A stretch of 64,000 nt of DNA, from positions 1-64,000 of the forward strand of contig NZ_SADV01000009.1 in NCBI RefSeq assembly GCF_006864135.1, given 5' to 3'. A program made the position numbers and the translations under genes. Below, piece by piece: positions 1 to 64,000 of the stretch (position 1 is its first letter; every line of letters starts with the position of its first letter). Origin of the DNA: Lysinibacillus sphaericus. GTDB taxonomy: Bacteria > Bacillota > Bacilli > Bacillales_A > Planococcaceae. The notes beneath the pieces are model-generated. The model saw only the letters and a list, made by a program, of their open reading frames with translations. It ran no database searches and was not told the origin of the DNA.

Positions 1-188
1 AAATAGATTATTCGGTATTAGCCCCGGTTTCCCGGAGTTATCCCAAACTATAAGGTAGGTTGCCCACGTGTTACTCACCCGTCCGCCGCTAACGTCAAAG
101 GAGCAAGCTCCTTTTCTGTTCGCTCGACTTGCATGTATTAGGCACGCCGCCAGCGTTCGTCCTGAGCCAGGATCAAACTCTCCATAAA
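1..188 (-). rRNA. 16S ribosomal RNA, 5' end (partial)
   Basis: The complement of the first 188 bases reads as the start of a bacterial 16S rRNA, including the universal 27F primer region AGAGTTTGATCCTGGCTCAG and the following helix ending near CAAGTCGAGCG. The gene runs leftwards out of the window. The mature 5' end is placed at about 188 by comparison with the usual TTTATNGGAGAG start of Bacillus 16S; a few bases of uncertainty remain. It is the first gene of an rrn operon driven by the promoters at 356-459. Confidence 0.97.
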
Positions 189-345
189 AAGAAATTTGAT
201 TAGCTCAAATTGTTTTGCTGGCATCATGTTTGATGTCCAAAATTTTGTTTCGTTCACTAACTCATGGTTAGTGAATAAAAACTTTATTGATTACGTTTTG
301 CTTGTTCAGTTTTCAAGGTTCATTTCGCCGCCGTTTTCTCAGTGG
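189..345 (-). other. rRNA leader / processing region
   Basis: Between the promoter-proximal start region and the 16S gene lies an untranslated leader. On the minus strand it contains CCTTGAAAACTGAACAA (about 304-320), the motif commonly seen ahead of Bacillus 16S genes and linked to rRNA antitermination and processing. A short inverted repeat CACTAAC/GTTAGTG lies near 255-273. No coding potential is seen. Confidence 0.7.
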
Positions 346-355
346 CAACTTTTAT

Positions 356-384
356 ATAATACCATGTCGTAAACTCTATGTCAA
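356..384 (-). promoter_or_regulatory. rrn promoter, proximal (P2)
   Basis: On the minus strand TTGACA (379-384) is followed after exactly 17 bases by TATTAT (356-361), a near-consensus sigma-A promoter. It sits 170 bases upstream of the 16S gene, the usual place for the proximal rrn promoter. Confidence 0.85.
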
Positions 385-430
385 CAACTAATTTAGCTGT
401 TTTTTAGTAGTTGTCTTAACGACTTGTATA

Positions 431-459
431 ATACTACACTCTTAATTTAAAAAGGTCAA
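431..459 (-). promoter_or_regulatory. rrn promoter, distal (P1)
   Basis: On the minus strand TTGACC (454-459) is followed after 17 bases by TAGTAT (431-436). An A/T-rich stretch (about 461-477) lies just upstream as a possible UP element. Tandem promoters are normal for Bacillus rrn operons. Confidence 0.65.
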
Positions 460-479
460 CACTTTTTTCTAAAAAAATC

Positions 480-1182
480 GGTAGCTTTTCATTCCACTGA
501 GAAATTACCTATTTAATATGATTTAGAAAACAAATTAATATTAGACTCACAATCTAGTAAATTTAATGTTTTATTGTTATCTAAAATTCAGTTTAGTTCA
601 ATAAGGGGATAAAATTAAAAAGATCTCCACTTATAAAATGTTTAAATAAGAAAGTACATTGTTTTTTAGGGACCAATTGAATTGCGGAAAAAGAAAAGAT
701 GTATTTTCTGATGCAAACTATAGTTTTGATACTTTACAAGAAGCATATGAAGAATGAGGATAAGCTCTTATGACATTTGGATTCAACTTCCTGACACAAT
801 CAAATGCTGCAATCACGATATTACCACTCCTATATGAGTCATAAGAAAATCATTTTTACATTTCCTTATTAAGCTTATGAGGGCTTTAGTGCTAGGGTTT
901 TAAAAATAATAAAACTTATTTATAAATAAATAAGAGCATGCTTGATCGATTTTTTCAAAACATGCTCTATGCTCCTAAATCAAGGTTACTATCATAAATT
1001 TAATTAGACCTAATGATTAAAGCTACAACGGGCTACTCGCTTTCTATGGAAAGCTTCGCTCTGCGACAAGAGCACGAAGTAACTCTCCGCTACAATCAAC
1101 TAAAATGGGGATTCAAGCAAAATATCGACAAAAAAATCCTTTTACCGATCTACCTTCTTAAATTCAACATACCTAATATTTA
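480..1182. other. AT-rich intergenic region between rrn and ctpB
   Basis: About 700 bases between the back-to-tail rrn promoter region and the 3' end of the S41 protease gene. The only notable structure is an imperfect hairpin with arms AGAGCATG (933-940) and CATGCTCT (961-968), which could end transcripts of the protease gene although it lacks a clean T-run. A 77-codon reading frame at 1013-1246 has no plausible start signal or recognisable protein character and is not called. Confidence 0.6.
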
Positions 1183-2631
1183 TTATTCTCCTTTAATATT
1201 GTGCAGTAAAAAGCTTGTCGCCATTTGGAACTGTAAATCATTTTGACGGTCCTCTTTATATTTTTTCAACGTTTCGTTTAAGCTGTTAAAGAAGGTAGTG
1301 TCCAAATTAAAATTATCTTCTGCCTTTTTCAATTTCTTATCCTCCCGATAAAGTTTAACTGCCTCCTCCGTCGATTCATCCAAGTAACCGTCTAAACGAG
1401 CAATTTTAAAGCCTAGCTTTTTCAAAGCATTTTGCGTATAAGCAATTTCTTCACTCATATCGCCCTCTTTAAATTTCCCTGATAATGGATGCATTTGGAA
1501 AGCGAATAATTCATTTGGTTCAACCACTAAATTAGCCTCAATACCTTGCCCATGAATCCATTCGCGCTTTGGCGTCAGCCATTTATTTGTGGACAGTTTA
1601 AGCTCTCCACCATTTTTCAGCGACCAAGACTCCTGAACTGTTCCCTTTCCAAAACTCTTGACACCAATAAGGGAGGCACGTCCCCAGCTTTTTAAAGCGC
1701 CACTAAGTACTTCACTAGCAGATGCACTGCCCGCATTCTGTAAAACAACAATTGGTATCTTGTACATTGTCTGTAAATACTTTTCATCAAAGCTTTTTGA
1801 TTCCGTTTTTAATGGTTCCATAGCACCTTCAGCATTTTGCATATAGGCAAACACTTTGCCTTTCTCCAATACTGTGCTCAGTAGCGCTGCGACGCTATGT
1901 AAATAACCACCTGGATTATCCCGCACATCAATCACTAACCCTTTTATATCTTTTCGAAGCAATTTACTCGTTTCGGCAACCCACTCATTTGCTGTTTTCT
2001 CACCGAAGAGTGCGATTTCCACATAACCTAGCGGAGTATTTTCTACGTTCACTACTTCGCTCGTTACTGTTTTATTAGAAATTGCAGCTCGTTCCATCGT
2101 CATTTTAATATGTTTATCTTCACTTGGACGATAGACGACAATAGTTACTTTCGTCCCCTTCTCCCCTTGAATTAAATGCATTAATTCACTCATCTTTTTT
2201 CCATCTACCCGAACGCCATCAACTTGTACAATTTCATCGAGAGAGCGCATTCCTGCCTTATCTGCCGGGGACGAACGGACTGGAGATACAACAATAAATT
2301 TTCCGTTATTTTCAGATAGCTCAATCCCTATGCCTACTCTTTCCTCGGCTAACATTTGTCGGTGCTGTTCCGCCTCTTCCTTCGAATAATAGGTGCTATA
2401 AGGGTCCTTAATAGCATCGGCCATACCACGAAGTGCCCCCTCCACTAAAACATCTTTTTTCGTACTGTATACAGATTTTTCCTCAATTAAATTCAACGCT
2501 TCATTAATCGAATCAACCTCTGTAACGACCGGCTCCTTTTTATCCCCTAAATTAAACCAGTCAAAATAAACTCCACTACCTAGCAATAGACTACTAGCAA
2601 GTACGCCGACACCAGCCATTATTTTGCGCAA
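1183..2631 (-). CDS. ctpB: S41-family carboxyl-terminal processing protease (CtpA/CtpB type)
   Basis: A secreted or membrane-anchored serine protease of the C-terminal processing family, 482 residues, close to the usual 480 of Bacillus CtpB. The N-terminus has one hydrophobic segment (residues about 5-22). A PDZ domain follows at about 95-180 (GIGIELSENNG, SSPADKAGM). The catalytic core at about 210-380 has the expected Ser in AGSASASEVL and the Lys in SFGKGTV. A peptidoglycan-binding-like domain lies near the C-terminus (QNALKKLGF, DGYLDESTEEAV). Family members cut signalling proteins, for example SpoIVFA during sporulation, or process exported proteins; the exact substrate here cannot be read from the sequence. 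The start used is TTG at 2631 with GGAGG close upstream; an ATG four codons further in is an alternative. No gene shares a tight operon with it. Confidence 0.93.
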   Translation of the reverse strand: MRKIMAGVGVLASSLLLGSGVYFDWFNLGDKKEPVVTEVDSINEALNLIEEKSVYSTKKDVLVEGALRGMADAIKDPYSTYYSKEEAEQHRQMLAEERVGIGIELSENNGKFIVVSPVRSSPADKAGMRSLDEIVQVDGVRVDGKKMSELMHLIQGEKGTKVTIVVYRPSEDKHIKMTMERAAISNKTVTSEVVNVENTPLGYVEIALFGEKTANEWVAETSKLLRKDIKGLVIDVRDNPGGYLHSVAALLSTVLEKGKVFAYMQNAEGAMEPLKTESKSFDEKYLQTMYKIPIVVLQNAGSASASEVLSGALKSWGRASLIGVKSFGKGTVQESWSLKNGGELKLSTNKWLTPKREWIHGQGIEANLVVEPNELFAFQMHPLSGKFKEGDMSEEIAYTQNALKKLGFKIARLDGYLDESTEEAVKLYREDKKLKKAEDNFNLDTTFFNSLNETLKKYKEDRQNDLQFQMATSFLLHNIKGE

Positions 2632-2729
2632 ACCTTCCCTCCTCCGTCTCTTCTACTGTATGAAGTTTATTTTTCAAACATACAAGATTAAACTTCAAAA
2701 TAATTTGTTGAATACTATGATTTTTGTTT

Positions 2730-2846
2730 CAAGAGTATTCTATTGCAGATCGTGAGTATTTGATTTCTAGCGCACGTACTCTATCGACAATCGCGGGTAT
2801 TTACCTCCCTAGCGCGGGTACCCATCACGAATCGTGGGCGCTTTAT
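2730..2846. repeat. Degenerate 21-bp-period array (A)
   Basis: Units starting at about 2730, 2750, 2771, 2792, 2813 and 2833 repeat every 20-21 bases with a core like CGCGGGTA followed by variable bases ending in CTAG or CGAAT. The units differ by many substitutions but keep the spacing. It lies between the ctpB start and the tlpA terminator. Similar 21-bp spacing with other cores recurs at 9555-9617, 54651-54755 and 61072-61405. Confidence 0.7.
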
Positions 2847-2858
2847 AACCAAATAAAA

Positions 2859-2894
2859 AATCTGCTTCGTTTCTTTTAAGAAAAGGAGCAGATT
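2859..2894 (-). terminator. Rho-independent terminator of the thioredoxin gene
   Basis: Arms AATCTGCT and AGCAGATT enclose the hairpin; on the minus strand it is followed by a T-rich run. It lies directly after the stop codon of the gene at 2906. Confidence 0.8.
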
Positions 2895-2905
2895 CTTTGA
2901 TTTGA

Positions 2906-3499
2906 TTAGTCTAATGCATCTACATATTTTTTTAACATTTCTACATTCATCGGCCCTTTTATAGCACGTTGAATATATCCATTTGAATCAATAAGATAGG
3001 TTGTAGGAATCGTCAATATTTGATAGGCAATGCCGATTGAGTTTTTCGGGTCTTGATCAAGTAAAATAGGAAATGTTAAATCAAAGCTATCTCTAAATGT
3101 CATCACAGAATCTATTTTTGCGTCAGCTGTAACATCTCGTTCTTCACTTGTTAAATTGACAGCTATTATTTCTACATTATCTTTTTTAGCATATTGTTCA
3201 TAATAATTTTGCATATGTGGCATTTCTGCCTTACACGGTGGGCACCATGTTGCCCAAAAGTTTAACACAACTTTTTTTCCACGAAGCTTACTCAAAGTTA
3301 CATTTTTACCATCCAAACTTGTTAAAGTAAAATCCGGTGGCGTATCTCCATTGCTTAAGCCAATCTTTCGTTCATCCATTTCTTTTCCAAGAGAAGTTGT
3401 TTCAATTTCACGATCCTTATCAATCTGCTGTTTAACATATGTACCAATCATCACAGCTACTAATAATACGACGATAAGTAGCCCAATATTTTTTTTCAT
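2906..3499 (-). CDS. TlpA/ResA-type membrane-anchored thioredoxin
   Basis: A 197-residue thiol-disulfide oxidoreductase held outside the membrane by an N-terminal hydrophobic anchor (residues about 5-22). The redoxin domain starts near residue 55 (PPDFTLTSLDGK) and carries the active site WCPPC in NFWATWCPPCKAEMP. Family members such as ResA, StoA and TlpA reduce or oxidise cysteines of exported proteins, for example apocytochrome c. The specific partner is not evident because no cytochrome gene is adjacent. A strong ribosome site (GGGAGGT) precedes the ATG. The membrane-protein gene at 3541 lies 41 bases upstream, so the two are probably co-transcribed. Confidence 0.9.
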   Translation of the reverse strand: MKKNIGLLIVVLLVAVMIGTYVKQQIDKDREIETTSLGKEMDERKIGLSNGDTPPDFTLTSLDGKNVTLSKLRGKKVVLNFWATWCPPCKAEMPHMQNYYEQYAKKDNVEIIAVNLTSEERDVTADAKIDSVMTFRDSFDLTFPILLDQDPKNSIGIAYQILTIPTTYLIDSNGYIQRAIKGPMNVEMLKKYVDALD

Positions 3500-3540
3500 T
3501 CCTTACCTCCCAATAATTTAGTACTTTATTTTGAACCGTA

Positions 3541-4164
3541 TCATTTAGACGTGCCAGCAAAACGCTGAATCACTATACCTAATATAAGTAATATGACGCT
3601 CACACTTACTGCCGGTTGCCATAAACCATATGGCTGAAAGAGAGTAACAATCATAAAACCAATCGTATATAAAAATAAAGCACGGTTGATAGCTGTTATT
3701 TTCCATAATATGAGGACTGTTAGTGTACTTAGCACAAGTAAAGTTATCACTTCGCTAGTGGTTTGATTATCATTTAGTAACACTACAAGCCATTGATAAA
3801 TCGATTGCGTTAAAATGATTGCCCAACTACAGGCAGCGACTCCAGTTGCGTCAAACTGAAATTGTTGTCGCTTCCACCAAAGCTGTAACGACGCTACCAC
3901 TACCCCTAATAAGACACCCATTGTTCCACCATTAAAATAAAGGAGCGAAAATGGTTGAGCGATAACAGCTTTAAAATCAGTGACAATTATGCTAAATTTC
4001 CAAACGACAATAAAGGTAAAGACCGCGTCACCATATACCCCCGCCCATTTCTTAGAAAATTGTACCTGTAAAACTAGCCATACAATGAAAAAGGCCACAA
4101 GTAAAGCAACAGCTGTTGCTGGTAATGTTAGTGCTCGAATAGAGAACCATTCTGTGTTATTCAT
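3541..4164 (-). CDS. Multi-pass membrane protein of unknown function
   Basis: A 207-residue, very hydrophobic protein with about six or seven predicted transmembrane segments and almost no soluble domain. I do not recognise a family with certainty; the segment LLYFNGGTMGVLLG faintly recalls the glycine-rich core of prolipoprotein diacylglyceryl transferase-like folds, which is weak. It lies 41 bases upstream of the TlpA-type thioredoxin gene on the same strand, which suggests a redox-partner role such as electron delivery or substrate handling, but it lacks an evident CcdA-type cysteine pair. Function is unassigned. Confidence 0.75.
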   Translation of the reverse strand: MNNTEWFSIRALTLPATAVALLVAFFIVWLVLQVQFSKKWAGVYGDAVFTFIVVWKFSIIVTDFKAVIAQPFSLLYFNGGTMGVLLGVVVASLQLWWKRQQFQFDATGVAACSWAIILTQSIYQWLVVLLNDNQTTSEVITLLVLSTLTVLILWKITAINRALFLYTIGFMIVTLFQPYGLWQPAVSVSVILLILGIVIQRFAGTSK

Positions 4165-4694
4165 CTAATAAATCCTCCAGATAGCTACAGCATAGCATAT
4201 AATCTTTATATGAACTGTCATTTCACACCGTGTTCAAAAAATCTTCCTGAAACATCAAAGAATAGACTCTTGATAAACAATTCTATTGAAATACCCATAT
4301 AGGTATTCACACTACAAATATATTACATAAAATGATGGCATACTAGGAAAAAGGCTTCCAAATTATGCATCTGCTAATAAAATAAGTACAGATGAGTATA
4401 TTTTAAACTTCAAAAATTGAGATGAGCATATTATGTTGCTTTCCCAAACGTTATTCAGACTGCTCCTACCTACATGAACTCAGTTGATGTTCTATCCGTC
4501 ACTTTGCCTTTTCTATCAATCATTTCTAAGCGCACAATGTGAAGATTCCCCAATATTTTGCGCTGACTGCCAATCTTCCTCAGTTTATTGACATCTTGAC
4601 TAACAAATCTTTTTGGTAGAAGTGTCGAACATTCGCTTTCATCTTGATGTGTCGATACCCAATCAATATTATAGAAGTTTAATAGAAATATAAA
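4165..4694. other. Intergenic region without a supported gene
   Basis: About 530 AT-rich bases. It should hold the promoter of the membrane protein/thioredoxin pair (left-going), but no clear -35/-10 pair stands out. A 78-codon minus-strand frame (4470-4706) begins inside the terminator hairpin at 4695-4731 and has no ribosome site, so it is not called. Confidence 0.5.
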
Positions 4695-4731
4695 AAAGCT
4701 ATACATTAGCGTAATCCTAATGTATAGCTTT
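4695..4731 (-). terminator. Rho-independent terminator of the M23 hydrolase operon
   Basis: A 15-bp stem (4695-4709 with 4717-4731, core AGCTATACATTAG) with a 7-base loop, followed on the minus strand by six T residues. It sits 9 bases after the stop codon of the hydrolase gene and closes the ftsE-ftsX-hydrolase operon. Confidence 0.9.
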
Positions 4732-4739
4732 CAATATTT

Positions 4740-6059
4740 TTATACTGGAATATATTTCAATGGGTTTACACTACCGACTGCTTGTCCACGCCAAGCGCCA
4801 ATATGCACTTCGAAGTGTAAGTGCGGTCCTGTTACGCGTCCAGTCATACCCATTGTTGCAATTTGCTGACCTTGGGATACCTCTGAACCAACACTAACAT
4901 TGAAAGAATTTAAGTGTGCATACACTGTTGTATAAATTTCGCCATTGATAGAATGTGTAATGATAACAACATTACCATACGTGCTAAGTGGTGCAGCATA
5001 GGCAACAACACCGTCAGCAGCTGCCCAAATTGGAGTGCCTGTACTATTTGCAAGATCGACTCCGTAGTGGAATTCTGGACCTGCACCAATATTACGCCAG
5101 CCATAAGGTGATGTTAAACGACCATTTGTTGGCTTAATCCATGTACCATTCGATTGTGGGGCATCCACTGTTGAAGATCCTGGTCCTGACCCACCACCAC
5201 TATTGTTTGAATTAGCTGCCTTAGCTGCGGCAGCAGCGGCTGCCTTACGTTTCGCTTCTTGTTGACGAGCAATTTCAGCTAATCGATTTTGTTCATCGAT
5301 GATTTTTTGTTGTAATTCTGCACTAACCTCAAGGGCCTCAGAATATTCTTTCTCAAGCAATACTTTTTCTGATTTCAGCTTTTCTTGCTCTTTTTCTAAT
5401 TGATCAATTAATTTATTTTTCTCAGCTTTCTGTCTATCCAATGATGCTTTTAAACGATCAAGCTCAGCTTTTTTATCTTCGAGCTTTTGACGTTTACTTT
5501 CTAAGACTTGCTTTTGTTCCTCTAATTTTTGCTTGTCATCTTTTTGATCCTGGATAATTTGTCGATCCGCTTCAAGCAATGCATTGACAGCAGAGAATCG
5601 ATCGATAAAATCTACGAAGCTATTAGAACTAAGTAACACGTCTAAATAGCTAACAGAGCCACCCGCCTGAATGGCACGGGCACGATCCTCTAACAATAAA
5701 TCACGCTCTTCAATTTTGTGCAAAAGCTCCGCAATAGAATCTTCTAATGTTTTTATTTCTGCATTTGTAGATTGGATTTCCGCCCTCACATTTTTGATAT
5801 TGCCATTTGTTTTATCAATTTCAGCATTTAATGATTGAATTTGATCTAATAATTTTTGTTGCTTGTTTTCATTTGCATTAATAGCATTTGTTTTATTATT
5901 GATGGATGAATTTAAGCCATCTTTCTTTGATTCAATTTGTTTTTTTTCATCTTTTAAATCCGATAAACTAGTTGCATACGCTGATGGAGTTTGGATAAAA
6001 AGAAATAATGCAGATGCTGCAGCAAGTGTTTTCAATGAGTTTTTCGCCATACTTTTCAC
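4740..6059 (-). CDS. Secreted coiled-coil M23 peptidoglycan endopeptidase, probable FtsEX partner
   Basis: A 439-residue exported cell-wall hydrolase. A signal peptide ends near AYA (residue about 29). A long coiled coil rich in K, E and Q follows to about residue 270, then an Ala/Lys linker and a Gly/Ser-rich stretch. The C-terminal LytM/M23 domain carries the zinc ligands in HYGVDLA and HLHFEVH. The start chosen is GTG at 6059 because AAAGGAG stands 8 bases upstream; an in-frame extension to 6113 lacks a ribosome site. The gene lies just downstream of ftsX, and the coiled-coil-plus-hydrolase layout matches FtsEX-activated proteins such as PcsB and EnvC. In B. subtilis FtsEX activates CwlO, whose catalytic domain is NlpC/P60 instead. 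Partner status is inferred from position and architecture. Confidence 0.9.
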   Translation of the reverse strand: MKSMAKNSLKTLAAASALFLFIQTPSAYATSLSDLKDEKKQIESKKDGLNSSINNKTNAINANENKQQKLLDQIQSLNAEIDKTNGNIKNVRAEIQSTNAEIKTLEDSIAELLHKIEERDLLLEDRARAIQAGGSVSYLDVLLSSNSFVDFIDRFSAVNALLEADRQIIQDQKDDKQKLEEQKQVLESKRQKLEDKKAELDRLKASLDRQKAEKNKLIDQLEKEQEKLKSEKVLLEKEYSEALEVSAELQQKIIDEQNRLAEIARQQEAKRKAAAAAAAKAANSNNSGGGSGPGSSTVDAPQSNGTWIKPTNGRLTSPYGWRNIGAGPEFHYGVDLANSTGTPIWAAADGVVAYAAPLSTYGNVVIITHSINGEIYTTVYAHLNSFNVSVGSEVSQGQQIATMGMTGRVTGPHLHFEVHIGAWRGQAVGSVNPLKYIPV

Positions 6060-6135
6060 CGGTTGAACTCCTTTTCGACTATTATTTTGGTTGATTGTCA
6101 TTCCGGCTAACACAACTTGTGGAGCCTAACGAAAG

Positions 6136-7020
6136 CTAGATTTTTAAAAACTTACGTACGGACATGAAACTTCCCCAAATACCAATTAGTACACCAATGA
6201 GTAATAGTAGACCGCTTACTTGGTACACAAGAGGTGAGAAATCAAGTACTTGAACAAGTTCGCCTTTTAATCGGGGCGCAATAATTCTATATATATTGTG
6301 GTAAAGGGTTGCGATGACCGCAATCGGAATAATAGAACCTAAAATTCCGAGCCACATTCCTTCTAATAAAAATGGGATACGCACGAACGAATTCGTTGCT
6401 CCAACAAGTTTCATAATTTCTATTTCATCACGACGTGCAATAATAGTAATTCGAATCGTGTTAGAAATTAAGAAAATTGCTGTAAACAATAATCCACAAA
6501 TAAGTACTATCCCTACGTTGCGGCTAATATTTAAGAAATTAAATAGTTTTTCTACTTTGCCTTCACCATACATAACGTCATATGTATACTCAAATTTATC
6601 AATTTTTTTAGCAACAGTAGCTGTTTGTTGAGGATTTGAAGCCTTCACATAAATAACATTACGTAATGGATTACTTTGCTCAAATAGTTTAAAATCGTCC
6701 CCAAAATCTTTTACTAATTTCGTTAATTCATTTTCCTTTGTCGAATAAGTCATCTCGGCGACATCTGGCAATTTCTTTATTTTTTCCATGAGCGCTTTTT
6801 CACCAGTTTTATCTGCTGTTTCATCAATTAACACTTTAATTTCAACATCGTTCTCTAAATCAGATGCTACTTTATTTAAGTTCATCATAATAAGCGCGAA
6901 TACGCCTACTAATATTAATGTAACTGTAACTGCACTAACTGAGGCAATAGTCATCCAGCTATTACGACCAAGAGACTTTACACTTTCTCGGAAGTGGCGT
7001 TTTACTGTATTAAATTTCAT
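6136..7020 (-). CDS. ftsX: Cell-division ABC transporter permease FtsX
   Basis: A 294-residue membrane protein with the FtsX layout: a cytoplasmic N-terminus (RHFRESVKSLGRNSWM), one transmembrane helix at about 23-45, an extracellular domain to about 165, and three C-terminal helices. With FtsE it converts ATP use into activation of an extracellular cell-wall hydrolase. The start is the ATG at 7020, preceded by GGAGGTGA seven bases upstream; a longer frame to 7053 would start inside ftsE without a ribosome site. It overlaps the end of ftsE by 11 bases, so the two are translationally coupled, and the M23 hydrolase gene follows after 76 bases. Confidence 0.95.
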   Translation of the reverse strand: MKFNTVKRHFRESVKSLGRNSWMTIASVSAVTVTLILVGVFALIMMNLNKVASDLENDVEIKVLIDETADKTGEKALMEKIKKLPDVAEMTYSTKENELTKLVKDFGDDFKLFEQSNPLRNVIYVKASNPQQTATVAKKIDKFEYTYDVMYGEGKVEKLFNFLNISRNVGIVLICGLLFTAIFLISNTIRITIIARRDEIEIMKLVGATNSFVRIPFLLEGMWLGILGSIIPIAVIATLYHNIYRIIAPRLKGELVQVLDFSPLVYQVSGLLLLIGVLIGIWGSFMSVRKFLKI

Positions 7021-7696
7021 AGCCGTAGTCACCTCCGTGCTCATCACGGACAATCATTCCGCCTTCAATTGCAATTACTCGACGACGAATCGTATTTACG
7101 ATTTCACGGTTATGGGTTGCCATCACAATAGTTGTACCTCTTGCATTAATTTCTTCGAATAAATTCATAATGTCCCATGATGTCTCAGGGTCAAGATTTC
7201 CAGTAGGCTCATCTGCAATAACGACCTTTGGCACATTCACAATAGATCGTGCAATCGAAACGCGCTGCTGTTCGCCACCTGAAAGCTCATTAGGGAACAT
7301 TCTTGCCTTTTGCTTTAGCCCCACGAGCTCTAAAACTTCCATTACCCGACGGCGAATTTCTATTGGGTCTTCCTCAATTACCTCTAGTGCAAACGCTACA
7401 TTTTCATAAACATTCAAACGAGGTAGCAGTTTGAAGTCTTGGAAAACGACACCAATTTGACGGCGTAAAAATGGTACCTTTTTATTTTTCAATTCTGCTA
7501 AATTTATGCCATTAACAGTGATTTCTCCAGAAGTAGCTTTTTCCTCGCGGTACATTAATTTAATAAATGTAGATTTACCTGCACCACTTGGACCTACAAC
7601 ATAGACAAATTCACCCTGCTTTATGTTAACAGAAATCCCATTTGTCGCAACAACGCCATTTGGATACTTCTTTGTCACATTCTTCATTTCTATCAT
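7010..7696 (-). CDS. ftsE: Cell-division ABC transporter ATP-binding protein FtsE
   Basis: A 228-residue ATPase, the normal FtsE length. It has Walker A GPSGAGKST, the Q-loop region (VFQDFKLLP), the ABC signature LSGGEQQR, Walker B VVIADEPTGNLD and the switch His in MATHNRE. It powers FtsX at the membrane. The ATG at 7696 (MIEMKNVTKKYPNG) is preferred: it has GGTGG upstream and gives the family length, whereas the frame extends to 7723 without support. First gene of the ftsE-ftsX-hydrolase operon. Confidence 0.96.
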   Translation of the reverse strand: MIEMKNVTKKYPNGVVATNGISVNIKQGEFVYVVGPSGAGKSTFIKLMYREEKATSGEITVNGINLAELKNKKVPFLRRQIGVVFQDFKLLPRLNVYENVAFALEVIEEDPIEIRRRVMEVLELVGLKQKARMFPNELSGGEQQRVSIARSIVNVPKVVIADEPTGNLDPETSWDIMNLFEEINARGTTIVMATHNREIVNTIRRRVIAIEGGMIVRDEHGGDYGYEI

Positions 7697-7858
7697 ATTT
7701 AAACCACCTAAATCTCTTACCATGTAAGAGGTATTTCATTCTCTATTATAGCACTCTATTTCTCCCTTTATTATTACAGTTTCATTTCATTCCGTGGTAG
7801 TTCCTGCTATTTCGTTATTTCATTGCCACAAAACTAACATAAACTCGACATACAAGAA

Positions 7859-7898
7859 AGCAGAAATCGAGCCCAATAGTGGAAAGTCGATTTCTGCT
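7859..7898. terminator. Inverted repeat, possible bidirectional terminator
   Basis: Arms AGCAGAAATCGA and TCGATTTCTGCT (12 bp, perfect) around a 16-base loop, with a short T-run on the plus strand. It lies between the DUF4097 gene and ftsE, next to another terminator hairpin. Confidence 0.55.
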
Positions 7899-7920
7899 TT
7901 TCTTATGTTTTCAAACAGCA

Positions 7921-7965
7921 AAAAAGCATTCAGTTATGCTGTTATGCTTAGCCTGAATGCTTTTT
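7921..7965 (-). terminator. Rho-independent terminator of the DUF4097 gene
   Basis: A 13-bp stem (AAAAAGCATTCAG with CTGAATGCTTTTT) just after the stop codon at 7971, with a run of T on the minus strand. Confidence 0.85.
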
Positions 7966-7970
7966 ATTAG

Positions 7971-9164
7971 TTAAATATGCTGCTCGTCAGTTGTTGTATA
8001 GCGTACTAAAACTGCACCTGTTTTAGACTCACCTTCAATAAATAAACGATTAGCATTCTCTATTTCTTTATCAAAACGTACTACTTTTGATAAAAATTGA
8101 TCCTGTGATTCAATTTTTGAAGCGTCTTGAATACCAACATCTACTTTACCAAAATTCGTAACAATTTTACCGCTTAACGATATTGTACGTGGCACATACA
8201 ATTCAACAGCTCCTGCGACTGTTTGTGCTTTGATTTTCGATGAATTAGTTGAGCAAGTAGTGACAACAACATGTCCATTAACCGATTTTGCTGCAACTTC
8301 ATCCAATGCACCATCTAAATAGACACGGCCATTCAATGTTTCAGCCTCTAAATCTTTACCACGAACATTTGTTAATTCAATGGAACCATTTGACGAATCT
8401 ACTTCTGCCTTTCCAAAGTTAAACTTAGAGCCTTTAATCGCACCGTTTAATGTTTTTACTTTTAATTGCTCGAAATCCGTATCTTGTAAAGTAACACTAC
8501 CGTTCATTAAACGTACTGATAATTTTTCTAATTTATCCTTTGGAACAAGTACTTTAACATTTACTTGAACAAGCTTAAGTTGACTTAAAATTCGTAATGA
8601 ATCCCCATCTTCCTTGACAACGAATTGCTCTAGGAAGTTAGCGCGCGTTTCTTCTTCACTATCATTAACAAGAGGTGCCTTTACTTTGCAAATGACTTGG
8701 AAGCTATCTCCTTCAGCAGTTTCTAATGAAAAATTGCCATTCGGTAATTCAGCAATTATTTTGTCTACACGTTCAGCTGAAACTTCTTCCGTATGTGTAA
8801 ACTCGAATTTATCACCAAATGGAGAAGTTACATCAAATTCTTTAACCTTTTTTACTGCCGTATTCATCATATCCATAAAGAGGGAACCAATTTGTGATAA
8901 ATCTTTACGGAAATCTCGCATTTCTTCTTGGAAATATTTAGAGAAATCTTCGTCTTTTGGCGATTGTTGTTCGTTTTGACTCTCATCTTTAAATACTGAC
9001 TCTTTTTCTGTTGAGGAATACTGGTCCTCATTTACCACATCATTCATAACATTTTGAGTGGACTTGCTAGGTTGCTCTAATGCTTCTAATAATGTAATCG
9101 CCTCTTGCGCTGAAATTGTTCCTTTTTCCACAAGTTCTAAAATTCGTTGACGTTCATTTTGCAT
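7971..9164 (-). CDS. yvlB: DUF4097 beta-helix protein, YvlB-like
   Basis: A 397-residue cytosolic-looking protein without signal peptide. The N-terminus (ILELVEKGTISAQEAITLLEALE) is the short helical SHOCT-like module found in YvlB-type proteins. An acidic linker follows to about residue 90. The remainder (about 130-390) shows the repeated short beta-strand pattern of DUF4097/DUF4098 (for example VKTLNGAIKGSK, AETLNGRVYLDG, AKSVNGHVVVTT), in which a SxNGxV motif recurs about every 20 residues. In B. subtilis yvlABCD lies near uvrBA and belongs to cell-envelope stress regulons; here it is likewise next to uvrBA but alone. The molecular function is not established. Confidence 0.85.
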   Translation of the reverse strand: MQNERQRILELVEKGTISAQEAITLLEALEQPSKSTQNVMNDVVNEDQYSSTEKESVFKDESQNEQQSPKDEDFSKYFQEEMRDFRKDLSQIGSLFMDMMNTAVKKVKEFDVTSPFGDKFEFTHTEEVSAERVDKIIAELPNGNFSLETAEGDSFQVICKVKAPLVNDSEEETRANFLEQFVVKEDGDSLRILSQLKLVQVNVKVLVPKDKLEKLSVRLMNGSVTLQDTDFEQLKVKTLNGAIKGSKFNFGKAEVDSSNGSIELTNVRGKDLEAETLNGRVYLDGALDEVAAKSVNGHVVVTTCSTNSSKIKAQTVAGAVELYVPRTISLSGKIVTNFGKVDVGIQDASKIESQDQFLSKVVRFDKEIENANRLFIEGESKTGAVLVRYTTTDEQHI

Positions 9165-9283
9165 AATAAAAATAGCCTCCCTCAGTTCGTTATATTATTT
9201 ATACGATTCATTTTGTGAAAAGTTTCACCAAAAAACGAAAAATTGGGAATATATCTTATTTTAGGCTCATTACCATAACGTTT

Positions 9284-9522
9284 GGTTGATTTCCGTTCCG
9301 GCTGGGTGCTTTGTTGCTGCCGCTACGTTAGCACTACGCTTTCGCACAGAGCAAAGCTTCCTAGGGGCGTCCGATGAGCCGCTTCACTCGCAAAGCTCGC
9401 TCCAGGGTCTCGGGCCAACACGATGTTGGTCACGAAGGCGTTATCACAGGATGTGATGCTTTTAGCCTTCGTTCCTCTATTGCTGATCCCCGAGGATTCG
9501 CCCAGCCTCCACTCCAATCAAC
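9284..9522. repeat. Mosaic intergenic element R1 with inverted ends
   Basis: The element begins GGTTGATTTCCGTTCCGGC and ends with an imperfect inverted copy (CCCAGCC...AATCAAC). Inside are a variant of the GTTGCTGTCGCT...TTTCGCACAGA module (about 9311-9355) and a two-level hairpin: outer arms CGAAGGC (9433-9439) and GCCTTCG (9465-9471), inner arms ATCACA (9443-9448) and TGTGAT (9452-9457). Related copies lie at 20944, 51625 and 55919. It does not appear to encode protein. Confidence 0.75.
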
Positions 9523-9554
9523 TTATTCACATGACATACGTTTTAATAGAATGT

Positions 9555-9617
9555 CATCCAACTTTTAAAGTTTATCGATTAACTTTCACGTTTTATCACC
9601 CAACTTTTAATTTTTAT
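9555..9617. repeat. Degenerate 21-bp-period array (B)
   Basis: Three units of exactly 21 bases starting at 9555, 9576 and 9597, each running C-AACTTT...TTTAT, with a weaker unit before. It lies between element R1 and the uvrA terminator. Same period as the arrays at 2730, 54651 and 61072, but a different core. Confidence 0.7.
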
Positions 9618-9657
9618 CGACATCCGCCTTCGCAGTATGCCCCTTATCGTAAAAAAG

Positions 9658-9686
9658 TTCGCAAATCTCCTTAGGAAATTTGCGAA
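9658..9686 (-). terminator. Rho-independent terminator of uvrBA
   Basis: Arms TTCGCAAAT and ATTTGCGAA around an 11-base loop, followed on the minus strand by CTTTTTT. It is 13 bases beyond the uvrA stop codon. Confidence 0.85.
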
Positions 9687-9698
9687 ATTTTTGGGACT

Positions 9699-12563
9699 TT
9701 ATTGAGAAGCCTTTGTTAAAACAGCTTCCATACGCATACGATCTCTTGTTAATATCGGTTTTAAATATTTCCCAGTATAAGAGCCACTGACTTCAGCGAC
9801 CTCTTCTGGTGTACCTGTCGCAACAATAGTACCACCTTTATCTCCACCTTCTGGTCCTAAATCGATAATGTAGTCTGCTGTTTTGATGACATCTAAATTA
9901 TGTTCGATTACTAGCACGGAATCGCCATTTTCTACAAGACGCTGTAAAACAACGAGTAAACGTGCAATATCATGCGCATGTAAGCCCGTTGTCGGCTCAT
10001 CTAAAATATAGAATGATTTACCAGTTGAACGACGGTGTAATTCAGAGGCTAACTTCACACGCTGTGCCTCACCACCGGATAGAGTTGTAGCAGGTTGTCC
10101 TAATTTCATATAGCCTAATCCTACATCCACGATCGTTTGTAGCTTACGCTGGATTTTCGGAATATTTTCGAAGAATACTACTGCATTTTCAATCGTCATA
10201 TCTAAAATATCTGCAATGCTCTTATCTTTATATTTCACTTCAAGCGTTTCACGGTTATAACGCTTCCCATGACAGACTTCACACGGCACGTAAACATCTG
10301 GTAGGAAATGCATTTCAATTTTTATAATACCATCACCACGACAAGCCTCACAGCGGCCTCCCTTAACGTTGAAGCTAAAGCGACCTTTTTTATAGCCACG
10401 TACCTTTGCTTCATTTGTTGTGGCAAAAACATCTCGAATATCATCAAAAACGCCTGTATACGTAGCTGGATTAGAGCGAGGTGTACGACCGATTGGTGAT
10501 TGGTCAATATCAATTACCTTTTCGAGCTCTTCCATTCCCGTTACTTCTTTATGTTCTCCTGGCTTCACTTTTGAACGATTAAGCTTTTGAGCTAATGACT
10601 TATATAAAATTTCATTAATAAGCGTTGATTTACCTGACCCTGAAACACCTGTCACTGCAACAAATAAACCAAGTGGTATATCAACCTTCACATTTTGAAG
10701 ATTATTTTCCTTAGCACCTTTAATCGATAATTTGCGCCCATTCGGTTTGCGTCGCTCAATCGGTAGTGGAATAAACTTCTTGCCACTTAAGTATTGCCCT
10801 GTTAATGACTTTTCATTTTCCATTACCTCCTGTGGTGTCCCGGCCGCTACAATTTGACCACCATGCACACCTGCACCAGGACCAACATCAATGAGATAAT
10901 CAGCCGCCAGCATTGTATCTTCATCGTGTTCAACAACAATAAGCGTATTGCCTATATCACGCATATTTTGCAATGTACTGATAAGACGGTCATTATCACG
11001 TTGATGCAAGCCGATGGATGGCTCATCTAAAATATAGAGTACGCCCGTTAAACGCGAACCGATTTGTGTCGCAAGGCGAATTCGTTGCGCTTCTCCCCCT
11101 GAAAGTGTTCCTGCCGCTCGACTTAACGTTAAATAATCTAACCCTACATTGACAAGGAAGCCAAGTCGCTCTTCAATTTCGCGTAAAACAAGTCGAGCAA
11201 TTTTCATATCCTTTTCTGATAAATCTAGCTCTTTGAAAAATGTATCAGCTTCTTGAATCGAATACTGTGTAACTTCACCAATATGTTTATCTGCTAATTT
11301 TACAGCTAATGTTTCAGGCTTTAAGCGATAACCTTTACAAGATGGACATGCTTGCTGCGCCATATATTTTTCCATTTGTTCACGCACGTAGTCAGACGTT
11401 GTCTCTTTAAAACGGCGCTCCACATTACGGACAACACCTTCGAATTCAATCATTTGATCTCGCACATTGCCAAACTCATTTTCATAATGGAAGTGGATTT
11501 TATCTTTACCAGAACCATATAAAATTTTATCCATCTTTTCTTTCGGAAGATCCTTTACTGGGACGTCCATTGGAATATCATAATGATCGCACACAGCCTT
11601 TAATAATTGTGGATAGTATTGAGAGCTTGTTGGTTCCCACGGTGCTATAGCATGCTCTAATAAACTACGGTCCCAATCAGGCACTACTAAATCAAGATCT
11701 ACCTCTTGTGTTGAGCCTAAACCATCACAGCTTGGACAAGCTCCAAACGGACTATTAAATGAAAACATGCGAGGCTCTAGCTCCCCGATTGAAAATCCAC
11801 ATAAAGGACAAGCATGATGCTCACTAAATAATAATTCCTCATGTTCCATCACATCGACAAGTACACGCCCATCTGCCAAACGTAATGCTGTCTCTAAAGA
11901 ATCACTAAGACGTGCCGCGACACCTTCCTTCATCACAACACGATCGATGACTACTTCTATTGAGTGCTTTTTGTTTTTATCAAGTTCAATTGCATCATCT
12001 AAATCACGTAGCTCACCGTCGATACGTACCCGAACAAAGCCTTGCTTTTTTAAATCTTCCAGTAGCTTTACGTGCGTTCCCTTACGCCCTGATACCATCG
12101 GAGCAAGCAACTGCATTTTCGTTCTTTCTGGATAAGTTAATAAACGATCGACCATTTGCTCAATCGTTTGGGACGTAATTTCAATACCATGATTAGGGCA
12201 AATAGGTTTACCGATGCGCGCAAATAGCAAACGTAAATAATCATAGATTTCCGTTACTGTCCCAACTGTTGAACGTGGGTTACGGCTCGTCGTTTTTTGA
12301 TCGATTGAAATAGCAGGAGATAATCCCTCTATTGCATCGACATCTGGTTTATCCATTTGACCAAGGAATTGACGGGCATAAGCTGAAAGGGATTCAACAT
12401 AACGACGTTGGCCCTCGGCATAAATCGTATCGAACGCTAATGATGATTTCCCTGAGCCCGATAACCCTGTTAACACGACTAATTGATCGCGTGGAATTGT
12501 GACATTGATATTTTTTAAATTATGAGCTCGTGCACCTTGCACGACAATTTCAGTATTTTTCAC
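9699..12563 (-). CDS. uvrA: Excinuclease ABC subunit A
   Basis: The damage-recognition ATPase of nucleotide excision repair, 954 residues, normal length. Both ABC modules are complete: Walker [10 protein letters not shown] near residue 35 and GVSGSGKST near 640, with signatures LSGGEAQR in each half. Two zinc modules are visible (CPLC...CPSC around 255-280 and CEAC...CEVC around 735-765). The start is a GTG with AAGGGTG nine bases upstream, 7 bases after the uvrB stop. It forms an operon with uvrB under the LexA box at 14625. Confidence 0.98.
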
Positions 12564-12570
12564 AAGCCAT

Positions 12571-14550
12571 TCACCCTTCTACCTTCAATTCAAATATTGT
12601 ATCGCGCAGCTCAGCAGCACGTTCGAAATCGAGTGCTTTTGCCGCTTCCTTCATTTCTACTTCCAGAGTTGCAAGTAATTGCTCTCTTTCCGCCTTCGTC
12701 AGCTTCTTACCTTTTGTTGCCTTCGTTACATAAGACTCTTCTTCCTCTGCCACCTGTGTCGCACGAATAACATCAGGAATTTTCTTAACAATCGTTTTCG
12801 GTGTAATGCCATGCTCTTCGTTATATGCCATTTGCAGTTTTCGACGACGCTTCGTTTCCTCAATCGCCTTTTTCATCGAATCCGTCATATTATCTGCGTA
12901 CATAATGACATGACCATTGGCATTACGTGCAGCACGTCCAATTGTTTGAATAAGTGAGCGCTCTGAACGTAAAAATCCTTCCTTGTCAGCATCTAAAATC
13001 GCCACAAGCGAAACCTCAGGAATATCTAGCCCTTCTCGCAATAAGTTAATACCGATTAGAACATCATAAGTACCTTTGCGAAGCTCGCGAATAATTTCAA
13101 TTCGCTCTAACGTCTTAATCTCGGAATGCAAGTACTCAACCTTCAAGCCCATTTCCTTCAAATAAGCCGATAAATCCTCTGACATTTTTTTCGTCAATGT
13201 TGTTACAAGCACTCGTTCATTACGAGCAATACGACCTTGAATCTCATCTATTAAATCATCTATTTGCCCTTCAATAGGACGTACGTCAATTTGTGGATCA
13301 AGTAGCCCTGTTGGTCGAATAATTTGCTGCACCATTTCAGGAGAATGCTCAAGCTCATATGGGCCAGGTGTTGCTGATACATAAATAGCTTGATGTATAT
13401 GTTTCTCATATTCTTCAAAACGTAAAGGGCGGTTATCTAGTGCTGATGGCAAACGGAATCCATGCTCAACTAGCACACCTTTACGTGCTTGGTCACCGTT
13501 ATACATCCCTCGAACTTGTGGTAACGTAACGTGACTTTCATCGACAACAAGTAAAAAATCCTCAGGGAAATAGTCGAGTAGCGTATATGGAGTTGCCCCC
13601 GCTTCACGCAATGTTAAATGACGCGAGTAGTTTTCGATACCTGAGCAAAAGCCCATTTCACGCATCATTTCTAAATCGTAGCGAGTGCGTTGCTCTAAAC
13701 GCTGTGCCTCTAACAATTTATCCTCTGCACGTAAAAGAGTTAAACGCTCCTCCAACTCTTTTTCAATATTTTCAATGGCCTTTAGCATTTTTTCTTCTCG
13801 TGTAACGAAGTGGGATGCTGGGAAAATAGCTACATGATCACGGTCCGCTAATATTTCACCAGTTAACGCATCCACCTCACGAATTCGATCGATCTCGTCC
13901 CCAAAAAACTCCACGCGAATACAATGCTCATCACGAGATGCAGGGAATATTTCCACTACATCTCCACGCACCCGAAACGTCCCACGTGTAAAACTCACAT
14001 CATTACGCTCGTACTGTACATCGACCAATTTTCGAAGCAACTGATTACGTTCAATTTCCATTCCAGTCCGCACCGATACGACCATTTCACGATATTCTTC
14101 TGGAGAACCTAGACCATATATACAGGACACGGATGCTATAATAATGACATCATCACGCTCGAATAATGAAGATGTTGCAGAGTGACGCAACTTATCAATT
14201 TCATCATTAATGCTTGAATCTTTCTCGATATAAGTATCCGTCTGCGGTACATATGCCTCTGGCTGAAAGTAATCATAGTAGCTGACAAAGTATTCAACTG
14301 CATTATTAGGGAAGAACTCTTTAAACTCACTATATAATTGACCTGCTAATGTTTTATTGTGTGCCATAATAAGTGTCGGTTTTTTTACCTGTTTAATGAC
14401 ATTAGAAATCGTAAACGTTTTTCCTGTTCCTGTTGCACCGAGCAACGTTTGATGACGTTTACCTGCACGTACACCCTCCACTAATTCCGCAATTGCCTGT
14501 GGTTGATCTCCACCAGGCGTATATGGCGCTTGTAAATCAAATGTTTGCAT
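12571..14550 (-). CDS. uvrB: Excinuclease ABC subunit B
   Basis: The helicase-like subunit that verifies the lesion and loads UvrC, 659 residues, normal length. Walker A is GATGTGKTF near residue 40; the beta-hairpin region ([15 protein letters not shown]) is at about 92-106; the helicase motif DESH and the motif VI stretch QTIGRAARN are present. The C-terminal UVR domain ([19 protein letters not shown]) that contacts UvrC is intact. First gene of the uvrB-uvrA operon; the LexA site and promoter lie 75-90 bases upstream. Confidence 0.98.
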
Positions 14551-14624
14551 ACATGTCCCCGTCCTTTCCTACCAATTTGATACATATATTTTAGCATAGC
14601 ATTATTTAAATTTCGAACATTTAA

Positions 14625-14638
14625 CGAACGAATGTTTG
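14625..14638 (-). promoter_or_regulatory. LexA (SOS) operator of uvrBA
   Basis: CGAACGAATGTTTG matches the Bacillus LexA box CGAACRNRYGTTYC in all but the last base. It lies about 75 bases upstream of the uvrB start. A likely -10 (TAAAAT or TATGCT, near 14590-14605) stands closer to the gene, so the operator would overlap the -35 region. SOS control of uvrBA is established in B. subtilis. Confidence 0.85.
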
Positions 14639-14833
14639 TAAAAAATTTTCCGTTTACTCTATTTAAGGTAATTACGATAGAACGTATGTACTAATTACAA
14701 CCTATCTATCAATAGATTACCCTTCCCAAATGTTAGCTAATCGAGATGGAAAAATGTAAATGCATTACCTTAGAGGGAATCTCGGGTTATTACCGGTAAA
14801 TCTGATCAGCTGGCACAAAAATAGCAAAAAAAT
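14639..14833. other. Intergenic region upstream of uvrB
   Basis: AT-rich and non-coding. Apart from the LexA box and likely promoter on its right-hand side and the IDEAL-gene terminator on its other side, nothing is recognised. Confidence 0.5.
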
Positions 14834-14860
14834 CCCGCTCCCCAATAAGTGGAGAGCGGG
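14834..14860 (-). terminator. Rho-independent terminator of the IDEAL-domain gene
   Basis: Arms CCCGCTC and GAGCGGG followed by seven T on the minus strand, ten bases after the stop codon at 14870. Confidence 0.88.
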
Positions 14861-14869
14861 CTCGTCATA

Positions 14870-15121
14870 TTATTCACTTGCATCTTGGTGTAAGGTTATT
14901 AGTTCGGCTGCGTATAGATGAAATGCATTTTCATCTTTGTCATCGAGTGCTCTATCTATCAGAACCATGAGCTGCTCTTCACGATGCATACGCTGGATAT
15001 GATTTAAAAATAAATCTAAATAAATCTCGTTTAATAATTTCTCTGCCTCATCAACTTTCTTTGACTGACCAACGGCTTTTAGAAAATCTGTATACGAATA
15101 ATATTTATCCAACGATCTCAC
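14870..15121 (-). CDS. Small IDEAL-domain protein
   Basis: An 83-residue protein. The second half (YLDLFLNHIQRMHREEQLM, then LIDRALDDKDENAF) is typical of the IDEAL domain, a short helical module found alone or at the end of Bacillus proteins such as YpiB. Its role is not well defined; in ComK-related literature an IDEAL-like module helps adaptor binding, but I cannot claim that here. The start is GTG at 15121, or TTG nine bases further in where GAGGTGA gives a better ribosome site. It is divergent from the comK homologue at 15338 and has its own terminator. Confidence 0.8.
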   Translation of the reverse strand: MRSLDKYYSYTDFLKAVGQSKKVDEAEKLLNEIYLDLFLNHIQRMHREEQLMVLIDRALDDKDENAFHLYAAELITLHQDASE

Positions 15122-15212
15122 CTCGATCCTTTTCTAAATTATAAGAAAATTGAAGTTAAAATGCAATGCTTAAGAACTGAAAATCACTTCGATTTACTAT
15201 TAATCTCGTGCA

Positions 15213-15247
15213 ATTTCAAGCAATTTCTCTATACAATCGCTTGAAAT
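15213..15247 (+). promoter_or_regulatory. Inverted repeat upstream of the comK homologue
   Basis: Arms ATTTCAAGC and GCTTGAAAT (9 bp, perfect) separated by 17 bases, 90 bases ahead of the comK-like start. Position and symmetry suggest an operator for a dimeric regulator; it is not the AAAA-N5-TTTT pattern of a ComK box. The factor is unknown. Confidence 0.45.
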
Positions 15248-15337
15248 ATCAACGGTTTTCTCCTTTTGTCTATACTTTCAGAAATCAATTTTATGCTCTA
15301 CACTTCAATAACAAATAGAAAAGGGAGGTTTACATAG

Positions 15338-15847
15338 ATGTCAGCAAACTACATCAATGGGTATTTAATGTCTTTCAACACCTATTTACTTCAGCCAATG
15401 CAGTATGATTCTAAAATTTTCACACGGGTCATTGATAAGCATAATGAGCTTATCGTCACTAGGAAACCAATGCATATATTACGAAAATCTTGTATCTCAC
15501 TCGGAACAACCTATGAAGCAGCAAGACATTCCGCCAAACGCTTTTTCGGCAATCAACATAAGCTTCCAATCGTTGTTGCTTATGATTATGGTTATCCTTG
15601 TATTTTTCTACCAACGTATTCTCCAAACTCTATCCACAATATTTGGATTGGACTTCACGCCATTTCAAATATTGTAGCGAGTAAAACGGGCTGTATCGTT
15701 ACATTGAAAAATGATAAACAGATTGAGCTACCTATTCAATATGCTTCAATCAGCAAGCAATTTGTCAATGCATCGATGCTCTATAAACATTACATGAATG
15801 AACGCAAGGAGATTAGCCAAGACGCTCCGTATCATCCACCTTTTTAA
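15338..15847 (+). CDS. comK: ComK-family competence transcription factor (copy 1)
   Basis: A 169-residue ComK homologue. The family pattern is clear across most of the protein: RKPMHILRKSCISLGTTYEA aligns with the ComK segment around its conserved RSC...GSSY, followed by KLPIVV, FLPTYSPNS, WIGLHAI and LPIQYASISKQFVNASML. ComK is the DNA-binding master regulator of DNA-uptake genes in B. subtilis. The protein is shorter than B. subtilis ComK (192) and lacks its C-terminal tail, which is needed there for full activity. GGGAGG lies ten bases before the ATG. The stop codon coincides with the end of repeat element R2. A second homologue is at 17368. Confidence 0.88.
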   Translation: MSANYINGYLMSFNTYLLQPMQYDSKIFTRVIDKHNELIVTRKPMHILRKSCISLGTTYEAARHSAKRFFGNQHKLPIVVAYDYGYPCIFLPTYSPNSIHNIWIGLHAISNIVASKTGCIVTLKNDKQIELPIQYASISKQFVNASMLYKHYMNERKEISQDAPYHPPF

Positions 15848-16072
15848 CTTCTTTCAGCACATGTCTTGTGACCGAAAGCGTAGCGACAGGTACAGAAGTC
15901 TCTTACCCCTATAGGTGTGAGATGAATACGGTTTTAAGTCACTTATCAGCGGGTGTTCCAACATCCGCTGATAGAAGTTAAGCCTCTCGGCGGATATCAC
16001 GGAAACGACAAGGAGTTCTTTGTGATAAATACAAATCCGATTCCGGACGCAATTATGCCGAGGCACAATTGA
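15844..16072 (-). repeat. Mosaic intergenic element R2
   Basis: On the minus strand the element begins TCAATTGTGCCTCGGCATAA, continues GCGTCCGGAATCGG, a TGATATCCGCCGA segment, a hairpin ATCAGCGG...CCGCTGAT, a conserved CCGTATTCATCTC segment, and ends CTGAAAGAAGTTAA. The same order of blocks recurs at 52386 and 56899. The last bases overlap the comK stop codon. A 101-codon frame inside it is not considered real. Confidence 0.75.
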
Positions 16073-16088
16073 TTTAGAAACTAAAAAA

Positions 16089-16123
16089 CCCCTCAAAGCA
16101 CAATTACATTGTGTCTCTGAGAG
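16089..16123 (-). terminator. Rho-independent terminator of prfB
   Basis: On the minus strand CCTCTCAGAG...CTTTGAGGGG forms a long stem followed by TTTTTT, eight bases after the prfB stop codon. Confidence 0.88.
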
Positions 16124-16130
16124 GCTTTCA

Positions 16131-17235
16131 TTAGCCAATTTTTGAACGTAAATATGCATTAATGAATGGATCTACATCACCATCCATCACCGCTCCTACA
16201 TTACCTGTTTCTTCATTTGTACGATGATCTTTCACCATTGAATATGGATGGAATACATAGGAACGAATTTGTGAGCCCCAGCCGATTTCCTTCTGTTCAC
16301 CACGGATTTCATCTAGCTGTGCCTGCTGCTTATCGATCTCTAATTGATAAAGTTTCCCTTTTAACATTGTCATTGCTTTTTCACGGTTTTTAATTTGTGA
16401 ACGTTCTGCCTGACATTGTACGACAGTACCAGTTGGAATGTGCGTAATACGAACAGCTGAATCTGTCGTATTAATATGCTGACCACCTGCACCTGTTGCA
16501 CGATACGTATCAATTTTTAAATCCTCTGTACGAATATCAATTTCAATATTGTCATCGAATTCAGGCATAACATCACAAGAAACGAACGATGTATGACGAC
16601 GACCAGAAGAGTCAAACGGTGAAATACGTACTAAACGATGGACACCTTTTTCTGCTTGCAAATAGCCATAAGCATTATGACCCTTAATGGACAATGTTAC
16701 AGATTTAATCCCTGCTTCATCGCCTGGAAGATAATCAACTGTTTCGACTTTAAAGCCACGTTTTTCCGCCCAGCGTGTGTACATACGAAGCAGCATCGAG
16801 CCCCAATCCTGAGATTCCGTACCACCTGCTCCTGGATGCAGCTCTAAAATTGCATTATTTTGATCGTATGGACCGCTTAATAGTAATTGCAGCTCAAAAT
16901 CGCCCATTTTTTGCTGGAATTCTACTAATTCATTGCCTAGCTCCTCCTGCAATTCTTCATCAGGCTCTTCGCGCAATAGCTCTAACGTCATATCTAGGTT
17001 CTCATATGTTTCTAATAGATCTTTATACTCATTAACAGTTGCCTTTAAGCCATTACTCTCATTAATGATTACCTGTGCCCCTTGCTGATCATCCCAGAAA
17101 CCTGGCTCAAGCATCATTTCATCTAATTCTTGAATGCGTGCCTCTTTGTTTTCTAAGTCAAAGAGACCCCCTAAAATCCGCCAATTTTTTGGCTGAAGTG
17201 TCTAACGCGTTACGTACATCTGCTAATTCAATCAT
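16131..17235 (-). CDS. prfB: Peptide chain release factor 2, with programmed +1 frameshift
   Basis: Release factor 2, which recognises UGA and UAA and triggers peptide release. The reading frame is split: 25 codons from ATG at 17235 end at an in-frame TGA (17158-17160), and the rest (342 residues) continues in the +1 frame from 17159. The joined product is 367 residues, the normal RF2 length. The SPF anticodon-like motif ([11 protein letters not shown]) and the GGQ catalytic motif ([12 protein letters not shown]) are present. The initiation region has GGAGG seven bases upstream of the ATG. Low RF2 favours shifting, giving autoregulation. The neighbours are two comK homologues rather than the cccB gene that follows prfB in B. 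subtilis. Confidence 0.97.
17157..17172 (-). promoter_or_regulatory. prfB programmed frameshift site
   Basis: On the minus strand AGGGGGTCTCTTTGAC: the internal Shine-Dalgarno-like AGGGGG (17167-17172), one spacer codon (TCT, where most bacteria have TAT), the slippery CTT, and the in-frame TGA followed by C. This is the classical RF2 recoding signal. Confidence 0.96.
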
Positions 17236-17367
17236 TGTTAAATCCTCCGAACATTATTTATGGGGCAAACTTTTAAAATACTGATACTTCATTTTTAAAG
17301 CCCCGGTCTCTTTATTATAACGTTTTTACAGCGGAAAACATACTTTTTTACAACCTCAGCATTCGTT

Positions 17368-17913
17368 TCAGTCTTTTTCAGCTTCATCCTTAAAGATAAC
17401 ATCGTGTGCCATACGTTGAAATACTTTACCTTGATCATATTGAACTAATAAATTCTTTGTTCGTTTTTCCAGTTTATATTTTAGTAGAAAAGCTCTTTGA
17501 ATTCTGTTTTCAAATGATCTAACACTTAGATCCACATTAGTTTCATAGCCGTTCATAAAAATTACTTTTGTATTCTTTTTATCGATAGCTAGATAGTCCT
17601 GGATATGATGAACAGCAAACCATTTACAGTCACGTCGTAAATAAGACTTACTTGGAAACCATACAATATTACTTTGTTCATGAACAACTATTGGATTTTT
17701 ATTCAACTTTCCAAGTATCATTCTTGATCCATCGAAAGCCCCTCTTAAGCTAGAACCGAAATAACGTAGATTATAATCCATTAATTTTGTCGGCGCTAAT
17801 TTTGATATATATTCGCGATCCCTTTCTATTACACGTGTACCCAAGTTACCATTGGCATCATATTCCGGTATATACAGCATCGTTTTACTACTCATAATGT
17901 CATCACTATGCAT
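17368..17913 (-). CDS. comK: ComK-family competence transcription factor (copy 2)
   Basis: A 181-residue ComK homologue, diverged from the copy at 15338. Family landmarks: NLRYFGSSLRGAFDGSRM, NKNPIVV, IVWFPSKSYLRRDCKWFAVHHI and the C-terminal SFENRIQRAFLLKYKLE, which is closer to B. subtilis ComK (SFENQ...AWLRTKF) than copy 1 is. The ATG at 17913 is used because GAGGAGG lies six bases upstream; the frame extends five codons further without support. Two ComK-type genes are also known in the B. cereus group. Which copy drives DNA uptake cannot be told, and one may modulate the other. It lies alone between prfB and secA on the minus strand. Confidence 0.88.
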   Translation of the reverse strand: MHSDDIMSSKTMLYIPEYDANGNLGTRVIERDREYISKLAPTKLMDYNLRYFGSSLRGAFDGSRMILGKLNKNPIVVHEQSNIVWFPSKSYLRRDCKWFAVHHIQDYLAIDKKNTKVIFMNGYETNVDLSVRSFENRIQRAFLLKYKLEKRTKNLLVQYDQGKVFQRMAHDVIFKDEAEKD

Positions 17914-18290
17914 GTCAATCCTCCTCAAAATTGTATGTTTTTCTAGTAAAAAGGAGTATACTAATAAATATATTGGTAAACTCCAATGTTTCCTCGAGGA
18001 TTATATATATCCATAAATCCCCCCTTTATTTAAAAACAGACTCAATACCCAAAACTTTTCAACTATTCACACATTCATAATAAATCACAAGAAAGTTATA
18101 AACATTACCCTTTTCATTGAACTATTTACCTATTGTTGTAGTATCATATACCTCTTTTTGAATTTTCTAATATTCCTACTCATTTAAACGCTGCTTGAAA
18201 AAACCTCCTACTTACTAACTTGCGGTTGTTCGCACATTCGCTTTAGTCTTAGCTAGCAGCAGGCGGATCGTGAAAATATCCTAAAACATC
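17914..18290. other. AT-rich intergenic region between secA and comK copy 2
   Basis: About 380 bases without a coding frame. It must hold the comK copy 2 promoter. AT-tracts such as AAAA and TTTT are frequent, but no pair with convincing ComK-box spacing can be singled out. Confidence 0.45.
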
Positions 18291-18333
18291 GAAAAAAAGA
18301 CCATTTTAACATACAGTTAAAATGATCTTTTTC
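18291..18333 (-). terminator. Rho-independent terminator of secA
   Basis: On the minus strand GAAAAAGATCATTTTAA pairs with TTAAAATGGTCTTTTTTTC, six bases after the secA stop codon, and ends in a T-run. Confidence 0.88.
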
Positions 18334-18338
18334 GAATA

Positions 18339-20861
18339 TTATTGAGCTGCACCATGGCAGTTTTTAAATTTCTTACCGCTTCCGCATGGACATAAATCAT
18401 TACGTCCGACATTTTCAGCTTTACGGACAGGTTGCTTTTTCGGAGCTGAGCCACCATCCTCTTTCGGATTAACAGCTTGACCTTTTGCAACTTCTTCACG
18501 CTCTAAATTATTATGGATTTCTGCCTTCATCGCATATTTTGCTACATCTTCGCGAATGGAAGCGACCATATCCTCAAACATAGCAAAGCCCTCTTGTTGA
18601 TACTCACGAAGTGGATCATTTTGACCATATGCACGAAGATGGATACCTTGACGTAGCTGATCCATTGCATCAATATGATCAATCCACTTTGTATCAATTG
18701 AGCGAAGTAAGATTACCTTTTCAAATTCACGCATACGTTCTGGTGTAAGCTGTTCTTCTTTTTCATTATAACGCGTTTGGACAGCGTTAGAAATTAGCTG
18801 GTTAATCTCTTCTGCGGATTTACCTTGGAAATCTTCCACCTTTAGATCGCCTTCATCTAATAGATTTGCTGCGACAAAGTCATCAATTGCTTTTAAATGC
18901 CAATCTTTTTGCTCACCTTGCGTATACAATGCGACAATGTTGTCGATCGTTTCTTGAATCATAGACTCTACAAGCACACGCATATTTTCTGTTTCTAATA
19001 CGTCGTAACGCTCTTTATAAATAATCTCACGTTGCTGACGTAACACATCATCATATTGTAATAAGCGTTTACGAGCATCGAAGTTATTACCTTCAACACG
19101 TTTTTGAGCTGATTCTACTGCTCTTGAAACAACTTTAGATTGTAATGGCTGTGAATCATCCATCCCTAATTTCATCATCATGTTCTTCATATTATCGGAG
19201 CCAAAACGACGCATTAATTCATCTTCTAGTGATAGATAGAATTGAGTAATACCTGGGTTCCCTTGACGACCAGAACGACCACGCAGCTGATTATCGATAC
19301 GACGAGATTCATGACGCTCCGTACCAATTACCGCTAAACCACCAAGCTCCATTACACCTTCTCCAGGCTTAATGTCTGTACCACGACCAGCCATGTTTGT
19401 TGCAATTGTTACTGCACCTTTTGTACCTGCATTCGCAATAATCTCGGCTTCACGCTCATGGTTTTTCGCGTTTAAGACGTTATGTGGGATTTTATGTTTA
19501 TCCAATAAATTCGAAATTATTTCAGATGTTTCAATTGCGACCGTACCAACAAGAACTGGTTGTCCAGCTTTATGGCGCTCTGCAATATCTGCCGCCACCG
19601 CTTTATATTTCCCTTCCATCGAAGCAAAAATTAAGTCCGGACGGTCATCACGAGCAATCGGCTTATTCGTAGGAATCGCGACAACACTCATATTATAAAT
19701 ATTACGGAATTCCTCTTCCTCTGTTTTCGCAGTACCTGTCATACCCGAAAGCTTTTGATACATACGGAAGTAGTTTTGGAACGTAATTGTTGCCATCGTC
19801 ATCGATTCATTTTGAATCTCTACGCCTTCTTTGGCCTCGATTGCCTGATGTAGTCCATCTGAGTAACGGCGACCTTTCATTAAACGACCTGTAAAGCCGT
19901 CAACAATAATGATTTCGCCCTCTTGTACAACATAATCAACATCATTATGCATACTTACATGTGCCTTTAACGATTGGTTAATCGCATGGTTTAAACGCAC
20001 ATGTGTTAAATCAAATAGATTATCAATGCCAAATGCTTTCTCTGCTTTTTCAACACCAGCATCTGTTAACGTAACACCTTTTGTCGACTCTTCGTATGTG
20101 TAATCTGTTTCTGCACTTAACATACGAACAAATGCATTCGACTGTTTATATAGCTGCGCCGATTTCCCAGCCTGACCCGAAATAATTAATGGCGTACGCG
20201 CTTCATCAATTAAAATCGAGTCAACCTCATCGATTACTGCAAAATGTAGCGGACGTTGTACACGCTCTTCTTTATAAAGCACCATATTATCACGTAAATA
20301 GTCAAAGCCCAACTCATTGTTTGTACTATACGTAATATCAGCTTCATAGGCTGCACGTTTTTCTTCTTTTGATAGGCTGTTCAAGTTTAAACCAACCGTT
20401 AAGCCTAAGAAATTATACAAATGCCCCATTTCTTCAGCATCACGACTCGCTAAATATTCATTGACTGTCACAACATGTACACCTTTACCAGTAATGGCAT
20501 TTAGGTAAACAGCCATTGTAGCCGTTAACGTTTTACCTTCACCGGTTTTCATTTCCGCAATATTACCTTCATCTAATGACGCAGCACCCATAATTTGCAC
20601 ACGGAATGGGTACATCTCTAACACACGCTTTGACCCTTCTCGACAAACCGCAAAAGCTTCCGCACGAATCGAATCTAAATGCTCTCCGTCCGCATAGCGT
20701 TTTTTAAACTCTTCTGTTTTCGCTTGTAATTGATCATCTGAAAGCTGTTCCATTTGAGAAGCGAATCCCTCAACCTGGTCAGCGATTTTTTCTAATTTTT
20801 TTAGTTCACGTTTATTGAAATCAAATAATTTATTTAATAGGTTTACCATGAATTTTTTCAC
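18339..20861 (-). CDS. secA: Preprotein translocase ATPase SecA (SecA1)
   Basis: The essential motor of the general secretion pathway, 840 residues, close to B. subtilis SecA (841). Walker A is [13 protein letters not shown] near residue 100; the DEAD-type motif is [16 protein letters not shown] near 205; helicase motif VI lies in [11 protein letters not shown]. The preprotein cross-linking domain and helical scaffold are intact. The extreme C-terminus has the zinc-binding [14 protein letters not shown] that contacts SecB or ribosomes. It is distinct from the SecA2 at 62783, which matches only in the core. It is transcribed alone, with a terminator directly downstream. Confidence 0.98.
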
Positions 20862-20943
20862 TTCCTATATAGTCTCAACTTTCATTTTACCATTGTATAA
20901 CAGATTCATGCAAACAGAGTCCCTAGCATGAAAGGAAATCATA

Positions 20944-21300
20944 TCAATTACGCCCTAGCGTAATTGTTGTTGCTGTCACTACAAATAAACAATGCCGTCC
21001 GGATTTTGAATTGTGTTTAGGCTAGGCAGATCTTTTTTGTGCGAAAGCGCAGTGCTAACGTAGCGGCAGCGGCAGATCTTTTTTGCGTGAAAGCGCAGTG
21101 CTAACGTAGCGACCGCGGCACCGACGTAGGTCCTTTAGCCGTTGTCCTAGGAAGCGACGGTTTTAGGCTAACAACCTTATAGTGACTCCTTTCGAAATCC
21201 TTGATATCTGCTAGAGTCTTATCTTATAAGTGTTTGGTGGTATATTTGCATTCATCCCACTACTATTGAGGGTAGAATTCCTACTGAATGAAGATAAAAA
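20944..21300 (+). repeat. Mosaic intergenic element R3 with nested 46-bp tandem duplication
   Basis: The element starts TCAATTACGCCCTAGCGTAA, then a shortened GTTGCTGTC...AAACAATGCC module and GTCCGGATTTTGAATTGTG. Two direct 46-base copies follow (21025-21070 and 21071-21116, each starting GGCAGATCTTTTTTG and containing AGTGCTAACGTAGCG). These are a reverse-oriented form of the GTTAGCACTACGCTTTCGCAC module seen in R1. A hairpin with outer arms TTTAGCC and GGCTAA (21134-21171) comes next, then a segment with TGATATCTGC and GCATTCATCCC ending CTGAATGAAGATAAAAA. Confidence 0.75.
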
Positions 21301-21324
21301 GGCTCCCGCTTTTCGCGAGAGCCC
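21296..21324 (-). terminator. Rho-independent terminator of hpf
   Basis: On the minus strand GGGCTCTCGCG and CGGGAGCC form the stem, followed by TTTTT, seventeen bases after the hpf stop codon. It abuts the end of repeat element R3. Confidence 0.88.
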
Positions 21325-21340
21325 TTGTACATATTAAAGT

Positions 21341-21892
21341 TTAAGTTGTTTCAATTAAGCCATATTTACCGTCTTTGCGTTTGTAGACAATATTTGTGCC
21401 GTTTGATTCTGCATCTGTAAAGATATAGAAATCATGCCCTAGCATATTCATTTGTAAGACAGCTTCTTCTTGATCCATCGGTTTTAGATCAAATTGCTTT
21501 GTGCGAACAATAGAGTATTCGTCTTCCTCTGTTGATGCATCTGCTGCTGCTTGAGAAGTAGCAAAATAAAGGCCTGTACCTTCACGCTCACGGAATTTAC
21601 GGTTTACTTTTGTTTTATGCTTACGGATTTGACGTTCTAATTTATCAACGATTAAGTCAATCGCAGCATACATATCATTATGACGCTCTTCTGCACGAAG
21701 AGTTAAGTTCTTCATTGGAATTGTAACTTCCACTTTAGTTTGCTTGTCATTATAAACCTTTAAATTTACGTTAGCGTTGGCGTTAACATCTTCGTTAAAA
21801 TAACGTTCAACTTTCTCGACTTTGTTCTCAACATACTCTCGAATAGCTGGAGTTACCTCAATATTTTCACCGCGAATGTTAAAGTTTAACAT
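21341..21892 (-). CDS. hpf: Ribosome hibernation promoting factor, long form
   Basis: A 183-residue long-form HPF (YvyD type). The N-terminal S30AE domain (FNIRGENIEVTPAIREYVENK to about residue 105) binds in the ribosomal decoding centre. A linker with acidic residues follows, and the C-terminal domain (IVRTKQFDLKPMDQEEAVLQM) dimerises and links two ribosomes into 100S particles. The ATG at 21892 has AAAGGAGG eight bases upstream and gives the family length; the frame extends 15 codons further without support. In B. subtilis hpf also lies between the flagellar genes and secA and is induced in stationary phase and stress. Confidence 0.96.
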   Translation of the reverse strand: MLNFNIRGENIEVTPAIREYVENKVEKVERYFNEDVNANANVNLKVYNDKQTKVEVTIPMKNLTLRAEERHNDMYAAIDLIVDKLERQIRKHKTKVNRKFREREGTGLYFATSQAAADASTEEDEYSIVRTKQFDLKPMDQEEAVLQMNMLGHDFYIFTDAESNGTNIVYKRKDGKYGLIETT

Positions 21893-22051
21893 GTAAACTC
21901 CTCCTTTATAACTGCTATACTTTATATTTCTACACAAGTGTGCGAAATTCCTCTAAAATAATTCTTTTTTTCAAAAAAATTTTTTCCTACAATAATGTGT
22001 AGCATCTGCTGATATGGGTTGAACAAAATCCCCACTGTTGAATGTTTCACT

Positions 22052-22435
22052 TTATGAATTAATGCTATTTAGTTTTGCCTCATCAGCTTCTCTTCTTCGG
22101 CGTAGTTTCAACTCTTCGACAATCAAATCCTCAACCGATTCTTGATCATTAAAATTCACGCCATATTGTTTGCCCTTGCCAAAAGGACGGCTCCAAATTA
22201 TTTCACCATAAGCTCGTACCTCTCTAGTATCAAGAACAAAGCGTAAATCCAAAGGAGGAGGATTAACACCTAAATCCACTTCAGTAAACATCTTTAAACC
22301 TCGTGGACTAATATCAAGCAAATCAGCCATTGCCGTTTGCGCTTGATTCACCCTTCCATCCTCATATATCGCAAAAGTCATTTTAACAGGCTCATCGAAC
22401 TTAAATCGAAAGCCTTCTTGGCGCTTAAATATCAT
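22052..22435 (-). CDS. PilZ-domain protein, probable c-di-GMP effector of motility
   Basis: A 127-residue single PilZ domain. The second half of the c-di-GMP motif is clear: DISPRG matches DxSxxG. The N-terminal RxxxR motif is altered: KRQEGFRF places Gln where the second of the two usual arginines stands, which may weaken nucleotide binding. The hydrophobic beta-barrel strands (VKMTFAIYEDG, VRAYGEIIWSRP, KQYGVNFND) fit the family. PilZ proteins such as YcgR and DgrA slow the flagellar motor when c-di-GMP is high. Its place beside a duplicated fliS fragment, at the left end of the flagellar locus, supports a motility role by inference. Confidence 0.85.
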   Translation of the reverse strand: MIFKRQEGFRFKFDEPVKMTFAIYEDGRVNQAQTAMADLLDISPRGLKMFTEVDLGVNPPPLDLRFVLDTREVRAYGEIIWSRPFGKGKQYGVNFNDQESVEDLIVEELKLRRRREADEAKLNSINS

Positions 22436-22647
22436 ATACCCACCCCAATACTATTCGAAACATCTATTTAGCTTGATTATGACACGATGCATGTTTTACA
22501 TCTAGAGGGAATAAGTAACATATTTTACCGGATAAAGACCTATTTTATGACTAGTTAAATGTTTCCCTTTTGTATGATATAAAATGCCTTGTCTCGTATT
22601 TTTTGCAAAGAAAAGAGACCATCTTGAATTGATGGCCTCTATGTTGT

Positions 22648-22812
22648 CTAAATTTGTCCAGTGTTTCCCTGACCGAATTGTTGCTGTCGATTGATGCGAA
22701 TAACTTCCTTCCATGTATCACGGAATTCCGTCACTAATCCTTCAACTTCTTCAATTATAGCGATCTCATTTTTAATGTTTGCTTCAACTAGACGACGATT
22801 CATATATTCATA
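22648..22812 (-). pseudogene. fliS 3'-terminal fragment (duplicate)
   Basis: Fifty-four codons plus stop, nearly identical in sequence to the 3' end of the intact fliS at 30376-30786. The translated ends are the same (AIIEEVEGLVTEF to RQQQFGQGNTGQI) with a few changes just before (NIKNEI versus NIQSDV). The identity extends about 15 bases past the stop codon (22631-22647). The frame is still open, but the first half of fliS is missing; at about 22812 it passes directly into IS3 transposase sequence. Confidence 0.9.
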
Positions 22813-23310
22813 TTGTGTTAGCTTATTTCTATTGGCCAGCCTTCACGCCTAAATCACTGCGGATTTCATTAATCGGCATGATTTCTTTTATCTCCTTAAC
22901 TAGCTGTACTTGAATTTTTTGGGACTACTTTCTTCTTCAACACTGCTTACTTTTATAAACCTTCAATTTGCTGCTTTAAATAACGATTCTCCAGTTTGTA
23001 ACTTAGCAAAACTTTCTCCTCCTTTGTCATAGGTAATAGTTTCCTACAGGCTGTTTAAGGCGATGTAATTCGCCATTCTTGTACCATCTCATCCATATTT
23101 TCAGCTGAAAATAATTACGAATAATCGATTCTTGTAAAACTTGTTTTGTAGGAATTACCCGCTAATCTCAGTTCAATTGCTTTCATTTTTACTGCTAAAG
23201 TGTGACTCTCTTCCCCATAGAAAAAACACCTTCACGTTGATTTGATAGGGTACATAACCATTTTTCAACGAAAGGTGTTTTTATTTGTCTCATTTTTGTA
23301 GGGCAGTTCA
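22813..23310 (-). mobile_element. IS3-family insertion sequence remnant
   Basis: Read on the minus strand from 23310: a typical IS3 left end TGAACTGCCCTACAAAAATG, then orfA fragments in different frames (HTLAVKMKAIELRLAG; WMRWYKNGELHRLKQPVG; EEKVLLSYKLENRYLKQQIE) and the start of orfB (VQLVKEIKEIMPINEIRSDL, the HTH_21 module). Frameshifts and stops separate the fragments. The orfB fragment ends in NRNKLTQYE and runs into the fliS fragment at the shared codons for YEYM. The rest of orfB and the right end are gone. Confidence 0.85.
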
Positions 23311-23355
23311 ATAACAAGTTTTAGAACCTTTTATCTTACTCCGAAAATAGAGTTA

Positions 23356-24048
23356 TTATGAAATTGACTTGATAATTTTTAAATAGTCTTTTTGATTGTC
23401 CATCTCATATAAAGTATTTTGTTTTAATTGAAAAATAGTGATATTTAAAGTTTCAATTAAATCCAAAGGTATGTTATCCCAGTATAAGGAAGTTTTTTTA
23501 AGATTTTGGGATTGCAAGTAATTTGAAAAGTTTTGTTTTATTATTTTACAGTCTTGCATTTCCCAAAAGGAAACCCCTGATAAAGATGGGAGTTGTTCGT
23601 CAGTGATTTTTATATCTATTACTTTTTGATTGTTGTCTAATATTGGACACCATTCATTTTCTTGATCGATTCGAATAATTGTAAAATATGTACTTTGTAT
23701 AGGTTTAAGGTTTAAAAAAATATTTTCAAGAAAGACCGTATCTGCATCGATGATAAATGAATCCCCAAAATAAGGTAGGGCTAATTTGAAGCTATAAATA
23801 CTATTATATTCTTTATACATTTCATTGAAGATTAATTTTACTCCTGGAAATTTTTTTGTCAGATATTCAAATTGATTAGCTAAATGTCCAGTAACAATGT
23901 AAATCTCATTGATTTTTGCTTCAATTAAAAATTGAATAGTTCTTTCTAAGTTAGGTACTTTATTTATTGGCAAAAGTGCTTTATGTTTTGTTTTTGTCCA
24001 TTCTTCGAAACGAGATCCGAGTCCCGCTGCAAGTATAATTGCGTTCAT
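23356..24048 (-). CDS. licC: CTP:phosphocholine cytidylyltransferase, LicC-like
   Basis: A 230-residue sugar-nucleotidyltransferase-fold enzyme that closely resembles pneumococcal LicC, which makes CDP-choline from CTP and phosphocholine. Signature: ILAAGLGSRFEEWTKTKHKALLPI at the N-terminus with catalytic Arg and Lys; YNSIYSF (LicC YNNFYSL), IDADTVF (metal-binding Asp), STYFTIIRIDQENEW, LSGVSFWE and LYWDNIP all line up with LicC segments from memory. It is the last gene of the minus-strand lic operon and overlaps licB by four bases. Base composition is more AT-rich than the flanking housekeeping genes, consistent with transfer. Choline specificity is inferred from these motifs. Confidence 0.87.
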   Translation of the reverse strand: MNAIILAAGLGSRFEEWTKTKHKALLPINKVPNLERTIQFLIEAKINEIYIVTGHLANQFEYLTKKFPGVKLIFNEMYKEYNSIYSFKLALPYFGDSFIIDADTVFLENIFLNLKPIQSTYFTIIRIDQENEWCPILDNNQKVIDIKITDEQLPSLSGVSFWEMQDCKIIKQNFSNYLQSQNLKKTSLYWDNIPLDLIETLNITIFQLKQNTLYEMDNQKDYLKIIKSIS

Positions 24049-25010
24049 AGTTTTACACCTCTTTTGAAAGATATAATTGTAAAAAATTCTTTTGGATTAT
24101 TTGTTGTCAAGATAGATCCTGTAATAATAAGCAAGGCTAATAAAAATTCTTTTACTCCTGCTTCAAATCCTAGTAATAGACCGAATAAAACAGCCCACGC
24201 AGAGTAACTAATATTTAATCCCATAGCTTTAATAGGACCAACGCGATTAATCGATGTGTAGTAAAATAAATATGAAGCAGTGCCCGCTAATGCAGTTAAT
24301 GCAAATAAAATAATTGTAAAGTCTTGTAATACTAATTTTACTAAAGAAATACCCCCAATAATCGGGACTATTAACAAGCCATATACTATTGCAGAAACTG
24401 TTTGTCTTATTTGTAAAGCAATAGAAGGCAATATGTCATTTTTCATACCATAAGCGGAGATAACAGATTCAGATCCCCATCCTAAAACACATAATAAAGC
24501 GCAAGATAATCCTAAAATTAAATTTTGCGGTTCTTCTTGTGAAGTTAACCCTAAAAAAATTGTAGCTATTATGGCAAGAGAAAGTCCTATAATGTTTTTC
24601 GTAGTCACTTTTTCTTTTAAAAATAAAAAGCTAAAAAAAGATCCTACTGCAGGATACATCGAAGATATAATAGCCGTATAGGAAGGACCAATAAAATAAA
24701 TGGACAACATAAATCCAGACATTCCTATTGGGCCCCCTAAAAGCGCAGCAATCATTACTACTTTACCATCCCTACTTTTTAATGATTGTTTGAGCTGTTG
24801 TGTTCGTTTAAAAAGTAAAGTATGAAATAACATCCATATACTCGAAAAAGTATCATGTAAAAAGGTTGAGATTAAAGGGGCTACAAAAAGATAATCTTCA
24901 AAAATCGAGCAAGATAGAATAATTCCTATGATTATCGTATTGACACCCCATAGAATTCCACCCAAAAGACCAATCCATTGTCCCCTTATCTCGTATTGTG
25001 TCATTTTCAA
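24045..25010 (-). CDS. licB: Choline uptake permease, LicB-like (DMT/EamA superfamily)
   Basis: A 321-residue integral membrane protein with about ten transmembrane helices in two EamA-type repeats. It resembles pneumococcal LicB: GGILWGVNT, LGGPIGMSG (LicB LAGPIGMQA), SSMYPAVGSF, LGWGSESVISAYGM (LicB IAWGSESVLSSFAM) and INRVGPIKAMGLNISYSAWAVLF (LicB INRLQPAKATGLNVSYVVWTVLF region). LicB imports choline for phosphocholine decoration of cell-wall polymers. The gene overlaps both neighbours by four bases, so the three minus-strand genes are translationally coupled. Confidence 0.87.
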   Translation of the reverse strand: MKMTQYEIRGQWIGLLGGILWGVNTIIIGIILSCSIFEDYLFVAPLISTFLHDTFSSIWMLFHTLLFKRTQQLKQSLKSRDGKVVMIAALLGGPIGMSGFMLSIYFIGPSYTAIISSMYPAVGSFFSFLFLKEKVTTKNIIGLSLAIIATIFLGLTSQEEPQNLILGLSCALLCVLGWGSESVISAYGMKNDILPSIALQIRQTVSAIVYGLLIVPIIGGISLVKLVLQDFTIILFALTALAGTASYLFYYTSINRVGPIKAMGLNISYSAWAVLFGLLLGFEAGVKEFLLALLIITGSILTTNNPKEFFTIISFKRGVKL

Positions 25011-26602
25011 CAGTAATCCAACCCCTTTAATAGATTGGATCCCCTTTCATATCTTTTGTAACCATAATTTCCAAAAGAGTCACCATGTAACTCTTTTATA
25101 ATTGTCCAGAGGCTCCAAAGGATATCCTGTACTGATTTATAAAAATTCAACTGAAAATACTCCTCTTCTAAAAGAGGACGCTGAAAATAGAATTTTAAAA
25201 ATTCCTGTTCGTCATCTATCGTCAAGTCACTTTCTAAAATATAGGCAGCTAAATCCCAAAAAGGATTATTATATCCCGAATACTCCCAGTCAATTAAAAA
25301 AAGTTTTCCTTCGCTCGATTTGATGAAATTTTCCGGAACTAGATCATTGTGGCAAGGACATATGGAAAAGGATTTTAGTTGCTGAATTTTATCATTTAAA
25401 TATTCTATTTTTTCTTTTGATTTGGAAAAATCAGGGTATTTTTCATCTATGTAATATTTATTTGTTTTGGTTATAATAACAGATTCATAATCTTGGATTA
25501 TATTTATAAATGAAAAAGCGTTATTCATTTTAACATTAGAAGTATGTAACTTCTTTAAAATAGTAGCTATATTCTCCATATTATTTGTAATTCTAGCTGA
25601 TTGTTTCGACAAAGTCTGTGCATTTTTTACATATTTCGCAATTTTGACACCGTCATGAGCATTAAAGTAAAAAGTAGGTACATTAATTTCTAGCGTTGCT
25701 ATCGCCTTAGAGTTAATAATTTCATTATGTCGATTTACTAGACTATTTGTTCCAGCTCCAGGTATTCTAATTTGCAATTCATTTCCATCAGTTAAAGTAA
25801 TTTTATAATTTTTATTGGTCATACCTCCAGAGAATTCAATTTTCCTAATTTCTTTAGGTTGAGTTCCAATAGCTTGATGTAAATAATTTGTAATAAACTG
25901 AATTGTTTTTTCGCTGACTTTTCGATAGATATTAGAATATATACCTTCGACTGCTTTATTATATTGTTCATTAGAATTTATATTAATCCATTTTTTATTA
26001 TCTACATTAATAAAGGATATGGGCAAATTTTTACTACACTTTAACATGAAATATTTATAGTTCAACCAATTGTAAGTAGCGGATTCATTTAATACCAACA
26101 TTTCTCTGAACAATTTAATAGATATTTTAGAAATTCCAACCGCCACACTAGAAGTTGACATGAAAATTAAATGATTCTTTTCAGTACATTCAATAAAAGT
26201 TTTCTCCATAGATCCATTTAAAGCAGTATAAGTAATACAATTTGGATTAGGCGAATCTAGCAGTGTTGTAAGAATATTTTCATCAAAAAATAAATTACCT
26301 TCTATTAGAATAAAATCTTTATTTAGATATTTTTTCAGTAGACTTAATGATTTCATCGTGCCAGTGGATGTATATATGGAATTGATTATAAAATTTACAT
26401 TTTCATTTTCTAACTCTTCTATAATTAAGTTCTTTTTATAACCCACGATAATATAAACCTCATAAATATTTCTATTTTTCAACATATCAACTGTTCTTTT
26501 TATCATAGTTTGGTGGTCAACTTTTAATAAGCAAGATGGTATGCCGAAAGCATTGGAATATCCTGAAGCTAAAATAACAGCAGTATTTATATTATGTATC
26601 AT
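25007..26602 (-). CDS. licA: Fusion of nucleotidyltransferase-like domain and choline kinase (LicA-like)
   Basis: A 531-residue two-domain protein. Residues about 1-225 have the nucleotidyltransferase fold, but the signature loop reads ILASGYSNAFGIPSCLLKV: the usual Gly-x-Gly-x-Arg is missing while the Lys remains, so this half may be inactive or altered. Residues about 240-531 are a choline/aminoglycoside kinase-fold domain with GGMTNKNYKI (nucleotide loop), CHNDLVPENFI (catalytic Asp and Asn) and LIDWEYSGYNNPFWDLA (metal Asp), as in LicA. The expected reaction is ATP-dependent phosphorylation of choline. The start at 26602 (MIHNIN) has GAAAGG upstream; an ATG six codons earlier lacks a ribosome site. 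First gene of the minus-strand lic operon. Confidence 0.85.
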   Translation of the reverse strand: MIHNINTAVILASGYSNAFGIPSCLLKVDHQTMIKRTVDMLKNRNIYEVYIIVGYKKNLIIEELENENVNFIINSIYTSTGTMKSLSLLKKYLNKDFILIEGNLFFDENILTTLLDSPNPNCITYTALNGSMEKTFIECTEKNHLIFMSTSSVAVGISKISIKLFREMLVLNESATYNWLNYKYFMLKCSKNLPISFINVDNKKWININSNEQYNKAVEGIYSNIYRKVSEKTIQFITNYLHQAIGTQPKEIRKIEFSGGMTNKNYKITLTDGNELQIRIPGAGTNSLVNRHNEIINSKAIATLEINVPTFYFNAHDGVKIAKYVKNAQTLSKQSARITNNMENIATILKKLHTSNVKMNNAFSFINIIQDYESVIITKTNKYYIDEKYPDFSKSKEKIEYLNDKIQQLKSFSICPCHNDLVPENFIKSSEGKLFLIDWEYSGYNNPFWDLAAYILESDLTIDDEQEFLKFYFQRPLLEEEYFQLNFYKSVQDILWSLWTIIKELHGDSFGNYGYKRYERGSNLLKGLDYC

Positions 26603-26716
26603 TTCTTTGAAACCTTTCATTCAATATCAAAACTTGGTAAAATGTGTTTATGTATTATAAAGATTATACTATATAAAAACTTTGAATACATGAGTTTATA
26701 GTAGGAGGAAAAAGTT

Positions 26717-28738
26717 TTGTCAAGTAAAAATATAATTGAGATTGTAAAAAATTTGCACAATCGAATTGAAGATAGTTTAAGGAAAGAAGAAAGAGCAGAA
26801 GTAAATAATGCTTTAGATGAGTTATCAAAAGTTGCAAAAACTGAGACTTATTACATCGTTAGCACAACATTATTATTCGAATCTGGGAGCATTGAAGAAG
26901 CTGCTTTGAAAGTCAAAGAAGGATTACAGCAATTTTCATATTCCTATTCACTGCATTTTAATGCTGCTTTAATTCATTTCACTTTACAAAAATACGATAA
27001 TAGCTTTTATCATTTTGGAAGATGTTTAAGATTATCAGAGTATAAAGAAGAGATCGAAGCTGTACGAAATAATCTCAATGAAATGGTATATACATTAAAA
27101 AAACAACAAATTTATTCATCAGAACAATTACAAAAGTACCTAAATAAAGTTGACCAACTTTCTAAAGAAATTGATGAACGGGTCTATCCTTTAAATAAAT
27201 TTGGAGAAAGCATAATTCGTAAGGTTCAAAATCGTGGTACTGAAAATGAAAATATGACAAATTTATACAAATCATTATTTACAGAAAACATTGATATTAA
27301 TAGTAGGTATGTTACAAAAACGGAATATTTTCAAGGACATGAAGCAAAACATTATCAATATGTTTTTAATAAGAAAACAACCTTACCTTTTTCATTTTTA
27401 GAAAAAGATACTGAATTAACAATTAAAATAAATAATACTACATACGATTTTACTAATTCTCTTTTAAAGTTTAATCAATATAACTACTTGACATTTGATC
27501 CAGGAGAAATTGAAATAACTGCTAATAAACCTATATTTATTGGTAATCCGATTGCATTGAATGATGAGCCAAAAAAATATAGATTAGTAGCTCATGTTTT
27601 TATCGATGGTTTATCTGGTAAGTACTTAGAAGAAAATGATAGAGAATTATTGATTCCAAATATTTTAAATACTTTTAATGGTAAATACGAAAATACAAAT
27701 TGCTATGCTTCTGCTGATTGGACTTTTCCAAGTAACGCAGGGCTAGTTACTGCAATGGATACTATTGCACATGGCCAATACCACTCAACATTTGGACATG
27801 ATTTTTCAGAGAAGCAAGAATCACTAATTGAAAAGATTCGTAAATCAGGATATTTTACCGCTTCCTTTACTGGTGATTGGCGCGGCACACCACCCCACGG
27901 CTATGGAAAAAGTTTTGATAGAATTGTATTTAAAAACTCCATGGGTGGTTTTGGTGCAGGAGAAATCATGGAAGAGGTTATCGATCATTTAGAAACATTC
28001 AAAGATAAAAATAACTATATTTGGTTAGTTATACCTGATTTACATGATGTCGCAGATGAAATCTTTTTATCTATTAATAGTCAAGTAAATACTAATGTAC
28101 TAAATCGATTATTTTCTAAAAAGGGAGATACCTCCGTACTTACAGATTATGAAGAAAATAAAATTCTCCGTTATGGAGAAGAGTTGAAAAGAATCGATTT
28201 ACATTTATCAGTTCTTTTCAATTATATCAAACATAATTATGATGAAGATGACGTTCTTCTAATTATTCACTCTGATCATGGGCAAGGATATTTTGAGCGA
28301 GAACCAAAGCATTTCCTAAACTATGGGAGAACAAAAGTACCATTTATGTTGTTAGGAGGGGGAATGCAAGGAACTAGTGATAAATTAATGAGCAATCTTG
28401 ATATCTACCCTACAATATTGGATTTATTAAATATCGAATATGATAAAGAAAAATTGCATGGTAAAACATTAGAGGATTTCGGTGGAAAACAACGTAAAGA
28501 AGTCATGACAGAATCTTATCATCCGAATCAAACTTATAAAGCTGTAATTTATACGAGGGATTTTCAATTTTATTTTGAAACAGAGGATAGTGTTGATAAT
28601 TATGGAAGAGTCGATTTTGAACACTTTAAGACAGATTTAATTAAATTAAATGATAATTTAAATGATACTAATGTAGAAGAAATAATAGACTACTATACAA
28701 ATTGGATTTTAGAGAAGAGAGTAATTCTTCAGAAATAG
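26717..28738 (+). CDS. Alkaline-phosphatase-superfamily enzyme with helical repeats, possible phosphocholine transferase or esterase
   Basis: A 673-residue protein without signal peptide or transmembrane segment. Residues about 1-140 look like TPR helices (for example EEAALKVKEGLQQFSYSYSL), then a helical linker. From about 285 comes a sulfatase/alkaline-phosphatase fold: metal Asp297 in FIDGLSG, WTFPSNAGL with Thr336 where sulfatases carry the formylglycine cysteine (C/S-x-P-S), IPDLHD (Asp441, His443 or Asp444), and HSDHGQG (Asp520, His521). A Thr nucleophile points to phosphoester chemistry, as in phosphoethanolamine or glycerol-phosphate transferases, rather than sulfate hydrolysis. It is divergent from the lic operon with only 114 bases between the starts; TTG start at 26717 with AGGAGG upstream. 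A role in moving or removing phosphocholine in the cytoplasm is inference. Confidence 0.8.
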   Translation: MSSKNIIEIVKNLHNRIEDSLRKEERAEVNNALDELSKVAKTETYYIVSTTLLFESGSIEEAALKVKEGLQQFSYSYSLHFNAALIHFTLQKYDNSFYHFGRCLRLSEYKEEIEAVRNNLNEMVYTLKKQQIYSSEQLQKYLNKVDQLSKEIDERVYPLNKFGESIIRKVQNRGTENENMTNLYKSLFTENIDINSRYVTKTEYFQGHEAKHYQYVFNKKTTLPFSFLEKDTELTIKINNTTYDFTNSLLKFNQYNYLTFDPGEIEITANKPIFIGNPIALNDEPKKYRLVAHVFIDGLSGKYLEENDRELLIPNILNTFNGKYENTNCYASADWTFPSNAGLVTAMDTIAHGQYHSTFGHDFSEKQESLIEKIRKSGYFTASFTGDWRGTPPHGYGKSFDRIVFKNSMGGFGAGEIMEEVIDHLETFKDKNNYIWLVIPDLHDVADEIFLSINSQVNTNVLNRLFSKKGDTSVLTDYEENKILRYGEELKRIDLHLSVLFNYIKHNYDEDDVLLIIHSDHGQGYFEREPKHFLNYGRTKVPFMLLGGGMQGTSDKLMSNLDIYPTILDLLNIEYDKEKLHGKTLEDFGGKQRKEVMTESYHPNQTYKAVIYTRDFQFYFETEDSVDNYGRVDFEHFKTDLIKLNDNLNDTNVEEIIDYYTNWILEKRVILQK

Positions 28739-28918
28739 AAAATAGCATAAATTTCAATAGAATAAATCCGGAAGCTTAAAATTTTTATCATGCGAAATAA
28801 CATAATTGATTAATATTACTAATCATAATCCTTCTATCAAAAAATAGGAATTCGCTATATCTCATTGGCATATACTAGTATTCATCTCTTTAAATAAAAG
28901 TTCTAAGTTTAATGTTTG
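28739..28918. other. Intergenic spacer left of the ISL3-type element
   Basis: About 180 AT-rich bases between the phosphatase-fold gene and the insertion sequence; no strong terminator or gene is seen. Confidence 0.4.
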
Positions 28919-30267
28919 GGTACCCTAATCTTTCAGCACGTTAGCCCAAATGAACTCCGATTTCTTTATAATTTAAATTTAATAAGATTTTTGCTCGAAA
29001 GTGATTGAAGCGTCGAAAGCCATATGCATTCCGTTTCATCACTTTTGTTTTATTATTAATGCCTTCCAAGAAGCCGTTGAAATAACCAAAACTAAAGCTA
29101 TTTAAGATTTCTACTTGCCAGTTTTTCAATGTTTGAATTGCCTTTAAGAAAGCTGGTAATTTTGTCTCTTCTACCTTACGGTAAAAAGCTAGTAATCGTT
29201 TCTTCACTTCTACGACATCATTCTTTGTCTTTGCCCAATCAAACCATTCACAATAGGCTTCCTTTAATTCATGAGCTACTTTAATGCTTCAGACATTTCT
29301 GTATAGCGCTGTAAGTACCACTGTTGTTTCGGTGATAATTTAGATGCACGTTTATAAAATACATGACGCATACGTTTACATTTTGTGCGATTGTATTTGT
29401 CCCATTCTTTTTGTACTTGACGGCGCACTTCATCCATTGCCCAATAGATATAACGGCTAAAATGAAAGCGGTCTGCCACAATAACAGGTCGCCCTAGCGA
29501 TTGACGAACAGCTGCTTTAAAACTTGGATTCATATCCATAACCACTATCTCAACATCTGCTCCATACTGACTTAAGTAATTTTTTATTGTTTCTTTTTTA
29601 CGATTCGGTAAAATATCAATCGGCTCGTGCGTCTCCGCATTCGCAATTATTAGCTGATACGTACCTGCATCTGTATCGCCTTTATACTCATCAATCGCAA
29701 TCACTTTTGGTAAACGTACACCCTCTACTAATTGTTTATTCGCTACCTTTTTAAAACGGCGAATGACCGTCGTGGTTGATGTACCCAGTACTTCTACAGC
29801 TTCTTTAAATGTTTTGGCTTTAATAGCACGTATACTCACCACATGATTCTATTCTTTTGAGTAGTGTTGATATTTATCTATGAAGGGGGATTTTTCAGAA
29901 AAACGCTTTCCACAATCACAAGCATAACGACGACGTTTATAGAAAAGAATAGTTAGACGTTCAAACCATTTTAAATGATTGATCTTTTGTATACGGTAAT
30001 CATGAACCTTCGATGTTTGTTTTTTACAAACTGGACATTGATGGGTACATTTAGGCAATTGTACATACAATGCGATTCGTTCGCCTACTTCTTCTACTTT
30101 TGTAATCTCTACATCTTTTAATCCTGGGATATTCATGTTAAAATTCATTTGCACAGTTCACCTTTCTATTACTTGTTTCTAGACAATTCAAGTATATATA
30201 AATCAGTGAATCTGTGCTTTTTTTATGCGTGTAATTGTGTGAATACCCCAACAAATATTATAGAACC
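28919..30267 (-). mobile_element. ISL3-family insertion sequence, inactivated
   Basis: The element is about 1.35 kb with a single broken transposase (28941-30154). Possible terminal repeats are degenerate: GGTACCCTAATCTTT at the left end (28919) and the complement GGTTCTATAATATTT at the right (30253-30267), 11 of 15 matching. I see no convincing 8-bp target duplication, so the exact limits are uncertain. It stands at the right edge of the lic island, next to the intact fliS. Confidence 0.7.
28941..30154 (-). pseudogene. ISL3-family transposase, broken by a nonsense codon and a frameshift
   Basis: Three consecutive pieces of one transposase. The N-terminal part (30154-29849) has the zinc motif CPVCKKQTSK and CDCGKRF. 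An in-frame TAG follows (KE-stop-NHVV). The central part carries DDE-type catalytic segments (VIAIDEYKG, VVMDMNPSFKAAV, VADRFHFSR). Near 29277 one base is missing, so the frame shifts from EALK to the continuation VAHELKEAYCEWF read in another frame. The C-terminal part (MKRNAYGFRRFNHFRAKILL) is typical of ISL3 ends. No functional transposase is expected. Confidence 0.88.
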
Positions 30268-30304
30268 TAATTTAAAACCTTGGCTATATTTCGCCATACA
30301 AAAA

Positions 30305-30344
30305 CACCCCAAAAGTTAGATTTATTACTCTAACTTTTGGGGTG
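30305..30344 (-). terminator. Strong hairpin downstream of fliS
   Basis: A perfect 16-bp stem (CACCCCAAAAGTTAGA with its complement) and an 8-base loop, followed on the minus strand by GTTTTTG. It can terminate the flaG-fliD-fliT-fliS transcript. The arm resembles ends of some IS3-group elements, so it may derive from an insertion-sequence end. Confidence 0.8.
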
Positions 30345-30375
30345 CAGCACCTTAATCGATGGCCTCTTTTATTGT

Positions 30376-30786
30376 CTAAATTTGTCCAGTGTTTCCCTGA
30401 CCGAATTGCTGCTGTCGATTGATGCGAATAACTTCCTTCCATGTATCACGGAATTCCGTCACTAATCCCTCAACTTCTTCAATAATAGCGACATCACTTT
30501 GAATATTTGCCTCGACTAAACGACGATTCATATATTCATAGAGAGCAAGCATATTTTTTGATATTTCGATGTCCATATTTAATGTCACCATAAGCTCACT
30601 AATAATCGCTTGTGCTTTTATAAGATTCGTATTTTTTTCCTGGACATTTTTTTCTTGAATCGCATGTTTTGCTTTATGTAGGAACTTTAAACAACCATTA
30701 TAAAGCATTAACGTCAGCTCGCCAGGAGAAGCAGTTGTAACACTATTTTGTTTGTATGCATTTTGTGCTGTTAAATTTGCTGCCAA
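30376..30786 (-). CDS. fliS: Flagellar export chaperone FliS (flagellin chaperone)
   Basis: A 136-residue FliS. The family pattern is clear: AYKQNSVTTASPGELTLMLYNGCLKFL, the helix pairs around NLIKAQAIISELMVTLNMD and the conserved LYEYMNRRLVEANI. It binds the C-terminal disordered end of flagellin in the cytoplasm to prevent premature assembly and guides it to FlhA. In B. subtilis it also antagonises FliW through flagellin. The last 55 codons are duplicated at 22648. The gene follows fliT and is the last gene of the flaG-fliD-fliT-fliS set. Confidence 0.95.
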   Translation of the reverse strand: MAANLTAQNAYKQNSVTTASPGELTLMLYNGCLKFLHKAKHAIQEKNVQEKNTNLIKAQAIISELMVTLNMDIEISKNMLALYEYMNRRLVEANIQSDVAIIEEVEGLVTEFRDTWKEVIRINRQQQFGQGNTGQI

Positions 30787-30856
30787 TAAAGGACAACTCC
30801 TTTGAAATGTTACTTTTCTACTAGTTTAAACCATTTTATGAAGAAAAGCTAATAAC

Positions 30857-31003
30857 TCAAATACGCCTCTGCGGTATTGTTGCTGTCGCTTCGCTTTCGC
30901 ACAGATAAACAATGCGTCTGGATTTTGAATTGTGTTACAATTTAAAATCCATGATATCCGCCGGGGCTTTATCTTTCATTAGCCGGCGGCGTCCGCCACG
31001 CTA
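30857..31003 (+). repeat. Mosaic intergenic element R4
   Basis: It contains TCAAATACGCCTCTGCGGTA, the module GTTGCTGTCGCTTCGCTTTC followed by GCACAGATAAACAATGCG, TGGATTTTGAATTGTG, and the block TGATATCCGCCGGGGCTTTA. It lies between fliS and fliT within the operon, so transcripts of fliS would pass through it. Confidence 0.72.
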
Positions 31004-31018
31004 AATAGAGATATAATG

Positions 31019-31378
31019 TTAATTCTTTTTGTCATAATACATCCCATCCATTACACGAACATTCGAGTAGGGATTGAAGTATTGCTGTTCACTTTTTTTC
31101 GTTTTTTGTAGGTTTGCCATATCCTGCTTTACAGCGTTCATGACAGCAACCAATCGTTCTTTTATACCGTTATCTAATTCAAGTAACGTACCGTGTATGC
31201 GATTTTGTTCATCGAAATGAAATCCTTCCTGAATCAAAGCTTCAATAATCGTTCCACGTTTGTCCAACATGCTATTGATGTTGTCAATGTATTCATCACG
31301 CTCTTCACCATTTGGGCTGTCTCCCAATAGCTTAAATAAATTAGCTGATACCTGTAATAGTTGATCTATTAATTGCAT
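31019..31378 (-). CDS. fliT: FliT-like flagellar chaperone
   Basis: A 119-residue, mostly helical protein with a central IDNINSMLDKRGTIIEALIQEG segment typical of FliT-like proteins. FliT is the export chaperone of the filament cap FliD. The gene lies directly between fliD and fliS, supporting the assignment; in B. subtilis the order is fliD-fliS-fliT. Sequence conservation in this family is low, so the call rests mainly on position and size. Confidence 0.82.
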   Translation of the reverse strand: MQLIDQLLQVSANLFKLLGDSPNGEERDEYIDNINSMLDKRGTIIEALIQEGFHFDEQNRIHGTLLELDNGIKERLVAVMNAVKQDMANLQKTKKSEQQYFNPYSNVRVMDGMYYDKKN

Positions 31379-31424
31379 AATGTTCTCCTACTTTGCTAAT
31401 TAGAAACAAGCCAAAACCTTAACC

Positions 31425-33722
31425 TTATGAGAACAAACTTGATTGCTTGTTTGCTTTATTGATTGCTTGCTCCATAGCTGTAAATTGTTTCCAATAACGA
31501 GCTTCGACATCTCTTAGTTTAGCTTGTAATTTCGTCATACGCGTATCTGATTCGTTAATTGCCCTACCCAAACTAAATGTATTGTTAACAGCTCCATCTC
31601 TTCCTGCTTGTTTCTCAATTTGGGTTGTCATTTTTTTCATTTCATCGCGTAAACGCCATGCAATTCCACGACTATCCTCTGTTGCAGTGACGCTACCAGT
31701 TTGAGAGAACATTTTAAACACTTGGTCTGGGTCTTTTTCTAATGCAGCATCTAGTTTTCCTTCATTAATAACAAGCTTACCATTATTTTTCATATCTTTT
31801 GAAGTAGTAATCCCAATTTCAGCTAATGAATCCATGAATTTATCACCAAGGCCTGCAACACTACCCATAAATGTCTCGCGCATTTTTGTTATACCATCTC
31901 GAATAATTGAATCACTACGCAATAAACCACTCTTCGCTTTTTCATCCCAAAGCTTTTGCTCATTTTCACTCATATCTTTACGTTGCTCAGCTGTTAGTGG
32001 TGCATAATCACGATATTTACTTTCTTTTAGCTGTTTATTAAACTCATCAATCATTTCGTTATATTTTTCAACAAACTCCGTGATTTGTTCCTTCGCTGCC
32101 TTTGTATCAGAAGTAGCTTGCATTGTGACAGGGGCTGCTGTCGTACCACCTGTTGGAGTATTGTTCTTTACTTCTTCAGCATTAGCATAAGCTTGTTCCG
32201 CATCTTTTTCACGTTGCAAGCCAGCTTCATAGTTGCTTTTTACACTATCATAACTCGCTTTTTCTTTTTCATAAGTAACTTGCTTTGTCGCAATATCCTT
32301 AAATTCAGTTAGTCTAGTTGAATCCTGCGAAAGGAACTGCAATTGTTCTACATCTGTATCTTTCAGCATTGTTTTTAAAGAGCCATCAGCAAGATTATTT
32401 ATAGCAGTTTTAATTTCTTCTGTTGTCTTACCGTTCATGCTATTTAAAAACGTAATTGCCTCATCATTTGTAAGTAAATTTTTATTAGTTCCCTTATAAA
32501 GTCTTTCATCTGCTTCATTATTTGCCTGGTTACGGAAATTCTCAAGGCTATCTGCATTATCTTTCATTCTATTTAAATCTGCATCACTATAAACGCTGAA
32601 CTGGCTCATCGCTCTTAATGTATCAAAATCATTATTTTTAATAGTATCAATATCATCATCACTTAACTTCGCAATACGATTTTTATCAGCAAAATCTTTA
32701 TAAACCGATTGCTCCTGCTCAGTTAAAGTTGAAGCAAATTTACCATTGTATGCAGTATCAAAATCTGTCTTAAATGCGCTAGGAGGTAATGTAGCATTTT
32801 TCAATTCATCTATCGTAGAAAAAGATGTCCCAAAGTAACGATTCGCACCATCAATGTACTTTTGAGTAAGCCCATTTGGTCCTACCATAGCATCTTGTGC
32901 ATTTTTAAGCTCTAATTTTGCAGCCTCATATTGCTTTAAAGCAACGTCACCAGCATTAAAAGTCTGTTTTAATGTCATTTCATAACCTGAAATTGTAAAA
33001 GTATTAGATGAACGCTCTGTTTGAATACCATTCACTTCAAACATAGCATTTTTACCATTGCTAGCTAATTTACCATCAGTTGATGCGAAGCCTAATTTGT
33101 TAAATACTTCCAATCCACCGGTAACAATAATTTCACCTTGTCCACCTTTTTCACTACCTGTATTTTTAGCAGTTAGGGACAATTTTCCACCTTCAAATAA
33201 AGCAGTAACACCTGCACTAGTACCGTTAATTGTCTTTACTAAATCATTAATTGTCATATCGTTAGTAAAATTAACTTTTGTTGCCTCTGTTGTTAATCTA
33301 CCATCCTTACCAATTGATTGGATAGAAATAGAATTTACATTCAAGTTTAGCTCACTTAACTTTGAGTCACCGGTATATTCTGTTTGATTACCTACAGCTT
33401 GAGCTGCAGAAGCTAATTGTGATACACCACCAATTGTAATATTACCAGTTGCTCCTGAAGTAGCCTTTACGGATACTAAATTTTCATTTGATGACGTTGC
33501 AGTTTTTTGATTCATTTTTCCTGAAAGAATCATTTTATCTAATAAGAAAGTATCGAATGTTTTTAACTTTGCATTAACATTACGATATGCATCACGTTTC
33601 CATTCTAATAATTGTTTTTGTTGAAACGTTTTATTCAAAGGCATACGTTCTGCCTTCATTAATTTCTCTACAAGTGAATCAATATCCATACCAGACGCTA
33701 AACCGCCAATTCTTGTTACCAT
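31425..33722 (-). CDS. fliD: Flagellar filament cap protein FliD, unusually large
   Basis: FliD caps the growing filament and helps flagellin fold into place. The N-terminal FliD domain is intact (RIGGLASGMDIDSLVEKLMKAERMPLNK), as is the C-terminal region (LTKLQAKLR-type coiled coil, ending YWKQFTAMEQAINKANKQSSLF). At 765 residues it is well above the roughly 500 of B. subtilis FliD. The extra sequence is a helical, charged insertion at about residues 265-540 (for example ADERLYKGTNKNLLTNDEAI). Such surface domains vary between species and may contact host or environment. No frameshift is seen. Confidence 0.95.
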   Translation of the reverse strand: MVTRIGGLASGMDIDSLVEKLMKAERMPLNKTFQQKQLLEWKRDAYRNVNAKLKTFDTFLLDKMILSGKMNQKTATSSNENLVSVKATSGATGNITIGGVSQLASAAQAVGNQTEYTGDSKLSELNLNVNSISIQSIGKDGRLTTEATKVNFTNDMTINDLVKTINGTSAGVTALFEGGKLSLTAKNTGSEKGGQGEIIVTGGLEVFNKLGFASTDGKLASNGKNAMFEVNGIQTERSSNTFTISGYEMTLKQTFNAGDVALKQYEAAKLELKNAQDAMVGPNGLTQKYIDGANRYFGTSFSTIDELKNATLPPSAFKTDFDTAYNGKFASTLTEQEQSVYKDFADKNRIAKLSDDDIDTIKNNDFDTLRAMSQFSVYSDADLNRMKDNADSLENFRNQANNEADERLYKGTNKNLLTNDEAITFLNSMNGKTTEEIKTAINNLADGSLKTMLKDTDVEQLQFLSQDSTRLTEFKDIATKQVTYEKEKASYDSVKSNYEAGLQREKDAEQAYANAEEVKNNTPTGGTTAAPVTMQATSDTKAAKEQITEFVEKYNEMIDEFNKQLKESKYRDYAPLTAEQRKDMSENEQKLWDEKAKSGLLRSDSIIRDGITKMRETFMGSVAGLGDKFMDSLAEIGITTSKDMKNNGKLVINEGKLDAALEKDPDQVFKMFSQTGSVTATEDSRGIAWRLRDEMKKMTTQIEKQAGRDGAVNNTFSLGRAINESDTRMTKLQAKLRDVEARYWKQFTAMEQAINKANKQSSLFS

Positions 33723-33747
33723 ACTCTTTTCCTCCTCATTAATGTTT

Positions 33748-34137
33748 TTATATTTTCTTGTCTACAATCATACCAAGCATTTTCTGCATTTCATAAAATG
33801 CGTCCAATAGCTTTTTGGGAGGTATTTCTTTTACTACCTCCTCGGTATTTTGGTCAACCACCGTCACATAATATCGTTCTAAGCCTTCATGATATACAAA
33901 CTTCGCTGCGCTGTGTGTAACTTCTAACATTTGGTTCATTGTATTTACAGCTTGTTGAACTTTAGCTTTAGTTTCCTCAGTATTTTCAAGTAATTGGACT
34001 TGTTCAACTTTAGATGTAGGTATTTTTATAGTAACTTCACTTCCTTGATTCATTCCTCCCTCGACTGCTGGCTTATCTTTAGTACCAGTTTGCATTATCA
34101 GCGTTGCATCCATATTTGTATTTTCTGATATACGCAT
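33748..34137 (-). CDS. flaG: FlaG (YvyC) family protein
   Basis: A 129-residue FlaG-type protein. The C-terminal half has the characteristic beta pattern (YYVTVVDQNTEEVVKEIPP) and the helix LLDAFYEMQKMLGMIVD. FlaG proteins occur next to fliD and influence filament length; the mechanism is not settled. It is the first gene of the flaG-fliD-fliT-fliS unit, behind a possible sigma-D promoter at 34183-34208, and fliD follows after 25 bases. Confidence 0.92.
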   Translation of the reverse strand: MRISENTNMDATLIMQTGTKDKPAVEGGMNQGSEVTIKIPTSKVEQVQLLENTEETKAKVQQAVNTMNQMLEVTHSAAKFVYHEGLERYYVTVVDQNTEEVVKEIPPKKLLDAFYEMQKMLGMIVDKKI

Positions 34138-34182
34138 GTTTCCACATCCCCCTTGAATTTCTTACAGGCGTTACTAAAAATA

Positions 34183-34208
34183 ATATCGGACAAATTAAAA
34201 AGAATTTC
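34183..34208 (-). promoter_or_regulatory. Possible sigma-D promoter of flaG-fliD-fliT-fliS
   Basis: On the minus strand TCCGATAT (34183-34190) matches the sigma-D -10 element GCCGATAT in seven of eight bases. A weaker GAAA (34205-34208) lies 14 bases upstream where TAAA is expected. The -35 falls inside the terminator hairpin of the preceding operon. Confidence 0.55.
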
Positions 34209-34245
34209 AGTTTTTCCAGAAATCATCAAGAAAAACTGAAATTCT
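34201..34245 (-). terminator. Rho-independent terminator of the flagellin-modification operon
   Basis: A perfect 15-bp stem (AGAATTTCAGTTTTT with its complement) around a 15-base loop, followed by TTTTTAATTT on the minus strand. It separates fliB from flaG. Confidence 0.85.
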
Positions 34246-34458
34246 CATATATATAATGGAGCAGTTCTTGGGATAAAAAGTTGAGAATAATATAAATAAC
34301 TCATTATTACGGCAAACGAGTGTACCAGTGTTTAATTCCAGAGGATTTTATTCCTAAATTTTTGCAGAGAGGCCGTTATGGGCTTCCATAAAAGTGTTTT
34401 TAAAATTTTTTCCATATCTAATCCGGGTTTTATCCTACGTTGCCACAACTAACTATAA
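34246..34458. other. Untranslated 3' region after fliB
   Basis: About 210 bases between the fliB stop codon and the terminator. It includes a hairpin-free AT-rich stretch and no coding frame. Confidence 0.45.
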
Positions 34459-35682
34459 TTAATTACTAATCATCACAAACATATGTCCCATTGTAGTATA
34501 ACCTGAGTCCTCCATACCCTTACGAACGCCTTGTAAATAAGAAGAATTATGTTCAATTGCTTTTGCAAGTTGTTGTATACATTCAATTACCATGTCTTGA
34601 GTTAATTTTTGCTGCTTTGAGGCCATACCAATCATATGTAATTTAATGAGTGTAAAATGAATAACAAGCATCATATAACTCTCGAACATTGTATTATAAT
34701 CATATGGAAATAGGTTTTTAAATATATAATTGACAACATAATTTTCAAGCATATAGCCTTGCTTTTTCATAAATGGTTCATACAATTCTAGATAGCTCTG
34801 TTGGTATTTAGCAATTGATTGATCCATGTCCTGCACTTCTTTATTGTCATTTTCGTCTAATAATAATCCATCTAATAATTGATGTAGAATCGCTAAATAC
34901 TTTTCCGATGACACTCCACCATCAGACATGCGATAACGTATTAAGTCTCTAGCCAAACTTAACTGAAAATTTAAGTTCCCTTCAATATTTTTTAATGATT
35001 CAATGAATTCTTCGTTATCTAAGCGGTTTAAATAATCTTCCATAATTGTAGGTAGCTGTTGCTCTAAGTCACTTAATTTTAATCGCTCAATTTTCTGAAT
35101 AAATAGACCTAAAATTATTAATCGGATTTCAATAGGTTGTTTACGATTTTGCATCAGCTGAATAGTAAAAACTCTCAAATCCCAAAATAGTGGATGCTTC
35201 TCCAAATTAAGTTCATTACTCATTAATCCACGAGTATCTTTGGGCTCCTCTGTCTCAATAAAACCTAAACCTTCTTCACGCAAGAGAGCAACTCTTGCTG
35301 CCTCAGGGCAAGATAAAGTTAAACTTTTTTCAACAAAAGAACCTACTTTAGTAAATTGTCTTGGATAAGTAGCACAAGTATTACATAAAAACTGTTCTCC
35401 CAATTCTTTATGAATACCACATAGCCCATCCTCTAACATCATATGACACTTCTTATTTTCATCTAACACTATTTTTGCGTAACTCGAATCGTCCTGTTGA
35501 CTTCGGTTACGCTTCACATAACGTTGTAGCTTCTCTCTTATTTCTGGATGTTTGACTTTACGATAATTTTGATAAGTCCTTTTATCTACCGTAATATTCC
35601 AGCCAGCACAACAAGTATCTTCACAAGCACCACCAATACAACTAAACTCTTCAAAATAATCTGGAATTAATATCGGCCTCAT
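34459..35682 (-). CDS. fliB: Flagellin lysine N-methylase FliB
   Basis: A 407-residue FliB. The cysteine-rich N-terminus is diagnostic: CIGGACEDTCCAGW (Cys15, 20, 24, 25) and later CHMMLEDGLCGIHKELG, CNTCATYPRQF and SCPEAARV, consistent with an iron-sulfur cluster. FliB transfers methyl groups to lysines of flagellin, first described in Salmonella. The C-terminal half is helical. It is the last gene of the modification operon, 45 bases after legF, so methylation and glycosylation enzymes are probably made together. The target lysines in the flagellin at 45804 cannot be assigned. Confidence 0.9.
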   Translation of the reverse strand: MRPILIPDYFEEFSCIGGACEDTCCAGWNITVDKRTYQNYRKVKHPEIREKLQRYVKRNRSQQDDSSYAKIVLDENKKCHMMLEDGLCGIHKELGEQFLCNTCATYPRQFTKVGSFVEKSLTLSCPEAARVALLREEGLGFIETEEPKDTRGLMSNELNLEKHPLFWDLRVFTIQLMQNRKQPIEIRLIILGLFIQKIERLKLSDLEQQLPTIMEDYLNRLDNEEFIESLKNIEGNLNFQLSLARDLIRYRMSDGGVSSEKYLAILHQLLDGLLLDENDNKEVQDMDQSIAKYQQSYLELYEPFMKKQGYMLENYVVNYIFKNLFPYDYNTMFESYMMLVIHFTLIKLHMIGMASKQQKLTQDMVIECIQQLAKAIEHNSSYLQGVRKGMEDSGYTTMGHMFVMISN

Positions 35683-35727
35683 ATTTACACATCCTAATTT
35701 CTCTTATTATAAATTAAATAGTTTTTA

Positions 35728-36408
35728 TTAGTGATTCGTATAAAGGTATTCACATATCTTAAAATCTTCTTCTGTATCAATATCGTACGATCTCTCAACT
35801 GGCATAACATATGCTATAGTTTCTTCTGTTATAAAGTTTCTCGTTTGTTTTAAAAGATCAATATTCGCAAGATATATTGCCCCATTTAACGTATATACTT
35901 TCGGCAAATCCTGACGTCTCGTTATCAAAGTCTGTTGTTTCAACAATGGTTGCATTTTAGTAGAACTATCTAATGTGTACATCCAATAAGGCGATTGCCC
36001 TACCTCACATACACTAACGCAGAACTCCGCATTTTCTTGTAAAAGCTGTTCTATACATCCATCTATATCTTCAACTAAGCGCAGGGGAGATGTTGGCTGT
36101 AACATAACAACATATTCGTAGTCAGAAAAATGCTCTAAAGCATGTAAAACTGGCTCAATTCCAGCTGTTGTATCTTCTGCTAAATTTGCAGGTCGTACAA
36201 AAGGAACATCCGCACCAAATTTTTGGGCCACCTGTAAGATTTCTTTATCCTCTGACGAAACAATTATTCTATCAATATATTTTGACTTTTTTGCTTCTTC
36301 AATTGTCCATGCAATTAGTGGTTTTCCTGCTAATTCTTTGATGTTTTTCCGTGGTACACCTTTTGAACCTCCGCGTGCAGGGATAATTGCTAAAACTTTA
36401 GGCTTCAT
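35728..36408 (-). CDS. legF: CMP-legionaminic acid (nonulosonate) cytidylyltransferase
   Basis: A 226-residue CMP-nonulosonate synthetase of the NeuA/LegF type that activates the sugar acid with CTP. Motifs: IIPARGGSKGVPRKNIKELAGKP-type start (nucleotide loop), LQPTSPLRL, and RSYDIDTEEDFKI at the C-terminus with the metal-binding Asp pair. The choice of legionaminic acid over sialic or pseudaminic acid comes from the PtmE-type gene just upstream and from LegB/LegC types in the operon. It overlaps ptmE by 11 bases. Confidence 0.9.
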   Translation of the reverse strand: MKPKVLAIIPARGGSKGVPRKNIKELAGKPLIAWTIEEAKKSKYIDRIIVSSEDKEILQVAQKFGADVPFVRPANLAEDTTAGIEPVLHALEHFSDYEYVVMLQPTSPLRLVEDIDGCIEQLLQENAEFCVSVCEVGQSPYWMYTLDSSTKMQPLLKQQTLITRRQDLPKVYTLNGAIYLANIDLLKQTRNFITEETIAYVMPVERSYDIDTEEDFKICEYLYTNH

Positions 36409-37450
36409 TTAAAAGCTCCTTAATTTCATTATTTGCTCTATTAAAATCATCCATTTGTCCAATATCTAACCAATATTCTCTAATTGGAAATACAGATGTT
36501 TTACTATTTTTTTCAATCATTCTCTCAAAAAGAGAAGGCATATCATAAAACTTATCCTGTGGAATCTGGTCAAGCACATCAGGATCTAATACATAAATTC
36601 CAGCATTTACAAAACTACGATGAATTGGTTTTTCTCTAATTGTCACCAAATCTGTACCATCAGTTTCAATAACACCATATGGAATTTGATATTCATATTC
36701 TCTTACACACATCGTTGCAACTGATTTATGCTCCATATGGAATTGCATAAGTTGGTCAAAGTTAATTTGTGTTAGCAAATCTCCATTCATCACAAAAAAT
36801 GGTTTCGTCGGTCTATTTTTTAGTAATGAAAGAGCCCCGGCAGTCCCCATTTTCTTGTCTTCCTCAATATATTCAATTGTTACATCAAATGCTTCTCCAT
36901 TTTGAAAATAGTCCTGGATAACCTCTTTTTTGTAATTCACAGAGAAAATAAAGTCAGTATAGCCATATTGCTTAAAACCTTCTATTATTGTTTCTAAAAT
37001 AGGTTTATTCCCAACTCTAAGCATTGGTTTTGGTGTATCATTTGTTAATGGTCGCAACCTTGTACCTAGTCCACCAAGCATTAATACAACCTTGTTTTTA
37101 TTTAAAGAAGTTTCAATATTATCAGCAAAAAGTATATTAATAATTCTATTATTATCATCCACTATAGGTAACTGCTTAAGCATTTTAGATTTCATTAGTT
37201 GCTTATATTTATGATATTTTTTACCTCTCCTTGCACTTATTGGATCTGGGTTCATTATAGAAGTAATTGTTACATCGAGACCCTCACCTCGCAAAATACC
37301 ACGGCGAATATCTCCATCCGTTACAGTCCCAAGTAAATGTTGTTCTTCATCAACGACTACTGCAAATTGCAAAGAAGAATCATCAATGATTTTCATTGTA
37401 TCTAGTAAAGTATTATTTTTATTAACTAATGTTTTTTGCCATTGCTTCAT
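36398..37450 (-). CDS. ptmE: CBS-domain nucleotidyltransferase, PtmE-like (GlcN-1-P guanylyltransferase)
   Basis: A 350-residue protein with two CBS modules (residues about 1-110: LQFAVVVDEEQHLLGTVTDG, KQLPIVDDNNRIINI) and a sugar nucleotidyltransferase domain (VVLMLGGLGTRLRPLTNDTP, with Arg and later Lys). In Campylobacter jejuni the same architecture, PtmE, makes GDP-glucosamine and marks the GDP-linked legionaminic acid route. CBS modules suggest control by adenine nucleotides. The ATG at 37450 follows GGAAG and is preferred over an in-frame extension that runs into the preceding gene. Confidence 0.86.
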   Translation of the reverse strand: MKQWQKTLVNKNNTLLDTMKIIDDSSLQFAVVVDEEQHLLGTVTDGDIRRGILRGEGLDVTITSIMNPDPISARRGKKYHKYKQLMKSKMLKQLPIVDDNNRIINILFADNIETSLNKNKVVLMLGGLGTRLRPLTNDTPKPMLRVGNKPILETIIEGFKQYGYTDFIFSVNYKKEVIQDYFQNGEAFDVTIEYIEEDKKMGTAGALSLLKNRPTKPFFVMNGDLLTQINFDQLMQFHMEHKSVATMCVREYEYQIPYGVIETDGTDLVTIREKPIHRSFVNAGIYVLDPDVLDQIPQDKFYDMPSLFERMIEKNSKTSVFPIREYWLDIGQMDDFNRANNEIKELLNEA

Positions 37451-37454
37451 AGAA

Positions 37455-38078
37455 TTACACTTCCTTTGCAGGTACGCCAACTGCTTTTATGCCATTTGCA
37501 ATATTATTAACCACAACTGCTCCTGCACCAATTAAACAGTTTGATCCTATATGAATGCCTTGAATAATTGTTGCACCTGTTCCGACATGTGTCCCTTTTT
37601 GGATATGGACACTACCCGATATCTTAGTGCCTGGCGCAATATGTATATGGGAACCTATTTGACAATCATGATCAATTAGCGCACCAGTGTTTATAATACT
37701 ATTATCGGCAACTGTTGTATTCGTTTGAATAATAGTACCAGCCATTATTTGAACTCCTTGTCCTAATTGAACGGAAGGAGCAATAATGGCTGAAGGATGG
37801 ATTACAGATTTAAAATGATACTTTTTTTGCGTAAATGCATTAAATATTTTTTCCCTTAATGGTGACGGCTTAACAGCCCCTATAGCAAGTACTAGTTCGA
37901 TGTCAGATGGATTATGATCTTCTATTACCTCATCAGATCCTAAGTAAGTTAAATCAAAATCATTCTCTTCTATAGTCGGTGCAGTAAATCCGGTAATCGT
38001 TTGCTTCTGTGCAAGTAAAATTTCTGTTAATACCGAGGCATGCCCCCCATTCCCAATAATAATAATTGGTTTATTCAT
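37455..38078 (-). CDS. legH: Hexapeptide N-acetyltransferase, LegH/PglD/NeuD-like
   Basis: A 207-residue enzyme. The N-terminus has a Rossmann-like start (IIIIGNGGHASVLTEILL), as in PglD and NeuD, and from about residue 95 it is a left-handed beta helix of hexapeptide repeats (IIAPSVQLGQGVQIMAGTII; INTGALIDHDCQIGSHIHIA, with the catalytic His). The expected reaction is acetyl-CoA-dependent N-acetylation of the 4-amino sugar made by LegC. Its place between legI and ptmE supports this. It overlaps legI by eight bases. Confidence 0.85.
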   Translation of the reverse strand: MNKPIIIIGNGGHASVLTEILLAQKQTITGFTAPTIEENDFDLTYLGSDEVIEDHNPSDIELVLAIGAVKPSPLREKIFNAFTQKKYHFKSVIHPSAIIAPSVQLGQGVQIMAGTIIQTNTTVADNSIINTGALIDHDCQIGSHIHIAPGTKISGSVHIQKGTHVGTGATIIQGIHIGSNCLIGAGAVVVNNIANGIKAVGVPAKEV

Positions 38079-39150
38079 CTATTAGCTCATCCTCTTCATA
38101 TGATCTTGAAGCAATTTCACCTATGAAAGACCAGTATTTAGAAGGTTGAATACCATCTCCAGGTCTTTTTACAGTCAAATTGTTAACCGAGAATACTTCA
38201 CCTGCTTGTATCTGATTTTTAGCAACTAAGCTTTTCCGTGCAGGAATGCGATTTTGTAGTTCTATAGGTGTTGGACATTTTATGCCATTTCCTAAAGCCT
38301 GTTCTACTTCTCTAATTCCTATTATCATTGACTTAAGTTCATCTGGGTTTAATGAGGCCACATGATCCGGTCCTTCTAACGTTTTATCTAATGTAAAATG
38401 CTTTTCTATTACTGTTGCACCCATACCTACTGCTACAAGCGGGATATGGATTCCTTCAGAATGATCTGATAATCCAATAGGTAATTGAAAGACTTTTTTC
38501 ATTTCAAGCATCGCTTTTAAATTAATGGAATCCATTGGCGCTGGATATTGTGTGGTACAATGTAAAAGTGTTACGAATTTTTGTAACGCTGCTTTCGCTT
38601 CTTCAGTAGCATAAAAACTATATACTCGCTCTATCGTAACAGGTTCCTTAGATTTCACTAAACCATAGGCTATAAATGCTAATGCCTCGTGAATCTCTTC
38701 AATAGTTGCCATTCCAGTGGATAAGATAATTGGTTTTTGTTTCGTTGCAATATAATGAATGAATGGTGCATTCGTTAATTCCCCTGAAGGAATTTTAACC
38801 GTTGCAATCTCAATTTCATCTAGTAAAAAATCGACACTTTCAAAGTCAAAAGGTGTCGATAGAAATTCAATTTGCTCTGTTTGACAAAATGACTGCAATT
38901 CAATAAATTCCTCGTAAGTTAATTCTAGCTTTTTTAACATTGCAAATTGAGATGTTGCTTCTTTCAAATTTTCAACTTGATATGCTGCTTGCTGTGCCTG
39001 CTTTGTAACTAGATTTTCTGCTTTAAATGTTTGAAATTTTACCGCGTCTGCCCCAGCTTCTTTTGCAACCATTACTAGCTCTTTTGCCATTTTCAATGAA
39101 CCATTATGATTGACACCAGCTTCAGCGATGATATATGTTTTATTCTTCAT
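38071..39150 (-). CDS. legI: Legionaminic acid synthase (NeuB family)
   Basis: A 359-residue NeuB-type enzyme that condenses the 6-carbon sugar with phosphoenolpyruvate to the nonulosonic acid. The TIM-barrel domain has AEAGVNHNG, AGADAVKFQTF, STPFDFESVDFL, KIPSGELTN, LSTGMAT and GLSDHSEG; the C-terminal SAF/antifreeze-like domain begins near ARKSLVAKNQIQAGEVFS. These segments are shared with sialic, legionaminic and pseudaminic synthases; legionaminic is favoured by the operon content. Overlaps legG by four bases. Confidence 0.9.
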   Translation of the reverse strand: MKNKTYIIAEAGVNHNGSLKMAKELVMVAKEAGADAVKFQTFKAENLVTKQAQQAAYQVENLKEATSQFAMLKKLELTYEEFIELQSFCQTEQIEFLSTPFDFESVDFLLDEIEIATVKIPSGELTNAPFIHYIATKQKPIILSTGMATIEEIHEALAFIAYGLVKSKEPVTIERVYSFYATEEAKAALQKFVTLLHCTTQYPAPMDSINLKAMLEMKKVFQLPIGLSDHSEGIHIPLVAVGMGATVIEKHFTLDKTLEGPDHVASLNPDELKSMIIGIREVEQALGNGIKCPTPIELQNRIPARKSLVAKNQIQAGEVFSVNNLTVKRPGDGIQPSKYWSFIGEIASRSYEEDELIDE

Positions 39151-40274
39151 AAATCATAAAACCCCTTTTGAATAGAAAATGAAGGTAAACTGCGTAAAAC
39201 TGTAATTATTTTTTCAGATACTATTCCATCACCAAATATATGTTCATACTTATCGCTAAACTCCCTTGCTTTTTCAATAGTATTACGTATATTTTCAGTA
39301 TCCATATTTGTATTAAATACTGAATTGGGATGCTCACGCCCTTCCTGACGGTTTCCACAATTAACAGTAGGTGTCCCTAAATAAGGAACTTCAATTAACC
39401 CACTAGAAGAATTTCCAATAACAACATCAGCATTCTTCACTGCACTTAAATACTTTAACTGACCCAGTGAATCAAATATTTTAGCATTACTATGATTTAA
39501 TATGAATTGTTGAATAGTTTCATTAATCATCCTTCCTCCATTATCAGCATTTGATTTAGTAAACACTAGATTAATATCAGGATAATTTTCCAATGCCTTT
39601 AACAATTCGTATATCCCATTTATACGACCATTCGTTTCAGGATGATATGTTATTAAAAACATAGGTCGTTGCTCATCAAGCTGAAGTTTTTGAAATAGTT
39701 CATGTCGCGTCAGGAGGTTCAAATTCGCAATATTTTCTATTCCGAGAGCACCGACATTATAGACACGTTCTGGAGATTCGCCTAATTGAATAACACGTTT
39801 ACGATGGGATTCTGTACTTGTAAAATGCCAGGTAGCCATTTTTGTAATGGCATGACGAATAGCATCATCATACGCACCAAAAGTACATTCACCCCCATGT
39901 ATATGTGCAATAGGTATTTGCATAATAAGCGCTGTTTGAGCGACTGCTAACATTTCAAAACGATCACCTAAAATGATAATTAAATCTGGTTGTAAACGGT
40001 TAAGTGCATCTGCAAAACTAATTGTGGCAAGTCCTATCGACTTCACGATGCCAGTGGGAGAATCCGCAGATAAAAGAATTTCTATTTTTTCATCAATCAA
40101 AAAACCATCATTTTCAATTTCTTTATATGTGCTTCCAAACTCTGGAGATAAATGCATTCCCGTTACAACCATTTGTAAATCAAATTCTTTATCTTTTTGA
40201 AATTGCTTAGCAAGATTTGATAATAAACCGTACTCTGCTCTAGTACCAGTCACAATACAAATTTTACGTTTCAT
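39147..40274 (-). CDS. legG: UDP-sugar hydrolysing 2-epimerase (LegG/NeuC)
   Basis: A 375-residue epimerase of the hydrolysing GlcNAc 2-epimerase type: CIVTGTRAEYGLLSNL at the start, LIIILGDRFEMLA, IAHIHGGECTFGAYDDAIRH and the SGLIEVPYLGTPTVNCG segment. It releases the nucleotide and inverts C2 to give the free 2,4-diacetamido sugar for LegI. The operon order legB-legC-legG-legI is the standard nonulosonate arrangement. Overlaps both neighbours by four bases. Confidence 0.9.
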   Translation of the reverse strand: MKRKICIVTGTRAEYGLLSNLAKQFQKDKEFDLQMVVTGMHLSPEFGSTYKEIENDGFLIDEKIEILLSADSPTGIVKSIGLATISFADALNRLQPDLIIILGDRFEMLAVAQTALIMQIPIAHIHGGECTFGAYDDAIRHAITKMATWHFTSTESHRKRVIQLGESPERVYNVGALGIENIANLNLLTRHELFQKLQLDEQRPMFLITYHPETNGRINGIYELLKALENYPDINLVFTKSNADNGGRMINETIQQFILNHSNAKIFDSLGQLKYLSAVKNADVVIGNSSSGLIEVPYLGTPTVNCGNRQEGREHPNSVFNTNMDTENIRNTIEKAREFSDKYEHIFGDGIVSEKIITVLRSLPSFSIQKGFYDL

Positions 40275-41431
40275 CGTGACCCCTCACTTATTGGTGTGCT
40301 AGGAATATTGACAACACATTTATTTAACTGTTCTGTCACACTTAAGTCTGATTTTGGACAGTTTTGATATATTGCTAAGTGGTGCATCGGCGTCCAAATA
40401 GGGCGACTCATTACACCTTGCTCATTTAAAAAGTCCAACACCTCATCACGATTTAATCGCTCATCGAGTATAATTGTTTGTAACCAATAATTACTTTTAG
40501 TATTTGCAGGCTCTTTAAATAAATGAACACCATCTAAATTAACCACCCATTGCTCATACTGCTTTGTTAACTCGCGCTTTTGTTGGATAAACATCGGCAT
40601 TTTTTCTAATTGCGCACAGCCTAACGCAGCGTTTAAATTCGGCATGCGGTAATTAAACCCGATTTCATCGTGCTCATATTTCCATCGATGCGGAACTTTA
40701 GCAGTTGTTGTTAAATGTTTGGCATAGTCAGCTAATGCATCATCATTTGTCACAATCGCGCCACCACCGCCAGTTGTCATTATTTTATTGCCATTAAAAC
40801 TCATTGCACTTACTTTTCCAAAGCTACCTGTATGTTTTCCATTATAATATGAGCCTAATGACTCCGCTGCATCTTCAACAAGAATCAAATTATACATATC
40901 ACATACTTGAAGTAACCCTTCTACATCAACTGCATGACCGAATGTATGCATCGGTACAAGTGCTGAAATACGTCTTCCTGTTTCTCTATTATAAAGCTGA
41001 TTGTTTTGTAGTTTTCCAATTTGCTCTAAGTAAATTTTTAATTTATCTGCATCAACACCTAAAGTCTTAAAGGAAACATCTATAAAGTGTGGAACTGCAC
41101 CTAAATATGACACAGCATTGGCTGTTGCAATAAAAGTAAGTGAAGGCATTAAAACTTCGTCTTCTGCCTTTACGCCTGCAACCTTTAATGCAATATGCAG
41201 TGCAGATGTACCATTTACAACAGCAACTGCACGCTTAACACCGACAAATTCAGCTAAGTCCTCCTCAAAACGATTAACATAAGCTCCCACTGAGGACACC
41301 CAACCTGATTTTACACACTCTGTCACATATTCAACTTCTTTATCATTGAACGTGGGCTCATGTAAAGGCACAAACTCTTTTCCATAAAACTGCTTTACAT
41401 TATCTGCAAATTCCAACCATTGAGTATTCAT
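40271..41431 (-). CDS. legC: PLP-dependent sugar aminotransferase (LegC)
   Basis: A 386-residue DegT/DnrJ/EryC1-type aminotransferase. It has VVNGTSALHIALKVAG, the PLP-Asp region VEDAAESLGSYYNGKHTG, and SFNGNKIMTTGGGGAI containing the Schiff-base Lys. It adds the amino group at C4 of the keto sugar produced by LegB. The longer N-terminus with GKEFVPLHEPTFNDKE is typical of LegC rather than PseC. It overlaps legB by four bases. Confidence 0.9.
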   Translation of the reverse strand: MNTQWLEFADNVKQFYGKEFVPLHEPTFNDKEVEYVTECVKSGWVSSVGAYVNRFEEDLAEFVGVKRAVAVVNGTSALHIALKVAGVKAEDEVLMPSLTFIATANAVSYLGAVPHFIDVSFKTLGVDADKLKIYLEQIGKLQNNQLYNRETGRRISALVPMHTFGHAVDVEGLLQVCDMYNLILVEDAAESLGSYYNGKHTGSFGKVSAMSFNGNKIMTTGGGGAIVTNDDALADYAKHLTTTAKVPHRWKYEHDEIGFNYRMPNLNAALGCAQLEKMPMFIQQKRELTKQYEQWVVNLDGVHLFKEPANTKSNYWLQTIILDERLNRDEVLDFLNEQGVMSRPIWTPMHHLAIYQNCPKSDLSVTEQLNKCVVNIPSTPISEGSR

Positions 41432-42429
41432 ATATTATAAACATCTGCCTTATATTGAGATAAGTTCTTAGGATTTGTAAACCATTCTATTGTTTCTTCA
41501 AGACCTCGATGGAAGCCTTCTTTGCCACCATATTGTGGCTCCCACCCTAGTAGTTCCTTCGCCTTTTTATTCTCTGCCCAAAGACGTTCGACTTCACTTT
41601 TTTCAGGACGGAAACGTTTTTCATCTGTTTCGATAGTTAAATCTACACCCATAATATCTGCAATCATTTGTGCAGTTTCACCAATTGAAACCTCATAATT
41701 TGAACCAATATTAATGACTTCACCAATTGAATTAGTAGATTCCATTACAGATATAAAACCGTTAACTGTATCTTTTACATAGTTAAAATCACGTGTAGGG
41801 CTTATAGCTCCTAGTTTAATGTTCGTTTTGCCACTTGCCAATTGACTTATAATTGTCGGTATAACCGCTCGAGCAGATTGTCGTGGTCCATATGTATTAA
41901 ACGGACGAATAATAGATACAGGTGTATCAAATGAGCGATAAAATGACAAAGCCATTTGATCAGCACCAATTTTTGATGCAGAATAAGGTGATTGCCCTTG
42001 TAATGGATGCTCTTCGTCGATTGGTACGTATAATGCTGTCCCATATACTTCACTTGTAGAAGTGTGTACCACCTTTTCTACGCCTAACTCTTTTGCTGCT
42101 TGTACAACATTTAATGTCCCTGTCACATTTGTATCTACATACGTTGCAGGAGAATGATAGGAATACGGAATTGCAATTAAAGCTGCTAAATTAAGGACAT
42201 GCGTACAACCCTTCATAGCTTCTTTAACACCATACGGATCACGGATATCCCCCGCAAACACATCCAATGATGTTTTAATTTCCGATGATGACTGGTCTAA
42301 CCAGCCCCATGAATTAAATGAATTATAATAAACAAACGCACGAACATCATAACCTTGTCGTACTAATGTTTCTGTTAAATGTGAGCCTATGAAGCCATCT
42401 GCTCCTGTTACCAAAATCTTTTTTTGCAT
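41428..42429 (-). CDS. legB: NDP-sugar 4,6-dehydratase (LegB)
   Basis: A 333-residue short-chain dehydratase of the extended SDR family: nucleotide loop GADGFIGSHL, the catalytic TSTSEVYGTAL and YSASKIGADQMAL (Tyr-x3-Lys), and RPFNTYGPRQS. It removes water across C4-C6 of a nucleotide-linked N-acetylglucosamine, the first committed step. In the presence of PtmE a GDP-linked substrate is likely. ATG at 42429 is used; a GTG one codon earlier is possible. First of the seven sugar genes. Confidence 0.9.
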   Translation of the reverse strand: MQKKILVTGADGFIGSHLTETLVRQGYDVRAFVYYNSFNSWGWLDQSSSEIKTSLDVFAGDIRDPYGVKEAMKGCTHVLNLAALIAIPYSYHSPATYVDTNVTGTLNVVQAAKELGVEKVVHTSTSEVYGTALYVPIDEEHPLQGQSPYSASKIGADQMALSFYRSFDTPVSIIRPFNTYGPRQSARAVIPTIISQLASGKTNIKLGAISPTRDFNYVKDTVNGFISVMESTNSIGEVINIGSNYEVSIGETAQMIADIMGVDLTIETDEKRFRPEKSEVERLWAENKKAKELLGWEPQYGGKEGFHRGLEETIEWFTNPKNLSQYKADVYNI

Positions 42430-42434
42430 CACAC

Positions 42435-43661
42435 TTATCCCTCTTCTTCTAAATAATTATTCATTTTTTTTGCTATTAATTCTGCAAATTTCTCTTCTCT
42501 TATCAAAGGAACTTTCTTGATTTTGGCTCCTTTTATAGCCGTGTTAAATACTTTCACTTTTGTTTTTTCCATTTTTTGATTATACCAATACCAAAATACT
42601 TGGAACATCGCTGTTGTATGAATATTGCTTTCATCATTTGCTTCTATATTTCTTAAAAAAGTATCATTAGAAGCATTTCTCCCTGATGTAGAATCTATTG
42701 CATGCGTTTGATTACCCGGGAATCCCAAATCTTGACCAAATAAAACTACAGTATCGTATCCTAAATACTCAAGTAAGCTAAAGGCTGTGGTCCCTACAGA
42801 TCCCCCTGTTTCAATTAGCGGTGCATTTCGCTTTTCAGCCTCTTCCTCAGCTAATTTATATCCTTGCTGGAAAAGTATATAGCGTTTACTACAATGTAGA
42901 GCTACGCTTTTATAGTTTGCAGTACATAAATAATACAACTCACCTTCAAAATTTAAATCTTGAAACTGGAGTATAGTCTCATCATTAGCATCAGATAAAA
43001 TCGCACCTTTTGGTATAATTCCATTTGCCAATAATTTTTTTAATGCCGCCCCTACAACATAAATATCCACTTGTTGTTGATACTTCTTTAACCATAGTAT
43101 TGTATCGTTCAGCGATGGTCCCGCTGCAACTAAACAACCAATTCTACTCTGTTTTTTTACTTGAATGATGTCGTCATCTAAAATAGTATTGTAGTAAAAA
43201 TTTTCTTCCATTTTACTTGAATCTCTTTTAAGAGAAAGTTGGTTTATTTTTATCACTTCTAAAATTGAAAATAAGGGATGACTTTGACCAATCCCTTTAA
43301 TCCAGACATTTGGAAGTAAAATTTGAACATTATCATGAAGTTCTTTTTGACTTAAATCATGAACTATATGTACATTTTCCTTTTTCCACCAATGATCACT
43401 ATTATGAGCTAAAAACAATTCATATTCATGTTTATCAAAATAATATACCGTCACGGGTTTATTTTTACTTTGGCTAATAAGTGCCTTTAAATGATATCCT
43501 AAACCCAAACCAATTAATAAGTAACTTTTTGCCTCTGCATTAATCTCGGCATTTATCCAGCGTAAAGCATCTTCTTTTGGTCGGTACTTGCTATAGATAA
43601 AGACCCCATTTAACTGTAATGTAGGTTCTGCATTTTTCGCTCGTTCTACTAGCCATTGCAA
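42435..43661 (-). CDS. Motility accessory factor-like protein, DUF115 (copy 2)
   Basis: A 408-residue protein of the Maf/DUF115 family. Residues about 150-330 form the conserved core: VAAGPSLNDTILWLKKYQQ (glycine loop), DIYVVGAALKKLLANGIIP, LSDANDETILQFQD and VVLFGQDLGFPGNQTHA. Maf proteins are required for flagellin glycosylation in Campylobacter, Helicobacter and Clostridium and are considered nonulosonate transferases. This member is shorter than the one at 44007, mainly in the N-terminus. The start is TTG at 43661, just after the stop of the preceding gene; no better ATG is available near it. Confidence 0.85.
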   Translation of the reverse strand: MQWLVERAKNAEPTLQLNGVFIYSKYRPKEDALRWINAEINAEAKSYLLIGLGLGYHLKALISQSKNKPVTVYYFDKHEYELFLAHNSDHWWKKENVHIVHDLSQKELHDNVQILLPNVWIKGIGQSHPLFSILEVIKINQLSLKRDSSKMEENFYYNTILDDDIIQVKKQSRIGCLVAAGPSLNDTILWLKKYQQQVDIYVVGAALKKLLANGIIPKGAILSDANDETILQFQDLNFEGELYYLCTANYKSVALHCSKRYILFQQGYKLAEEEAEKRNAPLIETGGSVGTTAFSLLEYLGYDTVVLFGQDLGFPGNQTHAIDSTSGRNASNDTFLRNIEANDESNIHTTAMFQVFWYWYNQKMEKTKVKVFNTAIKGAKIKKVPLIREEKFAELIAKKMNNYLEEEG

Positions 43662-43662
43662 T

Positions 43663-44004
43663 TTATTGTACCGTACCTTTTGCGCGAACTACTTCTTCAA
43701 AAAAAGGAGCGATTTCATATTCAAACATATCGGCAACTAATACGTAATCTTGCTTTTCTAAACCATCGTTTACCTCTATTAAAAACTCTTGTATTTGCTC
43801 AATATTTAATGCTACTTCAGCACCGTTTTTTACTAATAGGTCACATGCTTGCGAAAGCCAAAGTACACCTTCTGAAAAAGCTTTAATCGCTATTAAAGCA
43901 TCATTTAGTTTGTCCTCACGTAAGTAGTTAGCAATATATATAGCCCCACCTGGTATCTTCTTAACATAGTCATTATAACTTTCGATAAGTTCATTAAACT
44001 CCAT
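43663..44004 (-). CDS. Small helical protein between two Maf genes, unknown function
   Basis: A 113-residue, acidic, mostly helical protein (for example ALIAIKAFSEGVLWLSQACD, LEKQDYVLVADMFEYEIAPF). I do not recognise a domain. It is packed between the two Maf genes with one- or two-base gaps, so it is made with them; an adaptor or chaperone for Maf or flagellin is a fair guess, nothing more. Confidence 0.8.
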   Translation of the reverse strand: MEFNELIESYNDYVKKIPGGAIYIANYLREDKLNDALIAIKAFSEGVLWLSQACDLLVKNGAEVALNIEQIQEFLIEVNDGLEKQDYVLVADMFEYEIAPFFEEVVRAKGTVQ

Positions 44005-44006
44005 TT

Positions 44007-45704
44007 TTACTCCCCCTTAAGCTCTTCCGCTTCTCTAATTGCATCTAGTGTATACTGAATAGATTGTTCAGTAGCCTTACTTAGTCTGTCATATAACTCT
44101 TTATTTTGTTCATAAACACGTTGGTATTTTTGTTCTGGAGTTTCTTCTCCTTGAGCCTCATAATTAGTCATAACATCTAACGTAATAGGATCATTAATAC
44201 GCTCCATAACTACTTTTTTCATTAGTTTTGCTACCTTAATATCTACATCATCTAACGTTTTTAAAATACTAGGAGCAAATTCTGTAGTTAAAGTATTTTT
44301 TTCTAATGCCTGTTGAGCCAACTTTAACTCTAAAATAATATTTTTATAAATTCTTATCTCCTCTCTAGCAGTACTTATATATTTTGCCAAATCTTTTTTG
44401 TTTTCGTTTACACTATATAATTTCACTTCACTATTTCGATTTACAAATTGAAGACAGAAATGTTCAAAGGATTTTTGCTGTATATTCATTATCTTCAATC
44501 CACCCTCTGTACAATTAAAAATTGTATTAGGGTCTTCAATCTGCCTCATTATTTCCTCAAAACTTTCTTTCATAGAAAATAACGAATAGTCTGTCATTAC
44601 CTTATCGCCATAGTATCCTTCTATTTCAAATGCTCCTTGAAAAGTTAGAAACCTTGTATCAGCTGCTTTTAAATTCTTATTTCCCTCTGCATGAGTCTTA
44701 CCTTCAGTATAAGCTAAATCCTGTCCTATTAAGGCTATTGGTCCTGTAGATAGATAACGAGCAATACTTAATGCAAAATTTGCTACCGAGCCACCTCCTA
44801 AAATATTAGGCAAGTCAATTCCAAGTGTATTGTTCATATGCTCCTTATATTTATTTTCCCTAGTATCTAAAAAAGCATATTGTCTATTTTTAAAATTTTG
44901 TTGTATTTTATAATGACTAGTTGAAGCATACATTAGCTCAGCTGACTTAACTTTTAAATCTTTAAAGTGAGAATCATAATTTATTTCAGACCCATCAATT
45001 GTTATGATATAATCAGGTTCAATATTATGTGTTATCAAGGTATTTACAGTTGAACCAGCCGCAATTAATATAACATTTTTTCTAATATCCTTCAGTAAAT
45101 TCAATTGTTTAGTTAATGACGGTCCTCCAGATGCCACTATTACTGGGCAATTATAATATTTTTCTAATACATTTAAAGATCCATTAGTATATGTTGGTAG
45201 CATATTACGAATACTATTTTCCTGCCATGTAACACTCAAATCCCTAACTGTATTATTGTAAACAATGTTTAAATTCTGGAGGTCTTTCACCTTTTTCAAA
45301 ACATTCACATATAAAGAAGGGAAAATTTTATCATAGTTAGGTGCACAAATTACATTGATCTTTCTACTAAAAAAACGGAGCTTTCCTTCAATTGCTTCAT
45401 GTATTGTATCTAAATTATCCCCAAAAACAATATCATATTGTTTAGTATTAAATCTTTCAAAAGTGGTAATAGGTTCAATAAATAATATTTTATCATTACT
45501 TATTTCTTCTTTTACTAGTGCATTAGCAAGGTATCCTCCTCCAAATCCCAAAATAACATTTACGTAATTTTTATTAATCTCTTTCTTTATCAAACTTTCC
45601 GCTTCTCGATTAGGATTATATTTACTATGCAATAAATAACCATTCACTTCAAACGTTTCATTGCCGTCTTTTGCAGTTATACTTTTAATATTTAGTAATT
45701 CCAT
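44007..45704 (-). CDS. Motility accessory factor-like protein, DUF115 (copy 1)
   Basis: A 565-residue Maf-type protein, close to the usual Maf length. The central DUF115 core has VIVASGGPSLTKQLNLL, NVILIAAGSTVNTLITHNIE, PDYIITIDGSEINYD, LGGGSVANFALSIARYLSTG and PIALIGQDLAYTEGKTHAEG. The N-terminal Rossmann-like part includes VILGFGGGYLANALV. Proposed role: transfer of the CMP-activated nonulosonic acid to Ser/Thr of flagellin in the cytoplasm. The ATG at 45704 follows GAGGTGAT; an in-frame extension to 45770 would start with TTG inside the hag terminator. First gene of the modification operon. Confidence 0.88.
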   Translation of the reverse strand: MELLNIKSITAKDGNETFEVNGYLLHSKYNPNREAESLIKKEINKNYVNVILGFGGGYLANALVKEEISNDKILFIEPITTFERFNTKQYDIVFGDNLDTIHEAIEGKLRFFSRKINVICAPNYDKIFPSLYVNVLKKVKDLQNLNIVYNNTVRDLSVTWQENSIRNMLPTYTNGSLNVLEKYYNCPVIVASGGPSLTKQLNLLKDIRKNVILIAAGSTVNTLITHNIEPDYIITIDGSEINYDSHFKDLKVKSAELMYASTSHYKIQQNFKNRQYAFLDTRENKYKEHMNNTLGIDLPNILGGGSVANFALSIARYLSTGPIALIGQDLAYTEGKTHAEGNKNLKAADTRFLTFQGAFEIEGYYGDKVMTDYSLFSMKESFEEIMRQIEDPNTIFNCTEGGLKIMNIQQKSFEHFCLQFVNRNSEVKLYSVNENKKDLAKYISTAREEIRIYKNIILELKLAQQALEKNTLTTEFAPSILKTLDDVDIKVAKLMKKVVMERINDPITLDVMTNYEAQGEETPEQKYQRVYEQNKELYDRLSKATEQSIQYTLDAIREAEELKGE

Positions 45705-45755
45705 ATATATATCTATCACCTCATTTTGTATATCGGCATTTTTTGAAAAAAATAA

Positions 45756-45789
45756 AGAAGGCTCTCTCAATATTCAGAGAGAGCCTTCT
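45756..45789 (-). terminator. Rho-independent terminator of hag
   Basis: A perfect 13-bp stem (AGAAGGCTCTCTC with its complement) with an 8-base loop, followed on the minus strand by TTATTTTTTTC. It lies 14 bases after the flagellin stop and 50 bases before the first Maf gene. Confidence 0.9.
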
Positions 45790-45803
45790 AAAGAATTTAA
45801 GTC

Positions 45804-46616
45804 TTATCGTAATAATTGTAGGACACCTTGAGGTTGTTGATTAGCTTGAGCTAACATAGATTGAGCAGCTTGCATTAAGATATTGTTCTTAGTGAAGCCC
45901 ATCATCTCTTTAGCCATATCTGTATCACGGATACGTGATTCAGCAGCTGTTAAGTTTTCAGAAGTAGCACCTAAGTTGTTGATTGTATGCTCTAAACGGT
46001 TTTGTACTGCACCAAGAGCAGAACGTTGTGTAGATACTGTTTCTAAAGCTTTGTTGATAGTCGAGATAGCTGTGTTAGCTGCAGATTGTTTATCAATCTT
46101 AACTCCACTTACACCAACACCTTTAGCACCCATATCTTTAATAGTTAATGTAATATTTTGGCCTTTGTTCGCACCAATATGGAATACTTTCCCTTTGAAG
46201 CTACTGTTTAATAATTTTTGAGTATTGAACTCTGTATCAGTTGAAATACGAGTAATCTCAGAAGTTAATGCATCTACTTCTTTTTGAAGTGCATCACGAT
46301 CTGTAGATACGTTTGTATCGTTCGCAGATTGTACTGCTAATTCACGCATACGTTGTAGGATAGCGTGTGTTTCGTTAAGAGCACCCTCAGCAGTTTGGAT
46401 TAAAGATACTGAATCTTGAGCGTTTTTAGTCGCCATGTCAAGACCACGGATTTGTCCGCGCATTTTTTCAGAAATTGCTAAACCAGCAGCGTCATCGCCA
46501 GCACGGTTGATTTTGTAACCTGAAGATAATTTCTCTAAGTTTTTAGAAGCTTCAGTGTTGTTGAAAGAAAGATTACGGTGTGTGTTTAAAGCTGAAATGT
46601 TGTGTTGAATTCTCAT
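45804..46616 (-). CDS. hag: Flagellin
   Basis: The filament subunit, 270 residues, short like B. subtilis Hag (304). The N-terminal D0/D1 region (RIQHNISALNTHRNL, SSGYKINRAGDDAAGLAISEKM) and C-terminal D1/D0 region (TAAESRIRDTDMAKEMM, MLAQANQQPQGVLQLLR) are nearly all of the protein; the variable middle is only about 60 residues (SSFKGKVFHIGANKGQNITL). Few surface Ser/Thr are therefore available, which limits possible glycosylation sites. It is expressed from a sigma-D promoter and carries a CsrA-type leader hairpin. The following operon holds Maf, Leg and FliB genes. Confidence 0.97.
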   Translation of the reverse strand: MRIQHNISALNTHRNLSFNNTEASKNLEKLSSGYKINRAGDDAAGLAISEKMRGQIRGLDMATKNAQDSVSLIQTAEGALNETHAILQRMRELAVQSANDTNVSTDRDALQKEVDALTSEITRISTDTEFNTQKLLNSSFKGKVFHIGANKGQNITLTIKDMGAKGVGVSGVKIDKQSAANTAISTINKALETVSTQRSALGAVQNRLEHTINNLGATSENLTAAESRIRDTDMAKEMMGFTKNNILMQAAQSMLAQANQQPQGVLQLLR

Positions 46617-46647
46617 TTGGAATTCCTCCTTGAATGTTTGTTTTTGT

Positions 46648-46669
46648 TATTCCACATCCGTGTGGAATA
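46648..46669 (-). promoter_or_regulatory. CsrA-binding hairpin in the hag leader
   Basis: A perfect 9-bp stem (TATTCCACA with TGTGGAATA) whose loop is CGGA on the transcript. The strand reads CACACGGATGTG, close to the CsrA target ACARGGAUGU. A second GGA lies in the ribosome site AAGGAGGAAT (about 46619-46628). CsrA bridging of two such sites represses hag translation in B. subtilis. The csrA-fliW pair is 200 bases upstream. Confidence 0.8.
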
Positions 46670-46713
46670 TCGGATTAGGTAGTATGTATGTACTTCCTGC
46701 CCCTTACATTCTA

Positions 46714-46740
46714 TATATCGTAATTAGTTGGAAATGTTTA
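46714..46740 (-). promoter_or_regulatory. Sigma-D promoter of hag
   Basis: On the minus strand TAAA (46737-46740), 15 bases, then ACGATATA (46714-46721), close to TAAA-N15-GCCGATAT. The predicted transcript would begin near 46707 and include the CsrA hairpin. Confidence 0.75.
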
Positions 46741-46818
46741 ATAGTTTTTTTAAAGTTTTTTTATTTTTTTTATGTAATAGATTACTAAATTTAAAATTAT
46801 TGCTAAAGCATATATACA

Positions 46819-47037
46819 TTATTTTTTCTTTAGCTGCTCCAAGAAGTTTGATGATGCTGACAACGCTTCCTTATTCTGTGCTTGGATAGCTTCAAAAACC
46901 TCGGAACGATGTACTTTCACTGTTTTTGGTGCAACAATGCCAATTTTAATTTGTTCGCCATCCACTGCTAATATTTTAATTTCAATTTGGTCACCTATCA
47001 TAATAGATTCATCTTTTTTACGTGAAAGGACTAGCAT
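46819..47037 (-). CDS. csrA: Carbon storage regulator CsrA
   Basis: A 72-residue CsrA with the typical start [20 protein letters not shown] and the core [21 protein letters not shown], including the RNA-binding Arg near position 44. It blocks flagellin translation by binding the hag leader. The start codon overlaps the stop of fliW (TAATG), giving translational coupling. Confidence 0.96.
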
Positions 47038-47480
47038 TATTTCGCACTTCCTTCCAATGTTTGCATTGGGTAGCGTAACGGATAGGATTTATTATCTTGG
47101 AGGACAATTTGTTTACCAAGTTTTTTATCCATGTTAATAATGATAGGTGCTAACAAATTAATAGTAGAATTCTCTAAAGTTTCTTTCATTGTAACAATAG
47201 TGTATGTAAGAACATTCTCTTCTTTTTCAATTTGTAGTTGCTCACGATCATCTTCACTAATATCAAAGCTATAATCTTTTTTGAAGGCAAATGGATACGC
47301 TATGACAAAACCAATTTCCATTTGATCAACTGATTGAAGTAATACTAATGGCAGGTTTGCGTCTATAGGTAGTAACACAAATTTTTTGTATTCTTCCAAA
47401 CCTAATAAGCCTTGCTCAAATGTCAGAATATCTTGTTCTACAATTTCGATTTCACCTAAAAATTTAGTAGCTATTTTCAT
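47037..47480 (-). CDS. fliW: Flagellar assembly factor FliW
   Basis: A 147-residue FliW ([33 protein letters not shown] at the start; [11 protein letters not shown]). FliW binds free flagellin or CsrA, forming the FliW-flagellin-CsrA switch that matches flagellin synthesis with export. In order with yviE upstream and csrA downstream, as in B. subtilis. Confidence 0.95.
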
Positions 47481-47496
47481 TCTTTTATGCGCTCCT

Positions 47497-48060
47497 TTAG
47501 ATAATTACGTCGATGTTAACATCTGGTCTTTGTACCATTGTACTAGTTACTTTACCAGGTGTGTAGTCATGTATAGGTTTATTCACCTTTGCGTCAATTA
47601 TTGGATCTCTTTTCTCAATATTGATGTCTGTAGTACCTGGTGTATAGTCAATCTTCACAGAACCTACAGATGGGACAAATTTAATATTAAACGGAGTACG
47701 ATGAGGACCATGATTCTGTTTTGCGATATTTTGAATTATCGCACGTCCTTGTCCTTTACCTGCATTCTCCATTAAAAGACGTCCTTCGCTTGCTCTACGT
47801 GCCATCCCCTGAAGTGCTCCTTGTTTACCTTCTTCAGCATAGTTTGCACTTGATTCCAAAGGACCAAACATCCCTATATCTCGTCTAGCTTGAGAAGAGT
47901 CGATTTGTAAAACACCTTTAGTTGTATGAATCTCCAAGATAGCAGCTGGTTGTTCAATAGATTGAGTAGCTCTTGGCTGTTCAATTTGCTGTTGAGGCTT
48001 GCTAATTTCAAGTTCTATTTTTGCATCGGTTGTTTGAATTTGAATTTGTGGAAATCGCAT
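47497..48060 (-). CDS. yviE: YviE-like protein (DUF6470)
   Basis: A 187-residue protein of the YviE family found between flgL and fliW in Bacillaceae ([21 protein letters not shown] start; [37 protein letters not shown]). No enzymatic motif. The role is unknown, but conservation of its place suggests a motility function. Confidence 0.88.
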
Positions 48061-48082
48061 TTACTATTCTCCTTTCAATAAA

Positions 48083-48109
48083 AGCGCCTGAACATATTGT
48101 TCAAACGCT
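48083..48109 (-). terminator. Hairpin between flgL and yviE
   Basis: Arms AGCGTTTGAAC and GTTCAGGCGCT followed by TTTTATTG on the minus strand, just ahead of the yviE ribosome site. It may attenuate rather than end the operon. Confidence 0.55.
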
Positions 48110-48131
48110 CTGTTATTCATTATAAAGTTTA

Positions 48132-48154
48132 CCCCTGTCGCTTCGCTTTCGGGG
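48132..48154. repeat. Solo copy of the CTGTCGCTTCGCTTTCG module
   Basis: CCCCTGTCGCTTCGCTTTCG with GGG after it: the recurring module alone, with its ends as inverted CCCC/GGGG. It lies in the flgL-yviE gap. Confidence 0.6.
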
Positions 48155-48170
48155 CAGAACCTTGTAGATT

Positions 48171-49091
48171 TTATCGGATAAAATCTACTAAGGTTTGCTG
48201 AATGATTTTTGCTCCTACCGATAGAGCGGCTTGGTGAATAGATTCCTGTGTAACCATATCTGTAATCGTCTTCGCATAGTCTGTGTCTTCATTTTTAGAT
48301 AGTTGTTTTGTTACATTTACTTCTTGAAGACTTAGTCGATTTTCCATCATCTCTACACGATTTTGACGAGCGCCGACATCTGCTCTTACAGCCAATGCAT
48401 TTTCATAAATACCATCTAATCCAGGAATTTTATTAGCACCATTTGTGACTTCTAAACCGAGTGCATTGCCAATCTCCGGACCTGTTGCCCCACTTTCTAA
48501 AAGTGTTGTTACGTGCGTCATAAACCCATCAATATTCTCAAATAAATCAGCACCTTGAGTATTAATATTCATCGAGATACCATCAAAAACGTTGATTTCA
48601 ATCGGCTTATTTCCCCCAGTAGAAATTGCTGGGTTTTGCGGACCTGTTTTATCCGTATAAAGTGGTAGGTTTGTGTGCGTGCCTGAAAAAATATAGTTTT
48701 CGCCCACTTTTGTATTGGCGATATCACGCAATTGTTCCTTAATCTGTTGCATTTCTGCATTGATCTTTTGACGATCATCAGCGGTATTTGTATCGTTAGC
48801 CGCTTGTACAATAAGCTCCTTTACACGTTTTAAAGCTCCGCCTACTTGATCAAGCGCTTCGTCTGTTGTATCTAACCATGTATTTGCTTCACGTAGATTT
48901 CGTTGGTATTGTTGGTTTTTATCAAGATCTATACGATAGCCCATTCCCTTTACTGCTACAACTGGATCATCGGATGGTCTAGTAATTACTTTACCTGAGT
49001 CCAACATATTTTGATATTTAGACATTTTACTATAGCTTGTATTTAAATTGCGTAGCATATTACTCGACATCATTGATTGTGTAACGCGCAT
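48171..49091 (-). CDS. flgL: Hook-filament junction protein FlgL
   Basis: A 306-residue FlgL (HAP3). The flagellin-like ends are clear (RVTQSMMSSNMLRNLNTSYSK, KVITRPSDDPVVAVKGM; C-terminal ESIHQAALSVGAKIIQQTLVDF). It forms the junction between hook and filament with FlgK. It follows flgK after 29 bases. Confidence 0.95.
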   Translation of the reverse strand: MRVTQSMMSSNMLRNLNTSYSKMSKYQNMLDSGKVITRPSDDPVVAVKGMGYRIDLDKNQQYQRNLREANTWLDTTDEALDQVGGALKRVKELIVQAANDTNTADDRQKINAEMQQIKEQLRDIANTKVGENYIFSGTHTNLPLYTDKTGPQNPAISTGGNKPIEINVFDGISMNINTQGADLFENIDGFMTHVTTLLESGATGPEIGNALGLEVTNGANKIPGLDGIYENALAVRADVGARQNRVEMMENRLSLQEVNVTKQLSKNEDTDYAKTITDMVTQESIHQAALSVGAKIIQQTLVDFIR

Positions 49092-49120
49092 AAATTTATC
49101 TCCTCTCAGTTAAGTGGCTA

Positions 49121-50662
49121 TTATAGCCCTACTCTTCCCATACCGTTGATGATTTTATCTAATGTTTCATCTACCACTGTAATCATACGTGCATTGGCAT
49201 TGTATGCTTGCTGGAATGTAATCATATTAGTCATCTCTTCATCTAAGGAAACTGAGTTCATAGAATTACGACGCTTAAAGATTTCCAAATGCATTGTTTC
49301 AGAATTAAATGCACTACGTTCAGCTTCCTGTCCCTTAACCGCTAAGTCCCCTACTAATGATTTATAATAGTTTTGGAATGTACCTTTCTTTAAGTTATCT
49401 TGAGCCTGCGATTGTAGCGCCGCTAACTTACGCATGTTTTCGTTATTACCTTCCTCACCCTTCGCCCCAGATACAGCTACCTGCTTCGGATCAGTAATTA
49501 CTACGTTAAAATCACGTGCAGTCGTCCCAGAGAAAAAGTTCTGACCTGTACTATCATCTAAACCAAAACCTTTACTATGAACTTCATTAAATTTTGTTAT
49601 AAATTCATTTGCTAGTTTATCTAAATTAGCAAGCATTTCTGGATAAGTACCTTGTCCACCGCTATGCCCATACGCATCAATCAATGCACGTAATGTACCT
49701 TTACCAGGTTCCATTTGCTTGTAATCAATTGCAATTCCATTCGCTGGATCTCCTGGTGGCTCGCCAACAGCTGCAATTTTAATTTCCTTAAAGTTAGCAT
49801 AGCTCCCTGTCGCTTGATCATCTACATCACCATCAATGCGCTGATTGTTCGTGTCCATCGTTGCAAGTGCAGCGTATTGTCTACCATCCACTAATTTAAT
49901 AGGAGTACCATCCGCTGATACATATGTAATCGTCATTGAACCTTCAGCAACATCTTTTGCTAAACCACCTGATTTTTGCAATGAAACCGTTACAGGAATG
50001 TATTCATTTAACTGATCTACTAATACATCACGTGCATCATATAAATCATTTGGCACATAACCACTCGGTTCAACTTCTTGAATTTGTTTATTAAGAGCTG
50101 CAATTTGTTTAAGAATTGAATTCACTTTATCCGTCGATACATTAATTTCATTCCCGATATTACCTTGGATCTGTTTCAGCTGTCTATCCATATATTTAAA
50201 TGACTCAGCAATTGCAACACCTTTAGAAATTAATACTTGACGTGCAGCTGTATCTTTTGGGTTGTCAATAACATCTTCCATCGACTTCCAAAAATCTGTA
50301 AAAGATTGGTTAATACCAAACTCTGAAGGCTCTGACATGATATCTTCCATCTGCGAAATCGATTTTGCTGTTGAATCCCAATAACCTAACTTATTCGTTT
50401 CCTGGCGATATTGTCGATCAGTAAATTGATCGCGCATGCGTTGAATCGAGCTTACTTCTACCCCTGTTCCAAGATGTCCAGGATAGACAGGCTGATTTAA
50501 GCCTGGACTTGGAAAACCAGGAGTTGCTTGCATATTTGCTCGTTGGCGAGTGTAACCTAATGTATTTGCATTGGAAATATTATGTCCTGTTGTGTATAAA
50601 GCTGTTTGTTGTGTAAATAAGCCACGTTTACTAGCTTCTAAGCCCATAAATGTAGAGCGCAT
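49121..50662 (-). CDS. flgK: Hook-filament junction protein FlgK
   Basis: A 513-residue FlgK (HAP1), with the rod/hook-type N-terminus (STFMGLEASKRGLFTQQTALYTTGHNISNANTLGYTRQR region) and C-terminal SLDEEMTNMITFQQAYNANARMITVVDETLDKIIN. It links hook to filament. A good ribosome site (GGGAGG) precedes the ATG, and flgN lies 51 bases upstream. Confidence 0.96.
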   Translation of the reverse strand: MRSTFMGLEASKRGLFTQQTALYTTGHNISNANTLGYTRQRANMQATPGFPSPGLNQPVYPGHLGTGVEVSSIQRMRDQFTDRQYRQETNKLGYWDSTAKSISQMEDIMSEPSEFGINQSFTDFWKSMEDVIDNPKDTAARQVLISKGVAIAESFKYMDRQLKQIQGNIGNEINVSTDKVNSILKQIAALNKQIQEVEPSGYVPNDLYDARDVLVDQLNEYIPVTVSLQKSGGLAKDVAEGSMTITYVSADGTPIKLVDGRQYAALATMDTNNQRIDGDVDDQATGSYANFKEIKIAAVGEPPGDPANGIAIDYKQMEPGKGTLRALIDAYGHSGGQGTYPEMLANLDKLANEFITKFNEVHSKGFGLDDSTGQNFFSGTTARDFNVVITDPKQVAVSGAKGEEGNNENMRKLAALQSQAQDNLKKGTFQNYYKSLVGDLAVKGQEAERSAFNSETMHLEIFKRRNSMNSVSLDEEMTNMITFQQAYNANARMITVVDETLDKIINGMGRVGL

Positions 50663-50713
50663 TCTTTTTCCTCCCTTAATAACCGTTTTTCAGCAATTGA
50701 TTTCTTAAAAAGA

Positions 50714-51226
50714 CTATGCTTGAGAATCGAAATATGATTTTTTTGCCACTGTATTTGTGCCACGAACCTCATTGCCAGAATAGTTGATTTGCTCAGGACG
50801 AGGTTGTAAAGCATCCAATGTAAAGTTGACAAATTGTAGTGATTGGAACACTAGCTTTTGATTTAAATCATTTTGTTTTTTTAAGTCGTTAATGATTTGC
50901 AATAATCGATTGCGTACTGCTGAGAGCGTATCTTTTTCAGTCTGTTGTTCAGCAGCCTCGATGACATCAGCGACAGTTGCTTTGTCAGTTGAAGCAATTC
51001 CTTTTGCTTCAAGGTAGTCCGTTACCTGTTTCTGACGCTGTTGCTCGAGCTTATCGATGGCCGCTACATGCGCCTGCTCATCCTTGAGCATTTGGTCCAG
51101 TGCTTCGATATCACCAGCTGTAATGATTTCAGTCTTTTTTACGGCTAGTTCAAATAAGCTTTTATGCATTCTTTCTAGCTTTGTTAATGTAGAACAGATC
51201 GCTTCTGTAGACATTTTGCTAAGCAC
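50714..51226 (-). CDS. flgN: FlgN-type export chaperone
   Basis: A 170-residue helical protein (HKSLFELAVKKTEIITAGDIE, LNQKLVFQSLQFVNFTLDAL) of the FlgN family, the chaperone for FlgK and FlgL. It lies between flgM and flgK as yvyG does in B. subtilis. Confidence 0.92.
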   Translation of the reverse strand: MLSKMSTEAICSTLTKLERMHKSLFELAVKKTEIITAGDIEALDQMLKDEQAHVAAIDKLEQQRQKQVTDYLEAKGIASTDKATVADVIEAAEQQTEKDTLSAVRNRLLQIINDLKKQNDLNQKLVFQSLQFVNFTLDALQPRPEQINYSGNEVRGTNTVAKKSYFDSQA

Positions 51227-51241
51227 CCTTTCTGATATTCC

Positions 51242-51502
51242 TTAGAAACGATAATATTTCAGCATATCTTCTGCAACTTTGCGAGCGTCCACTTTGTATT
51301 CACCAGAAGCGATATCTTTTTTTAGTTGTTGCACGCGTTCTGCACGCTCTGTGCTGTATGTTGAAACTCCTTGCATCTCCTGTGCAGTCTTAGAAATTTC
51401 GATTTTATCTGCGAAGGATGCTTTGTTCGTACTTGATTTTACATTGCGCACCTGATTTTTATAGGCGTTCACTGCATTAATCCCATAAGATGTAATTTTC
51501 AT
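51242..51502 (-). CDS. flgM: Anti-sigma-D factor FlgM
   Basis: An 86-residue FlgM (KITSYGINAVNAYKNQ start; AERVQQLKKDIASGEYKVDARKVAEDML at the C-terminus). It holds sigma-D inactive until the hook is complete. First gene of flgM-flgN-flgK-flgL. Confidence 0.95.
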   Translation of the reverse strand: MKITSYGINAVNAYKNQVRNVKSSTNKASFADKIEISKTAQEMQGVSTYSTERAERVQQLKKDIASGEYKVDARKVAEDMLKYYRF

Positions 51503-51539
51503 TTAATCCCCCCCTATCTAAAAAGCTTATCTTCCTATT

Positions 51540-51566
51540 ATTTCGGATTGTCTCACATAATGTTAA
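51540..51566 (-). promoter_or_regulatory. Possible sigma-D promoter of flgM
   Basis: On the minus strand TTAA (51563-51566), 15 bases, TCCGAAAT (51540-51547), similar to TAAA-N15-GCCGATAT. In B. subtilis flgM is autoregulated through sigma-D. Confidence 0.5.
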
Positions 51567-51582
51567 GTTTTCAAATGTAAAA

Positions 51583-51616
51583 AAGTGTGCTAATTTTGTT
51601 TAAAATTAACACACTT
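51583..51616 (-). terminator. Rho-independent terminator after yvyF
   Basis: Arms AAGTGTGTTAATTTT and AAAATTAGCACACTT followed by TTTT on the minus strand. It lies beyond repeat element R5 and would end transcripts from the comF-yvyF operon. Confidence 0.82.
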
Positions 51617-51624
51617 CAGGCTTA

Positions 51625-51957
51625 TCAATTATGCCTCGGCATATTAGCGTCCGGAATCGGCTTTGTGCTTAGGCCTGCGTGATGCAAGTCAGTTAGCCGT
51701 TATCGCATGGATGCGATGATTTTAGGCTAACATCCTAAATTGAACTCCTGTCCAAATCCGTGAAATCCGACAGAGGATTTGGACCAACGTGATGTTGGTC
51801 ACTCAGTCGTTGTTGCTGTCGCTTCGCTTTCGCACAGATAAATTGCCACAGGACGTGGCTTTCTTAGACTGAGTTCCTTTATTTCAGCGGATGTCTTTTG
51901 TACCAAAAACATAGCGACAGGTACAGGTGTTTGGACACTCGCTGAAAGAAGTTAACG
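51625..51957 (+). repeat. Mosaic intergenic element R5, composite
   Basis: Begins TCAATTATGCCTCGGCATAT and GCGTCCGGAATCGGCTTTGTG. Two covarying hairpins follow. First: outer arms GTTAGCC (51692-51698) and GGCTAAC (51725-51731), inner ATCGCA and TGCGAT. Second: outer arms CTCAGTC (51802-51808) and GACTGAG (51867-51873), inner GCCAC and GTGGC, with the GTTGCTGTCGCTTCGCTTTC module inserted between the outer and inner arms. It ends CTGAAAGAAGTTAAC, whose TTA is the complement of the yvyF stop codon. Confidence 0.78.
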
Positions 51958-52365
51958 TTTTCGTTCTGCGTGATATGTTACACGATCACGTTCTGCCACA
52001 CTCTCACGGAACTCCTTCGCCGCTTCAAATGTACGTAGCTCCGTTTTTAATTCATCCTGACATTTTGTACAAAGCTTGCCTGTTGTCGTTAGGTGACCAC
52101 AGTTATCACATGGGTAGCCAAGATTAGGAAACATCGCAGTCTGTAAGCGCCCCTTACGTACCCATTTATACAATAGCTCCTCTTCAGCTCCAGTGGCTTC
52201 AACAATACGTTCTACTGTCGCAGCACGGTTTTCACGTTTACGTAAAAAGCGATAAACGATTTGATATAAGTCCTCTTCAGATTGCGCACACTTATGACAT
52301 ACTTCTCTGACCCCTGTATAATTAAAAAACTCATTACATTTCGGACAATTACGAACCTCTGCCAT
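51952..52365 (-). CDS. yvyF: YvyF-like flagellar operon protein
   Basis: A 137-residue zinc-ribbon protein. Cysteine pairs CPKCNEFF and CHKCAQSEEDLYQIV, then CDNCGHLTTTGKLCTKCQ, with a helix-turn-helix-like stretch between (AATVERIVEATGAEEELLYKWV). It belongs to the flagellar operon protein family TIGR03826. B. subtilis YvyF sits in the same place before flgM. Function is unknown; a role in flagellar gene control is possible. Confidence 0.88.
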   Translation of the reverse strand: MAEVRNCPKCNEFFNYTGVREVCHKCAQSEEDLYQIVYRFLRKRENRAATVERIVEATGAEEELLYKWVRKGRLQTAMFPNLGYPCDNCGHLTTTGKLCTKCQDELKTELRTFEAAKEFRESVAERDRVTYHAERKR

Positions 52366-52385
52366 CTACTCTTCCTCCTCTTAAA

Positions 52386-52600
52386 TCAATTTCGCCTTGG
52401 CGTAATTGTAGCTGACGCTTTGCTTTCGCTACAGATAAACAATGCGTCCGGGTTTTGAATTGTGCCCGCACAATTCAAAATCCGTGACATCCGCCGGAGG
52501 CTTTATTTTCATTCAGTAGGTGTCTGGGAACCCACTGAAAAGTGATCACATCCGTATTCATCTCCCTACTTTCATAAGTGGAGATCGTTTTCTGAATGAA
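52386..52600 (+). repeat. Mosaic intergenic element R6
   Basis: Block order: TCAATTTCGCCTTGGCGTAA, a GTAGCTGACGCTTTGCTTTC module with AGATAAACAATGCG, GTCCGGGTTTTGAATTGTG, TGACATCCGCCGGAGGCTTT, then hairpins including CAGTAGGTG...CCCACTG and a CCGTATTCATCTC block. It lies between comFC and yvyF inside their operon. Confidence 0.75.
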
Positions 52601-52665
52601 AATAATAACTGCTAGCTACGAATCTTATTTACTCGTAATCTATTATACACAATGCATTAGCATTT

Positions 52666-53256
52666 TCATCCATTAATTAGTGTGAAGCTTTTGACATTTC
52701 TAGCACCCGCATTCATTAAAATCTCGGTGGCATGCTGCAAAGTGGTGCCCGTCGTTTTTATATCGTCAAAAAGAAGATATTCTTTATGGTCTACATATGC
52801 TCCAGTCATCAGACGAAATAGGGGAGCTGCTTGGATACGTTGCTCTCTATTTTTGGAGCTTTGTGTTTCTGCCGTTGTCTTTTCTAAAAGTTGTATAAAA
52901 GGAATAGTAGCAGCCTTTAATAACTCCTCCGTATGCGAAAAGGTACGCTCCCTTTGTTTAGTGGGATGCATTGGAATCGGTATAATGGTTGCTTTTTCAT
53001 ATTTGAATCGTGCTTGTAGCTCCTGCCGAAATACTTTAGCAAGTGCGACATCCTGAAGAAATTTATAGTGATGCAAATAATCTTTCATCGCATCGTTATA
53101 TTGGTAAAGTGCTGTTGCTGTTGAGGAATATTCAAACCGAGCTGAGCATCGATCACAGATAGTTGATTGAAATTGTTTGGTTAAAAGTATTTTCCATGAA
53201 ATTGCAGATGGCAAAGGCTGTGAGCATAATAAGCAAAGTGTTTCAATTTTATTCAT
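52666..53256 (-). CDS. comFC: ComFC, late competence phosphoribosyltransferase-like protein
   Basis: A 196-residue ComFC. N-terminal zinc cysteines (CLLCSQPLP, CDRCSARF) and a C-terminal phosphoribosyltransferase fold with the PRPP-binding loop LLFDDIKTTGTTL. It acts with ComFA in DNA import through the membrane. It overlaps comFA by four bases. No comFB gene lies between, unlike B. subtilis. Confidence 0.93.
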   Translation of the reverse strand: MNKIETLCLLCSQPLPSAISWKILLTKQFQSTICDRCSARFEYSSTATALYQYNDAMKDYLHHYKFLQDVALAKVFRQELQARFKYEKATIIPIPMHPTKQRERTFSHTEELLKAATIPFIQLLEKTTAETQSSKNREQRIQAAPLFRLMTGAYVDHKEYLLFDDIKTTGTTLQHATEILMNAGARNVKSFTLING

Positions 53257-54620
53257 TGTGAAAATCCTTTCTTATTATAATAAAGAATTTTAGTACGCGC
53301 ATCATCCATTTCAATCGTAATGCCATGATGAAAAAATACGACGTCTCCATCCGAAAAATCAGCATTTCGCCCAACTCGCCCAGCAATTTGTATAAGTGCA
53401 CTAGAAGTGAAAATGGTTGACTGTGCCCCAATAACTGCAACCTGTACATTCTTTATCGTAATTCCTCTTTCTAATATGGTCGTTGTTAGTAAACCTGGAA
53501 CTTCTTCATAACGTAGTTTAAGCACTTTTTCTTTACGATCAGGGTCTTCCGCATGCACCGCCATGATGCTTTCATCTAATAACTGAAAAAGAGGCGTAGC
53601 TATTTTCATTAACTCTACTTTCGGGAAAAATAATAAAAAAGGCTCTTTTCGTGCAAGGCGTTCCTCTGTCCATCGCTTTAACTTTCGCGGGATTTTTCCA
53701 CGTTTTAAGCTTTTTTCATAGTTCCATAGAGAATGAAATCGAGGGACCGGTAATGGACGGTTATGATAACGCTTTGGGATAAATGAATAGCTTTCATTTT
53801 GATACTGAGTCAGTAATTTATGTGAAGGTGTTGCTGTGACCAACAATATTGGAGCGTTTTCCGACTTAGCCTTTTGTACAGCGCTTTGTAAGGTTTCATC
53901 GAATGTATACGGAAATGCATCAGCTTCATCAACAATCATAACGTCAAACGCTCGTTCAAAACGATAAAGCTGATGAGTGGTAGCCAACACAAGCTGTGCA
54001 TAACCCTCCTGCCTCGGTGATCCACCATATAGTGCATGGATTATTGTTTGCGGGAAAACTGTTTGAAAACGTGGATATAACTCTAGCACTACATCTGTAC
54101 GGGGCGTAGCGATACATACCCGTAAGCCCTGCTCTAACGCATAATGTACAGTTGGAAAAAGCAGTTCTGTTTTTCCTGCTCCACATACTGCATGCAAGAG
54201 ATGAGAACGTTGTGCTTTAACACTTTCTAGCATTTCGTTTGCCGCTTGCTGTTGAAGCACTGTATATTGCCCTGCCCATTTGAGTGTATGCTTTCTTGTT
54301 CTAATGGCACGAGGGCCTGTCCAAATCATCAATTGCGTACAGCTACTCACTCTGCCCATTTTTAGACAATGTCTACAATATACACATTGCTGTTGGCACT
54401 TTGAACAATCAAACGTTGTAAATTGCTGTGGATTATCATTATGGCAACGATTGCATTTTAGATGTGGTTCTTTTTGGATTCCTTCTATTATACGGAGATA
54501 TTTGTGATTGATCGATTTCTCGATATCTTCCTTTGAAAATGGGGTATGCTCCTTTAACCAAATACGTCCTTCATGAAAATCTCGTAATTTAGGTGGCAAT
54601 AACCAACCTTTGTATTTCAT
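53253..54620 (-). CDS. comFA: ComFA, DNA uptake helicase/translocase
   Basis: A 455-residue DEAD-box-type ATPase. The N-terminal zinc region has CNRC...CSKC and CVYCRHC; Walker A is GAGKTELLF, motif II DEADAF, motif VI QIAGRVGRN. It drives single-stranded DNA across the membrane during transformation. The ATG at 54620 has AAAGGAG eight bases upstream and opens MKYKGWLLPP, the family start. An in-frame upstream extension to 54773 only reads the 21-bp repeat array and is excluded. Confidence 0.95.
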   Translation of the reverse strand: MKYKGWLLPPKLRDFHEGRIWLKEHTPFSKEDIEKSINHKYLRIIEGIQKEPHLKCNRCHNDNPQQFTTFDCSKCQQQCVYCRHCLKMGRVSSCTQLMIWTGPRAIRTRKHTLKWAGQYTVLQQQAANEMLESVKAQRSHLLHAVCGAGKTELLFPTVHYALEQGLRVCIATPRTDVVLELYPRFQTVFPQTIIHALYGGSPRQEGYAQLVLATTHQLYRFERAFDVMIVDEADAFPYTFDETLQSAVQKAKSENAPILLVTATPSHKLLTQYQNESYSFIPKRYHNRPLPVPRFHSLWNYEKSLKRGKIPRKLKRWTEERLARKEPFLLFFPKVELMKIATPLFQLLDESIMAVHAEDPDRKEKVLKLRYEEVPGLLTTTILERGITIKNVQVAVIGAQSTIFTSSALIQIAGRVGRNADFSDGDVVFFHHGITIEMDDARTKILYYNKKGFSQ

Positions 54621-54650
54621 TGCTTTGCTCCTTTCATATGAGTGATTTTT

Positions 54651-54755
54651 ATCAGCGATTCTAGTAGGTTTAGCAGCGATATTTATGGGTTTACCGGCGA
54701 TTCTGGCACTTTTAGCGGCGATTCTCACAGGTTTACCGGCGCTTCCCCACTTACC
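54651..54755. repeat. Degenerate 21-bp-period array (C)
   Basis: Units of exactly 21 bases starting at 54651, 54672, 54693, 54714 and 54735, with core AGCGGCGATTCT or ACCGGCGATTCT followed by GGTTT. The same core in reverse orientation is found at 61262-61345. It lies between the comFA ribosome site and the degV terminator. Confidence 0.82.
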
Positions 54756-54787
54756 CAGCAAAACAGTATGCACTCAAAATAAAAAAA

Positions 54788-54818
54788 ACAGCCTCTACAA
54801 ATTTGTTGTAGAGACTGT
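54788..54818 (-). terminator. Rho-independent terminator of degV
   Basis: On the minus strand ACAGTCTCTACAA and TTGTAGAGGCTGT form the stem, followed by a run of eight T. It is 12 bases beyond the degV stop. Confidence 0.9.
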
Positions 54819-54829
54819 CTCACTTACTA

Positions 54830-55672
54830 TTATTTTTTTGTCCAGCCGAGCCCCATTGAGCCTTCACCTAAGTGTGTGCCAATGACGGGACCGAAATAAC
54901 TTAATTTAAAGTTAACGCTAGGGTAGGTTGCTGCTAGTTGTGCTAGCCATTCTTCTGCTTCAGCCTGGCAATTGCCGTGGATCACGACAGCGTCTAGTGC
55001 TTCATACTTTTGAACATCCTCAGCTAATAGCTCCTCCGCACGCTTTAATGCTTTTTTTCGCGTACGAATTTTTTCAAAAGGTACAATAACCTTGTCCACA
55101 AAATGCAGTACTGGCTTTACTTGTAATAATCCGCCAATTAATGCAGCTGCTGAAGACAAACGTCCCCCGCGTTGTAAATGCGCTAAGTCATCTACAATGA
55201 AGTAAGCACGAATCGATTGCTTCATGTCCGCCAATGTAGCGAGAATTTCTTTTGCAGAAAAGCCATGAGATGCCATTTCAGCTGCTCTTAGAGCGTAAAA
55301 ACCCTGTACCGCACAGGATATTTCACTATCAAAAGCGTATACATCAATGTCTTCCACCATATCGCCTGCTTGAATCGCACCTTGATATGTTCCACTGATT
55401 CCACTTGATAAATGAATAGATATGACTTCATCATACTCTTTTGCCAGCTCCTCAAAAAGAGAGGCAAATTCTCCAATTGGGGGCTGCGTTGTTTTTGGGA
55501 ATTCCTTTGCCCCACGTACTTTATCATAAAATTCAGATGCTGTGATATCTACTTCTTCTGCAAATAGTTGCCCTGAGATATTTACACTTAACGGAATCAT
55601 ATGAATGTTTAAGCGTTCTCGTTCCTCAGCCGGAATATATGCAGTACTATCTGTTACGATTGCTGTCCTCAT
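54830..55672 (-). CDS. degV: DegV family (fatty-acid-binding) protein
   Basis: A 280-residue DegV domain protein. Landmarks: AIVTDSTAYIPAEERERLNI, TTQPPIGEFASLFEEL, ISIHLSSGISGTYQGA (fatty-acid carboxylate loop) and LAHLQRGGRLSSAAALIGG. Family members such as FakB bind fatty acids and present them to the FakA kinase. It occupies the yviA position between degU and comFA. Which lipid it binds is not visible. Confidence 0.95.
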   Translation of the reverse strand: MRTAIVTDSTAYIPAEERERLNIHMIPLSVNISGQLFAEEVDITASEFYDKVRGAKEFPKTTQPPIGEFASLFEELAKEYDEVISIHLSSGISGTYQGAIQAGDMVEDIDVYAFDSEISCAVQGFYALRAAEMASHGFSAKEILATLADMKQSIRAYFIVDDLAHLQRGGRLSSAAALIGGLLQVKPVLHFVDKVIVPFEKIRTRKKALKRAEELLAEDVQKYEALDAVVIHGNCQAEAEEWLAQLAATYPSVNFKLSYFGPVIGTHLGEGSMGLGWTKK

Positions 55673-55726
55673 CCATGTCCACTCTCCTATTCTACATAGT
55701 TTACAATAAAAAGAAATGAATGTGAA

Positions 55727-56034
55727 ATGAATTACGACATTGCGTAATCTCGTCTGAATGTCGAATAGTGGTCAGTGCTCTTCCCTCTTTCAACATTCTA
55801 GACATCTGCTAAATTGATAACTTAGCGTCCATTTCACATTCATTTTCTATGTATACGGATTTATCTTCGTTTAATAAATCTTTCTATTAAGTAAGTAAAG
55901 GCACATCACCATAACTTTTGGGGTGATCTCCGTTCCAGCTAGGCAAGTCCAATGAGTCGTTGGGCGCGATGCTTTTTGCCTTCGTTTCTCTATCTAGCTT
56001 GCTCTTGACGCTAATTTCAGAAAATCACCCAACC
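55727..56034 (+). repeat. Mosaic intergenic element R7 (degenerate)
   Basis: Two parts. First a worn block like TGAATTACGACATTGCGTAA with GTCTGAATGTC. Second, from 55919, GGGGTGATCTCCGTTCCAGC to AAAATCACCCAACC, resembling element R1 with its inverted ends, including TTTTTGCCTTCGTTTCTCTA. Nothing coding is seen in the 400-base gap between degV and the lipoprotein gene. Confidence 0.62.
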
Positions 56035-56074
56035 TCAACTCTTAGTGATGAGCCCGAATAAAGATATCCTCATT

Positions 56075-56638
56075 TTATTTGCCAGTAGTTGATTTCGTTT
56101 CATCTCCGGTATAGAAGACGCTAGTGACCTTCCAAAGTCCATCTTCTTTGACGAATACTGTAACTTGTTGTCCTGCACTTTCATGCTTTACATTTGTTGT
56201 AGTTTGTACCAAATGCGATGTTATATTGGAATAGACCTGTGCTTCATTTTCGCTATATTTTATAATCGTAGTATTTTTCGCATCTCGTTTAACGTCTGAC
56301 TGTTTAAATACATCTGTAATGTAGTTCTTTTCTCCTTCATAATTGAAACCTTTTGGATTCTTTGAGAGTGTTTCCATATAACGATCAATTTCTTTTGAAT
56401 TGAGAGCTGCAATATATTCATTAAAGGCTGCTATTATCGCTTTGTTTTCTTCAGCAGGGATATTTTCTGCCTTTGTTATTTTCCCACCATTCGTTTCAAA
56501 TCTGACGGTTCCATCATCAATGATTTTTTGTCTATCTTCTGCACTCATTTCATCATCTTTTTTATTACCACAGGCAGTTAACACTAATGTAGTTAACATT
56601 AATAAGGTTAAAACTGCTAGAAAACTTTTCTTTAACAT
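56075..56638 (-). CDS. Lipoprotein with NTF2-like domain, unknown function
   Basis: A 187-residue lipoprotein: signal peptide LKKSFLAVLTLLMLTTLVLTAC with lipobox LTAC and lipid-attached Cys (residue about 23). The mature part (KAIIAAFNEYIAALNSKEIDR; FVKEDGLWKVTSVFY) has the helix-then-beta pattern of an NTF2/SnoaL-like fold. ATG at 56638 has GGGAGG upstream. It is alone on its transcript. Function not known. Confidence 0.85.
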   Translation of the reverse strand: MLKKSFLAVLTLLMLTTLVLTACGNKKDDEMSAEDRQKIIDDGTVRFETNGGKITKAENIPAEENKAIIAAFNEYIAALNSKEIDRYMETLSKNPKGFNYEGEKNYITDVFKQSDVKRDAKNTTIIKYSENEAQVYSNITSHLVQTTTNVKHESAGQQVTVFVKEDGLWKVTSVFYTGDETKSTTGK

Positions 56639-56641
56639 CAA

Positions 56642-56898
56642 AAAACCTCCCGCGCATATTGTAGCATATAAATTCCGTTGTAGGAATTTTGTTGTGCATT
56701 TTCAACATTTAGGCGTTACATCTTCCTTATGACGCCCATGGTTTTAAAATGTTGCACTATTTATGTAATCACTATGTATAAATTGTTACACCTTTATACG
56801 GCATTTAGCTAATGTAGTCCAATAAGTGTAAACATTACAGAAGTCTTCTGTGGACAGCGCTACGATTTCGCCACAAAAGAACAGCGGTATACTTTAAT
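56642..56898. other. Intergenic region upstream of the lipoprotein gene
   Basis: Holds the promoter region of the lipoprotein gene and otherwise AT-rich sequence without a gene; element R8 begins at 56899. Confidence 0.4.
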
Positions 56899-57059
56899 CA
56901 ATTATGCCTCGGCATAATTGCGTCCGGAATCAGCTTTGTGACATCCGCCGACCTGATGAAAAGTAGCTTAAATCTGCATTCATCTCACCACCTTAGAGGC
57001 GGGAGGCTTCTGTAGCGTTCGCTTTACTTTCGGTACAAAGGCATTTGCTGAAAGAAGGT
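56899..57059 (+). repeat. Mosaic intergenic element R8
   Basis: Begins TCAATTATGCCTCGGCATAA and GCGTCCGGAATCAGCTTTGTG, then TGACATCCGCCGACCTGATG, a TGCATTCATCTC block, a CTTCTGTAGCG...CTTTCGGTACAAAG module, and ends CTGAAAGAAGGTAA. The order of blocks is the same as in R2 on the opposite strand. It ends next to the degU terminator. Confidence 0.78.
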
Positions 57060-57064
57060 AAAAA

Positions 57065-57113
57065 AACTGTTTTAAAAACTACTAAATAAAATAGTAGCCT
57101 TTAAAAACAGCTT
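57065..57113 (-). terminator. Rho-independent terminator of degS-degU
   Basis: On the minus strand AGCTGTTTTTAAAGGCTACT pairs with AGTAGTTTTTAAAACAGTT, followed by a T-run, about 20 bases past the degU stop. Confidence 0.85.
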
Positions 57114-57132
57114 TAATTTCAAACATATACTA

Positions 57133-57807
57133 TTAGCGTACTTCAACCCAGCCATTTTTAATGGCTGTAACAACAGCTTGTGTACGGTCGTTTACATTCA
57201 TTTTTTGTAAAATGCTTGAAACGTGGTTTTTAACTGTTTTTTCAGAAATGAACAGTGTCTCACCAATTGTACGGTTAGATTGTCCATCTGTTAATAATTG
57301 TAATACTTCACATTCACGTTTCGTTAGTAAATGGAATGGACGGCGAATTTCTGTTTGATGGAAGTTACCTTTATTTTCATGCTCAGAAAGACGACGGAAT
57401 TCAGCTACTAAATTTTTAGTTACTTTTGGATGTAGGTAAGATCCACCATTCGCAACTACTTTAATGGCCTCGACAATTTCGTCAGCATCCATCTCTTTTA
57501 GCATATAGCCAAGTGATCCAGATTTCAGCGCGTGTGTTACGTATGTTTCATCATCATGAATGGATAACATAATAACCTTCGCATCTGGGAATTCACTAAT
57601 TAATTCTGCCGTTGCCTCTACTCCATTTTTCCCTGGCATATTAATATCCATTAGTACAACATCTGGTTGATTTTCAGCATATAAAGAAACCACATCTGTA
57701 CCATCGTCACCTTCTGCTACTACGTCAAATGTATCTTCAAAATCTAAAATACGTTTTACTCCTTCGCGGAATAGCTGGTGATCGTCTACAATAATAATCT
57801 TCGTCAT
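57133..57807 (-). CDS. degU: Response regulator DegU
   Basis: A 224-residue NarL-type response regulator. Receiver domain with phospho-acceptor Asp in [13 protein letters not shown] (about residue 56) and LuxR-type HTH at the C-terminus ([21 protein letters not shown]). Partner of DegS; in B. subtilis it governs exoenzymes, competence and motility and, unphosphorylated, activates comK. This is notable beside two comK homologues in the same window. The gene follows degS after 35 bases. Confidence 0.96.
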
Positions 57808-57842
57808 TTGTCTTTACCCCCTAAAATTCTCCAACAATCGTT

Positions 57843-58991
57843 TTACTCTACTTCTAACGGAATTTTAAATAACACCGTCGTACCTCGATTTATCTCGCTT
57901 TTAATTGAGATTGTCCCATCCAAAATTTCGATACGTTCTTTCATACCTAAAATCCCAAAAGAATGGTCTTTAACCTCCTGTGGATTGAAACCTATACCAT
58001 CGTCTTTTACAACGATATTTACGGCATCTTTCAACCACTCCAGTCTTACCCAAATATCTTTACATTTCCCGTGCTTCATGGCATTTGTTACACATTCTTG
58101 CACTAATCGGAAAATAGATACTTCATAGTTTGATGGTATACGCTTTTCGGTGCTTCTCGATTGGAAATGAACTTCAACACCAGGATTATATTCAGTCACT
58201 GTCGATAAGTATTTTTTTAATGTCGGAACAATCCCCAAATCATCAAGTGCCATTGGTCTTAAATCATAGATTATACGTCGCACCTCAGATAAAGCATTAC
58301 GCACCGTTTTCTTTAAATCAGCAATTTCATCTAAAGCATATTCAATGCCTTTTTCACGATACGTCCTGTCTATTAAATTAGTGCGCATTAGTACATTTGC
58401 CAGCATTTGAGCAGGTCCATCATGAATTTCCCTAGATAGACGTTTGCGTTCCTCTTCTTGTGCTGCAATAATACGTATACCAAAATCTTGTTTCATTTTT
58501 GCTTGTTCTAGTGCTAAACCAACATTTCTTAAATCTGAAGTTAAGTAATTCAAAACGACATTTACTTGATTGACAATATGATCTGCACGTTCAATCGTAT
58601 CGAGTAACGCTCTTAATCTTCTCTCTAAATCATCTCTTTTATCACGTAGTTGCTTTTCTTGTGTTCTAATAACGGAGAGCTTCACTTGAAAATCATGCGC
58701 GGTTTCATATGCTTCTCTAACTTGATCTTCGGTATAATTATCAAAAGCTTTACTCACTAACACAAGTCTTTGCTTAGCAAGCTGTGTACTCTTTTCTAAA
58801 GCATCGCCTTCATCAATAACAATTGAAACTTGTTTTCGAACAATTTCTAGCTCTATTTTCATATCTTCGAAACTTCTTCGGCTTTGTTCGCTTATAATAA
58901 AGATATCATCTTTTGAGCTCATGATTGTTTCTAACATTCGATTAAATATGTCATCAAGCGACTTTAAATCGAAGGTATCATTTGAAAACAT
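57843..58991 (-). CDS. degS: Cytosolic sensor histidine kinase DegS
   Basis: A 382-residue kinase without transmembrane segments. The N-terminal coiled-coil sensor region runs to about residue 175. The phospho-accepting His is in SREIHDGPAQMLANVL, and the ATPase domain has the N-box (VQECVTNAMKHG) and DDGIGFNP. It phosphorylates DegU. First gene of the degS-degU operon. Confidence 0.96.
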   Translation of the reverse strand: MFSNDTFDLKSLDDIFNRMLETIMSSKDDIFIISEQSRRSFEDMKIELEIVRKQVSIVIDEGDALEKSTQLAKQRLVLVSKAFDNYTEDQVREAYETAHDFQVKLSVIRTQEKQLRDKRDDLERRLRALLDTIERADHIVNQVNVVLNYLTSDLRNVGLALEQAKMKQDFGIRIIAAQEEERKRLSREIHDGPAQMLANVLMRTNLIDRTYREKGIEYALDEIADLKKTVRNALSEVRRIIYDLRPMALDDLGIVPTLKKYLSTVTEYNPGVEVHFQSRSTEKRIPSNYEVSIFRLVQECVTNAMKHGKCKDIWVRLEWLKDAVNIVVKDDGIGFNPQEVKDHSFGILGMKERIEILDGTISIKSEINRGTTVLFKIPLEVE

Positions 58992-59147
58992 AGTATACTC
59001 CCCAGTCTAATGTCTTATGATTACTTACTATTTCAATAGACCAATTACATAGTCTACATCTATTATAGCATTCCCATGTTAAAATTTAATGCTTTTTCTT
59101 TATGAAAATTATAGAATAGAACTCTACTTTAAAGGAGATTGATACTG

Positions 59148-59783
59148 ATGAGAGAAAACTATTTAACTGTAAAAGGATACGGAGAAAGTGAAATTGTTAT
59201 TTCAAAATCTCGTTTCCTTACTTATATAGAACGTGCAGAAACGGAAGAGGATGCAATTTCTTTTATTGAACGCATAAAAAAAATGCATCATAATGCAACA
59301 CATAATTGTTCAGCCTATATTATTGGAGAACATGATCATATTCAAAAAGCAAACGATGATGGGGAACCTAGTGGCACAGCTGGCGTCCCTATGTTAGAAG
59401 TCCTAAAAAAACAAGGGTTAAAAGATACGGTCGTTGTCGTCACACGCTACTTTGGTGGCATTAAGCTTGGCGGTGGCGGTCTTATTCGTGCGTATGGAAA
59501 AGCGACAACAGAAGGATTACTTGCTGCTCAAGTAGTAGAACGCAAGCTTCACCATTTTATGAACATTTCTATTGATTACACATGGTTAGGTAAAGTAGAA
59601 AATGAAATTCGAGGTTCTTCATATACTTTAGAAGAAATTCGCTATTTAGAAGGCGTCGAAATTATTGTATCCGTATTAAAAGAGGAAGAAGAACAGTTTC
59701 AAAACTGGGTAATAGAAATGACAAATGGACAAGCAAACATTACTTTTGAGAAAGCTCAATTTATTGAATTTGTTGTAAAATAA
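59148..59783 (+). CDS. yvyE: YvyE/YigZ (IMPACT) family protein
   Basis: A 211-residue protein with the IMPACT/YigZ N-terminal domain (SRFLTYIERAETEEDAISFI, HNCSAYIIG, NDDGEPSGTAGVPML, RYFGGIKLGGGGLIRAYG) and a C-terminal ferredoxin-like part. The family is linked to translation control in yeast but its role in bacteria is unknown. The ATG at 59148 has AAAGGAG ten bases upstream; a TTG three codons earlier is not supported. Position between degS and an LCP gene follows B. subtilis. Confidence 0.93.
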   Translation: MRENYLTVKGYGESEIVISKSRFLTYIERAETEEDAISFIERIKKMHHNATHNCSAYIIGEHDHIQKANDDGEPSGTAGVPMLEVLKKQGLKDTVVVVTRYFGGIKLGGGGLIRAYGKATTEGLLAAQVVERKLHHFMNISIDYTWLGKVENEIRGSSYTLEEIRYLEGVEIIVSVLKEEEEQFQNWVIEMTNGQANITFEKAQFIEFVVK

Positions 59784-59919
59784 ATAGTTTTAATTGTCGA
59801 ATACTAAATATCCATAGTATAATTTTAATATTGAGCTATTTTATCTTTTACGCATATTCTAAAATTACTGTGTTTAATCGCTTTATTATTCCCAAAATTT
59901 AGAGGAGAATATATTAAAA

Positions 59920-60981
59920 ATGAAAAATAGAATTAAAAAGCAAGGCAAAAAGAGGTCGTCTAAAGCCTCCCTAATTATAAAGATTTCCCTTCTTCTTGTT
60001 GCTAGTTTACTAATTTGTGCAACTGCTTATGGAGTATATATTACGAAGCAAGTAAAGCATGCAGCTGACTCGGCACACGAAGAATTAAAAGGGCGAGACA
60101 TTTCTGCACTTCGTAATGAGAAGGTAGAACCAGTACACGATAATGTTTCAATCCTATTTGTCGGTGTTGATGATAGTGAAAATCGCGGGCAAGGCTCTGA
60201 CCACTCACGTTCGGACGCTCTTATTCTAGCAACATTAAATAATAAAACAAAAACAATTAAAATGTTGAGTATCCCTCGAGATTCATATGTATATATCCCT
60301 TCTGTAAAACATAAGGATAAAATTACTCATGCACATGCCTATGGTGGAACAATTTCAACAATTGATACAGTAGAAAAACTATTAGATGTGCCAATTGATT
60401 ACTATGTTCGTATGAACTTTAATGCGTTTATTGATGTTGTTGATGCATTAGGTGGAATTGAAGCAGAAGTACCGTACAAGTTACACGAAAAAGACGAATT
60501 CGATCGCAATGCCATCAATTTAGAGCCAGGTTTACAGCATTTAAACGGAAGTCAAGCACTTGCACTAGCAAGAACACGTAAGCAAGACAGTGATATTGAA
60601 CGCGGCAAACGTCAACAAGAGATTTTAACAGCGATCATCAATAAAGTTTCTTCTGTAGGATCCATTACAAAATACGATGATGTCATTAGAGCACTTGGTG
60701 ATAATATGAAGACAAATATGAAATTTAGCGAAATGAAGTCATTCCTATCTTATTTATCACAAGGGATGCCACGTATCGATTCTTTAACATTAGATGGTAC
60801 AGATGATATGTCTACTGGTGTTTACTACTATCAATTAAATCAAAAATCAGTTGATGAAATATCACAAACGCTAAAGAACCATCTTGACACTAATAAAGCA
60901 TCTAGTAGCTTAACGAATAAAAATACTGATAAAGATAACGCTGCTGGCAAAGATTCAACAGATAAAGATAGCACTCAGTAA
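59920..60981 (+). CDS. LytR-CpsA-Psr (LCP) family cell-wall polymer ligase
   Basis: A 353-residue membrane-anchored LCP protein: basic N-terminus, one transmembrane helix at about 20-42, then the LCP domain with SRSDALILATLN (Arg and Asp ligands), LSIPRDSYVYIP, AHAYGGTISTI and ARTRKQDSDIERGKRQQ. It attaches teichoic acid or another glycan from undecaprenyl phosphate to peptidoglycan. In B. subtilis the nearby gene is lytR/tagU. The C-terminal tail is a low-complexity K/D/S/T stretch. Confidence 0.93.
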   Translation: MKNRIKKQGKKRSSKASLIIKISLLLVASLLICATAYGVYITKQVKHAADSAHEELKGRDISALRNEKVEPVHDNVSILFVGVDDSENRGQGSDHSRSDALILATLNNKTKTIKMLSIPRDSYVYIPSVKHKDKITHAHAYGGTISTIDTVEKLLDVPIDYYVRMNFNAFIDVVDALGGIEAEVPYKLHEKDEFDRNAINLEPGLQHLNGSQALALARTRKQDSDIERGKRQQEILTAIINKVSSVGSITKYDDVIRALGDNMKTNMKFSEMKSFLSYLSQGMPRIDSLTLDGTDDMSTGVYYYQLNQKSVDEISQTLKNHLDTNKASSSLTNKNTDKDNAAGKDSTDKDSTQ

Positions 60982-60987
60982 CTATAA

Positions 60988-61024
60988 AAGCCTTTCCACT
61001 TTATATTTGTGGAAAGGCTTTTTG
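60988..61024 (+). terminator. Rho-independent terminator of the LCP gene
   Basis: Perfect 12-bp stem AAGCCTTTCCAC with its complement, a 9-base loop, and a T-run, six bases after the stop codon. Confidence 0.92.
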
Positions 61025-61071
61025 TTATGGCATGATTATATCGCGATGTTTGCTTAGCGTAGAGATAGATT

Positions 61072-61176
61072 GGACCTGAGTTTTGCTCCATGTTACTCGA
61101 GCAGTTCTGATTCTACCTGAGCGTATTTCCACCGTACCCTAGGGATTCATCAGCCTACCTGAGCAGTTTTTCGCCA
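61072..61176. repeat. Degenerate 21-bp-period array (D)
   Basis: Five exact 21-base units starting at 61072, 61093, 61114, 61135 and 61156, each beginning with a variant of TACCTGAGCAGTTCT. Two more related units lie at 61364 and 61385. Confidence 0.8.
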
Positions 61177-61261
61177 AGTCCTTAAAATTGTGAAAAACTC
61201 TATACAAAGTTTTTCATCCCTGACTTTAGTTTTGTCAAACTGTCCAGCTTATATTGGGTAT

Positions 61262-61345
61262 CGCCGCTAAAAGTATGAGTTGCGCCGCTAATCAAGCAAA
61301 GAACGCCGCTAAAACCCGAAATCCCGCCGCTAATCAAGCAAGTAA
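61262..61345. repeat. Degenerate 21-bp-period array (E)
   Basis: Four exact 21-base units starting at 61262, 61283, 61304 and 61325, each beginning CGCCGCTAA. Units two and four share CGCCGCTAATCAAGCAA. The core is the reverse complement of the AGCGGCG core of array C. Confidence 0.82.
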
Positions 61346-61363
61346 CGCTACCGTTTTTCTCTT

Positions 61364-61405
61364 TACCCAAGCAGTTCTTCAGTCCACCTGAGGTTTTTTT
61401 CGCAT
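61364..61405. repeat. Degenerate 21-bp-period pair (F)
   Basis: Two 21-base units at 61364 and 61385 (TACCCAAGCAGTTCTTC and CACCTGAGGTTTTTTTC) of the same type as array D, beyond array E. Confidence 0.65.
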
Positions 61406-61454
61406 AGATTCAAACTTCTTATAAGTCCACTTCACTCTAAGTCTCATAAAAAAA

Positions 61455-61484
61455 GCAACCATCCATAAAAATAGGTGGTTGCTT
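61455..61484 (-). terminator. Rho-independent terminator of tagO
   Basis: Arms AGCAACCA and TGGTTGCT followed by a run of seven T on the minus strand, eight bases after the stop codon. Confidence 0.9.
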
Positions 61485-61491
61485 AAATGTT

Positions 61492-62556
61492 TTATTTATT
61501 AAATATCCGCACAAAATTCAATAGTGGTTTATAGTTTTTACCCGCGAGTCCGATGACTTCAACCAAAATTTCAATTGCAGTTAAAATGACAGCTACGAGT
61601 AAAATGGCACCCCATACTTTTGCCATTGAGAAAATGATGGCTGCTAAACCAAACATGATGGCAATCCCATAAATAATGAGTACTGTTTGACGATGTGTGA
61701 AGCCCATATCTAGTAAACGGTGATGCAAATGTGATTTATCTGGATCAGACCATTTTTTCTTCATACGTACACGTCGAACAATCGCAAAGAATGTATCAGA
61801 AATCGGCACACCTAGTATAATAACTGGGATAATTAATGTTACGACCGTAATATTTTTAAATCCAAGCAATGCGAGCACCGATATCATGAAGCCTAGGAAT
61901 AAGGCTCCGGTATCTCCCATGAAAATTTTCGCTGGATGGAAATTGTAAAATAAAAATCCAAATGTTGCTGCCGCTAAAATGGATGCGATAGCTAAAACGA
62001 ACATATTGCCCATAATAAAAGCCATGATAGCTAAAGTAATAAGGGCAATCGTTGACACACCTGCAGCTAGGCCATCTAAGCCATCAATTAAATTAATGGC
62101 ATTTGTAATACCAACAATCCAAAGAATTGTTAAAGGGATACTTAGTAATCCAAAATTTAATTCACCTACAAATGGTAAATTAATCATCTCAATTTGAATT
62201 CCACCTACAAAAATAACGATAAGTGCCGCAACAAGCTGACCAATTAATTTTGCTTTTGCAGAGATTTCACGCATATCGTCAATGACACCTGTTGCTACGA
62301 TAATACAAGCTCCAATTATAATTGCCAGTAAAAAATCGCTACCATTTTCATTGTATATCAAAATCGGCTGGAATATAGCCACAGCTATTAAAAACGCAAG
62401 GAAAATCGCCAATCCCCCAAGTCTTGGCATAATTCGTGCATGTACTTTTCGATAGTTTGGTGCATCGACAGCACCTATTCTGAATGCTAATCGTTTAACT
62501 AGTGGAGTTAACAATATTGAAGCAACAAATGCTGCTATTAAAGACACGTAGAGCAT
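61492..62556 (-). CDS. tagO: Undecaprenyl-phosphate GlcNAc-1-phosphate transferase
   Basis: A 354-residue polytopic membrane enzyme of the MraY/WecA family (about ten helices). Motifs: NYRKVHARIMPRLGGLAI, the Asp pair VIDDMREIS, NAINLIDGLDGLAAG, and NFHPAKIFMGDTGALFLG; HLHHRLLDMG near the C-terminus. It starts wall teichoic acid or related glycan synthesis by moving GlcNAc-1-P onto the lipid carrier. ATG at 62556 has GAGGAGG upstream. It points against the LCP gene, with arrays D-F between. Confidence 0.94.
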   Translation of the reverse strand: MLYVSLIAAFVASILLTPLVKRLAFRIGAVDAPNYRKVHARIMPRLGGLAIFLAFLIAVAIFQPILIYNENGSDFLLAIIIGACIIVATGVIDDMREISAKAKLIGQLVAALIVIFVGGIQIEMINLPFVGELNFGLLSIPLTILWIVGITNAINLIDGLDGLAAGVSTIALITLAIMAFIMGNMFVLAIASILAAATFGFLFYNFHPAKIFMGDTGALFLGFMISVLALLGFKNITVVTLIIPVIILGVPISDTFFAIVRRVRMKKKWSDPDKSHLHHRLLDMGFTHRQTVLIIYGIAIMFGLAAIIFSMAKVWGAILLVAVILTAIEILVEVIGLAGKNYKPLLNFVRIFNK

Positions 62557-62782
62557 GTCTCTCCTCCTCAAAAAAATAATCTACATTTAAATTCTAATTG
62601 ATTATAGCACGAACAGACGCCGAAATATACTTTTTCTATTTATTTTCCACCATTTCACAAATATTATTCCTTCTTTTTCGAATTGGAAGAATGCTGCATG
62701 TCAAATGTAGTCATCATTCGTAAAATTTGATAAAATAATGTTGTGTCTAGCATTTAGACAACTTAAAAGGAGCGTAAATTTC

Positions 62783-64000
62783 ATGTTCTCAATTTTTAAA
62801 CGTAACAATGAGCATACTAGTGCTCGTCAATTAAAACGCTACTATAAAATAGTAGATCAAATTAATAGTCTTGAAGAAAAATATGTTAATAAGTCAGATG
62901 ATGAATTAAAAGAAATGACTTTTATTTTCAAGGATCGTTTAGAACAAGGTGAACCAATTACATCTATCATCCCAGACGCATTTGCTGTTGTACGTGAAGC
63001 CTCAAAACGTGTATTAGGTATGCGTCATTTTGATGTACAGCTTATCGGTGGCCTTGTTTTAACTGAAGGCAATATTGCAGAAATGCCTACAGGTGAAGGT
63101 AAAACGCTTGTCGCTTCTCTACCTTCGTATGTACGCGCATTAGAAGGTAAAGGTGTTCACGTTATTACTGTTAATGACTATCTAGCTAAGCGTGACTACG
63201 AGCTTGTCGGTCAAATCCATCGGTTTCTTGGTTTAACAGTTGGTTTAAATATACCGATGATGGAGCCGGATGCCAAAAAAGAAGCCTATAACGCAGATAT
63301 TACATATGGTGTAGGTACTGAGTTCGGATTTGATTACTTACGCGACAACATGGCTCACAGCTTGGCTGATAAAGTACAGCGTCCTTATCACTTCGCCATT
63401 ATCGATGAAGTCGATAGTGTACTTATTGATGAGGCAAAAACACCACTTATTATCGCTGGGAAAATGGCTGCGAATGATGAACTACATCGCATTGCCTCTA
63501 TGCTAGCTAAACGTTTTAAAGAAGAAGAAGATTACGATTTTGATGATGAAACAAAAGCTACTTCTTTAACAGATAAAGGCATTGAAAAGGTTGAGGCTGC
63601 CTTCAATGTTGATAATCTATATGATCTTGAACACCAAACACTTTACCATTACGTGATCCAAGCAGTGCGTGCACACGTAATGTTCAAACGTGATGTTGAT
63701 TACATCGTAAAAGATGACAAAATCGAGCTTGTTGATATGTTCACAGGTCGTGTTTTAGAAGGTCGCTCGCTATCTGATGGCTTACATCAAGCAATTGAAG
63801 CAAAAGAAGGCGTAACGATAACTGAAGAAAATAAAGCACAGGCACAGATTACAATTCAGAACTATTTCCGTATGTATCCGAAGCTTTCTGGGATGACGGG
63901 TACGGCGAAAACTCAGGAAAAAGAAATCCGTGAAGTATACGGCATGGAAGTTATTCAAATTCCAACAAACCGTCCACGTCAACGTGTCGATCAGCCTGAT
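62783..64000 (+). CDS. secA2: Accessory secretion ATPase SecA2 (partial, runs off the window)
   Basis: The first 406 codons of a second SecA. Start ATG at 62783 with AAAAGGAG upstream. Walker A region [18 protein letters not shown] and the [19 protein letters not shown] motif are intact. It differs from the SecA1 at 18339 and closely recalls B. anthracis SecA2 ([57 protein letters not shown]), which exports S-layer proteins. The rest of the gene and any partner (SecH, S-layer genes) lie beyond the window. Confidence 0.94.

Follow-up and report, generated by a model that had tools for sequence, protein, structure and literature searches.

The window, a stretch of 64,000 nucleotides of Lysinibacillus sphaericus DNA, carries three minus-strand lic genes and a divergent sulfatase-fold gene, and the features of this region are as follows.

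22627..22828, minus strand: partial copy of the 3' end of fliS beside PilZ (89.7% identity to 30354-30556)
23312..28933, no strand: apparently co-transferred block common to G025 (5,626 columns, 93.9% identity)
23356..24048, minus strand: LicC, CTP:phosphocholine cytidylyltransferase (230 aa; match to 1jyk)
24045..25010, minus strand: LicB, choline permease of the EamA/DMT type (321 aa; match to 7b0k; PF00892, E 7.7e-17)
25007..26620, minus strand: degenerate nucleotidyltransferase domain fused to LicA choline kinase (537 aa; match to 4r77; PF01633, E 1.8e-26)
26621..26716, no strand: divergent intergenic region (96 bases)
26717..28738, plus strand: predicted soluble TPR and sulfatase-fold protein, candidate phosphocholine transferase (673 aa; PF00884, conserved residues and neighbourhoods)
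28941..30154, minus strand: ISL3-type transposase in pieces (PF01610, E 6.9e-39 on 29276-29842; neighbouring short ORFs)

In the ORF list, adjacent lic ORFs overlap by 4 bases, and the coupled lic genes and the divergent gene lie as the initial annotation had described them. The gap of 114 bases that it gave holds if the kinase fusion starts at its second Met, at which the called G025 homologue also starts; the longest ORF leaves 96 bases before the sulfatase-fold gene.

Acquisition and flagellar setting of the block

When the window's own genome (G000) was aligned with G025, a second Lysinibacillus genome bearing the block, the identity over the block stood against 70-76% for the alignable flagellar DNA alongside, and the G+C content of 23356-28738 was 0.289, compared with 0.36 for the window. 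Judged from these comparisons, the four genes are one acquired, co-transferred module. The partial fliS copy aligns over 203 columns, and PilZ and fliS are neighbours in two other genomes (G017 and G021); by the same kind of reasoning, this copy beside PilZ marks the point at which the block entered.

Adjoining the block on the minus strand are fliS, fliT, fliD, flaG, a FliB methylase, a NeuB operon and flagellin (the first four named from our own reading of the sequence rather than from profiles), which agrees with the earlier placement of the cluster beside fliS and near a flagellin-modification operon. Using a sigma-D consensus, no promoter-like site was found in 26620-26717; the only exact match in the window lies at 46715-46740, by flagellin, and 18 sites with at most one mismatch were counted in the window against 10.6 expected. 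Sigma-D control of the block was rejected for want of a site there. A search of 21900-31000 against Rfam yielded nothing at the gathering threshold.

The Lic enzymes and the search for LicD

Residues 2-226 of LicC matched the CTP:phosphocholine cytidylyltransferase 1jyk as the best solved structure (E 1e-44), and by our own mapping of positions Asp is present at both sites that discriminate LicC from PntC. LicB matched the solved LicB 7b0k (E 8.5e-39), the only structure match at E<=0.1. In the fusion protein, the choline kinase 4r77 was matched by residues 251-528 (E 1.4e-52), preceded by a degenerate nucleotidyltransferase domain at about residues 13-234 which lacks the signature Arg and Lys. 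With the Pfam matches to LicA (PF01633) and LicB (PF00892), the three original Lic assignments are upheld.

The absence of LicD noted at the outset extends to the whole genome, in which a profile search with PF04991 gave 0 matches, as it did in G025. LicB was surveyed in 398 genomes, 87 of which matched at E<=0.001 and 17 of those below 1e-30; neighbourhoods were read in 15 of the 17 besides the window, G423 being left out. Seven LicB genomes all have LicD, with licABC present in the six whose locus was read, and none of the seven is among the at least five matches to the sulfatase-fold family in the 398 genomes (E<=1e-25). In two of the four genomes with choline-type family loci, G640 and G752, the sulfatase-fold protein occurs together with LicD (2 and 3 PF04991 matches, respectively). 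In the window's genome the fourth protein of the block was read as a putative LicD replacement.

The sulfatase-fold protein and its relatives

The initial annotation recognized an alkaline-phosphatase fold in the divergent gene product, which PF00884 confirms (E 2.4e-16), and gave it no role; by comparison it emerges as a candidate for the transferase, and no other part of the cluster is as unusual. D297, T336, H443, D520 and H521, which comprise the predicted nucleophile and metal-site residues, are kept in 16 of 16 alignment rows, the invariant T336 occupying the nucleophile position. Formylglycine sulfatases carry Cys or Ser in a C/S-x-P-x-R motif; here Thr stands at the aligned place in every row, and Thr nucleophiles occur in hydrolases too. 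Hydropathy revealed no membrane segment (highest 19-residue value 1.15, versus 2.24 for LicB). TPR is present in the family profile; a Pfam search with the window protein itself at E<=0.1 found none.

Relatives were collected from several sets of genomes. Among 61 genomes, 8 matched and 5 full-length proteins were kept, a fragment in G003 and short sulfatase-domain matches in G048 and G038 being dropped. Among 398, 146 matched at E<=0.001 and the 4 with a sulfatase-domain match below 1e-50 were kept (G000, G640, G752 and G618); the next best stood at 4.5e-13. At E<=1e-25, the family was found in at least 2 of 391, at least 5 of 398 and 2 of 26 genomes; with at most three (391 genomes) and two (398 genomes) candidates scored per genome, members may be missed. 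Plasmid records held no relative at E<=1e-10.

Thirteen genomes were retained for reading of loci. NeuB accompanies the gene in 11 and flagellar genes in 8, a setting in flagellar or nonulosonic-acid loci like that of flagellin-modification enzymes, and in six (G017, G021, G036, G332, G244 and G343) the gene lies inside a flagellar/nonulosonic operon; the G752 and G618 loci have neither marker. Each locus has exactly one partner: a CDP-choline cassette in 4, a phosphonate cassette in 3 and one methyltransferase family in 6, no CMP-headgroup cassette being seen in the last. The accompanying choline transporters are of three types (LicB, BCCT and NCS1-like), and each partner label requires at least three changes on starred branches of the family tree. 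As a phosphonate control, 20 PEP-mutase loci were taken from 18 genomes, those in a set of 200 that passed the cut-off; none held a full family member, the two proteins matched by the family model being a 618-aa sulfatase-fold protein (G191) and an HTH/TPR protein (G182). For phosphonate clusters, LicD-like phosphotransferases and glycosyltransferases are named nearby, and the word sulfatase is absent, in the available part of PMC6697681.

The flagellar link first suggested for the cluster gains comparative support from relatives in nonulosonic and flagellar loci of other genera, while a phosphocholine-modified flagellum is still something that we infer.

Proposed pathway, alternatives and known systems

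Based on close homology to the solved enzymes, LicB would import choline, the LicA domain would phosphorylate it and LicC would make CDP-choline. We reasoned that the cytosolic TPR and sulfatase-fold enzyme could then stand in for LicD: Thr336 would attack the phosphocholine phosphorus of CDP-choline with departure of CMP, and before export the Thr-linked phosphocholine would be handed on to a hydroxyl group, either of flagellin or of its nonulosonic-acid glycan; the acceptor would be bound through the TPR part. The sulfatase-fold protein is our best candidate for attaching phosphocholine, probably to the flagellum; the full reading, an acquired choline module whose sulfatase-fold protein replaces LicD in transfer onto flagellin or its glycan, is held with slightly less than even confidence. 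Counting against it are the LicD matches in G640 and G752, the six methyltransferase loci that lack a CMP-headgroup cassette, the hydrolases that also use Thr nucleophiles, the missing Pfam TPR match, the lack of a sigma-D-like site, the G752 and G618 loci with neither marker, and the PEP-mutase loci without a full family member. Gene identities, residue conservation, co-transfer and genomic context are supported by comparison, and the reaction, its donor and its acceptor are what we infer. In other genomes the same family may serve CMP-phosphonates. The broader proposal, somewhat more tentative, is of a cytosolic sulfatase-fold family that uses CMP-activated headgroups (CDP-choline, CMP-aminoethylphosphonate and CMP-hydroxyethylphosphonate) from exchangeable donor cassettes to modify flagellin or nonulosonic-acid glycan before export, independently of LicD.

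The same transferase might instead act on a glycan of the wall or elsewhere on the surface, with the flagellar locus serving only as an entry site, as the known Lic-1 targets are glycans (PMC10434233, in the part available). Entry at fliS may be chance, the block has no sigma-D-like site, and no flagellar marker occurs in the 20 kb read at the G640, G752, G618, G288 and G937 loci; the frequent company of flagellar genes and NeuB among the relatives, some of them inside such operons, and the cytosolic, TPR-bearing nature predicted for the protein nevertheless make this acceptor unlikely. It is unlikely, too, that the protein works as a hydrolase such as a phosphodiesterase (to release or edit headgroups, for example) and that an unrecognized enzyme transfers phosphocholine. 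Searched as a single sequence against solved structures, it matches choline sulfatases best (E ~1.4e-5), its predicted active site presumably also fits nucleotide phosphodiesterases, and relatives include PF01663 matches, but phosphonate and methyltransferase partners besides choline are ill-suited to a choline-specific hydrolase, and no LicD was found in G000 or G025 to perform the transfer.

CDP-choline is also the donor for phosphatidylcholine synthesis through a CDP-alcohol phosphatidyltransferase, and PF01066 proteins are present in all 32 genus genomes searched. G000, however, has two, as do 27 of the 32; three occur in G025, G003, G007, G020 and G022, four of which lack a LicB match, and the block contains no PF01066-type gene. 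With no extra PF01066 protein in G000, this route was rejected as highly improbable.

Phosphocholine on flagellin appeared in none of the literature titles and abstract openings listed. If the proposal is true, it would provide a second way of attaching phosphocholine from CDP-choline and bring decoration with choline and with phosphonates together in a single family of cytosolic enzymes, to which the unnamed transferases that put phosphonate and phosphocholine on flagella might belong. It would also join Lic-1 genes to a phosphocholine transferase of the alkaline-phosphatase superfamily; no species is known to combine Lic-1 with PptA, according to the accessible part of PMC10434233. The type A flagellin glycan of C. 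difficile bears 2-aminoethylphosphonate, a phosphonate headgroup on record for flagellin, and the enzyme adding it is not named in the portion of PMC8861647 available; were the proposal right, it would become testable which enzyme adds phosphonate to flagellin. For the Campylobacter MeOPN transferases, a possible known relative, the fold is not given in the available part of PMC3907429.

The block resembles Lic-1 (licABCD) of Streptococcus pneumoniae and others in that a single operon encodes homologues of LicA, LicB and LicC. It differs in the degenerate nucleotidyltransferase domain added to LicA, in the sulfatase-fold gene that accompanies the operon and in the lack of any LicD match in the genome. 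Phosphonate (AEP) tailoring with PntC shares CMP activation by LicC-like enzymes, and three sulfatase-fold relatives sit with such pathways. PptA (the pilin phosphocholine transferase) and EptA/EptC appear to share with the window protein the alkaline-phosphatase superfamily, a Thr nucleophile, an acidic residue and an Asp-His pair, and the substrates of PptA and EptC are surface proteins (PMC10434233 and PMC10525099, each in part); they are membrane enzymes with phospholipid donors, whereas the window protein has no hydropathic membrane segment and is encoded with CDP-choline genes. FlmG, the flagellin O-glycosyltransferase of Caulobacter, is likewise cytoplasmic, with an N-terminal TPR domain that serves flagellin binding and a C-terminal catalytic domain (PMC7591256, in part), the latter a GT-B glycosyltransferase instead of a sulfatase fold.

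Genes of the block

The lic/sulfatase-fold block and its flanks are laid out as follows.

21341–22435: hpf-PilZ, left neighbour of the block
23356–24048, minus strand: LicC; match to the CTP:phosphocholine cytidylyltransferase 1jyk (E 1e-44) spanning nearly the entire protein
24045–25010, minus strand: LicB; match to solved LicB (E 8.5e-39)
25007–26620, minus strand: choline kinase fusion; kinase at residues 251–528 (E 1.4e-52)
26717–28738, plus strand: sulfatase-domain protein, 673 aa (E 2.4e-16)
30376–34137: fliS-fliT-fliD-flaG, right neighbour of the block

The names hpf, fliS, fliT, fliD and flaG were given by us from sequence. Beyond flaG, the flagellar locus continues with a FliB flagellin lysine methylase (34459–35682, E 2.1e-102), a NeuB-type nonulosonic-acid operon, two MptE-like (Maf-type) proteins and flagellin.

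The initial annotation had named LicC, LicB and a LicA-type kinase fusion, and all three assignments were borne out by solved homologues at the E values listed. Adjacent genes of this set overlap by four bases, and LicB is 91% identical to a protein of Lysinibacillus sp. FJAT-14745. Pneumococcal LicC is described as carrying D105 and D192, where T. denticola PntC has glutamate (PMC6697681); by our residue mapping the window LicC has aspartate at both selectivity positions, which suggests that phosphocholine should be preferred to aminoethylphosphonate. Ahead of LicA, the fusion contains a degenerate nucleotidyltransferase domain (about residues 13–234). Its signature Arg and Lys are absent from the four aligned fusions with a separate LicC alongside (G000, the window's own genome; G025, a second Lysinibacillus with the same four genes; G205; G052) and retained in G752, whose fetched locus has no separate LicC; the window domain is thus probably inactive. 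The G205 fusion has a winged-helix domain ahead of the nucleotidyltransferase domain. Nine loci (L048–L050 and L052–L057) encode LicB-like permeases with neither LicA nor LicC next to them; 3 of these stand alone and 6 adjoin apparent microcompartment genes, as judged by eye.

No TPR repeats were called in the 673-aa protein itself; the call was weak in its relative from G017 and clear with the family profile. Hydropathy detected no membrane segment in the 10 family members tested. Across 16 rows from 13 genomes, D297, T336, H443, D520 and H521 are invariant and D441 varies once. In formylglycine sulfatases, Cys or Ser takes the position of T336. EptA is described as using Glu240, Thr280, Asp452 and His453 (PMC10525099).

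Arrival at fliS

Window positions 23312–28933 align to G025 in a single alignment of 5,626 columns at 93.9% identity, as against 70–75% for alignable flagellar DNA right of the block and 76% for a partial fliS on its left. The left-hand copy, a fliS 3' end, shares 89.7% identity with the intact right-hand fliS; fragments of an ISL3-type transposase also lie on the right, and in G017 and G021 PilZ and fliS are adjacent. Together these data indicate that the four genes arrived jointly at fliS. Block genes have a G+C of 0.289, versus 0.36 for the window. Among 32 Lysinibacillus genomes, LicB was found in 2, both of which also have the sulfatase-fold gene, present at full length in 4. G003 holds a 34-residue remnant (L016:10508–10609), 82% identical to the sulfatase-fold protein, and no LicB match.

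Partners of the family and distribution of LicD

Up to 20 kb was read around each family gene in the 13 genomes kept, which amount to fewer independent cases because G000/G025 and G332/G244 are near-copies. NeuB was present in 11 loci (10 from the marker survey of loci, plus G000) and flagellar markers in 8. By the markers used, each locus had exactly one partner among three classes. Choline kinase plus LicC was found in four (G000, G025, G640 and G752, the last with both activities fused), accompanied by LicB in G000 and G025, a BCCT transporter in G640 (E 8.4e-126) and an NCS1-like permease in G752. PEP mutase plus phosphonopyruvate decarboxylase, above curated cut-offs, was found in three (G618, G288, G343), with AEP aminotransferase additionally in G618 and G343. 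A single SAM methyltransferase family accompanied the remaining six (G017, G021, G036, G332, G244, G937), in none of which did the sequence read include a CMP-headgroup cassette. Further methyltransferase-like genes were seen in G640, in G332 and G244 (weak match), and in G343 (by eye).

On the family tree, starred branches force at least 3 changes per partner label; the three labels jointly need 5 changes, against a mean of 7.8 in shuffles, so the labels are partly clustered. The window protein groups with methyltransferase-type G017 and G021, and G640 and G752 branch far away. Label changes and tree placement indicate that donor cassettes changed more than once around one enzyme.

None of 20 PEP-mutase loci examined from the class contained a full family member; the family is thus not a general feature of phosphonate loci. 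Two of them (G074 and G191), both flagellar-marked, encode a diverged sulfatase-fold protein (PF00884 E 2.3e-11 and 1e-13; profile-profile probability 97.1) with no TPR match, and the G191 locus has a LicD-like neighbour (E 8.1e-10). The diverged proteins, a second soluble sulfatase-fold type, lie beside PEP mutase-nucleotidyltransferase fusions in these two flagellar loci (L119:4194–6074, L120:7446–9302). APS-kinase-like genes occur in three sulfatase-fold loci (L106:11030–11551, L119:9345–9890 and, by eye, L120:9312–9845).

The absence of a LicD-type transferase, initially noted at the cluster, extends to the whole of G000, in which a PF04991 profile search gave 0 matches. Among 20 genomes tested, LicD was found in 9, including all 7 picked for strong LicB (licABC operons were read in G205, G052, G326, G157, G198 and G388; G423 is known by LicB only), and licD adjoins the operon in G205 and G052. 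It was not found in G000, G025 or phosphonate-type G288, G343 and G618, so that 5 of the 7 CMP-cassette genomes have the sulfatase-fold protein without LicD. The other two, G640 and G752, have both, which counts against simple LicD replacement there.

Proposed function and known systems

Given the recurrent partners for CMP-activated phosphocholine or phosphonates, the nonulosonic and flagellar loci, the predicted Thr nucleophile and the missing LicD in 5 of the 7 CMP-cassette genomes, a headgroup transferase is the best interpretation of the sulfatase-fold protein. All steps of the proposed route past CDP-choline are ones that we infer. Among the matches listed, no open-licence paper on this combination of features was found. 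The soluble TPR layout resembles that of FlmG, whose N-terminal TPR-containing domain is described as binding flagellin (PMC7591256), and by this analogy points to flagellin or its glycan, in the cytosol, as the acceptor; a flagellin glycan carrying 2-aminoethylphosphonate is on record in C. difficile (PMC8861647).
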